The notes under the pieces were generated by a model. It did not search any database and was not told the origin of the DNA. It saw nothing but the letters and a program-made list of their open reading frames with translations. Source: Desulfobaccales bacterium (GTDB lineage: Bacteria > Desulfobacterota > Desulfobaccia > Desulfobaccales > 0-14-0-80-60-11). Taken from it: DNA of 41,838 nucleotides. The position numbers were made by a program, and so were the translations under genes. The DNA lies in the NCBI GenBank assembly GCA_030694005.1, contig JAUXZG010000104.1, positions 1 through 41,838 on the forward strand, read 5' to 3'. Positions 1 to 41,838 of this stretch are shown here, piece by piece (positions within the stretch are counted from its first letter, which is position 1; each line of letters starts with the position of its first letter).

Positions 1-113
1 GTGGGGAAGGCGGAGCCATCGGCTCCGCCTTCCCCACCCAAATAAACCCCCCATAAGGGATTGGGGGAGGGGGTAAGGGCCCCCCGGCCCTTAGCCCCCT
101 CCTCCAAGAAAAA
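1..113. repeat. Composite intergenic repeat, reverse orientation, truncated by window edge (hairpin B 1-37, hairpin A ~61-113)
   Basis: Perfect 17-bp stem gtggggaaggcggagcc-atc-ggctccgccttccccac, then gggggagggggtaagggcc..ggcccttagccccctcc; same modules as 1196-1378, 18672-18876 and 40776-40950. Confidence 0.85.
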
Positions 114-191
114 CAGCAAGGAGGACCGTAAGGATTATGCCACTTATAAAATGTCCGTGGTCAGTTAGTAAATCCCTTGCTGCCGTGGGTT

Positions 192-1211
192 ATGAAAGCT
201 AATAAGGTTCCCTGGACCGCCCGTCTGGAGGCCGCGGTAGCCGCGCACGGGGCCGGCCTGGCCTCTGCTCAACCCCTGGCCGGGGACGGCTCGGACCGCC
301 GCTTTTTCCGCCTGCTGGGGTCCCCTACCCTCGTCCTCCTCTACCATCCCTATCCCCCCGGGGGGCCAGTCAATGAAAACGATTCCTATTACCTCATCGG
401 CCGCCACCTCCGCGCCCAAGGAGGGCCGGTGCCGGAGATTTACGCCTATAACCGGGAAGAAGGCTGGATGCTCCTGGAGGATCTAGGAGATGTCAGTTTA
501 GAGTCAGCCTTTGCCAAACCGCTTAAAGAAGGCCAGATGCGCTTCTGGTACCGCCAGGCTCTGAAGGTGCTGGTGGGTCTCCAGGTTGATGGCCGAGAAG
601 GCTTTGACCCCTCCTGGTGTTTTGATACCCCGGTGGTGGACCGGCCTTTCCTGTTAGAAAGGGAATGCGGCTATTTCGTCCAGGCCTTCCTTTACGGCTA
701 CCTGGGCCTTAAGGTCACCAGGGAGGAATTGGCTCCCGACCTTGACCGGCTTTTGAGCCTGGCTCTCCCCGAGGGCCCCAACTATTTTCTTCACCGGGAT
801 TTTCAGTCCCGCAATTTGTTTATCAGGGATGGAAGATTGCGGGTCATTGATTTCCAGGGGGGGCGGCTGGGGCCGTTGGGCTATGATGTGGCGGCCCTGC
901 TCATCGACCCCTATGTGGGGCTGACCCCGGCCTGGCAAGAGGAACTGCTAAACTACTATCTGGACATCCTTAAAACCCGCCTGACCGTGGATGACGCGGC
1001 CTTTAAAGAACAGTATCGCCACCTGGCCTTGTGCCGCAATCTGCAGATCTTAGGGGCCTTCGGTTTCCTGACTAGAGTGAAGAAGAAGGACTACTTTGCC
1101 CGCTATATCCCGGCGGCCCTCACCGGCCTGCGCCAACGCTTAAAGGATAGGCCGGGGGAATTCCCGCGACTGGAGGAGGGGGTGGAGCAGGCTATGGGGG
1201 GAGGGGGCTAA
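192..1211 (+). CDS. Phosphotransferase-family kinase (aminoglycoside/choline kinase fold)
   Basis: DGSDRRFFRL, LLEDLGDVSL and the kinase catalytic motif YFLHRDFQSRNLFI...RVIDFQGGRLGPLGYDVAALL; ORF track start 177 is a TTG, ATG at 192. Confidence 0.85.
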   Translation: MKANKVPWTARLEAAVAAHGAGLASAQPLAGDGSDRRFFRLLGSPTLVLLYHPYPPGGPVNENDSYYLIGRHLRAQGGPVPEIYAYNREEGWMLLEDLGDVSLESAFAKPLKEGQMRFWYRQALKVLVGLQVDGREGFDPSWCFDTPVVDRPFLLERECGYFVQAFLYGYLGLKVTREELAPDLDRLLSLALPEGPNYFLHRDFQSRNLFIRDGRLRVIDFQGGRLGPLGYDVAALLIDPYVGLTPAWQEELLNYYLDILKTRLTVDDAAFKEQYRHLALCRNLQILGAFGFLTRVKKKDYFARYIPAALTGLRQRLKDRPGEFPRLEEGVEQAMGGGG

Positions 1212-1378
1212 GGGCCGGTGGGCCCTTACCCCCTCCCCCAACCCCTTAAGTTTTGTTTTGGCTGGGTAAGGCGGGGCCTTTGGCCCCGCCTTACCCAGCC
1301 AACTTAAAGGGGGTTGGGAGGGGAGTTTGAGGGGAGGTCGGGGGAACCGCGTTCCCCCGACCCTCCCCTCAAAAAACC
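1196..1378. repeat. Composite intergenic repeat, full copy (A 1196-1241, B 1260-1300, G-rich linker, C 1329-1370)
   Basis: Hairpin B ggctgggtaaggcggggcc/ggccccgccttacccagcc; hairpin C gaggggaggtcgggggaac/gttcccccgaccctcccctc. Confidence 0.9.
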
Positions 1379-4300
1379 CTAAAAGTCCAAATTAAACAAC
1401 ACGTCCGCGCCGGTGTTGCGGCGTCCCATCTGGGATTCAACGCTCAGGTATTTATTGACTTTATAATCCATGATCACCTGCTCGGTGTTATCCCGGTGCA
1501 GGGGGTCAAACTTGCGTTCGAAGGAAACGGTAAGGTCCTTGGTGATGGGTTTGGCCACCCCCACCGCTTGCCGTTCGCCCATGGGGCTGCTCCGCAGGGT
1601 AACATCGCTCACCAGAGGGAAGTCTTTCCCCAGCAATTCTTTGAGTTTTTCGGCCGTGAGGCCTCCCAGGATTCCCGCGGCCTGTTGGCCGACCTTCAGA
1701 TACTCATCCTTGGTGAGGCGTTGGGCCGGCCGCCCAAAGACCAGGTAGGCCAGGAGGTCCTGGGGGGAGAGGGGGGGGATGCTTTCCAGGCGCACCTGGG
1801 GCTTGCTGACAGCGCCGGTGGCATTCAGGACCAAGGTAAGGCCATCCATTTCATGGGTGGCCCGGCCTTCCAGGGTAACCTCTTCCCGGGGGTTGCCGGG
1901 GAGGCGGATTATCCCTCGCTCAACCTTGAAGACCCGTCCCTGCAGTTCATAGGTGCCCTTCAGGGTATGGACCTCCCCGGCTATATAGGCCGGTTGGCCG
2001 GAGAGTTTGGTGGCCTTGAGGCGCCCGGCCATTTCGGCGTTCAGACGCTTATCCTTGAGCCATACTCCGCCCGGGGCCTCCATAACCACATCCATCTTTA
2101 GGTCCTTATAAAAGGAGGGTTTACCAGGTGAAGGGAGGGGTTTGGCCGGGGGCGGCAGTGGAGCCCGGGGCGCCACCAGAGTGATATCTGCATGCTTGTC
2201 GGACTGGAAAAAGCCGGGGCGGAAGGTGGCCCGGGGGACCATGAGTTGGCCCTTCAGGAGGGGGGCGGACCAGGGGCCGCTCAGGGTGAGAGTGCCGTTG
2301 CCCGCAGCCTCCCCTCCACTCCGGCGCAAGACCACAAACTCCTGAAGTTGGGCCCGGGCGTCCACCTGCCGGGGGTAAAATCCCGCCAGGCTGATCTCTC
2401 CGCTGAGGCGGGCGGTGCCGCCGCTTTCTAAAGTAATTTCGGGAATTATTAATCTATCCCCCTGGAGCCGGGCCTGCCCCGGGGCCAGCCGATATGGCGT
2501 CCCGGCCTGGCGAAAGGTGATAAAACCCGGCCCCCAGCGGACCTGTCCCGATACTTGGGGGCGGCTCAGGCTACCCTGCCACTCGGCCAGGATGTCCAGG
2601 GCCCCCTCCGCGGCCAGCACTTCCGGACTGAGGCCGGTTAAGAGGGCCAGGTTGACCTTTTCCCCGTGCAGCCGGATGTGAAGCTCCCGGTCTCCCCAGG
2701 CCCATTTCAGCGGCATGGCCGAGAAATGGAGGGGGATGTGGCCTTCCCAGGTAAGCCGCGGGCCGGGGGCGCTTTCTTCCAGGCTGCCGCTCAGGTGCAG
2801 GCGGTCGTCCCGATAGCTGATGGAAGTGTTAAAAGAGCGGAAAGAAAAATCTCCCCACTTCCCCGGCCCCCAGGTTAGCTGCCCCTGAATCACCGGAGAG
2901 CGAGGGTCCCCGCTCAAGGTCACCAGGCCTCGAATCTTCCCGTCACAGGGGCTACCTTTAATGCAAAAAAGAGACGCCGACAGGTCCCCCACCTCCAGGC
3001 GGCCGGAAAGTTTCCCTTCTTTGGCCTGCCCCCGAAAGGTGAGTTGGCCTTCATTAATCTTAAAGGTGGCTGGGGCAATCTCCCAGCCGGGCAGGAGGCG
3101 GACCTGGATGGGGCTGGTGTTATAACCGGAAAGCCCCGAAATCTGCCAGCGACACCGTTCCACCAGCAGGGACCAGGGCCGGGCCGTCAGATCGGCCGCG
3201 CCCTTAAGCTCAGCCTGAGGTCCCTGGGGGGAAGAGGCGGTAAAGCTAAAACGCCAGCGGCCGGCATCCCCCTGGGAGGTGAGGTGTAACTGAGAGAACA
3301 CCCCCACCGGGGTTTTTAAGCCGGCCCCTTTAAGGTCCAGGTGTCCGGAAGTAGGCGGCCAGCCTCCCCCCTTGACCTCAATCTTCATGGACTCCAGGTT
3401 AAGCCCCTCTAAGGAGAGGCCATGGCCTTTGCCCTGGAAGGTGAACTGGGGCAGATTCCAGGGGCCTTTCAGGGTGCCCTCCCCTTCCAGACGTCCCCTT
3501 AAGCCCGCCGGCAGCCAGGGCACGGTGCCGTCCGCGGCCAGGCTGCCGCGATAGGCCACCTCCAACCCCTTGCCCTGCATAGCGCCTTTCATTTCTGCGG
3601 AGAGCGCCCCCAGGCGGAGCTGGACCTGGGGAATTTCCAGCTTTGACCCATCCCAGGTCAGGCGTCCCTTAAGCTCTTTTAAGGGTTGCCGGGCCACCTG
3701 TCCCCGGGCTTCCACTTCTCCGGAGACCCAGAGGGGAAAGGGGGAGGGAGCCGACGGCCTGCGAAAGTTTCCCGAAAATTTGCCCTCAAGCAGACTGTCG
3801 GCCAGATATGACGCCCCCAAGAGGTCGGGTTTGACCCCCTCCGCCTGGATCTTAAGCTCCCCGGCCGGATTGGCCAGCAGCCTGCCGGCCGCGGCCATCT
3901 TGAACTGCCCGAAGTTGCCCTTAATCAGGCCCTCCAGGCGCTGCTGACGGCCATCGCCGGTTAAGGTAAATCCAAGGTGCTCCACCCGAGCGTTTTGATA
4001 GCGGAAGGGCCGGCACTCTAGACTCCACGCCATTTGGCCGGGGGGCCACCTGAAGCCTGTCCCTTTAAGCTGAAGCCTGGCGGTCAGGGGCTCCAGGCCC
4101 TTAAGTTTCTGCTCCCAGGTGCTATTCCAGGCAGTAAAGAGCTCCGGCGACAAGCCGGCCAGGTCCACACCCAGGTCATACTCCCATTCTGTGGGACCCT
4201 TCCGGAGGGCGCCCTCCAGGCGGTATTGCGCTTTTTGGAGATTGCCTTCCCCCATTATCTTAAGTTGGGCCGGGCTGCCGCTGACCTGAAATTTCCCTCC

Positions 4301-5101
4301 CAGGTCCCAGGCGCCGGGCCACTGGGGCCAGAGGCGGTGAATCTCTCCCCCGGAAGTGGGCCCCAGGTCGCCCGTAAGCTCTATGACCGGTTCCGCCGCG
4401 TCCAGCCGCAATGCCCCGGTTAAAGCGATCAGGGGTTGATCCCCGGCTGCCAGCTTAAGCGACTTGAGGTCAAGGCGTTGGCGGCTGTAAGTACAAGAGG
4501 CGTCTAGTTGTAAGGGGCCCTGGGGGGCGGTGAGGGCCAGGTGGGCGCCATGCACCTGGATGGCCTGCTGGGGCCTTTTGGGGTGGCGCACGGTAAGGGC
4601 CAGCTTAAGATCCAGGTCTTTAAAGCGCTGGGTTTCCCCAGGGCGGATGAGATCAACGGTGCCGTCTTGTATCAGGATTTGCGGAAAATCCAAGCTGCGG
4701 AAGGGGGGCGGCGGCCTCTCGCGCCAAAGCCCGCTGACATTCCAGTGGCCTTGCCGGTCCTGGCTGAGGGTGAGGTGGGGGCCATGGATGGCCAACTTGG
4801 CGATCACCGGCTGGAGCTTGACAAAAGAGAAAAGGGAGAAACGCAGCTCTACTCGTTCGGCCCGCAGTACCTCGCCCTGGCGGCCCTGCACCAAGATGTC
4901 GGTAAAGACCAGCCCGGTAAGGGGATTGCCCCGGACCTGACGGACTTGCACTTCTCCATGGATGCGTCCCTGGGCCCAGTCCACCAGACGCCAGCCGCCC
5001 CAGCCCCAGAAGAAGTCGGTATTGAGCAGCCGCCAGAGCGCAAATCCGCCCACCAGGATGACCAGAGCGAGGCCCGCCAGAACATAACGATACCGGCGCA
5101 T
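1379..5101 (-). CDS. tamB: TamB-like translocation/assembly module protein (DUF490 C-terminus), AsmA-like repeats
   Basis: 1240 aa, N-terminal membrane anchor, long beta-repeat body, C-terminal LSPQDLLAYLVFGRPAQRL...YKVNKYLSVESQMGRRNTGADVLFNLDF typical of TamB. Confidence 0.85.
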   Translation of the reverse strand: MRRYRYVLAGLALVILVGGFALWRLLNTDFFWGWGGWRLVDWAQGRIHGEVQVRQVRGNPLTGLVFTDILVQGRQGEVLRAERVELRFSLFSFVKLQPVIAKLAIHGPHLTLSQDRQGHWNVSGLWRERPPPPFRSLDFPQILIQDGTVDLIRPGETQRFKDLDLKLALTVRHPKRPQQAIQVHGAHLALTAPQGPLQLDASCTYSRQRLDLKSLKLAAGDQPLIALTGALRLDAAEPVIELTGDLGPTSGGEIHRLWPQWPGAWDLGGKFQVSGSPAQLKIMGEGNLQKAQYRLEGALRKGPTEWEYDLGVDLAGLSPELFTAWNSTWEQKLKGLEPLTARLQLKGTGFRWPPGQMAWSLECRPFRYQNARVEHLGFTLTGDGRQQRLEGLIKGNFGQFKMAAAGRLLANPAGELKIQAEGVKPDLLGASYLADSLLEGKFSGNFRRPSAPSPFPLWVSGEVEARGQVARQPLKELKGRLTWDGSKLEIPQVQLRLGALSAEMKGAMQGKGLEVAYRGSLAADGTVPWLPAGLRGRLEGEGTLKGPWNLPQFTFQGKGHGLSLEGLNLESMKIEVKGGGWPPTSGHLDLKGAGLKTPVGVFSQLHLTSQGDAGRWRFSFTASSPQGPQAELKGAADLTARPWSLLVERCRWQISGLSGYNTSPIQVRLLPGWEIAPATFKINEGQLTFRGQAKEGKLSGRLEVGDLSASLFCIKGSPCDGKIRGLVTLSGDPRSPVIQGQLTWGPGKWGDFSFRSFNTSISYRDDRLHLSGSLEESAPGPRLTWEGHIPLHFSAMPLKWAWGDRELHIRLHGEKVNLALLTGLSPEVLAAEGALDILAEWQGSLSRPQVSGQVRWGPGFITFRQAGTPYRLAPGQARLQGDRLIIPEITLESGGTARLSGEISLAGFYPRQVDARAQLQEFVVLRRSGGEAAGNGTLTLSGPWSAPLLKGQLMVPRATFRPGFFQSDKHADITLVAPRAPLPPPAKPLPSPGKPSFYKDLKMDVVMEAPGGVWLKDKRLNAEMAGRLKATKLSGQPAYIAGEVHTLKGTYELQGRVFKVERGIIRLPGNPREEVTLEGRATHEMDGLTLVLNATGAVSKPQVRLESIPPLSPQDLLAYLVFGRPAQRLTKDEYLKVGQQAAGILGGLTAEKLKELLGKDFPLVSDVTLRSSPMGERQAVGVAKPITKDLTVSFERKFDPLHRDNTEQVIMDYKVNKYLSVESQMGRRNTGADVLFNLDF

Positions 5102-5139
5102 TTGTTTATATTAGCACATTAATAAGGGAATAGGAATTG

Positions 5140-5190
5140 GCGGAGGGGACTAAGGGCCAGGGGGCCTTACCCCCCTCCCCCCAGCCTCCA
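5140..5190. repeat. Composite intergenic repeat, module A only
   Basis: ggcggaggggactaagggcc..gggggccttacccccctccccccag. Confidence 0.65.
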
Positions 5191-5194
5191 TATG

Positions 5195-5725
5195 CGCTAA
5201 CTTATGAGACAGCCTTCATCCCCCCTTTGTAAAAGGGGGGTCAGGGGGGATTTCCTTGCGCATTCGCTCCGCTATCTCCCGGTAGATGACTTCTACCACC
5301 GCCTCGGTTTCTTTTAAAACCTGTCGGCTGTTAAAACGAAGAACCGTCAAGCCAAGTCTGCATAAATAATTGTCCCGCTCTCTGTCCCTTTCAGCATGAT
5401 GGTCTTCAAGATGCTGCGAACCGTCAATCTCAACCACCAATTTTCCCTTTGGCGAATAGAAATCAACAATGTAATCACCAACCGGTTTCTGGCGGTAAAA
5501 TTGCACGCCCGAGATCTGTTTGCCCCGTAGCCGTGACCATAAGACACGCTCACTTTCGGTCAGGTTCTGTCGGAGTTGCCGTGCCCTGGGCTTCAGCCTG
5601 GCGTTATACTTGAGCATGGCTTTATTCTTAAAATCCCCCCTTACCCCCCTTTGTCAAAGGGGGGATTTAACCTTTGCCGCTAATCTATGATAACTTATTA
5701 TAATAGCACACTTTTTAAGTTAGCG
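5195..5725. mobile_element. Putative DUF559 nuclease cassette bounded by inverted C-rich palindromes and a short inverted repeat
   Basis: Left palindrome atcccccctttgtaaaaggggggtcaggggggattt (5218-5253); right inverted copy aaaatccccccttacccccctttgtcaaaggggggattt (~5630-5668); outer 10-bp inverted repeat cgctaactta (5195-5204) / taagttagcg (5716-5725); direct repeat cgctaacttatgaga (5195-5209) vs cgctaatctatgata (5678-5692), 12/15. Confidence 0.55.
5216..5617 (-). CDS. DUF559 (Vsr-like endonuclease fold) protein
   Basis: LRQNLTESERVLWSRLRGKQISGVQFYRQKPVGDYIVDFYSPKGKLVVEIDGSQH; C-terminus EIPPDPPFTKGG is encoded by the flanking palindrome. Confidence 0.9.
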   Translation of the reverse strand: MLKYNARLKPRARQLRQNLTESERVLWSRLRGKQISGVQFYRQKPVGDYIVDFYSPKGKLVVEIDGSQHLEDHHAERDRERDNYLCRLGLTVLRFNSRQVLKETEAVVEVIYREIAERMRKEIPPDPPFTKGG

Positions 5726-5730
5726 TTTGT

Positions 5731-5760
5731 GCCCAATCCCCCTCCCCCAATCCCCTAACT
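5731..5760. repeat. Partial arm of composite repeat module A
   Basis: cccaatccccctcccccaatcccctaac. Confidence 0.5.
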
Positions 5761-5989
5761 GCGCCAGGTCTAGGCGATGACCAAGACTCAGGCTGACAAT
5801 TATTAGATAAAGCTCACATAAAATCTGACCCTTATAGCCAAACTTGAGTTTATGACGAGATCCCCAATACATGTATGATAATCAAATCAAAACATTGCCG
5901 TTGGCTCTCAGACCGAGGATATAAAGCAGTGATCTGGAAGCTCTACTGAACTAATATTCTTTGATTTTGCCTTTAGACTATCCTATAGT

Positions 5990-6019
5990 TTGCTCATCTG
6001 GGAAGCTCCCCAATATAAA
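5990..6019 (+). promoter_or_regulatory. Candidate sigma70-type promoter of the NACHT gene
   Basis: ttgctc (5990-5995), 18 nt, tataaa (6014-6019), about 30 nt before the ATG at 6049. Confidence 0.35.
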
Positions 6020-6048
6020 ATGTAGGTCCATGAAAGGTAGCTTAGGCT

Positions 6049-9000
6049 ATGGACGCGTCTTTGCGGATTCTGGCTTCCACGAACAACGCCCGTGGTGACT
6101 TGTTCACCCGACTGATAAAGGACTTGTTCTTCGCCCTGGGGTACGATGACCTCCGTTTGAACGTCCACAAAACAGGGCGGGAACTGGATATCCAGGGACA
6201 ACACCGGATTGAACCTCGCAGAGTCGTTGCAGAATGTAAAGCACACACCGCCAAAATGGGCGGTGACGAGCTTAACAAATTCCTTGGAGTCCTGACCCGA
6301 GAGCGGAAGAAAAACGCGCCCACTCCTGTCACCGGATACTTCGTGTCACTTAGCGGCTTCACAGAAACCGGCATCCAGCAGGAGGAAGAAACCGGGGATG
6401 ATCGAGTCATTCTCCTGAAAGCAGAACAAGTGATCAGCGAGTTGGAGCGGAGCCGTGTCCTGGTTGGACGCACTGTGGCCGCCGAACGTGCAGGCCAGTG
6501 CGCTCACCATGGTGGACTGACTGACGCCGTGCTGGAAGACGCCGAACTTCTTGGCCATGAACGTGGTTACCTTTGGGCAATTCATTATTCGCGAAATAAG
6601 GAACTAACCCACTTCGCGCTCATCCATGCGGACGGCACGCCCCTAGCGGAACCCGTGGCACGGGAAGTCATTGATGCTGACCGCCAATGCTCCGGTATTC
6701 TCCATTCTCTGCATTACCTCGCCCCGGCACCTCCTCCGCCCGAGCGGGCAAAGTTGGCAGCTGAGGCGATAACCCGCTATCGGCAATGGCTCGGCGAGGA
6801 ATGCGGCTTCATCCAACTCGATGGATTGCCTGCCGATACCGACCTGAGCGCAACCCGGATGAAATTGGAACGGCTTTTTGTGCCCTTGAAAGCGTACTAC
6901 CTGTCTGAACCCAAAGATGAAACGGATAAAGAAGCAGAGGGAGAGAATAAGGTTCTTCCGATTGGTGAAATGCTTTCAGAGAGCACACACCTTGCCCTGC
7001 TTGCCACCCCCGGAGGAGGAAAAAGCACCCTCCTCAAACGCCTTGCCATCGCCTACGCATTTCCCGAACGACGCGTCGAGGTTTCGGATGACTTGCCAGA
7101 CCGGAGTTGGCTCCCGCTCTTCCTGCGTTGCCGCGAGTTGAGGGACCGAGCATATCGCCCCATTCTGGAAATCCTCGACGACCTTCCGCGCCATGCTGGC
7201 ATGAATGAACTGGAGGCGGGCGCCTTCCGCGAGTCTGTGCACGAAATTCTTCGCGCCGGTCGAGCACTCCTTCTAGTTGACGGGTTAGACGAGATATCCG
7301 AGGAAGGCGCGCGGCAAGTGTTCGCGAACAATCTACGCACTTTTCTTGCGGTTTTTCCAAAAGCGGCGATAGTAGTTGCGTCACGCGAGGCAGGCTTCAG
7401 GTTGGTGGCCGGTGTAGTTGCCAGCGCTTGCGTCAGGGCGAAGCTGGCACCTTTTGACAAGCACGACGTTCAGCAACTCTGTGAGCGGTGGCATCTGCAG
7501 GTGGTTGGCGACAATGAGAAAGTGCGGACGGACGCCCGCGACCTTGCGCGTACAATATGGCAAAACGAACGAATCCGTACATTGGCCGAGAACCCACTTC
7601 TGTTGACAACGCTGCTGGTTATAAAACGCTGGATCGGGGAATTGCCGCGCAACCGCGCCGCCCTATATCGGGAAGCAGTCCGGGTGCTTATCCGAACATG
7701 GAATGTGGAAGGGTATGCTCCGCTAGATGAGGAGGAGACACTCGCACAACTCTCCTACGTCGCTTGTGCGATGATGGAGCAAGGCACCCAACGGATCGGC
7801 CAAAAAGCGTTGACAAGACTACTGCAGCAAGCACGTCAGGAATTGGAAGCAGAACTTCACTTCGTTGCGATCTCAGCCACGGGCTTCATCGAACGCATCG
7901 AGTATCGCAGCAGTTTGCTTATGCAGACCGGACACGACATTTTGGAGGGGGAGTTTCAGCCAGTCTACGAGTTCCGACACCTGACATTCCAAGAGTATTT
8001 GGCGGCGCGCGGCTACGTCGAGGAACAATACCCGGGGCGAGCCGAGGGTCAGGCTCTTCTTCATCTACTCGAACCCCATTTTGAGGATGAGCGGTGGCGT
8101 GAAGTGGTAGCGCTTTCGGCAGTGCTCGCGGGGCGCAGAGCGGAGCCGATTATGAAGCGATTGGCCGCGGTATGCGCGAATATTGAATGGCTCCAACGGG
8201 ACCCGAGGGAAAGCGGTAGACCGCAAGTTATCCTACTGAAACAATGCCTCCTCGACGAGGTGCAGGTCACGACCCCGACCCTGCGCGCCGCGTTGGAGCA
8301 GGTAGCGCGCCACGTCCGGGATGTGCCTATTGAGCCTATTAGGAAAAAGGGCACAGGAATGGAGCAAGAAAGCGCCCTCATCAGGCTACGGCGGGGGAAA
8401 TACGGAACACTTCTTCAGCAAGTGACTGAAGACTCCTACCTCAGCGGAAGGAAAAATTGGGAAGAGTATGAACTCGCCATTGCGGATCTCGCGTTTGAGG
8501 AGCAGTTCCAATCTTCCGCCAGGGTACAGATGTCGGCATCTGTGTCGCATTCATTGTTGAAAGCGATTGAAACAGGGGAGAGGATAGAAAAGGTTCGTGC
8601 GGCTTTGGTGGGCATGCGGTTGGCTTTCTCGGCTCGTCACCGAGATCCTAGGTCGGAACCCGCCAGACCTGATGAACTCTTCCAGCCACTACGTGATGCA
8701 ATTTGTGGGATGCTCAATCCTAATGACCCGCCTTTGGCTCTGGCAGCCTCTTGGGCATTGGCTTGGATTGGGGACACCAGACGGTGCACTGCCGCCATAG
8801 ACCTTGCCTCGATGTTGTGTCTATATCAAATATGGAAAGACTCGCCATGGCAAGAACTGTCTCGGTTCGCGGCCTGGGCATTTGCTGCCCAACCGCTTTT
8901 ACCTCGTGACACGTTCAGCAAAGATGTGTGGGGTTCTTGCGATGCGTTTCTAGAAAAAGCCTCAGGACATGAAAAGAGTAGGAAAGGACGTATATCACAA

Positions 9001-9210
9001 AGGGCCGCATTAGTGGTTGCATGGTACCGACAAGCACCTTGGAACGATGGAGATCTCGTTCGGGTAATTGCGGATGTAATAGAACCGGGTGATGCCGATT
9101 ATACCATGCGCGATCTCTTGGAGAACCTTGGCGACGCAGGAAGACAAGTACTGCAGAAATTGAGGGAGAAGAAAGACGAAGCGCACAAGAAACCTCGCAA
9201 GAGGCGATAA
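6049..9210 (+). CDS. NACHT-domain STAND NTPase with N-terminal Mrr-like PD-(D/E)xK nuclease domain; probable anti-phage protein
   Basis: N-terminus LFFALGYDDLRLNVHKTGRELDIQGQHRIEPRRVVAECKAH (D...ExK); Walker A ATPGGGKSTLLKR; Walker B RALLLVDGLDEISEEG; NACHT-type VYEFRHLTFQEYLAARGYVEE; C-terminal helical region. Confidence 0.85.
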   Translation: MDASLRILASTNNARGDLFTRLIKDLFFALGYDDLRLNVHKTGRELDIQGQHRIEPRRVVAECKAHTAKMGGDELNKFLGVLTRERKKNAPTPVTGYFVSLSGFTETGIQQEEETGDDRVILLKAEQVISELERSRVLVGRTVAAERAGQCAHHGGLTDAVLEDAELLGHERGYLWAIHYSRNKELTHFALIHADGTPLAEPVAREVIDADRQCSGILHSLHYLAPAPPPPERAKLAAEAITRYRQWLGEECGFIQLDGLPADTDLSATRMKLERLFVPLKAYYLSEPKDETDKEAEGENKVLPIGEMLSESTHLALLATPGGGKSTLLKRLAIAYAFPERRVEVSDDLPDRSWLPLFLRCRELRDRAYRPILEILDDLPRHAGMNELEAGAFRESVHEILRAGRALLLVDGLDEISEEGARQVFANNLRTFLAVFPKAAIVVASREAGFRLVAGVVASACVRAKLAPFDKHDVQQLCERWHLQVVGDNEKVRTDARDLARTIWQNERIRTLAENPLLLTTLLVIKRWIGELPRNRAALYREAVRVLIRTWNVEGYAPLDEEETLAQLSYVACAMMEQGTQRIGQKALTRLLQQARQELEAELHFVAISATGFIERIEYRSSLLMQTGHDILEGEFQPVYEFRHLTFQEYLAARGYVEEQYPGRAEGQALLHLLEPHFEDERWREVVALSAVLAGRRAEPIMKRLAAVCANIEWLQRDPRESGRPQVILLKQCLLDEVQVTTPTLRAALEQVARHVRDVPIEPIRKKGTGMEQESALIRLRRGKYGTLLQQVTEDSYLSGRKNWEEYELAIADLAFEEQFQSSARVQMSASVSHSLLKAIETGERIEKVRAALVGMRLAFSARHRDPRSEPARPDELFQPLRDAICGMLNPNDPPLALAASWALAWIGDTRRCTAAIDLASMLCLYQIWKDSPWQELSRFAAWAFAAQPLLPRDTFSKDVWGSCDAFLEKASGHEKSRKGRISQRAALVVAWYRQAPWNDGDLVRVIADVIEPGDADYTMRDLLENLGDAGRQVLQKLREKKDEAHKKPRKRR

Positions 9211-9331
9211 CGATCCTCCCTCAGCGCCTGCGTCATTCCGGAACGCTTAAGGAATTGCCAAGACTACCCCGGCCCAACCAGCCGGATGCAGGCGCCGGTT
9301 TACATCCGCGCCTGATCCGCAGCCATATTAC

Positions 9332-9362
9332 AAGGCAGGGTCATGATTACTGCCTGCCTTTT
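9332..9362 (+). terminator. Probable terminator after NACHT gene
   Basis: aaggcagggtcatgattactgcctgccttttc; short stem with T-rich tail. Confidence 0.45.
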
Positions 9363-9571
9363 CATTTTCCCTTTAAATAATTTGAACCTAAGAGAAAGGG
9401 TCTATAATCTGTCGATAGCTTGCCAATATATGTACATTTCACTAGGTTGCGTTATCATCACAATATTTAATAACTTACCTCTATCTTGAAGGGAAAGGAT
9501 GTCAGACCAAGGCTTAGCTGTCACAATTTATTTTAAGGAAGGATTTTCAGCTTCCCACCGAAAACTCTTCC

Positions 9572-11470
9572 CTAAAACGCCTGGCCGATGGTGAAATGGA
9601 AGTGATAGCGGTCCTTGGTGGGATCGATGGGGTTCAGAGGGAAACCGATGTCCAGCCCCAGGGGACCGATGAAGGTATGATAGCGCAGGCCGAAACCGGA
9701 AGAGTACTTCAATTGGCCCGGGTCCGTATCGCGCACCTTGAGAAAGACATTGCCGAAATCCAGAAAGGCCACGGCGCGGAATTCCTTATAAATGGGAATG
9801 CGGGCCTCAAGAGAACCTTCCAGGAGGGATTCCCCCCCCATAGGATTGCCGCTGGCGTTGCGGGGGCCCAGGTAATCCAGGCGATAACCCCGCACGCTGT
9901 TGATGCCGCCGGCGAAAAAGCGCCGGAAGATGGGAATGTCCGCAGTGGCCTGGATGGGCTCAATGATGCCGAACTTGACCCGTCCGGCCAGGATGAAGTT
10001 CGTACCTCCCAGGCTCTGGTAACGGCGCGCATCCAGCACCGAGCGGACGAACTGCATGTTGGAGCCGAGAAAATCCGGGGCAACCTCCTCATCCAGCGCC
10101 AGCATCCCGCCGCGATGCGGGTCCAGAGGGTTATCCATAGTGTCCTGCCGCAGGCCCAACAGCACCATGGAGGCCCGGTAGAGTTTCCCCGGCTGGGTCT
10201 CGCTTAAGAGGATCAGGGTTTCCGCCGGAATGTTGAAAGGCCGGGCGAACTCCAGACCATGTCCCAGATACCCCCGAAAACGCCAGGGCAGGTCCCGCTG
10301 CAGACGGGCATTGGTAAAAACGGCCTTATCGGTAAATCCCGGCAAATAACGGCGGATCAGGCCGCTCTGGAGAATCAGGTCATTATTAGTAGATAAGATC
10401 AAGGGGTTGAAGAAGGTGCCCTGCACCCGGTTTTCCAACTTGGAGTATTTGCCTTCCAGGTCAAGCATGCGGCCGCCCCCGCCGAAATTACGGAAGCGCA
10501 GAGCCAGCCGCGCCCTGAACTCATCCTCATCCCCATATCCCAGCCCCACCTTTAAAGACCTCTGCTTCTTCTCCTGGACCTCCACCAAGATAGGAATGTG
10601 GCGTTCCTCCTGGGGCACCTCTTCCGGGGTAAGCAGGACGCTTCTGAAAAGGTCCAGGCCATAAATCCGCTGCTGGCTTTCATAAAGCTCTTTTAAGGAG
10701 AAGGGGGCGCCTTTTTTGAAGGTCAATTGGCGCAGGATTACCCTATCCGGGGTTTCCGGCTCTCCCTTTACTTTGACTTCCCCAAAATAGCAGAAAGGCC
10801 CAGGCTTCACGGTGAGGTTAATCTCCGCCGTATCTTGCTCTTCATCCAGGATGACCTGGCCTTCCACCTTGGCCCGGGGATAGCCGTGATCCACTAAGTG
10901 GTTCAGGTACAGCCGTTTTAAGGCATCATAGGTTGTTTCTTCGAAACGGTCACCGGGGTTAAGGGGACTTTTCCCCTTAAGTGCGGAGAGATTCGGGGGG
11001 ACTTCAGCGGGAGCCAGGGTAACTTCCACCCGGGTAACCTCCACCCAGGGCCCCTCCACGACGGTGAGCTGCACCTCTACCCGGCCCTCCTCGGTCTCGT
11101 GGACCTGGGGGGTGATCTTCGTATGGTAAAACCCATACCGGCGGTACACGGCCTTTAAGCGCTCCACATCGGCTTCTATATCTTCGGGTTTAAATACCGG
11201 AGGTTTCTTCCAGGGCCAGCGGGAAGGCAGGGGCATGGACAGCTCTTCCTTGAGCTTCTTAACCGGAATGGTCTTGGCCCCGGTGATCTTTAAGGAACGC
11301 AGTATCGGAGTGAGGGGAGCTTCGGGCACCGGTTCGGCCGGCACGCTGCCTGCGGTTCCTAAAAGGATAATTACCAAGAGACAGAGGAGCTTGGGGGATG
11401 GGGCCAGGGGTCGCGCTCCCCTGGCCCTCCCCCCAACCTCACCCTTAACTGATAAACCAGAAACTCGCAT
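9572..11470 (-). CDS. tamA: TamA/BamA (Omp85) family outer-membrane protein with POTRA domains
   Basis: Signal-peptide core LLCLLVIILLGTAGSVPA, POTRA-like repeats, C-terminal GGINSVRGYRLDYLGPRN...GLRYHTFIGPLGLDIGFPLN and terminal FTIGQAF. Confidence 0.88.
   Translation of the reverse strand: MRVSGLSVKGEVGGRARGARPLAPSPKLLCLLVIILLGTAGSVPAEPVPEAPLTPILRSLKITGAKTIPVKKLKEELSMPLPSRWPWKKPPVFKPEDIEADVERLKAVYRRYGFYHTKITPQVHETEEGRVEVQLTVVEGPWVEVTRVEVTLAPAEVPPNLSALKGKSPLNPGDRFEETTYDALKRLYLNHLVDHGYPRAKVEGQVILDEEQDTAEINLTVKPGPFCYFGEVKVKGEPETPDRVILRQLTFKKGAPFSLKELYESQQRIYGLDLFRSVLLTPEEVPQEERHIPILVEVQEKKQRSLKVGLGYGDEDEFRARLALRFRNFGGGGRMLDLEGKYSKLENRVQGTFFNPLILSTNNDLILQSGLIRRYLPGFTDKAVFTNARLQRDLPWRFRGYLGHGLEFARPFNIPAETLILLSETQPGKLYRASMVLLGLRQDTMDNPLDPHRGGMLALDEEVAPDFLGSNMQFVRSVLDARRYQSLGGTNFILAGRVKFGIIEPIQATADIPIFRRFFAGGINSVRGYRLDYLGPRNASGNPMGGESLLEGSLEARIPIYKEFRAVAFLDFGNVFLKVRDTDPGQLKYSSGFGLRYHTFIGPLGLDIGFPLNPIDPTKDRYHFHFTIGQAF
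11393..11434. repeat. Composite repeat module C inside the tamA 5' coding region
   Basis: gggggatggggccagggg-tcgcg-ctcccctggccctcccccc. Confidence 0.75.
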
Positions 11471-11490
11471 TCGATATGGGTAAGCTACGC

Positions 11491-14490
11491 TTATCTCGCC
11501 CTCTTGGCGTGGGTCCTGATCTCGGGGAACAGGTGGGGTTGTCTTCCCTGGCGCGCCGCAGCTGCCGAAGAGATTTCCGGCCGGTGCAGCAGCTCCTGAG
11601 GAATGGCTTGGACCAAGGGGGACAACCGGGTGCGGCGCCTTTGGCCCCCCAGGGTCCGCACCCGGGCCCGGGTAAGGAAGACCTGTCGGGAGGCCCGGGT
11701 GAGGCCCACATAAAAAAGGCGGCTTTCCTCCTCGGCGTCAGCGGAGCCGTCCCCAGGCGGTTCATAGGGGATAAGGCCCTTTTCGCACCCGGCGATAAAG
11801 ACATAAGGAAACTCCAGCCCCTTGGCGGCGTGCAGGGTGAGGAGTTTAACCCTTTCCGCCACCAGGTCCAGGCCGTCCCATTCCGGGCCCACCCCTTCCC
11901 GGGCCTGCTGGCAAGGGATGCCGGCCTCCGTCAACCGCCGTTCCAGTTCCGGGCCCAGGGCATGGAGACGATAAAGCACCGCCACATCCTTAAACCCGGC
12001 CTTGGCCATGGGATCCTGATACCTAAGGTGGGTGTCTTCCAGGGCCAGGTGGCTCAGCCTCCCCACCAGTTTCTCGATCTGGCGAGCGATGGCCTGGGCC
12101 TCGACCCCCTCCGAGGCCACCTCCATAAGGACTACCGGCCGGTCACCGGGGCGATGCGTCATTAGGGGGGGAGGTCCGGAGCCGGCGGCCGCCCTCAGAT
12201 GCTGCGCCGCCTCCAGTACCGGGCGGGGCAAACGATAGGTTTCGTTAAACCGGCAAGACACCGCTTGCGGCCAATCTTCTAAGAAACGGGAAAAATACGC
12301 CGGGGTGGCCCCCCTAAACCCGTAAATGGCCTGGTCCGGGTCGCCGATGACCATGATCTCCGTCTGAGGTCCCGCCAGGTTCAGAAACAGGCGATATTGC
12401 GCCTCATTCAAATCCTGATACTCATCCACCAAAAGGTGCCGAAACCTCGTCCGGTAGGCCTGCCGGACTTCCGGCTGCCGACTTAAAATAAGGACCGGGC
12501 GGGCGATCAGGTCTTCATAATCCCATAATCCTTCCAGACTCAGGGCGTTCTCATAGGCCCGAAAAGCCGCCAAATATTGCGGCTCTTCCCCTTGCTCCAA
12601 ATCCTCCGGGTATTTAAGAGTCTGCTTCCATTGAATGATTTTTCTTTCCAGCCCGGCGACCGGGAGTTTATGCTGCCGGGCTGCCTGCCGGATCAAGGCG
12701 CGACGCCGTTCTTCATCCGCCACTTCCCGTTGGGGGCCGTCCTGGCCCAAAAGGATCTGATGGCCCAGGGCATGGAAGGTTTTGACCGTGAGGCGCTCCA
12801 CACCGGGAAAATTCGGGAGCAGCTCTCGGATGCGGGCCTCCATCTCTGCGGCGGCCTGCCGGGTAAAGGTGAGGGCCAGAATCGCTTCCGGGGGCACCCC
12901 CCGGCGGTCCAGGAGATAGGCCAGGCGATGGGTGAGGGCCCGAGTCTTGCCGGTGCCCGGGCCGGCCTGCACCATGAGCGGGGTTCCCAAGTGAGTCACA
13001 GCTTGCCGTTGGTCCTGGTTTAACCCGCCCAAGAGGGGATCATCCGTAAGGAAGTGGTCAGTTTCAGGTTCACGGATTTCGGCAGCCGGGTCCGCCCCAG
13101 GGTCGGTGGTTGAGGAACAGACGGGCGGCTCGCGGTCGGTCTTCCTACTTTTATTGACTGAGTCGGTGGCAAAATTGTTAGCCGCTAGACTAAAGAAGGC
13201 TCCTTGCCCCATGATGCGCCGGCGTTCTTCCTGAGTAAAAAGATGGATTTCCCCGTAAGCGCCGTCATAGCCCGGGTTAATGTGCACCTCGCCCCGACGC
13301 ATCTTGTCTATCCCGTACGCCAGCAAGCCACCGCCCTCCCGGGCCAGGTCCGTTAGGGGGACGCGGCGCAGGATATCCAACTCCGGCCCCAGCGTCTCCA
13401 GCAGGCGGAAATAGCGATGCCGCACCTTCTTGCTGCCGGCATTGACCTCCAAAACCTCCGCCAAGACCTCAAGCAAAGCAATCAAGGACTCAAAAGGCCT
13501 GGCCTCCGGAGGGGGAGAGCCAATCGGGCGGTCCGCCAGGTCCTGGACGCGGTGCATCACCCCCAAAGTCAGGGGCTTCTCACAGCGGGGGCAGCGTCCG
13601 CCCAAGGTTTTGGCTTCCTGGGGGGTAAGTCTGAGGCCGCATTGCCGATGCCCGTCCAGGTGGTACTTGCCCTCCTGGGGAAAAAATTCGAGGGTGCCCC
13701 TAAACCCGGTTTTGCGCCGGATAGCCTCGGTCAGGGCCGGATAGGTGGGGGGCACTTCAAAGAGATTGGCCTCCCGTCCTAATTTATGAGGCGAATGGGC
13801 GTCGGAGTTGGACACCAACAGGAACCGGTCCAGGGCGCTCACCTGCCAGTTCATGGCGGGATCGGAAGAAAGCCCGGTCTCTAAAGCATAGATGTGGGCT
13901 AAGGAGTCCTCAAAACAGTCCTCCAGGGAATCGAAACCGCTCTTGCTGCCCAGGACGGAGAACCAGGGGGTCCAGATGTGGGCCGGGATCACCAGGGCCT
14001 CAGGGTGGCTCTCCAGCACTAACTCCACCAGATTTCTGGCATCCAATCCCAGGATGGGCCGGCCGTCGGAGGTAACATTGCCCAGACGGCCCAGTCGCTG
14101 GGAAAGCTTGGCGGCCGCCTCCAGGCTGGGAAGCAAGAGAATCAGGTGGACCTTGCGAACCCGCCCACCCTTTTTATAAATGGTGCTAACCTCACCGGTG
14201 ATTAAAAACCTGACTGGCGGAGTCGCCTCCCAGGGAGGACCTTTAAGTCCCAAGGGCAGGGCCAGGGTAGGTTTGAGTCCATAGACGCCGTCGGCCACCG
14301 GCTCCAGTTTATCTGTCAATTCCAGGAGCCACTGCGGATGGGTACAGTCTCCGGTACCCACCACCTGCACCCCTTTATAGCGGCCCCACAGATCCAGGTG
14401 TTCCAGGTCCGCTTCCCTAGCCGTGGCGATGGAGAAGCGAGAGTGGATGTGGAGGTCGGCGATGACTTCCATGGGTTCCCAGCTTACCAC
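11491..14490 (-). CDS. EndoQ-like PHP domain fused to UvrD/Rep superfamily 1 helicase
   Basis: N-terminal VIADLHIHSRFS PHP motif and GTGDCTHPQW, zinc motif CGLRLTPQEAKTLGGRCPRC; then NQDQRQAVTHLGTPLMVQAGPGTGKTRALTHRL, HLLVDEYQDLNEAQ, VKLLTLHAAKGLEFPYVFI, RLFYVGLTRAS. Confidence 0.92.
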   Translation of the reverse strand: MVSWEPMEVIADLHIHSRFSIATAREADLEHLDLWGRYKGVQVVGTGDCTHPQWLLELTDKLEPVADGVYGLKPTLALPLGLKGPPWEATPPVRFLITGEVSTIYKKGGRVRKVHLILLLPSLEAAAKLSQRLGRLGNVTSDGRPILGLDARNLVELVLESHPEALVIPAHIWTPWFSVLGSKSGFDSLEDCFEDSLAHIYALETGLSSDPAMNWQVSALDRFLLVSNSDAHSPHKLGREANLFEVPPTYPALTEAIRRKTGFRGTLEFFPQEGKYHLDGHRQCGLRLTPQEAKTLGGRCPRCEKPLTLGVMHRVQDLADRPIGSPPPEARPFESLIALLEVLAEVLEVNAGSKKVRHRYFRLLETLGPELDILRRVPLTDLAREGGGLLAYGIDKMRRGEVHINPGYDGAYGEIHLFTQEERRRIMGQGAFFSLAANNFATDSVNKSRKTDREPPVCSSTTDPGADPAAEIREPETDHFLTDDPLLGGLNQDQRQAVTHLGTPLMVQAGPGTGKTRALTHRLAYLLDRRGVPPEAILALTFTRQAAAEMEARIRELLPNFPGVERLTVKTFHALGHQILLGQDGPQREVADEERRRALIRQAARQHKLPVAGLERKIIQWKQTLKYPEDLEQGEEPQYLAAFRAYENALSLEGLWDYEDLIARPVLILSRQPEVRQAYRTRFRHLLVDEYQDLNEAQYRLFLNLAGPQTEIMVIGDPDQAIYGFRGATPAYFSRFLEDWPQAVSCRFNETYRLPRPVLEAAQHLRAAAGSGPPPLMTHRPGDRPVVLMEVASEGVEAQAIARQIEKLVGRLSHLALEDTHLRYQDPMAKAGFKDVAVLYRLHALGPELERRLTEAGIPCQQAREGVGPEWDGLDLVAERVKLLTLHAAKGLEFPYVFIAGCEKGLIPYEPPGDGSADAEEESRLFYVGLTRASRQVFLTRARVRTLGGQRRRTRLSPLVQAIPQELLHRPEISSAAAARQGRQPHLFPEIRTHAKRAR

Positions 14491-14722
14491 AAATTATGGC
14501 GGGATGCCAGAAACTGTAAGTTTGGGGGGCCAGGGAGGGGGGGTGCCCCCCTCACGGCCATCTCCTGACCACGGCGGTGGAGGGGACAGGCGCGAGAAAA
14601 AGTGAGCAACCCGTTCTTTCTTTAACATTATTTCAATTTCAGTTTGACATTTCCAAATTATTTTGTTAATGACAACCAGGTTAGCATGTCAGACTGAAAG
14701 CAGGGCCGCGGGCCCTGGAAGT

Positions 14723-14761
14723 AAATCGGAAGGGTATGCTAAATGCCTTCCGATTTTTTTT
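14723..14761 (+). terminator. Hairpin plus T-run (terminator or attenuator) upstream of csp
   Basis: aaatcggaagg gtatgctaaatg ccttccgattt tttttt; perfect stem. Confidence 0.75.
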
Positions 14762-14831
14762 GTTTGACTGCTCTCGCGGTCCTGCTCCTAGAGCAGGAAA
14801 GGGTTCAATATTTTTAGGAGGTTTTTCGGTA

Positions 14832-15035
14832 ATGAAGGAGAGAGGAAAGGTTAAATGGTTTAATGACTCCAAGGGATTTGGCTTTATTTCCCGAGAGAAT
14901 GGCCCGGATGTATTTGTGCACCATAGTGCCATCCAGGGCGAAGGCTTTCGTTCCCTGTCAGAAGACCAGGAGGTGGAGTTTGAGGTGGTCCAGGGTCAGA
15001 AGGGGCCCCAGGCACAGAACGTCGTAAAACTTTAA
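14832..15035 (+). CDS. Cold-shock domain protein (CspA family)
   Basis: [34 protein letters not shown]; preceded by aggagg at ~14816. Confidence 0.95.
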
Positions 15036-15118
15036 GTTGTTAATGTCTGATGTGCGGAACTCCGGCGGTCGTAAGACCCCGGAGTTCTACCGTCTTAAAG
15101 CCCCTTGGAGGTAAAACC

Positions 15119-15265
15119 ATGGCACGGAACCGCTATGGCTGGGAAAAGCGCGCCAAAGAGATCGCCCGCAAGCAAAAAAGCGAAGAAAAATTAAAACGCC
15201 GCCAGAACAAAGTCCAGACAGGTCCTAAAGAGGAAAGCTCAGAGACGGTGGCCGAAGAAAGCTAG
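15119..15265 (+). CDS. Small highly basic conserved-type protein (48 aa)
   Basis: MARNRYGWEKRAKEIARKQKSEEKLKRRQNKVQTGPKEESSETVAEES; ttggagg upstream of ATG. Confidence 0.75.
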   Translation: MARNRYGWEKRAKEIARKQKSEEKLKRRQNKVQTGPKEESSETVAEES

Positions 15266-15351
15266 AGGTCGGCGCGAAACTTGCCCCCAGCCAAGATAAG
15301 CCCGGTAAACCGGGAACCCTTAGCAGAATCATCAATGATCGAGGAGAAGAT

Positions 15352-15639
15352 ATGAGTATGAAATTGTTTGTGGGCAATCTGCCCCACCAGATGACCGAAG
15401 ACCAGTTACGGGACATTTTTTCTGAGGCCGGACAGGTGGCCTCGGCCAAAATTATCACGGACCGACACACCGGCCAGCCCCGGGGGTTTGGTTTTGTGGA
15501 GATGGAGACGAAGCTGGAAGGCCAGAAGGCCATCTCCATGATCAATGGCCGGGTCGTGGAAGGCCGCGCCCTGGCAGTCAATGAAGCCAGGCCGCAACAG
15601 AGGAGCTCATCCGGCAATCGCGGTCGCGGCTATCGTTGA
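15352..15639 (+). CDS. RRM-domain RNA-binding protein
   Basis: RNP2 KLFVGNLP and RNP1 RGFGFVEM; Gly/Arg-rich tail. Confidence 0.95.
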   Translation: MSMKLFVGNLPHQMTEDQLRDIFSEAGQVASAKIITDRHTGQPRGFGFVEMETKLEGQKAISMINGRVVEGRALAVNEARPQQRSSSGNRGRGYR

Positions 15640-15701
15640 TGGCACCCCCCCTTTGCTAGCAGAAATGGGGGGCTGGTTTAGAAAAATAACTTGAGCAAAG
15701 G

Positions 15702-15736
15702 ACCGGCAGGGACTTATGACCTTGCCGGTTTTTTTG
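15702..15736 (+). terminator. Rho-independent terminator of RRM gene
   Basis: accggcagggacttatgaccttgccggttttttt. Confidence 0.75.
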
Positions 15737-15944
15737 TCTTGTCCAGAAAAAAATAGGGGGAGACTGGTAAACAAGCAGTTATTAGGGCTTGAGGCTAAAA
15801 TTTTCCCTAACCCTCGCGGCTGCTGAAGACATGTAAGCACTACCTACCCTATTGGCCGTATTTTTGGGGCTGGTGTGGCGTTTCAGCAATACTTTTACAA
15901 AGTTTTTACCGCCCATGAGGCGATTTTAAGCCTTGATAGCCTTT

Positions 15945-16017
15945 TGTAGCCGCAAGCTTTAGCTTGCGCCAAGATCCCTCGGGCCACGAAAAGCGCAGGC
16001 TAAAGCCTGCGGCTACA
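15945..16017. repeat. Dispersed palindromic repeat pair (GTAGCCGCAGGCTTTAGCCTGC type), inverted
   Basis: tgtagccgcaagctttagcttgcgcc ... gcgcaggctaaagcctgcggctaca. Confidence 0.8.
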
Positions 16018-16775
16018 GAAAATCTCTTTCTGGGAGATATGGCTCAGTTCACGGTTGCCGAGCCCCAAACTTTTTAACGATATTCCTGAGACACGATACT
16101 AGCCCCACCCTGGACCCCAGGAGGTTTACAGACCTGGCCGGGCCTCGAAAATAGCGCTTTAGGGGGGAGGATCAGGGATCACAGGACGCCTCTGTTCAAA
16201 GTGACATTCGGTGGCCAGGCCGGGTGCCGGCTTTTATCATTTTGAGATTTCCTGGGTATCTCAGACCTGGTTTTTTTTCATTTTGGCATCAAGGGCAGGT
16301 CTTAAGGATGCCGGTTCACCCCCAGGGAAGTATAGACTTTGTGGAAGGGTCAGGGAGTTTCTTATCAGGGCGTGCCCTCCGCCACCAAGCCGCCCAGCCC
16401 AGCCGTTTACCGTTACCGTCGAAGGCGGGGCGCCTTGGGCCCCAACTTCACCGGCCGAATAAGAACGAAAGGGGTTGGGGGATGAGTAACCGCGGTGGGG
16501 CCTGTGGCCTTTAAAGGATGATTCTCCGCCTCTCATGGGAAAAATGGGGGAACTGACCCGGAATTTATTCCTTGATAACCTAAGTAAGGATATATGAAAA
16601 TCAACATAAAGGGCTCTCCCCCGGAAGCGCCTCTAAACAAGGGGTAGGGTTAAAAGCGGGGGAAACCTGGATAGGGAACGGGGCGTTAACCCATAGAAGG
16701 ATCTGTGGGCGCGGGTTTTGTTGCAATATTTAACTAGAGAGACTAAATGAAAAGTTTCACAAATACCTTTCACAA

Positions 16776-16812
16776 AAAAGCCCCTCCCCCAAGAGTGGCT
16801 TTTTTGGCTTTT
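16776..16812 (-). terminator. Terminator for FmdB-like gene (minus strand)
   Basis: aaaaaagcccctcccccaagagtggctttttt. Confidence 0.5.
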
Positions 16813-16823
16813 TTGCACCAGTG

Positions 16824-17009
16824 CTAGATGGAAGCTTTAGCCGGCAAGACCTGGGGGGACACCTCCTCGAAATACGGCCGGAAGACATCCTCATCCAGGC
16901 GGAGCATCAGGCTGCCGCACTGGGTGCAAAGGGCCGTGTGGTCATCCAGACCGGCCACCCGTTGGTCACGTCCAGCACAATCCACACATTGGTATTCATA
17001 AATGGGCAT
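16824..17009 (-). CDS. FmdB-type zinc-ribbon regulatory protein
   Basis: MPIYEYQCVDC...CTQC. Confidence 0.8.
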   Translation of the reverse strand: MPIYEYQCVDCAGRDQRVAGLDDHTALCTQCGSLMLRLDEDVFRPYFEEVSPQVLPAKASI

Positions 17010-17236
17010 AATTAACATCCCCCTCGTAACTGTTATATGCAATATCCATACCTAATAATATCACATTTTCACAACAATCATGATTCCTTAATTTTAAATA
17101 ATATATCGAAAATTACTTTATGCTCACAAAAGTATTAGCATCAATCCCCTAAATAAGGTTGATGCGTTATGACCTCTATCCTGGGATATTTGCCCCATCG
17201 ATAGTAAGCCCACACTTTCAGGGCAAAGGAGGAGGC

Positions 17237-18667
17237 ATGTCCATCTTGCGGGAGAAAAGACGCACCAAAATTGTTTGCACCTTGGGACCGGCCTGCGCCG
17301 GTGAGGTGCTGCCCAGATTGCTGGAGGCCGGTATGAATGTGGCCCGCCTCAACTTCTCCCACGGCAGCTTGGAGGAACATGGCGCCTGGATCCGGCGTCT
17401 GCGGGACCTGTCCCAAGCCCGGGGCACACCGCTGGCCATTCTGCAAGACCTGGCCGGGCCCAAGATGCGCATCGGTGCGTTGCCCCAAGGCCAGGTGACA
17501 CTCCTAAAAGGGCAGGAATTCATCTTAAGCGCTACCCACCTGGAGGAAAACCAATTGGGGGTCATGGTAAATTACCCCCAGATCATCCAGGAGACCCCGG
17601 TGGGGGTTCCCCTTTTGCTTTCGGACGGTGAGATTGAACTCTTGGTGGAGGGCAAGACGGATCAGGCCCTTTTTTGCCGGGTGGCGGTAGGTGGGGTATT
17701 GCGCTCCCAGGTGGGAATAAATTTCCCCGGGCATTCCCTGTCGGTATCCGCCTTCACCCCCAAGGATCGGGAAGACCTGCGTTTTGGGATAGAAAGAGGG
17801 GTAGATTTCGTGGCCCTGTCCTATGTGCGTTCCCCCCAGGAGGTGATGGAGGCCCGGGACTTTATCCAGGGGCTGGGGGCCGACACCCCCATCATCGCCA
17901 AGATTGAAAAGCACGAGGCCCTTGACCACCTGGAGGAGATCCTGGAGGTGGCCGACGGTCTTATGGTGGCCCGGGGGGATTTGGGAGTGGAGGTGCCCCT
18001 GGAAAGAGTCCCTCTTATTCAGAAGCACATCATCGCCACGGCCAACCGCGCCGGCAAGCCGGTGATCACCGCCACCCAGATGTTGCTCTCCATGGTGAGT
18101 CATTCCCGGCCCAGCCGGGCCGAAGCCACCGATGTGGCCAACGCCATCCTGGACGGCACCGACGCCGTCATGCTCTCCGAGGAGACCGCGGTGGGCCAGT
18201 ATCCGGTGGAGGCCGTGGCATTTTTGGATCAGGTCAGCCGGGCCACTGAAGAGGGTTTTCCTTACGGGGCCTGGCTGAGGGCTCGAGAACCGCAAGGACG
18301 CCAGGAGATCTCGGAGGCCGTCAGCTACGCGGCTTGCGAAATGGCCATGAACCTGGAGGCTGGGGCCATCCTGACCAGCACCGAGTTTGGCGGCACCGCC
18401 CGCCTGATCAGTCGCTTCCGGCCCCGCACCCCCATCATCGCCCTGACCCCCAGGCCCGAGACGGTGCGCCGCCTCTGCCTCTCTTGGGGCGTTTTTCCCC
18501 TGCTGGCCCCAAAGGTAGAGGATGTTGACCAAATGTTACAGGTGGTGGAAGAAGAAGCCGTGAAGGCCGGCATGCTCAACTCCGGCGAACGGGTGGTCAT
18601 CACCGCCGGCACCCCCATCGGCACCCGGGGCACCACCAACTTAATTAAAGCAGACGTTATTGCCTGA
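17237..18667 (+). CDS. pyk: Pyruvate kinase
   Basis: RRTKIVCTLGPAC, GMNVARLNFSHGS, VMVARGDLGVEV-type motif, KPVITATQMLLSM. Confidence 0.97.
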   Translation: MSILREKRRTKIVCTLGPACAGEVLPRLLEAGMNVARLNFSHGSLEEHGAWIRRLRDLSQARGTPLAILQDLAGPKMRIGALPQGQVTLLKGQEFILSATHLEENQLGVMVNYPQIIQETPVGVPLLLSDGEIELLVEGKTDQALFCRVAVGGVLRSQVGINFPGHSLSVSAFTPKDREDLRFGIERGVDFVALSYVRSPQEVMEARDFIQGLGADTPIIAKIEKHEALDHLEEILEVADGLMVARGDLGVEVPLERVPLIQKHIIATANRAGKPVITATQMLLSMVSHSRPSRAEATDVANAILDGTDAVMLSEETAVGQYPVEAVAFLDQVSRATEEGFPYGAWLRAREPQGRQEISEAVSYAACEMAMNLEAGAILTSTEFGGTARLISRFRPRTPIIALTPRPETVRRLCLSWGVFPLLAPKVEDVDQMLQVVEEEAVKAGMLNSGERVVITAGTPIGTRGTTNLIKADVIA

Positions 18668-18671
18668 ATAT

Positions 18672-18876
18672 GGTATTTTGGGGGAGGGGGCTAAGGGGCG
18701 GAGGCCCACTTACAATCCTCCCCCAAACGCCCACCCCCAAACCCTTAAATTTAAGCCGAGGAAGTCGGGGCCAAAGGCCCCGCCTTCCTCGGCCCTTAAG
18801 CGGGTTGGGAGGGGGGCTTGGGGGGAGGGCAGGGACCCCTTACAAAAAAGGTCCCTGGCCCTCCCCCCAAATTACC
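18672..18876. repeat. Composite intergenic repeat, full copy (A ~18678-18726, B 18755-18793, G4-like 18802-18834, C 18820-18868)
   Basis: Hairpin B gccgaggaagtcggggcc-aaa-ggccccgccttcctcggc. Confidence 0.9.
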
Positions 18877-18898
18877 AACCCCAAACCTGGAGGAGATC

Positions 18899-20641
18899 AT
18901 GTCGGAGCCCTTGGGGTATTTTACTTTTGTGTTGCATTCCCATCTGCCCTATGTCATCGGTCACGGCCGCTGGCCCCACGGGATGGATTGGCTGAACGAA
19001 GCCGCGGCCGAGTCTTACATTCCCTTGCTCCAGGCCTTTAACCGCCTGGCCGCGGCCGGGCGGCCCACCGGGGTTACCCTGGGGATCACCCCGATACTGG
19101 CGGAGATGCTGGCTGCAGACACCTTCCGGCAAGAGTTTAAAGGCTATCTGGACAGCAAAATCCAGGCGGCCCGGGAGGACCTGGAAACCTTTAACAGGTT
19201 GGGGGAGGGGCATTTTGCCTATCTGGCCCAGAGGTGGGAAAAACACTTTTGGGAACTCAAAAGGGTCTTTAGCGAAGACTTCGGCGAGGACCTCCTGGGG
19301 GTTTGCCGGCGGTTGATGGAGGCCGGGATGCTGGAAGTCATCACCTCTGCCGCCACCCACGGCTATCTGCCCTTATTGGGACGGGACACCGCGGTCCAGG
19401 CCCAGGTTAAACAGGGGGTGGCCACTTATCGGCGCCACTTCGGCCGGGACCCCCGGGGTTTTTGGCTGCCGGAATGCGCCTATCGCCCCCGCTATGAGTG
19501 GGTGGCGCCTCTGGCCGACCTGGCGACGGCGCCCGTGCTCCGCAAGGGGGTGGAGGAATTCCTGTCCGAAAACGGCCTCAGCTATTTCTTTATCGACTCC
19601 CACCTCCTGAAAGGGGGGCGGGCCATTGGCGTTTATAAAGACCGCTTCGAGGCCTTAGAGCGCCTCTGGGAGCGCTTCGCCGCCCAGTACGAGGAACGGC
19701 CGGAGGACCAGGAGAAATCCCCTTATCAGGTCTATCTGGCCAGTTCGGCGCCTCAGACCAAGCGGCCGGTGGCCGTCTTCACCAGAGACCCCAAGACCGG
19801 ACTTCAGGTGTGGAGCGGCGAATGGGGCTATCCTGGAGATGGCAACTATTTGGACTTTCATAAAAAACGCTTCCCCGGGGGGTTGCGCTACTGGCAGGTG
19901 ACTTCCGCCAAGGCCGATCTGGCGGACAAATCTCCTTACCACCCAGAGTGGGTAACCGCCCGCATTCACGAACAGGCGGACCATTTTGTGGCCATGGTCA
20001 CCGGCATCCTGGCGGATTTTAGGGCCGCCCAGGGAAGGCCCGGCATGGTGGTGGCTCCCTACGACACCGAGCTTATCGGCCATTGGTGGGCTGAGGGCCC
20101 GGAGTGGCTCTACCAGGTGCTCAGCCGGTTCCACGCCGGGGCCCAGGTCAAGCCCCTGGCCTGCGGGGAGTTACTGGAGAAGGCCGCGCCCCGGGCCGTC
20201 ATCTCCCTGCCCGAAGGCTCCTGGGGGGAAGGGGGCTATCACTGGATCTGGCTCAATGAGATGAATGCCTGGACCTGGCGTCACATCTACCCGGCGGAGC
20301 AGGAGATGGAAGAGCTGGCCGGGCTTTATGCCCCGGACCCGGATCCCCGGCTTCAGGACCTTTTGAAGCAGTGCGGCCGCTCCCTGCTATTGTTGGAAGC
20401 CTCTGACTGGCAATTTTTGATCAGCACCTTCAGTGCCCGGGACTATGCCGAACTCAGGCTGGTGGTGCATCACGACGATTTCCGGCGCCTGGCCGCCATG
20501 ACCCGGCGCTACGCCTTGGAGCGCACCCTGCCGCCGGAAGACTGGAATTTCCTGACATATTGCCAGCAGCGGGATGATATCTTTCCGGATATCGACCCGC
20601 ACTGGTGGGCCAAGGTGCAATATCCGCCGGAATCGGCCTGA
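18899..20641 (+). CDS. Glycoside hydrolase family 57 protein (probable 1,4-alpha-glucan branching enzyme, DUF1957 C-terminus)
   Basis: FTFVLHSHLPYVIGHGRWPHG, GFWLPECAYRP, VVAPYDTELIGHWWAEGPEWL, SWGEGGYHWIWLNEMNAWTW. Confidence 0.93.
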   Translation: MSEPLGYFTFVLHSHLPYVIGHGRWPHGMDWLNEAAAESYIPLLQAFNRLAAAGRPTGVTLGITPILAEMLAADTFRQEFKGYLDSKIQAAREDLETFNRLGEGHFAYLAQRWEKHFWELKRVFSEDFGEDLLGVCRRLMEAGMLEVITSAATHGYLPLLGRDTAVQAQVKQGVATYRRHFGRDPRGFWLPECAYRPRYEWVAPLADLATAPVLRKGVEEFLSENGLSYFFIDSHLLKGGRAIGVYKDRFEALERLWERFAAQYEERPEDQEKSPYQVYLASSAPQTKRPVAVFTRDPKTGLQVWSGEWGYPGDGNYLDFHKKRFPGGLRYWQVTSAKADLADKSPYHPEWVTARIHEQADHFVAMVTGILADFRAAQGRPGMVVAPYDTELIGHWWAEGPEWLYQVLSRFHAGAQVKPLACGELLEKAAPRAVISLPEGSWGEGGYHWIWLNEMNAWTWRHIYPAEQEMEELAGLYAPDPDPRLQDLLKQCGRSLLLLEASDWQFLISTFSARDYAELRLVVHHDDFRRLAAMTRRYALERTLPPEDWNFLTYCQQRDDIFPDIDPHWWAKVQYPPESA

Positions 20642-20656
20642 CCTTGGGGATTGTCC

Positions 20657-20705
20657 TGTGGCGCTTTTGCCACAATAAAGGGGAGTTTGTGGTTTTTTTG
20701 CCACA
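20657..20705. promoter_or_regulatory. Two 18-bp palindromic boxes upstream of lpxC
   Basis: tgtggcgcttttgccaca (20657-20674) and tgtggtttttttgccaca (20688-20705), 31 bp start to start. Confidence 0.5.
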
Positions 20706-20850
20706 TCCTGAAGGGATGGGGGATCCCCGGCCAAAGGGGTGGTCACCAGAAGTTCAACGACTATGGTGAGTTAACCTCTGGGAGGATTCTCCCGTCAGAA
20801 TTAATGATCCTGGTATGAGGATTGCACAATCTCTCAAGAAAGGTGCAAAT

Positions 20851-21768
20851 ATGTTGTGGCAAAAGACCCTAGCCCGATCCTTAAGTTTTACAGGCATCGG
20901 ACTCCACCGCGGCATTCCGGTAACGGTTACTATTTATCCGGCGTCAGCCAATCAGGGCCTGCGGTTTGTGCGGGCGGACCTGCCCGGCCGGCCGCAGATT
21001 CAAGCCCACTTTACCCGGGTGGTGGATACCACCCGGGCCACCACGTTAGGGGAAGGGGGAGCTACCCTGGCGACGGTGGAACACCTCCTGGCCGCCTTGA
21101 GGGGTCTTGGGGTGGACAATGCTCTGATTCAGGTGGAGGGGCCGGAGTTGCCCATCATGGATGGCAGCGCCGCTCCTTTTGCCAAGCTTTTGGCTGAGGC
21201 GGGGCTTAGGTCCCTCCCCTGGCCCAGGGCTTATTTCCTTATCCGACATCCGGTAGAAGTCCGGCAAGGGAACCAGTTTATGCGGGTAACCCCCGGGGAA
21301 CCCAGCATCACTTACACCATTGATTTCAGCCACCCTTTGATCCGGCGGCAACGCTACACCGTGCCTTTAAAGTCGCAGAGTTTTTATAGCGAGATCGCTC
21401 CGGCCCGCACCTTCGGCTTCCTTAAGGAAGTCCAGCATCTTAAGACCCAGGGCCTGGCCTTGGGAGGTTCCCTGGACAACGCCGTGGTCCTGGACGATAA
21501 CGGCGTCTTAAATCCCGAAGGCTTAAGGTTCCCGGAAGAGTGCGTGCGCCACAAGATCCTGGATGTGATGGGGGACCTGGCCCTGTTGGGCCTGCCCCTT
21601 TTGGGCCGCCTGGAGGTCAGCCGGGGGAGCCACGCCTTGCACCACAGTTTTTTCCTGAGGCTGATGAGCCAGGAAAACGCCTGGCGCATCTGGGTACCCT
21701 CTCAACGTACTCAGGAAAAACCGCATTCCTCGTTTCAATCACCTCTATGGGAGGCTGCAGCCGGCTAG
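20851..21768 (+). CDS. lpxC: UDP-3-O-acyl-N-acetylglucosamine deacetylase
   Basis: LWQKTLARSLSFTGIGLHRG, TVEHLLAALRGLGVDN, ELPIMDGSAAPF, RTFGFLKEVQHLKTQGLALGGSLDNAVVL. Confidence 0.96.
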   Translation: MLWQKTLARSLSFTGIGLHRGIPVTVTIYPASANQGLRFVRADLPGRPQIQAHFTRVVDTTRATTLGEGGATLATVEHLLAALRGLGVDNALIQVEGPELPIMDGSAAPFAKLLAEAGLRSLPWPRAYFLIRHPVEVRQGNQFMRVTPGEPSITYTIDFSHPLIRRQRYTVPLKSQSFYSEIAPARTFGFLKEVQHLKTQGLALGGSLDNAVVLDDNGVLNPEGLRFPEECVRHKILDVMGDLALLGLPLLGRLEVSRGSHALHHSFFLRLMSQENAWRIWVPSQRTQEKPHSSFQSPLWEAAAG

Positions 21769-21803
21769 TGGGGGAGGCGGTTTTAGGTCTCCTGTTCGCG
21801 GTT

Positions 21804-21832
21804 GGGGCAGGCTCCGTGCCTGCCCTTTTTTT
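21804..21832 (+). terminator. Terminator downstream of lpxC
   Basis: gggcaggc-tccgt-gcctgccc-ttttttt. Confidence 0.8.
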
Positions 21833-21861
21833 GTAGGGGCGACCCGGCGGGTCGCCTCTAC
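21833..21861. repeat. Dispersed palindrome GTAGGGGCGACCC-GGCGGGTCGCCTCTAC
   Basis: tgtaggggcgacccggcgggtcgcctctacg; overlaps mtaB stop codon. Confidence 0.75.
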
Positions 21862-23165
21862 GGTTTCTGGACGGCCCCACCTGCCAATACTTCCCCTTGC
21901 AGCTTTTCCAGGCGCACCATCAGGCGGTGATTTCGCCACTTAAGCGGGCCGGGGAAGATTACTCTTAGATAATTGTCGCTCAGGCCCTTAAGCCAGCCTG
22001 CCTGGGGGGCTGGGCCTTCCACCAGGACTTCCCGTATTTTCCCCAGTTGCCTCTGCTGAAACTCGAGCTTCTTTCGCTGCCCCAGTTGGCGCATAATCCG
22101 GGCCCGGGCCTGAACTTCTTTGACGGCAAGGCGCGGCAGTGACGCCGCGGCAGTGCCGGGCCGGGGCGAAAAGGGAAAAACATGCAGGTAAGCCACCGGC
22201 AGAGACTCCACCAGGCTCCGGGTGGCTTCAAAGTCAGAGGCCGTCTCGGTGGGGAAGCCCGAGAGGATATCCAGACCCAGGGCCGCGTCCGGAAAATACC
22301 GGTTAATTTCCCGGACCAGGTCCTGGAAGTGCTTGGGGTTATAAGGACGCCCCATAGCTCGAAGCACCGAGGCCGCGCCGCTCTGCAGCGGCAGGTGAAA
22401 ATGGGGGCAAAACTCCTCCCAGGCGGCACACTCTTTAAGGAGCGCCGGCGTTATCCCCTCCGGCTCTATGGAGCTGAACCGCACCCTAAAAGGCCAGGCA
22501 GGTTCTTTAAGCCTCCGCACCAGAGCCGTCAGACTGCCGGTCGGGAGCAAATCCTGCCCATACTGGCCCAAATCCACCCCGGTAAGCACCACCTCCCGGT
22601 ACCCCAGGGCCGCCACCTCTTTTAGGGCCATAGTCACTTTCAGCGGTTCCATACTCCGGCTTCGGCCTCGCACCCGGGGCACAATGCAATAACTACATTG
22701 GCGGCTGCAACCATCCTGGACCTTGAACCAGATTCGGGTATGACCTGGGAAGGGGTGTACGGGCCAGGGGTGAAAGGGCTCGCCGCCGGAGTACCCACCC
22801 ACACAGAGCCGCGGGCTTGTGGTTTCCAGAGTTTCTGCCACCAACTGGGCCAACCGAAGCTTTTCCCGGTTTCCCAACACGGCCTGCACGCCGGGTAGGA
22901 CAGCCACCTCGGCCGGCGCCCGCTGGGCGTAGCAACCGGTTACCCATAGGGACGCTTCGGGATGCTCCCGGGCCACACGGCGGACGGCCTGCCGGGCCTG
23001 CTGGTCTGAACGGCCGGTAACGGTGCAGGTGTTAATCAGGATGAGATCCGGGGCCACCCCCAGCGGGGCCCCCTGCCAGCCCCGGGCCGTGAGCATCTGG
23101 GCCAGCCCGGCGCTATCACACTGGTTCACCTTGCAACCGAAGGTAATGATGCGGAAGTTGGGCAT
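21858..23165 (-). CDS. mtaB: tRNA t6A37 methylthiotransferase, MtaB-type radical SAM
   Basis: ITFGCKVNQCDSAG, LINTCTVTGRSDQQARQAVR, radical SAM KVQDGCSRQCSYCIVPRVRGRSRS. Confidence 0.93.
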   Translation of the reverse strand: MPNFRIITFGCKVNQCDSAGLAQMLTARGWQGAPLGVAPDLILINTCTVTGRSDQQARQAVRRVAREHPEASLWVTGCYAQRAPAEVAVLPGVQAVLGNREKLRLAQLVAETLETTSPRLCVGGYSGGEPFHPWPVHPFPGHTRIWFKVQDGCSRQCSYCIVPRVRGRSRSMEPLKVTMALKEVAALGYREVVLTGVDLGQYGQDLLPTGSLTALVRRLKEPAWPFRVRFSSIEPEGITPALLKECAAWEEFCPHFHLPLQSGAASVLRAMGRPYNPKHFQDLVREINRYFPDAALGLDILSGFPTETASDFEATRSLVESLPVAYLHVFPFSPRPGTAAASLPRLAVKEVQARARIMRQLGQRKKLEFQQRQLGKIREVLVEGPAPQAGWLKGLSDNYLRVIFPGPLKWRNHRLMVRLEKLQGEVLAGGAVQKP

Positions 23166-23199
23166 GGTTGACTTTGGGTTTATATGAAAATAGCTTTCA

Positions 23200-23515
23200 G
23201 CAGTCAGCTTTCAGCTTTCAGCAAAGATTAAGGGTTGGCGAAGACGACCAAAATGTAGGGTTGGCACGGCCCACCATACAGTCTTAAATTACCGCCGGGG
23301 GCGGCTGTTCCATATTGTTTCTTTGCGGTCTTTGCGTCTTTGCGTGAGACATTTTCATCTTTCCTTGTGTCCATAAGGAAATGAACGTTTGTGTGGTGGG
23401 AGGGGCCGGGGAGGCAGGCATTCCGCGGTCAGCAGTCAGCGATCAGCAAAAAAAGTTTCTACGCGTTTAATTCATAAAAAAGCTGACTGCTGAAAGCTGA
23501 CCGCTGACAGCTTCC
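23200..23515. repeat. Intergenic cluster of dispersed repeats (GCTGA/TCAGC-rich inverted repeat, ttgcggtctttgcgtctttgcgtgag, tagggttggcacggcccacca)
   Basis: tagctttcagcagtcagctttcagctttcagc; cgcggtcagcagtcagcgatcagc ... gctgactgctgaaagctgaccgctgacagc. Confidence 0.7.
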
Positions 23516-23546
23516 ATCGGCCCTTAGCCCCCTCCCCCAAACACTC

Positions 23547-24599
23547 TCACCTTATCCTTTCTTCAATCCAGCCGCCGCCCAGGAGTCGGTCGTTCTGGTA
23601 GAAGGCCACGGCCTGGCCCGGGGCCACGGCCGCCTGGGGGGTTGCGAAGATGACTTTCACCTCCGTGGGGCCCAGGGGGGTAATTTGGGCGCCGACCCCG
23701 GGATGGCGGTAGCGGATCACCGCCTGGGCTTCCATCCCCCCGCCGGGAGGGTCGATGAGCCAGTTTGTCCGGGAGGCCAGCAGGCCCGAGGAAAGGAGGT
23801 CCGAGCGTCTGCCGATCACCACCCGGTTGGTTTCGGGCTGGATTTCCACGACATAATATGGTTCCCGGGCGGGCACCCCCAGCCCCCGGCGTTGGCCCAC
23901 GGTGTAATGTATGAGCCCCCGATGCCGGCCCAGGATTTGCCCCTGGGGGTCCACCAGGTCCCCCCCAGACCCGCAACAACCGCCCCGGTCGCGCAGGAAT
24001 TCTTGATAGCGGCCTTCGGGGATAAAGCAGAGCTCCTGGCTCTCCTTATAGCCCCTGAGGGGGGGAAATCCCATTTCCAGGTATCGGGCCCGCACCTGGA
24101 CCTTGGTCATTTCTCCCAGGGGAAAGATAAGGTTGGCCAGAAGCTTTCGGGGCAGGCGGCACAGAAAATAGGACTGGTCCTTGTGGCGATCTACTCCCCG
24201 GTAAAGCCCCCAGGCCCCGTCGGGCCCCTGGCGCAACCTGGCATAATGGCCGGTGGCCAGATGGGTTGCCCCGGCGATCTTGGCTTGCTCCCAGAGGCGG
24301 CCAAACTTAATGTCGGCATTGCATTTGACACAAGGGTTAGGGGTGCGCCCCCGACAGTATTCCGCGACAAAATAATCCACCACCCGCCGGGCAAAATCCT
24401 GCCTCAGGTCCAGTACCTTAAGAGGGATATTTAGATGTTGGGCCAGGGCAGCCAAATGTTCCCTATCGGGGCCGAAGGAGGATAGGCGCAAGTTCACTAC
24501 CAAAACCTGCCACCCTTGACGCCCCAGTAAGGCCGCGGCCACGGCGCTGTCCACTCCGCCGCTCAGGGCCACCGCCACTTTATGGTCTCGGGTATTCAT
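23547..24599 (-). CDS. mnmA: tRNA-specific 2-thiouridylase
   Basis: KVAVALSGGVDSAVAAALL, GRTPNPCVKCNADIKFG, ATGHYARL, KDQSYFLCRL, GQRRGLGVPAREPYYV. Confidence 0.96.
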   Translation of the reverse strand: MNTRDHKVAVALSGGVDSAVAAALLGRQGWQVLVVNLRLSSFGPDREHLAALAQHLNIPLKVLDLRQDFARRVVDYFVAEYCRGRTPNPCVKCNADIKFGRLWEQAKIAGATHLATGHYARLRQGPDGAWGLYRGVDRHKDQSYFLCRLPRKLLANLIFPLGEMTKVQVRARYLEMGFPPLRGYKESQELCFIPEGRYQEFLRDRGGCCGSGGDLVDPQGQILGRHRGLIHYTVGQRRGLGVPAREPYYVVEIQPETNRVVIGRRSDLLSSGLLASRTNWLIDPPGGGMEAQAVIRYRHPGVGAQITPLGPTEVKVIFATPQAAVAPGQAVAFYQNDRLLGGGWIEERIR

Positions 24600-24784
24600 G
24601 TGAACTCACCTTTGTTAAAAAATGTTTAAATATTTTAAAAGTTATGTTTAATTCTTGGCCTTGTCCTAATTATATATAATTAATTGATATATAAAGGAAT
24701 ATTAATCAATAGAGTTAGCGTCAAAAATTCCCCAGTTCATTTCCCTGAACATAGACAATTTTTCAGGCAGAATAAATCAGGAGA

Positions 24785-25132
24785 TCAAGGGGAGGCAAAA
24801 GAGAGGCCATCCAGAAAGCTTATGGCCACTCCGTAATGTTGGCCGGCCAACACTGGTGGGTCGAGGCGCAAAACTTCACCTTGGGCCTTTAGGTGGGAGA
24901 CTTCGTCGATATCCAGGTAAGGTAAGGGGGCGGCAATGGTGAGGTCCAGGATTTGGCCTGGCATTAAAGGGGTGGGCGGTTCGCACAAGATATAAGCGCC
25001 ACTCAGGCTGATATCCCTGGTGACGCCCTGGCCGCTATGATATTCCCCGCTATCCGGCAGGCGGATATTATACTCCATGGATAGAGGGAGTAAGAGACGG
25101 CCAAACCGGCGGTTCTCCATGGGAGAGGACAT
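24785..25132 (-). CDS. PilZ-domain protein
   Basis: NRRFGRLLLPLSMEY, GVTRDISLSGAYI. Confidence 0.85.
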   Translation of the reverse strand: MSSPMENRRFGRLLLPLSMEYNIRLPDSGEYHSGQGVTRDISLSGAYILCEPPTPLMPGQILDLTIAAPLPYLDIDEVSHLKAQGEVLRLDPPVLAGQHYGVAISFLDGLSFASP

Positions 25133-25345
25133 ACTAGGCTTCCGGCGAAATTAATTTATAGCAAATGAATATATATAACATTTTTCTTGCAGGTTATGTG
25201 CCACCTGACCGGGGTTTTCTTTAAGGTTGCTCCCCACCAATCCTGAGCCAGATATTCCTTGACGAGGGGGTGGCCTTTCCTTTATTCTCGGAAGAAATTA
25301 CCCAAATATAACGCCTCGGCTCGGCTGAGGGTTTAAGACCGCATC

Positions 25346-26164
25346 ATGTCCCATATAACCGCCGTTATCAACCAAAAAGGGGGGACGGGCAAGACCACCA
25401 CCGCCCTCAACATGGGGGCAGCCCTGGCCTATCAAGGGTACCGTACCCTGATAGTGGACCTGGACCCCCAGGGCCATACCACCATAGGCCTCGGAGTGGA
25501 GCCGGACTCCGTCGCGGGCTCCATGGCAGAGGTGCTCACCCTTCCCCAAAAGACCATTGCCGAGGTGGCGGTGCCCACCTATATCCTGGGGCTCTATGTC
25601 GCCCCGGCCCACATCCATCTGGCCCGGGCCTCGGAACAAGTCTATACCCGGGTTTTTAGGGAAGCCATTATCGCCAAGGCCCTTAAGGGTGCAGACTATG
25701 ATTTTATCCTCATCGACTGCCCCCCCTCCCTGGGAGTACTCACCACCAACTCCCTGTACGCCTGTGACTTCATTATCATCCCCTGCCAGATCTCCCGTTA
25801 TTCCCTGGACGGCCTGGCAGACCTGCTCACCACCATCGAGACCGTTAAAAGCCTGACTTTGGAGGAACTCTTCCAGGGAAATCATTTTCGCATTCTACTA
25901 ACTATGTTTGACAAACGCAATCGCGTCACTAATGAATATATCCTGGAACAACTCCGGCCCTATCGGGACAAGACCTTTAAGACTATAATCATGAAAAATG
26001 AGTCCTTGAATCAGGCCCAGATAGCCCAGAAGGCGATCTTCAATTATGAACCCAAGTGCTCCGGCGCCCAGGATTATCTGCGACTAACCATCGAGTTTCT
26101 GGAAATATGGCGAAAAAGAAACAGCTTGCCGGAAAGAAGACTAGGCTTGCAAGGCTGCCTCTAA
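25346..26164 (+). CDS. ParA-family ATPase
   Basis: AVINQKGGTGKTTTALNMGAALA (Walker A), LIVDLDPQGHTT, FILIDCPPSLGVLTTNSL. Confidence 0.95.
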   Translation: MSHITAVINQKGGTGKTTTALNMGAALAYQGYRTLIVDLDPQGHTTIGLGVEPDSVAGSMAEVLTLPQKTIAEVAVPTYILGLYVAPAHIHLARASEQVYTRVFREAIIAKALKGADYDFILIDCPPSLGVLTTNSLYACDFIIIPCQISRYSLDGLADLLTTIETVKSLTLEELFQGNHFRILLTMFDKRNRVTNEYILEQLRPYRDKTFKTIIMKNESLNQAQIAQKAIFNYEPKCSGAQDYLRLTIEFLEIWRKRNSLPERRLGLQGCL

Positions 26165-26481
26165 CCCAGGTGCTGGCCAGCCAGACGGAGGATTCAGCTC
26201 CCTGGGGCCCCCCTCTATTTCCAGCCCTTTCCGGTTCGCGACAACTTTCTCCCCCTCGGGAGAAAGCCGCAGAGGGAGGCGCGGGACCCCTGGCTGCCAC
26301 TTACCTCTACTTGTGTCAAGAATTGGCGGCTCTGCGGTCTCAGTTGCAGCCGGCCGCCGCCGGGCCTCCTGAGAACGCGGTTCTGCCTCCCCTCCTTCCA
26401 GACCCCTACCGGATCAACCTGGCCCTTAAGCAGGCTCGTAAAGGCCTCCAAGACCTGTACCGCCTCCTGTCCCAGGGGTAG
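26107..26481 (+). CDS. Small protein overlapping parA, basic N-terminus, Pro-rich middle, C-terminal helix
   Basis: MAKKKQLAGKKTRLARLPLTQVL...DPYRINLALKQARKGLQDLYRLLSQG; overlaps parA by 58 bp in another frame. Confidence 0.65.
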   Translation: MAKKKQLAGKKTRLARLPLTQVLASQTEDSAPWGPPLFPALSGSRQLSPPREKAAEGGAGPLAATYLYLCQELAALRSQLQPAAAGPPENAVLPPLLPDPYRINLALKQARKGLQDLYRLLSQG

Positions 26482-26521
26482 GCTTCTTAAAAATACTCTT
26501 TCACTGGCTTCCTTGGGGAAA

Positions 26522-26565
26522 AAGATTGGGGGCCAGGAGTCTTAAAACTCCTGGCCCCCAATCTT
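26522..26565. terminator. Bidirectional terminator-like hairpin, perfect 19-bp stem
   Basis: aagattgggggccaggagt-cttaaa-actcctggcccccaatctt, between convergent genes. Confidence 0.75.
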
Positions 26566-26683
26566 TTGGCAACTTAGGGGTTACTGGCAGGGGGCTCATA
26601 ACGGCCCTCTTTCTTTTTTTACTCAGCCAACCATACCTGCCAAAACGCCAAACGGGACGGAAGGGGCCCGAATGACCCGGGCT

Positions 26684-27181
26684 TTATTTCTTCTTTGGCT
26701 CCATGGGTGGGGGGGTTGAGGGCTCAGGTTGCGCGGGGGTCGCAGCCATTTTTTCCTGCAGCTTCTTCATATTCTCCGAGATTATCGCAGCGATGCTGCT
26801 GGTGGGACCCACGATCTTGACAGGCTTGACCCCGGCGCAGAGACCGCCCACAAAGCAAGTCTGCTCGACTTTGTCAAAATAGTCCTTGGCATGGGCCTGG
26901 GCATCGGTGAGAAAGGCCATGGCCTCTTTCATCTTGCCCTGTTTTTCCATGAGCGCCGCTAAGTTGTTGAGGGCAAACGGATTATACCGGTCCCTTTTGA
27001 GAGCCGTTTCGAATTCATATTGGGCGGCTTCATATTTGCCGTCCCTCATTAAATCATACCCCTTGGCTATGGGTGTATAAACGTCCTCCGCCATGGGCCG
27101 GGGTTGGGCCAGGGCCGGCGCTACCCACAACAGGCTGGCCACCGCCAACAATGCTGCCGCAACTCCTAAAGATCTACGCAT
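26684..27181 (-). CDS. Exported TPR protein
   Basis: Signal peptide MRRSLGVAAALLAVASLLWVAPALA; TPR-like GYDLMRDGKYEAAQYEFETALKRDRYNPFALNNLAALMEKQGK. Confidence 0.85.
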   Translation of the reverse strand: MRRSLGVAAALLAVASLLWVAPALAQPRPMAEDVYTPIAKGYDLMRDGKYEAAQYEFETALKRDRYNPFALNNLAALMEKQGKMKEAMAFLTDAQAHAKDYFDKVEQTCFVGGLCAGVKPVKIVGPTSSIAAIISENMKKLQEKMAATPAQPEPSTPPPMEPKKK

Positions 27182-27336
27182 AAATTATCTCCTTTTGCTG
27201 AGCTTGAGGTCCAAGCCGCCCCGCTTTCAGCTAGCGAAAAGGTAAGACTTTTCTCCCAAGTGTCAAGGAGGGGATTGGTAATGGTGGGCCGGAAGGGAGA
27301 ATAAGACCCCGGCGGAGTTATAACCCGGGCCAGGCC

Positions 27337-28143
27337 TCACCTCTGGATACCGAAGCGTTCCCGGATTACCGGGCGCCAGCGCCGGGGTCCGGCCAGGTCC
27401 AGGTGTACGGTGAGGATCTCTTCAGTTTCGCTTCCTTTTAAGATTATCCAAGGCTCCAGGTCGTCCCAGCCCCGGATCAGGCGGGCCAGCTCCTTCTCCT
27501 CCCCCGGGGCCGAAGGCTGGATGGCAAAGGAGCCGCCCCCCTGCATGGGGTACTGGCGCCCGGCGATTTGAGCCACAAAGGCCGCGGTATTCACCCCCAC
27601 CACCGGCAAGTAATGGTCGAAGGCCCGCACCAGGGCGCCCCGGGGCCAATGGCCGCGCAGGATGGGGAAGATGCTGGGGTTGACGATGAGGTCCGCCCCC
27701 TGGACGGCAAGCTGCCGGGCCGCGTCCGGCTGGCCCCAGAAATCAATGCACACCGCCAGCCCCAAACGACCGAAGTCAGTGGCCAGCACCTGCCAGTCCT
27801 GGCCGGGGGACACCCCGAAGCCCCGGCCCTCCAGGTTTCCCAGGTTGCGCTTGCGTTGGCGTCCCACCAGTCGGCCCTGACGGTCAAACAAGGTGGCGGT
27901 ATTGTAGCGTTTACCCTGGGCCTCCTCTATCAGGCCAGCCACCACATAGGCCTTGAGTTCCCGGGCCGCCCGGGAGAGCTCCGCCTCACCGGAAAAGGGG
28001 AAATACTCCGGAAAACAGACGAGATCGGCCTCGGTGCCCTGGCAGCGCGCCAACAGACTAAGCGCCCGGGATAGATTCTGGGGACTTTCCAGTTGGGGCG
28101 CGGGTAGCGCCTGGATCAGGATGATTTTCACCCGGGGGGGCAT
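27337..28143 (-). CDS. Carbon-nitrogen hydrolase (nitrilase superfamily)
   Basis: LVCFPEYF (Glu), GRQRKRNLG (Lys), GLAVCIDFWG (Cys). Confidence 0.88.
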   Translation of the reverse strand: MPPRVKIILIQALPAPQLESPQNLSRALSLLARCQGTEADLVCFPEYFPFSGEAELSRAARELKAYVVAGLIEEAQGKRYNTATLFDRQGRLVGRQRKRNLGNLEGRGFGVSPGQDWQVLATDFGRLGLAVCIDFWGQPDAARQLAVQGADLIVNPSIFPILRGHWPRGALVRAFDHYLPVVGVNTAAFVAQIAGRQYPMQGGGSFAIQPSAPGEEKELARLIRGWDDLEPWIILKGSETEEILTVHLDLAGPRRWRPVIRERFGIQR

Positions 28144-28537
28144 GGGAACCCCACTTCAGTATAGATCAAAACTCTGCCACCCAAGTCTTAAAGGACAACA
28201 AAGTCCTGACCCGTCGTGACCTTGAAAAGCCACTGTCCTTGGGGTTGCTGGCGCCTTGCTGGTCAAGAGTCTTGAGGCGGCCCCCCCATTTTTACCACCC
28301 CTTTACCCCAAGGCACAAATTTATTTTGCCGCTGAGTAACTCCCAGGGTTAAAAAATCAAGCCCTAACGCCTTTAGGAGGAACCATCTCTAATACCGCGG
28401 TTTTCCGGCCGGGGGGCCATTTTCAAAAAATTAAAAAAAATTTTAGAAAATTTGGAAAGTTGACGATGGAGAAAAATAACCCCCGGGGTGCAATAAAGAC
28501 GCCCCGGTCCTTTTAGGAAACCAGGTGGAGGTAAAGG

Positions 28538-29092
28538 TTGCTCGGCTCGTTTAATGAATCTGCCAGCCGATTAGGCCTTCAAGGAGAGGTGGTCTTCCCG
28601 TTTTTGCTAAGCCTGTGGATTGCCTGGGGGGATGTAAGGACCCGGCGTATTCCCAATTATCTTACCCTGGGCAGCGCCCTGGCCGGACTGGGTTTCCAGT
28701 TGGGGGCCCATGGGTGGTGGGGTCTGAAGGAAGGTTGCCTGGGGCTGGTTCTGGGTTTTGTCCTCCTGCTCCTGCCTTATTTGCTGGGCGGCATGGGGGC
28801 TGGGGATGTCAAGGCCATGGCCGCCCTCGGGGCCTGGTTGGGACCCTGGCGCACTCTCCTTTTATTTGCCTATATGGGGATCGCCGGTGGAGTGATGGGT
28901 GTTGGAGTCTTGTGGTGGCGCGGCCTTCTTATGTCCAAGATTCATCAAGGCTGGACCTTCCTGGTCAACTGGCTCCTTTTACGCCGCTGTGGTTTAAGGC
29001 CTCGAGCTTCTCCCTCCCCCCAGACCCCGGGCCTGCCCTATGGGGTGGCCATGGCCCTGGGGATGGCGCTCCTTTGCTGGCGCGGCGTCTGA
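28538..29092 (+). CDS. Type IV prepilin peptidase, A24 family (CpaA/TadV-like)
   Basis: SLWIAWGDVRTRRIPNYLTL and LGGMGAGDVKAMAALGAWLG. Confidence 0.9.
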   Translation: MLGSFNESASRLGLQGEVVFPFLLSLWIAWGDVRTRRIPNYLTLGSALAGLGFQLGAHGWWGLKEGCLGLVLGFVLLLLPYLLGGMGAGDVKAMAALGAWLGPWRTLLLFAYMGIAGGVMGVGVLWWRGLLMSKIHQGWTFLVNWLLLRRCGLRPRASPSPQTPGLPYGVAMALGMALLCWRGV

Positions 29093-29316
29093 GACGACCT
29101 TAAGAAGAGAGGACCATAGGAGTTGGGCCTGATAAAGACCGGAGTGGCGGGCAGGTAGGCCAAAAGGTCAGGGTTTCCCACTTGCCAAAGAGCAGCTTTT
29201 GGGGCTCTGGCCCGCGTCCCGGAATCTTAAAAAAACCAGCCTGCCCCTTTAGGCATTGTCAAGAAAATCTAAAGAAGTCTCCAAAGATGCCGAATTAGTT
29301 ATTGGGAAATTTAATT

Positions 29317-30954
29317 ATGTTTGACGGGAACAGCCTGGTTTCAGACACAAGCGCGGTTCGGGGTAGGCGGTGGCTGGTATTGGCGCTTATCCTTGCCCTC
29401 CTGGGAGGCGGGAAGGGGTTGGCCGCCGACCTGCTGGAGCAGTTGCAGGCCCAGCAGATTCCCCAGGCATTGCGTCTTAAGGTGGGACATTCCAGAGTTT
29501 TTCGCCCTCCTTTTGAGCTTACCCGCATTTCTGTGGCCAATCCCGAGGTGGTGGACATCGCCCTCATTACCGAGCCGAAAAAGAAGCCGGGCAAGGAGCA
29601 AATCTTAATCTACCTCATGGGCCTGGGCACCGGGGTAACCAATATCAGCCTCTGGGGTCGGGGCCGCTTTATCTCCGCCAATGTTAAAGTGGAGCCGGAT
29701 TTAACCCTGCTAAAAGAGAAGCTGGCCCAGATTCTGCCCAAGGAAAAGATCGCGGTGGAGAGTGCCGGAGACTCCATCGTCTTAATGGGAGAGGTTTCCG
29801 GGCCGGTAGCCCAACAGACCGCCATCTCCCTGGCCACCGCCTTTATCCGGGAACAGTCCTTGAGCTCCCCGACTGCCGGACCACCCCCTGCCGGCCAACT
29901 TGGGAGCCAAACAGGCAGTCAAACTATGCCCCCCCCTGGCGGCCAGGCTGCCGGGGCCGGCTCCGGACAATCCGGGGGCCAAAAGGGCTTTAAAGAGAAC
30001 AAGGTGATCAACCTGCTCCACATCGGCGGGGTGCAGCAGGTGCTGGTGGAGGTGCGCCTGGCGGAGATCAACCGCAATGTGGTGGAACGCATCGGCTTGA
30101 ACTTTTACGGCGCCAACACGTCCGGCGACTTTGGGGTCAGCAAGATCGGCGATCTCTCCACGATTGCCAACTTTGCCCGCGCCCTCACCGGCATCAGCGT
30201 GGCGATGAGTCCCGCGGCCCCCCTCACTGCCCTGGGCGGCTTCAAGACCGGATCCGCCATGTGGACCTTTTTCTTTGATGTTCTCAAGCAACAAGGGCTG
30301 GCCCGGGTGCTGGCAGAGCCCAACCTGGTGACCACCAGCGGCCAGGAAGCCTCTTTCTTGGCGGGCGGGGAGTTTCCCATTCCGGTGCCTCAGTCCGGCA
30401 CGGGTGGGGGCGGCTCCACCATCACCATCGAATATAAAAAGTTTGGGGTTGGGCTGGTCTTTACCCCCACGGTCCTGGATGACGGCAAGATCGCCCTGAA
30501 GGTGAAACCGGAGGTCTCGGAACTGGACTGGACTGCGGGAGTGGCCTTCATCCAGGGGGGCTACCAGGTGCCGGGCATCAAGATCAGGACCACTTCAACT
30601 CACATAGAGGTTAAAGACGGACAGACCTTCGCCATTTGCGGACTGCTGTCTGACATGCACCGCAATGTAATTAACAAGTTCCCGGTGTTGGGGGACATTC
30701 CGGTCCTGGGCGCCTTGTTCCGTTCCCAGAGCTTTCAGAAAAATGAGACGGAACTGGTGGTGTTGGTGACGCCCCATCTGGTTAAACCCATGACCGCCAC
30801 CCAGGCGCGGCTGCCCACAGATCGCTATGTGGAACCCAATGACTTTGAGTTCTATTTATTGGGGGCCCAGCAAGGCCAGAGGAAAAAGGAGCGGCCACCG
30901 GCGCCGGCTCCGGGACCCTTTCCGCCCGGGTTCGGACATCAACCGGTGGACTGA
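29317..30954 (+). CDS. cpaC: Tad/Flp pilus secretin, CpaC/RcpA-like
   Basis: N-terminal LRLKVGHSRVFRPPFELTRISVANPEVVDI; secretin GQEASFLAGGEFPIPVPQSG and GVGLVFTPTVLDDGKIALKVKPEVSELD. Confidence 0.92.
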   Translation: MFDGNSLVSDTSAVRGRRWLVLALILALLGGGKGLAADLLEQLQAQQIPQALRLKVGHSRVFRPPFELTRISVANPEVVDIALITEPKKKPGKEQILIYLMGLGTGVTNISLWGRGRFISANVKVEPDLTLLKEKLAQILPKEKIAVESAGDSIVLMGEVSGPVAQQTAISLATAFIREQSLSSPTAGPPPAGQLGSQTGSQTMPPPGGQAAGAGSGQSGGQKGFKENKVINLLHIGGVQQVLVEVRLAEINRNVVERIGLNFYGANTSGDFGVSKIGDLSTIANFARALTGISVAMSPAAPLTALGGFKTGSAMWTFFFDVLKQQGLARVLAEPNLVTTSGQEASFLAGGEFPIPVPQSGTGGGGSTITIEYKKFGVGLVFTPTVLDDGKIALKVKPEVSELDWTAGVAFIQGGYQVPGIKIRTTSTHIEVKDGQTFAICGLLSDMHRNVINKFPVLGDIPVLGALFRSQSFQKNETELVVLVTPHLVKPMTATQARLPTDRYVEPNDFEFYLLGAQQGQRKKERPPAPAPGPFPPGFGHQPVD

Positions 30955-30967
30955 AAAGGACCTACCT

Positions 30968-31249
30968 ATGAAGAAACCACCACCTAACTTAAAAAGTAAG
31001 ATGCTGGCCCTGGGGCTGGTCCTGGGGTGGCTCTGGGGATGCGCCGCTCCCAACGCCCTGGAGATGGATTACGGACGCTCCGTCAGGAATAACATCGCCC
31101 AGCAAGTGATCAATCCCCACGCCGGGTTGGAGCCTACCCCGGCGGTGGGCTTGGACCCCAAGGCCGGGGAATATGTCCTGGAGCGTTATGATAAGAGCTT
31201 TAAGGAGAAGGAAACGCCATCTGCGGCAATTCCGATGATAACTAAATGA
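30968..31249 (+). CDS. Small predicted lipoprotein in Tad locus
   Basis: Signal peptide ending LGWLWGCAAP (lipobox-like). Confidence 0.7.
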   Translation: MKKPPPNLKSKMLALGLVLGWLWGCAAPNALEMDYGRSVRNNIAQQVINPHAGLEPTPAVGLDPKAGEYVLERYDKSFKEKETPSAAIPMITK

Positions 31250-31412
31250 AACAGAGGGGTAACCGGGTAGTTCTCTAAAGATTGACCGCCCCGGTAAGGT
31301 GGGGGAACACCTTGGTCACAGTTTTCAGCCCTGGTTGGCCAGGTCAAGGTAACCCTTCGGATTATTACCAACTTCTTTTGAGTCCCTGAACTTAATTAGG
31401 GAGAGGCAAATC

Positions 31413-32546
31413 GTGGGTGTCATGAGAGCTGGAATTATCCTAAAATCCCGGCTTTCGGCCGCCTTAGCGATAATTATCTTAGGGGCGGGTTTACTGCTGG
31501 GGGGGGCCGGTTGCAGTTATTTCCCCTTCTTTAGAGGCCACAAGATCACCGCGGCGGAAGATCGGTTTCTGGCGGCCATCCCCTCGGCTAAAGGGGACAC
31601 CACCCGCTTGCTGCACAATGCCCATTATTTACAATTGCTGGGGCGGCCGGAACTGGCCTTAAAGGAGCTGGAGGAGGCCTACCAGCAGGACCCCAATAAT
31701 CTCAAGGTGGTAGATGCCCTGGCCCGAAGTTATGAGGAGTTGGGGCGGTTCGAAAGCGCCCAGAAACTATATCAGGAAGCCCTGGCTCGCCACCGCGCCA
31801 ATCAAGCTTTGAGCAACAATCTAGGCTTTTCTTTTTTTCTGGCGGGCAGATGGGATCAGGCCGAGGCCTGCTTTCGCCAGGTCTTGAGACGGCAACCCCA
31901 AAACACCGCGGCCCGCAACAATCTGGGCCTGTTGTTGTGCCGCCAACAACGGTTCGAGGAAGCCCACCGTCTCTGGCAGGAAGCGGGAGGGGAAGCCCAA
32001 GCCCTGATTATGATGAGTCAGGCCCTGGCAACCTTGGGTATCAAGGAGCCGCCGGCCTATGCCCGGAAGTCCCCGCCTGGTCCCGCTCCGGAGAAGCAAA
32101 CCCTGGCCATGAGCAAGGCCAGGGAGAAAACCGGGAAGCTCCCCGGCTCCACTCTACCAGCCCCGGCCCGACCCAGGCCCCAGCCTTTCAGGCCTCCACC
32201 TTTAACCGCGCCAGAACTGGAGGATACGGCCATTGAACTCCGGAACGGCGCCGGTGTCCAAGGCCTGGCGTCTAAAACCCGCCACCTTCTTTTAAAGGAA
32301 GGCTTCCAGGTGGCCCGCATCGGCAACCATCTTAATTTCGAGGCAAAGCAAACCGTGATCTGTTATCGGCCCGAGGCGCAAAAAGTGGCCCAGGCTTTGG
32401 CCGTCAAATTTTTCCAGACCTCCCTAATGGAGCAAGATCCAGACCTCCCTGAGGATGTGGACATCAAGGTCATCCTGGGGCGGGGTCTGCTTCAACCGCA
32501 GCAGTTGCCGGCCCGACTGGCTGCACTGGCAGAAGAGGAGGACTAG
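31413..32546 (+). CDS. TPR protein with C-terminal LytR_C-like domain
   Basis: Lipobox-like LLGGAGCSY; TPR body; C-terminal IELRNGAGVQGLASKTRHLLLKEGFQVARIGN...VICY. Confidence 0.8.
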   Translation: MGVMRAGIILKSRLSAALAIIILGAGLLLGGAGCSYFPFFRGHKITAAEDRFLAAIPSAKGDTTRLLHNAHYLQLLGRPELALKELEEAYQQDPNNLKVVDALARSYEELGRFESAQKLYQEALARHRANQALSNNLGFSFFLAGRWDQAEACFRQVLRRQPQNTAARNNLGLLLCRQQRFEEAHRLWQEAGGEAQALIMMSQALATLGIKEPPAYARKSPPGPAPEKQTLAMSKAREKTGKLPGSTLPAPARPRPQPFRPPPLTAPELEDTAIELRNGAGVQGLASKTRHLLLKEGFQVARIGNHLNFEAKQTVICYRPEAQKVAQALAVKFFQTSLMEQDPDLPEDVDIKVILGRGLLQPQQLPARLAALAEEED

Positions 32547-33514
32547 TGCGAAAGCTGGCCCGACCTGTGATTAATGCGGTTCTGATGGTGGCCTTGCTTC
32601 TGTTATTGAGTCAATGTTCCCAGATTCGGAACCTCTCCAAGGAACGCGTTCTTAAGCCAGATGAGGCCGCCAATCTGGCGGACGCCTATGACCCCTGGGT
32701 CAACCGCAAGCCCCCCCGGCGCGACTTGGCAAAGCTGCCCCCGGATCGCCTGGAGGCCCTGGGGGAGCTATCTTTGCAAAACCGGGATTTTGAGGCCTCC
32801 CTTTTGCGCTTCCTGGAAATTCTCAAAGATAACCCGGGGCGCTATGATCTGCGTTACAAGGTGGGGGTGATTTTTCTCCTCAGCGGTCAGATGGAAGCAG
32901 CCCAAAAAGAGCTGGCTTTCGTCCTGCTGCACCGGCCAGAGATGCTGGAGGCTCATGAAGCCCTGGGTCTGGTGCATCTTCAGGAGAAACAATATCCCCT
33001 GGCCATCCAGGAGTTCCAAGTGGTGGCGCATAAGGACCCCAAACGGGCCAAAGCCCGCTATCTGTTGGGAGTGAGCCTTCTGGAGGCCGGGCAATATGCC
33101 CAGGCCATCACTCACCTTAAAGTTGCGGCGGATCTGGAGCCAAGCCAGGTGTCCCCCCTCATCGCTCTGGGAGACGCCTATCTCCGTCACCGGGATTATC
33201 AGCAGGCCCTTACCTGTCTCAAGAAGGGGCAGTCCTTGGCCCCCCAAAATCAAAAATTAAATTACCATCTGGGCATGGTCCTGGCGGCCCTGAAACGTTA
33301 TCCCGAAGCCTTGGCAGCCTTTTTGAAGGCGGGGGATGAAGCCCAGGCCTACAACAATATCGGGGTCCACTATTTTATGGAAGGGAGGTATGGGGAGGCA
33401 GCCCGATGTTTCCAACGGGCCTTGGAGCTCAGGCCCACTTTTTACCACGAGGCCAAGGCCAACCTGCAGCGGGCTTTGGAAAAACTGCATCAGGTTCGGG
33501 AAAAGGATGGCTAA
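32546..33514 (+). CDS. TPR lipoprotein (TadD-like)
   Basis: LLSQCSQ lipobox-like; successive TPRs; GTG start overlaps previous TAG. Confidence 0.8.
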   Translation: MRKLARPVINAVLMVALLLLLSQCSQIRNLSKERVLKPDEAANLADAYDPWVNRKPPRRDLAKLPPDRLEALGELSLQNRDFEASLLRFLEILKDNPGRYDLRYKVGVIFLLSGQMEAAQKELAFVLLHRPEMLEAHEALGLVHLQEKQYPLAIQEFQVVAHKDPKRAKARYLLGVSLLEAGQYAQAITHLKVAADLEPSQVSPLIALGDAYLRHRDYQQALTCLKKGQSLAPQNQKLNYHLGMVLAALKRYPEALAAFLKAGDEAQAYNNIGVHYFMEGRYGEAARCFQRALELRPTFYHEAKANLQRALEKLHQVREKDG

Positions 33515-33533
33515 TTCTTAAATAAGCTTGGTT

Positions 33534-34565
33534 ATGAAGAATAAAACGAGGGATTTTGTTTCAGGCCAAGCCGGGGTGGTGGCCATCGTTACCGCCATCG
33601 CCATCATGGCATTTTTTGCCTTGGCAGCCCTGGCCGTGGATCTGGGCCATCTGTATATGGGGAGGGTGGAGTTGCAGAGGGGTACGGATGCCGGGGCTAT
33701 CGCGGGGGCCCGGTCCATTTTCCCCTACCCCCTGGAGAGCGCCGCCGTGCCCGTGGTCCCCCAGTGTGCCGCGGCCACGGCCAAGGCCGCGGAGATTGCC
33801 CAGGCCAACCTGGTGGACGGCGCCGCCATAACCGTGACGGCCAACCAGACCGGCACCTGGAACTGGTCCACCAGCGTCTTTACCCCAGGTTGTTCCGCCA
33901 ACCCCTTTACCAACGCCGTGCAACTCACCAACAGCTCAGCCAATATTTCCCTGATGTTCCTGGGCATTTTGGGGATGGCGCCGGTGGGCCTGCAAGCCAC
34001 GGCCACCGCCGTGAAGGACTGGGTGAGTCAATTGCCCCAGGGGGCCGGTTTTGTCTTGGCCATCCACAGCAAACGTGCCGCCAATGGGCTCCAACTGGAA
34101 TTCTACTACGCGAATGCCATCGAGGATGCTGCCTGGTACTACAAATCCGCCAGCCAGGACCCAACCGACGCCCTGCTCAATGCCCAGCTCAACAACACCA
34201 CCCTCATCCCCTCTTTGCAGGGCGCCATCCCCAGCATTCCCCAGGTGGGGGAAAATGTGCGCATTGACTATGGGAATTTTGCCAACACCGTTACCTATAT
34301 AAAAAATAATTATCTTAATAAGACCGTCTGGTGCCCGGTGATTGGCTCCACCACCCGTCGGACCTCCACGGAAGTCCTGGGCTTCACGGCTTTCAGGATA
34401 ACCGCGGTGAACAATACCTCTCAGCCGGTGACCACCCGTTACATACGGGGCACGGCCTTGAGCCTGGCGGAAGTGCCGGCGCGCACCGGCAATCCCGCCA
34501 CCGGAACCCCGGACCCCAGGGGAAATAAATACGGCTTACTGACCGCCACCAAACTGGTAAAGTGA
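33534..34565 (+). CDS. TadG-like / TadE-G N-terminal domain protein
   Basis: GQAGVVAIVTAIAIMAFFALAALAVDLGHLYMGRVELQRGTDAGAIAGA. Confidence 0.85.
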   Translation: MKNKTRDFVSGQAGVVAIVTAIAIMAFFALAALAVDLGHLYMGRVELQRGTDAGAIAGARSIFPYPLESAAVPVVPQCAAATAKAAEIAQANLVDGAAITVTANQTGTWNWSTSVFTPGCSANPFTNAVQLTNSSANISLMFLGILGMAPVGLQATATAVKDWVSQLPQGAGFVLAIHSKRAANGLQLEFYYANAIEDAAWYYKSASQDPTDALLNAQLNNTTLIPSLQGAIPSIPQVGENVRIDYGNFANTVTYIKNNYLNKTVWCPVIGSTTRRTSTEVLGFTAFRITAVNNTSQPVTTRYIRGTALSLAEVPARTGNPATGTPDPRGNKYGLLTATKLVK

Positions 34566-34581
34566 CCCTGGCATTTGCTTA

Positions 34582-34778
34582 ACTATTACTTGGTTGCTAA
34601 AGTTAGCGTATTTTTATGGAAGGGGAAAATTCCCCCCTTTTCTAAAGGGGGGTAAGGGGGGGTTTTAAAATCCCCCTAAATCCCCCTTTAAGAAAGGGGG
34701 ACTTTAGGTTTGTCATTGAATTACCAGGTGCTTTTTAAATACGCTGACTTTTGCAACTAATTACTAATACTTGGTTGC
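34582..34778. mobile_element. MITE-like gene-less copy of the C-rich palindrome pair
   Basis: Core 34630-34704 ccccccttttctaaaggggggtaagggggggttttaaaatccccctaaatccccctttaagaaaggggg; TIR gttgctaaagttagcgtattt (34593-34613) vs inverted aaatacgctgacttttgcaac (34737-34757), 19/21; direct repeat actattacttggttgc (34582-34597) / actaatacttggttgc (34763-34778), 15/16. Confidence 0.65.
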
Positions 34779-35013
34779 CTGGCCCGGCCCGGGGCCAAAA
34801 GTTTGACATTTAACCCCGCCCTTGTTAAAAATCCAATACTGAGAACCTTCCTGTGATTTAATTAACCGAACTTTGGATTCGGGGCCCCTGCCCGGCATGA
34901 GGGGCGGCCCCTTTAAGAATATAGGGTGCGGGTTTACCGGTAGAGGGGGGACGAGGCCCCGCGGTCCCCGGGCCTACTCCCTCAAATAACCTCCCCCCAT
35001 TGGAGAAGCGGTC

Positions 35014-36021
35014 ATGCTTATCGTGATGGACAAAGACGCCACTGCCCCCCAGATCGAGGCGGTGGTGGCCAAGATTGAGGCCTTAGGATTCGTAGCCCAG
35101 CCCATCCCCGGCGGCGAACGGGTAGCCATCGGCATTCTGAGGAATCCCGGCCCGGTGGACCCTGCCCTATTTGTCGATATGGCTGGAGTGAACCAGGCCA
35201 TCCCGGTGTCCCGGCCCTATAAACTGGTAAGCCGGGAGATGAAGCGGGAGGATACCATCATCCAGTTGCCGGGTATAAAGCTGGGGCGGGGCCACTTTGT
35301 GGTGATGGCCGGCCCCTGCGCGGTGGAGAGCGAATCCCAGGCCCTGACCATTGCTGAAAAGGTGAAGGCCGCGGGCGCCCGCGTCTTTAGGGGCGGCGCC
35401 TACAAACCCCGCACCTCGCCTTACAGTTATCAGGGGCTGGGCGAGGAGGGCCTCAAAATCCTGAAAAAAGTGCGGGATGAGACCGGGCTCTTAATTATCA
35501 CCGAGGCCACGGACCATGACACCCTGGAGTTGGTAGCTGAGTATACCGACATCATCCAGATCGGCGCCCGCAACATGCAAAACTTCACCCTGCTGCGCCG
35601 GGCGGGACAATCCGGCAAGCCGGTGCTGCTCAAACGTGGCATGTCCGCCACTTTGGAAGAATGGTTGATGGCTGCCGAATATATCATGGCGGAAGGCAAT
35701 CTCCAGGTGATTCTGTGCGAGCGGGGCGTCAGGGCCATCGGCGAACACGCCCGCAATCTTTTGGATTTGGCCACCATTCCGGTGGTACACCGGGAGAGCC
35801 ACCTGCCCATCGTGGTGGACCCCAGCCATGCCGCCGGCCGCCGGGATTTGGTGCCCCCCCTGGCCCGGGCCGCGGTGGCCGCGGGTTGCGACGCCCTGCT
35901 CATCGAAGTGCACCACGATCCAACCTCGGCCCTGTCCGACGGCTTGCAGTCCCTTTACCCCGACCAATTTACGGCCCTGATGAAAGAGATTCAGGGGTTA
36001 CGCCCCGGAGGTTGGTATTGA
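35014..36021 (+). CDS. aroF: 3-deoxy-7-phosphoheptulonate synthase (DAHP synthase with N-terminal ferredoxin-like domain)
   Basis: [70 protein letters not shown]. Confidence 0.95.
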
Positions 36022-37112
36022 AGGAGCTCCTTCTGGCCCTACCCCACCGGGATGAGAGCTACCGGGTCCTCATCGGCCCGGGGCTCCGTCTGGGGTTAGG
36101 ATACCTGCTGTCCCCCCTTGACTTTCCCTCCCGCCTTTTTCTGATCTCCGACAGCCGGGTGGCCCGCCTTCATGGCGCGGCCGTGCAAAGCGCCTTGGCG
36201 GAGGCCGGTTACACTTCCACTCTGCTGACCACTCCCCCGGGAGAACGGGCCAAGACCTGGACGGTGGCGCAGCGCCTGGCCCGAGAGCTTCTGCGCCTGG
36301 GCGCCCACCGAGCCTCTCCCTTGATTGCCCTGGGGGGCGGGGTGGTGGGGGACCTCACCGGTTTTCTGGCCTCCATCTTCATGCGGGGGGTGCCCCTGAT
36401 CCAGGTGCCCACCACCTTGTTGGCCATGGTGGATGCCGCCATCGGCGGCAAAACCGCCATTAATCTGCCGGAAGGCAAAAACCTTCTGGGGACCTTCCAC
36501 CAGCCCCGGCTGGTGGTGATCGATCCTGATTTTCTCCACACCCTGCCCCCTAAGGAAAGACTCAATGGCCTGGCTGAGGTGCTCAAGGCCGGGTTTATCC
36601 GGGCCCCAGACCTGCTGACCTACCTGGAGACGGTGGGCCCTTCCCTTTTCAAAAATCCGGCGGCCGTGACCGACATAATTTATCGGGCCGCGGCCATTAA
36701 AGCGCAGGTGGTGGCTGCGGATGAACGGGAAGCGGGGCTGCGCCGCATCCTCAATTTCGGCCATACCCTGGGCCATGCCCTGGAGCAGGCCGCGGCCTTT
36801 CGCCTCTCCCACGGCCGGGCCGTGGCCTTTGGGATGCTGGCCGCCCTGATCCTCTCCGAAAAGCTGGTGGGCTTGCCCCAGGAGGAGGCCCAGCGGGGCC
36901 GCCGCCTCATCCAGAGCTTTGGCCTGGTTCGCCGGGCCCCGGCCCTGGACCTGAAGGCCATCCTGGCCGCCCTGCCCATGGACAAAAAACGCCTGGAAAA
37001 AGACCTGGTCTTCGTGCTCTTGCGCCGACTGGGAGAACCGGTGATCCAGACGGGCGTGCCCCTGACTTTAATAAAAGAAGCCTTGCGGAAGGTGCTTGGG
37101 GGAGGGGGCTAA
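36018..37112 (+). CDS. aroB: 3-dehydroquinate synthase
   Basis: GGGVVGDLTGFLASIFMRGVPLIQVPTTLLAMVDAAIGGKTAINLPEGKNLLGTFHQP; TTG start overlapping aroF TGA. Confidence 0.94.
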   Translation: MKELLLALPHRDESYRVLIGPGLRLGLGYLLSPLDFPSRLFLISDSRVARLHGAAVQSALAEAGYTSTLLTTPPGERAKTWTVAQRLARELLRLGAHRASPLIALGGGVVGDLTGFLASIFMRGVPLIQVPTTLLAMVDAAIGGKTAINLPEGKNLLGTFHQPRLVVIDPDFLHTLPPKERLNGLAEVLKAGFIRAPDLLTYLETVGPSLFKNPAAVTDIIYRAAAIKAQVVAADEREAGLRRILNFGHTLGHALEQAAAFRLSHGRAVAFGMLAALILSEKLVGLPQEEAQRGRRLIQSFGLVRRAPALDLKAILAALPMDKKRLEKDLVFVLLRRLGEPVIQTGVPLTLIKEALRKVLGGGG

Positions 37113-37230
37113 GGTTAGCTGGCAGCGGTCAGCTTTCAGCAGTCAGCTTTTTTACAGCATTAAACACCTAAATATCTTTTTTAGCTGATAGCTGACCGCT
37201 GAAAGCTGGTTTCCCCTGGCCCTCCCCCCA
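37098..37230. repeat. Composite repeat remnant (half A, half C) interrupted by GCTGA/TCAGC-rich inverted repeat
   Basis: gggggagggggctaagg - cagcggtcagctttcagcagtcagct...agctgatagctgaccgctgaaagct - cccctggccctcccccc. Confidence 0.65.
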
Positions 37231-37247
37231 CAACTCATGGTGAAAAT

Positions 37248-37787
37248 ATGCGGCGAGGGCTAATGTTGCTGGGGATGGTGTTTCTTTCGCTTGCTGGGTT
37301 GGGTTATGCTGAGGAAAAAGAAACCGGTCAGAAAAACTTTAGGAGGGGCGACATCAACCCCATCACCTTAAATCCCATCGGTGAGGTCAAGCGTGAGGGA
37401 GACCGCACCATCCTCGAGATCCTGCCCCAATTCACCCCGGCCCTGGACGGTCTGGCGGGCTTCTCCCATGTTTGGGTGTTTTACTGGTTCCATGAAAATG
37501 ATCGTCCGGAAGAGCGGGCCACCCTCAAGGTACATCCCCGCCGGGACCCGGCCAACCCTTTGACCGGGGTCTTCGCCACCCGGGCGCCGGTGCGCCCCAA
37601 CCTCATCGGCCTCACCGCCTGCCGCCTCCTCAAGGTGACGGGCAATGTCCTGGAAGTGGCGGACCTGGACGCCAAGGACGGCTCCCCCATCCTGGACCTC
37701 AAACCTTATATCCCCAAGGGCGACTCTATTCCCGAGGCCATTACCCCCGAGTGGGTGAAGCGCCTCCGACCATCTGCGGCAGAATAA
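37248..37787 (+). CDS. TrmO-like (UPF0066/TsaA) protein with predicted N-terminal signal peptide
   Basis: NPIGEVKREGDRTILEILPQFTPALDGLAGFSHVWVFYWFHENDRPEE; GVFATRAPVRPNLIGLTACRLLKV; LDAKDGSPILDLKPYIP; N-terminus MRRGLMLLGMVFLSLAGLGYA. Confidence 0.88.
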   Translation: MRRGLMLLGMVFLSLAGLGYAEEKETGQKNFRRGDINPITLNPIGEVKREGDRTILEILPQFTPALDGLAGFSHVWVFYWFHENDRPEERATLKVHPRRDPANPLTGVFATRAPVRPNLIGLTACRLLKVTGNVLEVADLDAKDGSPILDLKPYIPKGDSIPEAITPEWVKRLRPSAAE

Positions 37788-38985
37788 ACTCCGGCTCGCT
37801 TAAGGCAGCTAAAAGCCCGGCCGCGGCCCTCAGGCCCCAGGGAAGCGCGGCCTCGTCCGGAGCGAATTCCGGGGAATGCAGCGCCTGGCCCTGGGCGCCG
37901 GGGGTGCGCACCCCCAGGAAAAAGTAAAAGGCCGGGGCCTGGGCCGCAAAGTAGGAAAAATCCTCGCTGCCCATGGCGGGCTGATGCAGTTTGAGCCGCT
38001 TGGCACCCAACAGAGAGCGCAGCGCCGCCACCGCCTGTTGGCTTAACTGGGGGTCGTTTTTGAGTATGGGATAGATGGGCTGGGCCGAAAGCTCTATTTT
38101 GGCCCCGGTGGCCTGGGACCACCCGGCCAGCTGTTTTTTAAGACCGGCAAGCACTTCCTGGCGCACCGCGTCCTCTAGATAGCGGAAGCTCCCTTCCAGG
38201 GTGACTTTTTCCGCCAGGATATTGAAGCGGGTACCCCCGGAAATGCTGCCGAAGGTGAGAACCACCGGATGCCGGGCGTCGATCTTCTGGGCCAGAAAGC
38301 CCTGGATCTGGGTCAGAACCTGGGCGCTCACCAGGATGGGGTCCACCCCCCGGTGAGGGGTAGCGCCGTGGGCCGCCTTGCCGGTGATGGTCAGGATGAC
38401 TCTGTCGGCGCCAGCCATCACCACCTCGGGACCATAGCGAATATGGCCCACATCTAGATTGGGGGCCACGTGCAGGCCCAGGATCGCGGCCACCGGCGGA
38501 TTGTCCAGAACCCCGGCGGCCACCATGCCCCTGGCCCCGCTAACCTCCCCCCGGGGCGGGCCTTCCTCCGCAGGCTGAAAGATAAAGCGAAACTCCCCGG
38601 CCAGACGGTCTTTGAGGTTGCTCAAAAGGCGGGCCGTAACCAAAGCAATACTCAGGTGGAAATCATGGCCGCAGGCGTGCATCACCCCGGGCACCCGGGA
38701 GCGCCAGGAAGTTTTAACCTTCTCGGTAAGGGGCAGGGCGTCCATATCGGCCCGGTAAGCCACGACCCGGCCTGGCCGGGAGCCGCGCAAGGTCCCTACC
38801 ACCCCGTGCCCGGCGATGCCGGTCTGCACGTTAAGGCCCAAATCCTGAAGATATTGGGCCACCACCCCGGCGGTGCGCTCCTCCTGATGGGACAACTCCG
38901 GATACTGATGGAACTGACGGCGCAGAGCGGTAAGCTCCCCGGCCAGTCCAGCTAGCTGGGTCTGGATTTCCTTTAACAGGTCCAT
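37741..38985 (-). CDS. M20-family amidohydrolase/peptidase (hippurate hydrolase-like)
   Basis: LRRQFHQYPELSHQEERT, VAYRADMDALPLTE, VMHACGHDFH, FIFQPAEEG, MGSEDFSYFA. Confidence 0.94.
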   Translation of the reverse strand: MDLLKEIQTQLAGLAGELTALRRQFHQYPELSHQEERTAGVVAQYLQDLGLNVQTGIAGHGVVGTLRGSRPGRVVAYRADMDALPLTEKVKTSWRSRVPGVMHACGHDFHLSIALVTARLLSNLKDRLAGEFRFIFQPAEEGPPRGEVSGARGMVAAGVLDNPPVAAILGLHVAPNLDVGHIRYGPEVVMAGADRVILTITGKAAHGATPHRGVDPILVSAQVLTQIQGFLAQKIDARHPVVLTFGSISGGTRFNILAEKVTLEGSFRYLEDAVRQEVLAGLKKQLAGWSQATGAKIELSAQPIYPILKNDPQLSQQAVAALRSLLGAKRLKLHQPAMGSEDFSYFAAQAPAFYFFLGVRTPGAQGQALHSPEFAPDEAALPWGLRAAAGLLAALSEPEFILPQMVGGASPTRG

Positions 38986-39042
38986 GATCCTGCTTATTGT
39001 ATCGCGGGTTTTAAAGAGTAAGAAGGAAATTATTGTGGGAAA

Positions 39043-39077
39043 GGGCCAGGGGTCTCAAGACTCCCGGCCCTCCCCCC
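39043..39077. repeat. Composite repeat module C overlapping the 3' end of rtcA
   Basis: gggccaggggtctcaagactcccggccctcccccc; rtcA stop lies in the loop. Confidence 0.6.
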
Positions 39078-40086
39078 GGCAGAAAATTTCTCCCCGCTCT
39101 CCCAAGCCTCCCTTGACCTGAAAGGTGGGACCCAGGAATTGTTCGATGACCCACAGGTTGGTGAGCAGGTGGGAAGTCACTTCTTCGTCAGTAATGGTGG
39201 AGGGGCCCCGGGCCAGGGCCAGATATAGGACTATCTGGTCAGCCAGGTGACGGTCCACGGCCGCCTGGCGTTGCCGAAAGTTAAGATAGGCGTCGGCCAC
39301 TTCGTCCGCCACCTTCTCGGCGGGTTTCCCCCGGGCCCCCAGGGCGTTAAAGCCGGCCCGGGGCCCCCAGAGAAAGACCAGGCTGCCCGGATCCAAACCA
39401 GAGGCTTCTATAGTTTCCACCACCAAGTCCTCCCCTAAACGGGCCTTGAGGCGCTGAGCCTGACGGCTGATAACATGCTCCGGCAGCCGGGCGGCAGCAG
39501 AGATTGCCCTAAAGGCCGAAACCGCGGCCGGGGTGCGCCACTCAACCCCTAAGAGGGTTGGGGCCGGAGTGATCTCCCAGCGCGCTTCCCCACCCCCCCG
39601 GGGGTACCAGCCCCAGCGGTTTACGGTCATTTTCACCTCCGCCCCCATCTGAGCCAGGGCCGGCAGAAAAACCTGAAGTAGATAATGGGCTGGAGGACTC
39701 CAGGGCACGTGGGTGCCGCCTTTGAGGATTAGGGTGGAGGGTGCGCCGGCCCTGAGGAGTGGGGGGAGCAGGGCCTGGGCGATGAGGGTGACGGAGCCGG
39801 CGCTGCCGGTTTTTTCCGCCACATCAAAGAGGTAATGGCCCGGCCGCAGACGGCCGGGCCGGAAGGTGAGTTGCTGACTGTTAAGCTCGGCCCCGGTGAC
39901 CTCCGCCCGGGTGACCTGGGCCAGGGCCAGCACCGCGGTGAGGTGTTGGGGCCTTAAGCCCGGTTTGGAGCGGCTGGCCCGAATATTTTCTATCCGGACC
40001 GGTTGCCCCAGGAGGGCCGCCAGAGACAGGGCGGTGCGCAGAATCTGCCCGCCCCCTTCTCCGTAAGACCCATCAAGATGAAGCAT
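39055..40086 (-). CDS. rtcA: RNA 3'-terminal phosphate cyclase
   Basis: LDGSYGEGGGQILRTALSLAALLGQPVRIENIRASRSKPGLRPQHL; start overlaps dodecin stop (tgatg). Confidence 0.95.
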   Translation of the reverse strand: MLHLDGSYGEGGGQILRTALSLAALLGQPVRIENIRASRSKPGLRPQHLTAVLALAQVTRAEVTGAELNSQQLTFRPGRLRPGHYLFDVAEKTGSAGSVTLIAQALLPPLLRAGAPSTLILKGGTHVPWSPPAHYLLQVFLPALAQMGAEVKMTVNRWGWYPRGGGEARWEITPAPTLLGVEWRTPAAVSAFRAISAAARLPEHVISRQAQRLKARLGEDLVVETIEASGLDPGSLVFLWGPRAGFNALGARGKPAEKVADEVADAYLNFRQRQAAVDRHLADQIVLYLALARGPSTITDEEVTSHLLTNLWVIEQFLGPTFQVKGGLGERGEIFCRGEGRES

Positions 40087-40295
40087 CAACCTTCCAGTAA
40101 GAAGATCACCTCAAATCTTACCCGGTAAGTGGCGATTTTATTATCCTTAACGGCTACCCGTTGCTCCAGGATCCGCAGTCCGGTGATGCCCCGCAAGGTT
40201 GCGGCGGCCCGGGCAAAGCCCACTTTAAGGGCGTCATCAAAGCTGATGGGGGATTCGGCGATGGCCTGGGTTACTCTGGCTACTTGAGTTGCCAT
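40086..40295 (-). CDS. Dodecin family flavoprotein
   Basis: ATQVARVTQAIAESPISFDDALKVGFARAAATLRGITGLRILEQRVAVKDNKIATYRVRFEVIFLLE. Confidence 0.92.
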   Translation of the reverse strand: MATQVARVTQAIAESPISFDDALKVGFARAAATLRGITGLRILEQRVAVKDNKIATYRVRFEVIFLLEG

Positions 40296-40434
40296 AACAT
40301 TTCTCTCCCTGAACCCTAATTGGTCCTAATCATCGCCCACAGAGTCCGCAGGTCCTGCGGCGCTTTGCAGACGAAGCCGCGGGTGAGAGGAGGGGTCTGC
40401 TCACCCTCACCGTGGGGATGGTCTCCTCTGCGTC

Positions 40435-40647
40435 TTATTCCAAAATGAAAATTACTTCCATCTTCACCCGAAAGGTGGCGATTTTGTTGTCCTTGACGGA
40501 CACCCGCTGTTCTGCGATGCGCAGCCCGGTTATACCACGCAAAGTCTTGACGGCCCGGGCAAAGCCCACTTTAACGGCATCGTCAAAGCCCTTAGGTGAT
40601 TCTGCAATGATATGAGTTATCCTGGCCACTTTGCTTGCTTTTTCCAT
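40435..40647 (-). CDS. Dodecin family flavoprotein (tandem paralog)
   Basis: SKVARITHIIAESPKGFDDAVKVGFARAVKTLRGITGLRIAEQRVSVKDNKIATFRVKMEVIFILE. Confidence 0.92.
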   Translation of the reverse strand: MEKASKVARITHIIAESPKGFDDAVKVGFARAVKTLRGITGLRIAEQRVSVKDNKIATFRVKMEVIFILE

Positions 40648-40775
40648 AATCTAACCCTCCCTTGAGATAGTGCGGCCTAAAACCGCTGGTCCGCTTTACA
40701 GACCGAGCCGCTTGAACCCTCAGATTCTTCTAAAGTTAAGTTCAATTATCGCCAATGCAAGGCGGTTGAATAATT

Positions 40776-40950
40776 TTGGGGGAGGGTACTAAGGGCCGCA
40801 GGCCCTTACCCCCTCCCACAATCCCTTAAGTTTAGAATTGGGCCGTAGGAGGCGGGGCCTTTGGCCCCGCCTCCTACGGCCTACTTAAGCGGGTTGGGAG
40901 GGGGGTTTGGGGGGAGGGCAGGGACCACTGGTCCCTGGCCCTCCCCCCAA
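40776..40950. repeat. Composite intergenic repeat, full copy (A ~40778-40820, B 40841-40881, G4-like 40891-40923, C 40909-40948)
   Basis: Hairpin B ggccgtaggaggcggggcc-ttt-ggccccgcctcctacggcc; hairpin C ggggggagggcagggaccactggtccctggccctcccccc. Confidence 0.9.
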
Positions 40951-40952
40951 AC

Positions 40953-41699
40953 TCATTTCTCCCCTCCCTCATAAGTGATAGGGTCAGGGACGCCCGCGGC
41001 GGCAAAGCCTTTCAGGCGCAACCGGCAAGACGAACATTGGCCGCAGGCCCGAAGGTCATTTAGGTAGCAGGACCAGGTTAGTTCCAGGGGGGCTTTTAGC
41101 TCCAGGCCCAGGCGGATAATGCCCGCTTTGTCCAGGTCGATTAAAGGAGTATGAATGCGGATGTTGGTCTCCGGCCGGGTGCCCAACTCTATCAGACGGT
41201 TAAAGGCGGCAAAATATTCCGGCCGGCAGTCCGGGTAGCCGGGGTTGTCCAGCATATTGGCGCCGATAAAGATGGCCTGGGCCCCTAAAACCTCGGCCCA
41301 GGCCACTGCCGCGGCCAACAAAAGGGAGTTCCGGAAAGGCACATAGGTGGAAGGGATGCCGGGGGTCTCAGCCTCGCCGGTGGGCACCGGGCACCGGGGA
41401 TCGGTGAGACTGGAGCCGCCCATGGACCCGAGAAAATTAAGGTCCGCCTCTAGAAGCCGGCGCACCTGGAAGAAGGCGGCTTGGGCCCGAAACGCAGCCA
41501 GCTCTCTTATCAGAGTGCGCTGGCCGTAATTGGCGTGGAACAGGGCCAACTCTAAACTCTGGCGGGCCAGCGCGGCAGCCACACAACTGTCCAACCCCCC
41601 ACTCAACAACACCACCGCCAGGGGCTTGGCTGAGGCTGAGTTGAGGGGAGGGCTGGGGGACCGCAGGTCCCCCAGCCTCCCCTCAAACTCCCCTCCCAT
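40953..41699 (-). CDS. queC: 7-cyano-7-deazaguanine synthase
   Basis: AVVLLSGGLDSCVAAALA, VPFRNSLLLAAAVAWAEVLGA, GANMLDNPGYPDCRPEY, C-terminal Cys-rich SCYLNDLRACGQCSSCRLR. Confidence 0.93.
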   Translation of the reverse strand: MGGEFEGRLGDLRSPSPPLNSASAKPLAVVLLSGGLDSCVAAALARQSLELALFHANYGQRTLIRELAAFRAQAAFFQVRRLLEADLNFLGSMGGSSLTDPRCPVPTGEAETPGIPSTYVPFRNSLLLAAAVAWAEVLGAQAIFIGANMLDNPGYPDCRPEYFAAFNRLIELGTRPETNIRIHTPLIDLDKAGIIRLGLELKAPLELTWSCYLNDLRACGQCSSCRLRLKGFAAAGVPDPITYEGGEK

Positions 41700-41806
41700 C
41701 CCCCTGTATGGGGGGCTGGGGAAGGCGGGGCCGTTGGCCCTGCCTTCCCCAGCCCAATTTTACACATAGGCGTTTGGGGGTGGGGGATTGGGGGAGGGGG
41801 CAGGGG
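41643..41806. repeat. Composite intergenic repeat, reverse orientation (C 41643-41684, B 41714-41754, A from ~41775)
   Basis: gaggggagggctgggggacc-gca-ggtcccccagcctcccctc; ggctggggaaggcggggcc-gtt-ggccctgccttccccagcc. Confidence 0.85.
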
Positions 41807-41810
41807 CCAG

Positions 41811-41834
41811 TGGCACAGGCGTCCCCGCCTGTGG
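41811..41834. repeat. Dispersed palindrome tggcacaggcgtccccgcctgtg
   Basis: cacaggc...gcctgtg inverted arms. Confidence 0.55.
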
Positions 41835-41838
41835 AAGC

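Follow-up and report, generated by a model that had tools for sequence, protein, structure and literature searches.

DUF559 nuclease genes between inverted C-rich tail-hairpins: a candidate REPtron-like mobile unit

In the 41,838-nt stretch of Desulfobaccales DNA analysed here (contig JAUXZG010000104.1, hereafter the window), a small nuclease gene of the DUF559 family lies between inverted copies of a C-rich palindrome, which raises the question of whether gene and palindromes belong together as one mobile unit. C-rich palindromic repeats are a common feature of bacterial genomes; in contrast to the GTAG REPs, we found no enzyme previously linked to them. For comparison, the CGTC class of REPs is described as having, apparently, no transposase dedicated to it (PMC3733652).

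The window locus and its nuclease

The DUF559 gene (positions 5216-5617, minus strand) encodes a protein of 133 amino acids with a Vsr/EDxHD-like domain of the PD-(D/E)XK type (5273-5596). In a Pfam profile search the protein scores 122.9 bits against PF04480 (DUF559, E = 6.7e-36; gathering threshold 20.6), and it carries the motif E-I-D-G-S-Q-H. A first, sequence-only reading of the locus had proposed a Vsr-like fold with an E-x-DGxxH motif, and this assignment was borne out by an AlphaFold model of the protein (pLDDT 90.2), which matches the PDB structures 3hrl (TMt 0.91), 3r3p (0.74-0.79) and 1vsr (probability 0.98). The invariant residues are E23, D52, E63, D65 and H69. The model also resembles the homing endonuclease I-Bth0305I (Foldseek E = 7e-4, probability 1.0), with a profile match at E = 1.3e-4. 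The same domain family includes Vsr, YcjD/COG2852, VsrA of Caulobacter and NGO0050, a DUF559 protein whose solved structure is 3hrl; PMC1189080 places YcjD beside Vsr in the PD-(D/E)XK superfamily as a putative Vsr-like nuclease. Palindromes or mobility are mentioned in none of the papers found on these proteins, as far as their accessible text goes, and no link between DUF559 and a palindromic repeat was found in the accessible text of literature naming DUF559, ycjD or COG2852 outside subscription journals. Provisionally, therefore, we take the link to be new and the system to be so far unnamed. A phage origin of the unit was considered and rejected, with just three weak phage matches. The unit is adjoined by a gene (6049-9210) for a 1053-residue protein combining NACHT and an Mrr-type nuclease, with weak likeness to the antiphage protein EruA.

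The gene is bounded by two tail-hairpin units. The 3' unit, AAATCCCCCC-TGA-CCCCCCTTT-TAC-AAAGGGGGG-AT, occupies positions 5218-5253 of the minus strand (hairpin 5220-5240), and the 5' unit, AAATCCCCCC-TTA-CCCCCCTTT-GTC-AAAGGGGGG-ATTT, positions 5631-5668 of the plus strand (hairpin 5644-5664), with its tail toward the gene. Read toward the hairpin, both have the form AAATCCCCCC-TNA-CCCCCCTTT-nnn-AAAGGGGGG, a C-rich tail followed by a hairpin whose left arm the tail repeats. The inverted palindrome copies described earlier were thus recovered as two 36-nt inverted sequences (5218-5253 and 5631-5666) with 92% complementarity. The 30-nt palindrome pattern has three matches in the window without mismatch and none in 100 shuffles. 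It had also been claimed that the protein ends within a palindrome copy; indeed, the 3' unit encodes the last ten residues (PPDPPFTKGG*), and many other DUF559 proteins likewise run C-terminally into their palindrome.

Outside these units lies a 10-bp inverted repeat with the left arm CGCTAACTTA at 5195-5204 and the perfectly matching right arm TAAGTTAGCG at 5716-5725. Its presence was confirmed, but it does not belong to the common unit. The left arm is shared with other palindrome elements (L206, L199 and L006), and five of the eight copies of the repeat in the host genome stand beside such palindromes. The repeat fits a separate local inverted-repeat family with some palindrome doublets nested inside it.

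Hairpin ends of DUF559 genes across phyla

The flanks of DUF559 genes were compared with those of other open reading frames by scoring C-rich hairpins at most 130 nt from the gene. One sample comprised the window locus together with 40 further DUF559 loci from its phylum, each covering no more than 20 kb (41 loci in all), the other 80 named loci from other genomes of about 16 phyla, which were chosen by similarity to DUF559 patterns and are not a random set. A hairpin filter with a C fraction of at least 0.6 misses the T-type ends (CTTTnnnAAAG); the counts given here use a replacement filter. Within the phylum, hairpins stand on both sides of 34 of 41 DUF559 genes versus 9 of 457 control ORFs (Fisher 2e-37), and on at least one side of all 41 versus 83 of the 457. 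Across the 16 or so phyla, DUF559 genes are flanked on both sides at 49/80 loci versus 3/749 controls (Fisher 7e-54) and on at least one side at 73/80 versus 89/749. The doubly flanked controls amount to 12 of 1,206 ORFs, and one of the nine from the phylum is itself a DUF559 gene. Of 159 scorable ends, 133 have the tail directed at the gene. Far from being equally common next to unrelated genes, the palindromes are enriched beside DUF559, and inverted tail-hairpin ends enclose the gene in a range of phyla. One DUF559 locus of Neisseria gonorrhoeae and one of Deinococcus also bear palindromes.

Two loci of unusual form were seen in passing. A DUF559 unit on a plasmid of Deinococcus proteolyticus (L285, approximately 597-1060) has outward tails, and its outer inverted repeat of 14 bp, GGCCAGCGTTGCTG, is perfect. 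In Klebsiella pneumoniae a degenerate DUF559 frame between cysP and a Dyp peroxidase gene (L219) is flanked by similar enterobacterial palindromes.

The type of hairpin follows the clade of the nuclease. The T-type end requires 7 changes on the nuclease tree versus 29.5 after shuffling, and end similarity tracks nuclease similarity even when the comparison is confined to pairs from different phyla (Mantel rho 0.42 for the 5' end and 0.26 for the 3' end; 0/1000 permutations). Where a genome has more than one DUF559 gene, the end types of these genes mostly differ, and in 39 of 52 comparisons an end was more similar to the one at the nearest nuclease from a different genome than to the one at the companion nuclease of the same genome. 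This covariation shows that hairpin ends and nuclease are inherited together as a unit; by itself it is no proof of recognition.

These results bear on the reading of DUF559 as a resident Vsr-like repair or restriction nuclease, near which terminators or regulatory hairpins are kept. Such a host function would agree with the often intergenic position of the palindromes and with Caulobacter VsrA, a DUF559 protein which, according to PMC12907096, provokes an SOS response in methylase mutants. Terminators, however, are not expected on the 5' side of a gene and pointing their tail at it. Nor would they be expected to vary in step with the nuclease sequence in different phyla, or to be dispersed and polymorphic beside many unrelated genes, and we regard this explanation as highly improbable.

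A different possibility is that DUF559 is a passenger, that is, cargo captured between two palindrome copies which are moved by a RAYT/Y1 transposase, or by a DDE transposase that works on outer inverted repeats. Y1 transposases of the RAYT type are found in 100 of 148 genomes of the phylum, including the host, which would supply such a mover. Nevertheless, C-rich hairpins occur at none of 20 RAYT-like Y1_Tnp loci, which have termini of their own, and the palindromes are thereby ruled out as RAYT/REP ends. No gene other than DUF559 is packaged in this manner, as the 12 doubly flanked controls indicate, and covariation of the ends with the nuclease is not required of cargo. Outer inverted repeats of at least 10 nt were found at only 10 of the 80 DUF559 loci (0.9 expected), several of them being further palindrome copies; on these grounds, and because of the local repeat family in the host genome, we reject the view that units generally end in the outer 10-bp repeat.

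Dispersed palindromes in the host genome and its relatives

The ends that flank the nuclease genes also occur without a gene, as dispersed doublets. The host genome (2.62 Mb in 260 contigs) contains 89 near copies of the 21-nt T-palindrome core versus 2 of the reversed control. It has two DUF559 genes and two matching families of dispersed hairpins, with 66-89 and 21 copies, mostly doublets. The second gene (L062) has the different end CACCCCCACCC-(C/T)AA-CCCTCCCCC..GGGGGAGGG, which makes up the family of 21 copies. The T palindromes are mainly doublets, with a gap of 5-43 nt in the 28 two-hairpin elements analysed; the tails of these are clearly inward, as around the gene, in 9, clearly outward in 2 and mixed or unclear in 17. 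The window itself includes such a non-autonomous doublet of the same palindrome family at 34631-34701, with two hairpins separated by 27 nt.

Across the 148 genomes, T plus S palindromes reach at least 5 copies in 26/39 genomes with DUF559 versus 21/109 without it (p = 1.5e-7, kinship ignored), and T palindromes are present in all ten genomes with a T-clade nuclease. The DUF559 gene itself has 1-4 copies per genome; the unit is therefore not an amplifying insertion sequence with a multicopy transposase, and the palindromes are what multiplies.

The same genomes provide the observations that speak for the passenger explanation. Palindrome number also rises with the presence of Y1 transposases, again with kinship ignored. 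Several genomes are rich in palindromes and have no DUF559 match (G054 with 105, G015 with 52 and G115 with 27; also G065, G109 and G130), for which one has to assume persistence, loss or a different driver. In the host, CTAG stands on both sides of 6 of 30 doublets, and 7 of 30 have an inverted repeat above the 95% null. The window doublet is enclosed by a TIR-like repeat with the arms TATTACTTGGTTGCTAAAGTTAGCGTATTT (34584-34613) and AAATACGCTGACTTTTGCAACTAATTACTA (34737-34766; both coordinates by count). Since some host doublets lie inside TIR/CTAG-bounded repeats, a part of the copy number could stem from an ordinary transposase, and for this reason the passenger explanation is kept as the main rival, even if we consider it unlikely. 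As a side observation, nesting in TIR-like repeats that end in CTAG was noted at six further loci of genome G000 (L006, L011, L015, L198, L203 and L281) besides the window repeat at 34584-34766, and CTAG is strongly enriched in the flanks.

Polymorphic sites and the proposed unit

At orthologous sites, both units and doublets are found in some genomes and missing from others. The clearest case is an intergenic site of genus g19, where DUF559 with its palindromes is found in G052 and G142. In G015, whose flanks are 96-97% identical to those of G052, 145 bp of unrelated repeats stand in place of 521 bp, and in G116 the site has 156 bp. The same site in G087 carries a 23S_rRNA_IVP gene enclosed by the same outer repeats. 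In G142 a remnant of this gene adjoins the DUF559 unit. The concern that all orthologues might be inherited vertically at one locus with no empty site is answered by G015 and G052, the syntenic site without the unit thus lying in a close relative of another carrier. At the window's own site, no DUF559 motif was found upstream of 18 TamB homologues in related genomes. Since sites without a unit usually hold other repeats, target-site duplications are unreadable, and none was recognised, save for an unusual case at L077 (G004:C30), where more than 130 bp, extending from the 3' palindrome into the beginning of the next gene downstream, are present in duplicate, one copy on either side of the DUF559 unit, with a DUF559 remnant adjoining. 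An insertion event could produce this arrangement, but it was given no weight because it possibly reflects a strain mixture in the assembly. The G087 gene, at a locus (L293, G087:C195) orthologous to L076:9700-10230, encodes a 23S rRNA-intervening-sequence protein (PF05635, E = 1.6e-27) inside inverted repeats of AGTCATTGGTCACTGGTCATT, and is possibly another small gene packaged in repeats.

In Escherichia coli, the DUF559 gene ycjD lies between sapF and fabI with a C-rich palindrome doublet behind it, and the ycjD region is found in 3,334 of 5,426 complete genomes. The ycjD-type palindrome occurs in 5,377 E. coli genomes at 66,718 places, with a median of 14 per genome; in a sample of genomes, with phylogroup ignored, the median was 16 copies with ycjD (n = 12) versus 3 without it (n = 7; p = 0.004). 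The doublets are polymorphic: most of the allele that bears the doublet was found in 541 genomes at phnK-phnL, 156 at cpxA-yiiM and 1,598 at yhjE-yhjG, and most of a single-palindrome allele in 276 at argE-ppc. At the identical positions of these four intergenic regions (L224-L243), the other strains examined mostly have REP/BIME elements of the RAYT type, and a site free of both palindrome and REP was seen only at yhjE-yhjG of strain HS13-1. The BoxC elements of E. coli, stem-loop repeats of 50-56 nt in 22-32 copies (PMC2267715), are near the ycjD-type palindromes in copy number and length.

Allele swaps at the same intergenic site, as in E. coli and in genus g19, would also be expected if DUF559 were purely a free-standing homing endonuclease, cutting alleles without palindromes at a few hotspots, the flanks being copied along by homologous recombination between strains and the dispersed palindromes being decayed former sites and recombinational by-products. 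The low copy number of the gene fits this explanation, and the closest solved relatives include I-Bth0305I. The EDxHD homing endonucleases, including the DUF559 domains in inteins, indeed share the catalytic-domain fold and the profile match. The DUF559 proteins described here are stand-alone proteins of about 105-135 residues without extra DNA-binding domains and are packaged in dispersed palindromes; the units were not seen in an intron or intein, and presence or absence of the allele was seen at the g19 site. Decay of homing sites, however, is not expected to leave regular short-gap two-hairpin doublets at dozens of unrelated loci, and apart from the local outer repeats the surroundings of the palindromes showed no common target sequence. 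Homing alone has, in our estimate, a rather small chance of being the explanation.

We consider it probable that the DUF559 gene and its two flanking tail-hairpins form one selfish REPtron-like unit driven by a Vsr-type nickase. The cutting, the copying and the target preference of the nuclease are the parts of this model that we infer. The nuclease would recognise its own hairpin and tail, probably in a folded or single-stranded state at replication, and would nick beside the hairpin; host repair synthesis or recombination could then copy an end or a doublet to a new intergenic place, while the gene itself would move rarely and mostly between genomes.

The selfish-unit model resembles the REP/REPIN repeats with their RAYT (TnpA-REP, REPtron) in having a low-copy enzyme gene between inverted hairpin repeats and many dispersed, strain-polymorphic non-autonomous singlets and doublets (REPIN-like), and REP elements and ycjD-type palindromes occupy the same E. 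coli intergenic sites. The two differ in the enzyme, a HUH tyrosine transposase (Y1_Tnp) in RAYT versus a PD-(D/E)XK Vsr-like nuclease in the DUF559 unit, and in the ends, which in the latter, judged by eye, are of the form CCCC-T(N)A-CCCC hairpin GGGG with a C-rich tail and no GTAG tag. With regard to anatomy and distribution, the proposal of a RAYT/REP analogue with a different enzyme class is well supported, because the enrichment is extreme and specific in comparison with RAYT genes and a syntenic site without the unit exists.

Such a unit would add a second enzyme class to REP-like elements, give a biological context to DUF559, a large family of unknown function, and could reveal how a repeat can spread through the action of a single nickase. 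The chances seem about even that it represents a widespread class of mobile elements whose hairpin ends are dispersed by their lone Vsr-type nickase, with no transposase or recombinase belonging to the element, and that this class explains a large part of the C-rich palindromes in many phyla, the ycjD-linked repeats of E. coli among them. The C-rich palindromes now have a candidate driver, and ycjD makes it open to testing in E. coli K-12. No clean empty site was found at sapF-fabI in E. coli; strains without ycjD have the eefRABCD efflux operon there, the alternative to ycjD at this position (L220-L223; PMC12817139), and reported independent losses of eef coincide with the DUF559 palindrome unit at sapF-fabI.

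Follow-up and report, generated by a model that had tools for sequence, protein, structure and literature searches.

A Gene-Less MITE Enclosing an Inverted Pair of Triplex-Type Repeats, and a Candidate DUF559 Partner of Such Repeats, in a Desulfobaccales Bacterium

A short gene-less element at 34584-34766 of the window (the whole stretch of DNA analyzed here, 41,838 nucleotides of a Desulfobaccales contig) is probably a nested composite, in which a MITE encloses a REP-like pair that belongs to a DUF559 system and was spread by the DUF559 nuclease together with repair. The outer part is an ordinary MITE. From the inner part the trail leads to DUF559 genes and triplex-type REP units that are partnered subtype by subtype, an association for which no earlier report was found in the literature searched. 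We lean, with some reserve, toward regarding DUF559 as the missing mobility enzyme of triplex repeats and the nuclease counterpart of REPIN-RAYT, such that each lineage recognizes its own unit and the pair at 34632-34700 is the non-autonomous form.

Anatomy and Copies of the Composite Element

The element proper covers 34586-34764 (179 bp) and contains no gene. Its terminal inverted repeats (TIRs) are 28 bp long (34586-34613 and 34737-34764) and identical at 23 of 28 positions. The following features were identified:

34584-34766 (+): whole composite element including a TA at each end; the copies on contigs C126 and C58 align across this span and diverge beyond it
34586-34613 (+): left TIR, TTACTTGGTTGCTAAAGTTAGCGTATTT; agrees with the right end at 23 of 28 positions; six other elements of the genome have related ends
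34632-34666 (+): triplex-type REP unit, L orientation; stem CCCCCCTTT/AAAGGGGGG, spacer TAA, mirror tail GGGGGGGTTTT (from sequence and DNA fold)
34671-34700 (-): triplex-type REP unit, R orientation; stem CCCCCTTT/AAAGGGGG, spacer ATTTA, tail GGGGGAT (from sequence and DNA fold)
34737-34764 (-): right TIR; agrees with the left end at 23 of 28 positions; related likewise to the ends of those six elements
34767-34778 (+): isolated fragment of a further left terminus, ATACTTGGTTGC; matches the outer part of the left TIR and is absent beside the other copies

The first-pass annotation of this DNA had described a gene-less, MITE-like element with TIRs of 21 bp (19/21 matching); the description holds, and the TIRs are real, with only their length understated. 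A search of the region 34583-34778 against the whole genome returned a second copy at C126:4526-4699 (86% identity) and a third at C58:12032-12210 (77% identity). When the three copies are aligned with their flanks, conservation begins at CTA(G/T) on the left side and ends at (A/T)TA on the right; the sequences beyond are unrelated. Four more elements with the TIR pair, each about 120 bp long (on C161, C236, C138, and C18), hold a different C-rich unit, CCCTAACCCTCTCCCC..GGGGAGAGGG, in their interiors. There are thus several copies with shared borders at unrelated sites, three of the present type and four of the sibling type, as expected of a MITE. The C-rich core also stands alone, with no TIR, at many genomic positions (L005-L008), and the query region has at least 58 matches there. 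Because the TIRs occur with another core and the core occurs alone, the two are separable, one lying inside the other, and on this evidence the outer TIR-type MITE and the inner REP-like pair are two independent, nested elements.

The annotation also took a near-perfect 16-bp direct repeat flanking the element for a duplication. The left copy of that repeat (34583-34598) makes up the outer half of the left TIR, and this outer sequence, TACTTGGTTGC, begins other copies at unrelated sites with slight variation. The right copy is the 12-bp extra terminus fragment at 34767-34778, present at this site only. Since one copy belongs to the TIR and the other is a fragment beside a single element, a 16-bp target-site duplication is rejected. 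A duplication of TA (CTAG) is the better candidate: TA within CTAG-like sites would fit as the duplicated bases in five of the seven copies, although the copies are old.

Across the 395 phylum genomes searched, only the own genome contains the TIR, apart from two degenerate single matches elsewhere, and the repeat was absent from every relative searched. The own genome yielded no IS630-type transposase domain, and, at the sensitivity used, an autonomous source gene for the TIRs turned up neither there nor in the 395 phylum genomes.

Inside the element, TTTTAAAA separates the left palindrome (34632-34666) from the right inverted palindrome (34671-34700). The L-R order is that seen around the DUF559 gene of the window (5220-5253 and 5632-5664), and on this point the sequence bears the earlier description out. 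The DNA fold of the 84-nt core (34625-34708) beats 200 of 200 shuffles (z -2.6). Inverted pairing of units, a hallmark of REPIN-RAYT systems, is found both at 34632-34700 and in the free copies. The halves of a pair (34632-34700, L005-L008) differ, one having the 5-base spacer ATTTA with G5 and the other a shorter spacer with G6, and so resemble distinct left and right ends. In E. coli, inverted pairs always join one unit of TTA type with one of CCG type (PMC4666352).

Triplex-Motif Character of the Units

About three bases past each hairpin, a purine tail repeats the G-arm in mirror order, an A being matched by either A or T. The combination of stem arm and mirror tail is present in both units of the element, the L tail having one mismatch. 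Among 106 informative units beside DUF559 genes, 84% have perfect mirrors and 7.5% perfect direct repeats, and when tails are exchanged between units of different arms only 8% are mirrors. Examples of arm and tail are GGGGGAGGG/GGGTGGGGG, GGGAGGGGG/GGGGGAGGG, GGGGGAAGG/GGATGGGGG, and AAAGGGGGG/GGGGGGATT. Mirror symmetry of this kind is the signature of a purine-motif intrastrand triplex, into which one strand could fold, and by this signature the units are intrastrand-triplex motifs of the BoxC/PIT/TM class. The E. coli motif forms triplexes in vitro and occurs in inverted pairs, and no mobility gene was reported around its copies (Holder et al., 2015; PMC4666352). Triplex motifs have been tied to genome instability and rearrangement hot spots, and earlier work on triplex repeats includes Hoyne et al. 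(2000; cited in PMC4666352).

The DUF559 Cassette

A DUF559 gene near the left end of the window is flanked by the same kind of units:

5189-5207 (+): left end, degraded, of the IS231/IS4-like MITE (CATTGGCGCTAACTTAAG family) that surrounds the DUF559 cassette; sequence CATATGCGCTAACTTATGA
5216-5617 (-): DUF559 gene, 133 aa, candidate EDxHD-type endonuclease; PF04480, E=6.7e-36; AF2 pLDDT 88; Foldseek matches 3hrl and 3r3p
5220-5253 (+): left REP unit of the cassette, overlapping the 3' end of the gene
5632-5664 (-): right REP unit of the cassette
5714-5731 (-): degraded right end of the IS231/IS4-like MITE, containing the 10-mer AAGTTAGCGT

What this gene shares with the MITE is only the core units, in the same L-R order. 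A large gene that adjoins the cassette (6049-9210) combines Mrr-type nuclease and NACHT domains and looks like a defense gene.

The 10-mer AAGTTAGCGT, which occurs in the left TIR and again at 5718-5727, had been offered as a further link between MITE and cassette. At 5718-5727 its orientation is opposite to that of the element ends: together with 5189-5207 it gives CGCTAACTT when read inward, an order reversed with respect to the MITE ends, and the pair matches the ends, CATTGGCGCTAACTTAAG, of an IS/MITE family that is abundant and unrelated. Because the 10-mer is the degraded end of this separate IS231-like element in opposite orientation, the TIRs are not those of DUF559, and the 10-mer was rejected as a link. 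The CATTGGCGCTAACTTAAG family was seen in the window (5189-5207, 5714-5731) and in the relatives G003, G008, and G013 (loci L257-L274 and L277-L291). It has more than 90 matches in G003, includes MITEs of 102 bp and 208 bp, and has a longer element that breaks contigs; its transposase was not recovered from these data. Its members insert into loops of C-rich REP hairpins and are bordered on both sides by about 11 repeated bases (CCC-N5-GGG), a pattern reminiscent of the targeting of IS231/IS4. The 208-bp MITEs themselves carry a REP unit pair, and in two copies (G003:C48:17067-17441 and C5:25190-25564; L266 and L268) an extra insert of about 160 bp, a younger nested element, splits one REP unit.

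To place the cassette in a broader context, DUF559 genes were collected from 40 relatives and 80 named genomes across many phyla, of which 112 genes had usable flanks. When upstream flanks were compared with downstream flanks, the best inverted match scored at least 34 in 70% of these genes and in 0.3% of 286 shifted windows; a high score at L182 came from a run of N and was discounted. In a search for a hairpin plus mirror tail of any sequence, triplex-type units lay on both sides of 56 of the 112 genes, on one side of 35, and on neither side of 21, against 0, 17, and 271 of 288 shifted windows. The 18 Y1_Tnp loci had no unit on either side, and a single IS630 locus out of 20 had one, on one side. 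All 35 DUF559 genes with usable flanks in the relatives of the window have at least one unit; the genes without a nearby unit, about a fifth of the sample, all lie outside these relatives. The link of C-rich cores to DUF559 across many phyla is well supported by these comparisons. The pairing of an autonomous with a non-autonomous form proposed in the first-pass annotation consequently divides: it fails for the TIRs and the direct repeat, and it stands for the C-rich core, whose association with DUF559 recurs across many phyla with matched subtypes. In the literature searched, mostly papers available without subscription, no link of DUF559 to REPs, palindromes, inverted repeats, or transposition was found.

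The DUF559 protein of the window is predicted to adopt a nuclease fold and resembles an EDxHD homing endonuclease. Its AF2 model (mean pLDDT 88) matches in Foldseek the gonococcal structure 3hrl (E=3.4e-7) and the catalytic domain of I-Bth0305I (3r3p, E=6e-4), to which the sequence profile also matches (E=1e-4). Invariant DUF559 residues, identified by conservation rather than by a residue-by-residue superposition on the I-Bth0305I active site, include E23, D52, E63, and H69, and D65 is nearly invariant in A4, so that the acidic and His residues typical of EDxHD/Vsr-like nucleases are present. The protein would act as a nuclease. A DUF559 gene has been placed in the EDxHD homing family (PMC9403480), and Caulobacter VsrA, a DUF559-type protein, has been proposed as a repair nuclease acting in mismatch repair (PMC12907096), so not every DUF559 protein need be a repeat mover.

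Subtype Matching and Copy Number

By their stems, the units fall into four types: CCCCCTTT..AAAGGGGG (A), CCCTCTCCC (B), CCCTCCCC (C), and CCTTCCCC (D). In 65 of 70 DUF559 loci the same type stands upstream and downstream. On a tree of 116 DUF559 proteins, unit type requires 8 changes against a mean of 31.1 for shuffled types, and none of 200 shuffles was as low, although the exact ratio of 8 to 31 should not be over-read because the tree is built on few columns, has many weak forks, and contains near-copies that cluster by descent. As the unit types are spread over phyla, clustering by host alone is unlikely to account for the pattern.

Copy number follows the gene as well. Relatives with a group A DUF559 gene each have at least 20-34 core matches, while among 30 relatives without one, 27 have 0-14 matches and three have 23, 32, and 44, these counts being lower bounds. 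The three genomes that hold many core copies with no group A DUF559 gene detected in them are G003, G010, and G027, and they count against the proposed role of DUF559.

Insertion Sites

An in-frame insertion of a DUF559 domain together with type B units interrupts a DUF1156 DNA methylase gene in two relatives (loci L069 and L090) and in G047 (L302). The DUF1156 homologues L301, L303, and L305, which come from other genera and allow the join to be compared at the protein level, read through without the cassette. The insertion is bounded by whole units and not by the two parts of one split unit. With the cassette present in this gene in three genomes and lacking in three, cassette and units appear to come and go together. 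Within the interrupted genes (L090:607-3315, L069, L302), the REPs are translated as peptides of PSPSGRG/PLPGGE type.

The E. coli K-12 DUF559 gene, ycjD, has a full BoxC about 150 bp past its 3' end, which is itself overlapped by a degenerate unit. The locus is variable, with at least 80% of the stretch held by 3334 of the 5395 E. coli genomes that gave a match; in the fabI-sapF interval (L340 compared with L341-L343), ycjD and BoxC are present in about 60% of genomes. Three ycjD-less strains carry a TetR/RND efflux operon in the place of ycjD. A clean empty site was rejected here, as the match on the fabI side stops at query base 164 and the efflux operon follows instead; the operon in the ycjD-less regions argues for replacement and not simple insertion.

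Proposed Mechanism and Alternatives

The outer layer is a 179-bp non-autonomous MITE, probably once moved by a DDE transposase that used TA/CTAG targets, and we hypothesize that an inverted REP-like pair settled inside it as the inner layer. A DUF559 gene between two units would constitute a small mobile cassette, with gene-less unit pairs as its non-autonomous form. The DUF559 nuclease, of EDxHD type, may recognize and bind its own unit subtype when this is extruded as a hairpin or triplex during replication. It would then nick or cut the extruded unit, and repair would paste copies or whole cassettes elsewhere. The data themselves show the anatomy, the copies, the association with DUF559, the subtype match, an in-frame insertion next to homologues without it, and the predicted nuclease fold, from which unit binding, cutting, and copying are inferred.

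That the MITE is the non-autonomous partner of the cassette, moved through its TIRs with a 16-bp target duplication, was suggested by the shared L-R order of palindromes and the shared 10-mer. This is very improbable, and TIR-based mobilization of the MITE by DUF559 can be regarded as already refuted: the supposed duplication belongs to the TIR in other copies, the 10-mer points the opposite way to the element ends and comes from another IS family, and the TIR is confined, two degenerate single matches aside, to one genome of 395, whereas DUF559 is widespread. Even less credible is the notion that selection maintains the C-rich units as ordinary transcription terminators. They are G/C-rich hairpins and mostly intergenic, but their mirror tails co-vary with the stem, they occur inside reading frames and as inverted dimers, and PIT elements were without terminator activity in work summarized in PMC4666352.

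Two further alternatives give DUF559 a passive role. REPs are classically the partners of RAYTs (PMC3733652), and Y1_Tnp domains are present in 30 of 40 genomes, with five such domains in the own genome, so the units might be moved by RAYT-type Y1 transposases encoded elsewhere while DUF559 merely sits at REP sites. We consider this improbable, since units stand beside none of the 18 Y1 loci, G004 and G023 have unit-flanked DUF559 genes and no Y1 match, and chance settlement would not be expected to let DUF559 subtype predict unit subtype. Alternatively, DUF559 could be a passenger resembling a homing endonuclease that lands on existing triplex repeats, which themselves multiply by replication slippage or recombination. 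The EDxHD homing-endonuclease fold and the role of triplex motifs as rearrangement hot spots (PMC4666352) fit this explanation, which we rate as unlikely, if somewhat less so than the RAYT explanation, because unit type follows the DUF559 tree, copy number goes with the presence of a matching DUF559 gene, and the DUF1156 insertion is bounded by whole units with no single unit split. The nested composite, with units spread by DUF559 and repair, is the reading we prefer.

Comparison With Known Systems

IS-derived MITEs with TA targets, such as Correia and RUP, are related to IS630. The outer element resembles them in its size class (120-180 bp), its TIRs of about 28 bp, and the TA at both ends, and differs in that no matching transposase was found, the own genome lacking any IS630-type domain. 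With EDxHD homing endonucleases (I-Bth0305I, PDB 3r3p), the DUF559 protein shares fold and profile similarity; unlike them, it is encoded outside introns and inteins and bounded by repeats, and its 133 residues leave out the long DNA-binding extension.

The units have the makeup of BoxC/PIT/TM elements, namely a C-arm, a G-arm, a 3-nt loop (TTA or CCG in E. coli), a mirror G-tail, many copies, and inverted pairs, and the E. coli unit CCCTCGCCCC..GGGGAGAGGG-TTA-GGGTGAGGGG is type B of the present typing. Whereas the E. coli copies were reported without a mobility gene nearby, here DUF559 stands beside the units in many phyla, and E. coli itself holds both parts, BoxC and ycjD. Triplex repeats of this class occur in hundreds of bacterial genomes, and a DUF559 partner would explain, in a way open to testing, both their spread and the function of DUF559.

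The closest parallel is REPIN-RAYT, with its dispersed inverted REP pairs, units that also flank a gene of one or few copies, and subtype matching between the two. The GTAG tag and unit-flanked Y1 gene of those systems do not recur: none of the 18 Y1 loci is flanked by units, there is no GTAG at the hairpin foot in the element, and units here generally lack the tag and carry a mirror tail instead. The gene, too, is a PD-(D/E)XK/EDxHD-like nuclease and not a Y1 HUH transposase, and DUF559 would join the RAYTs as a second class of enzyme with a possible role in moving REP-like DNA.
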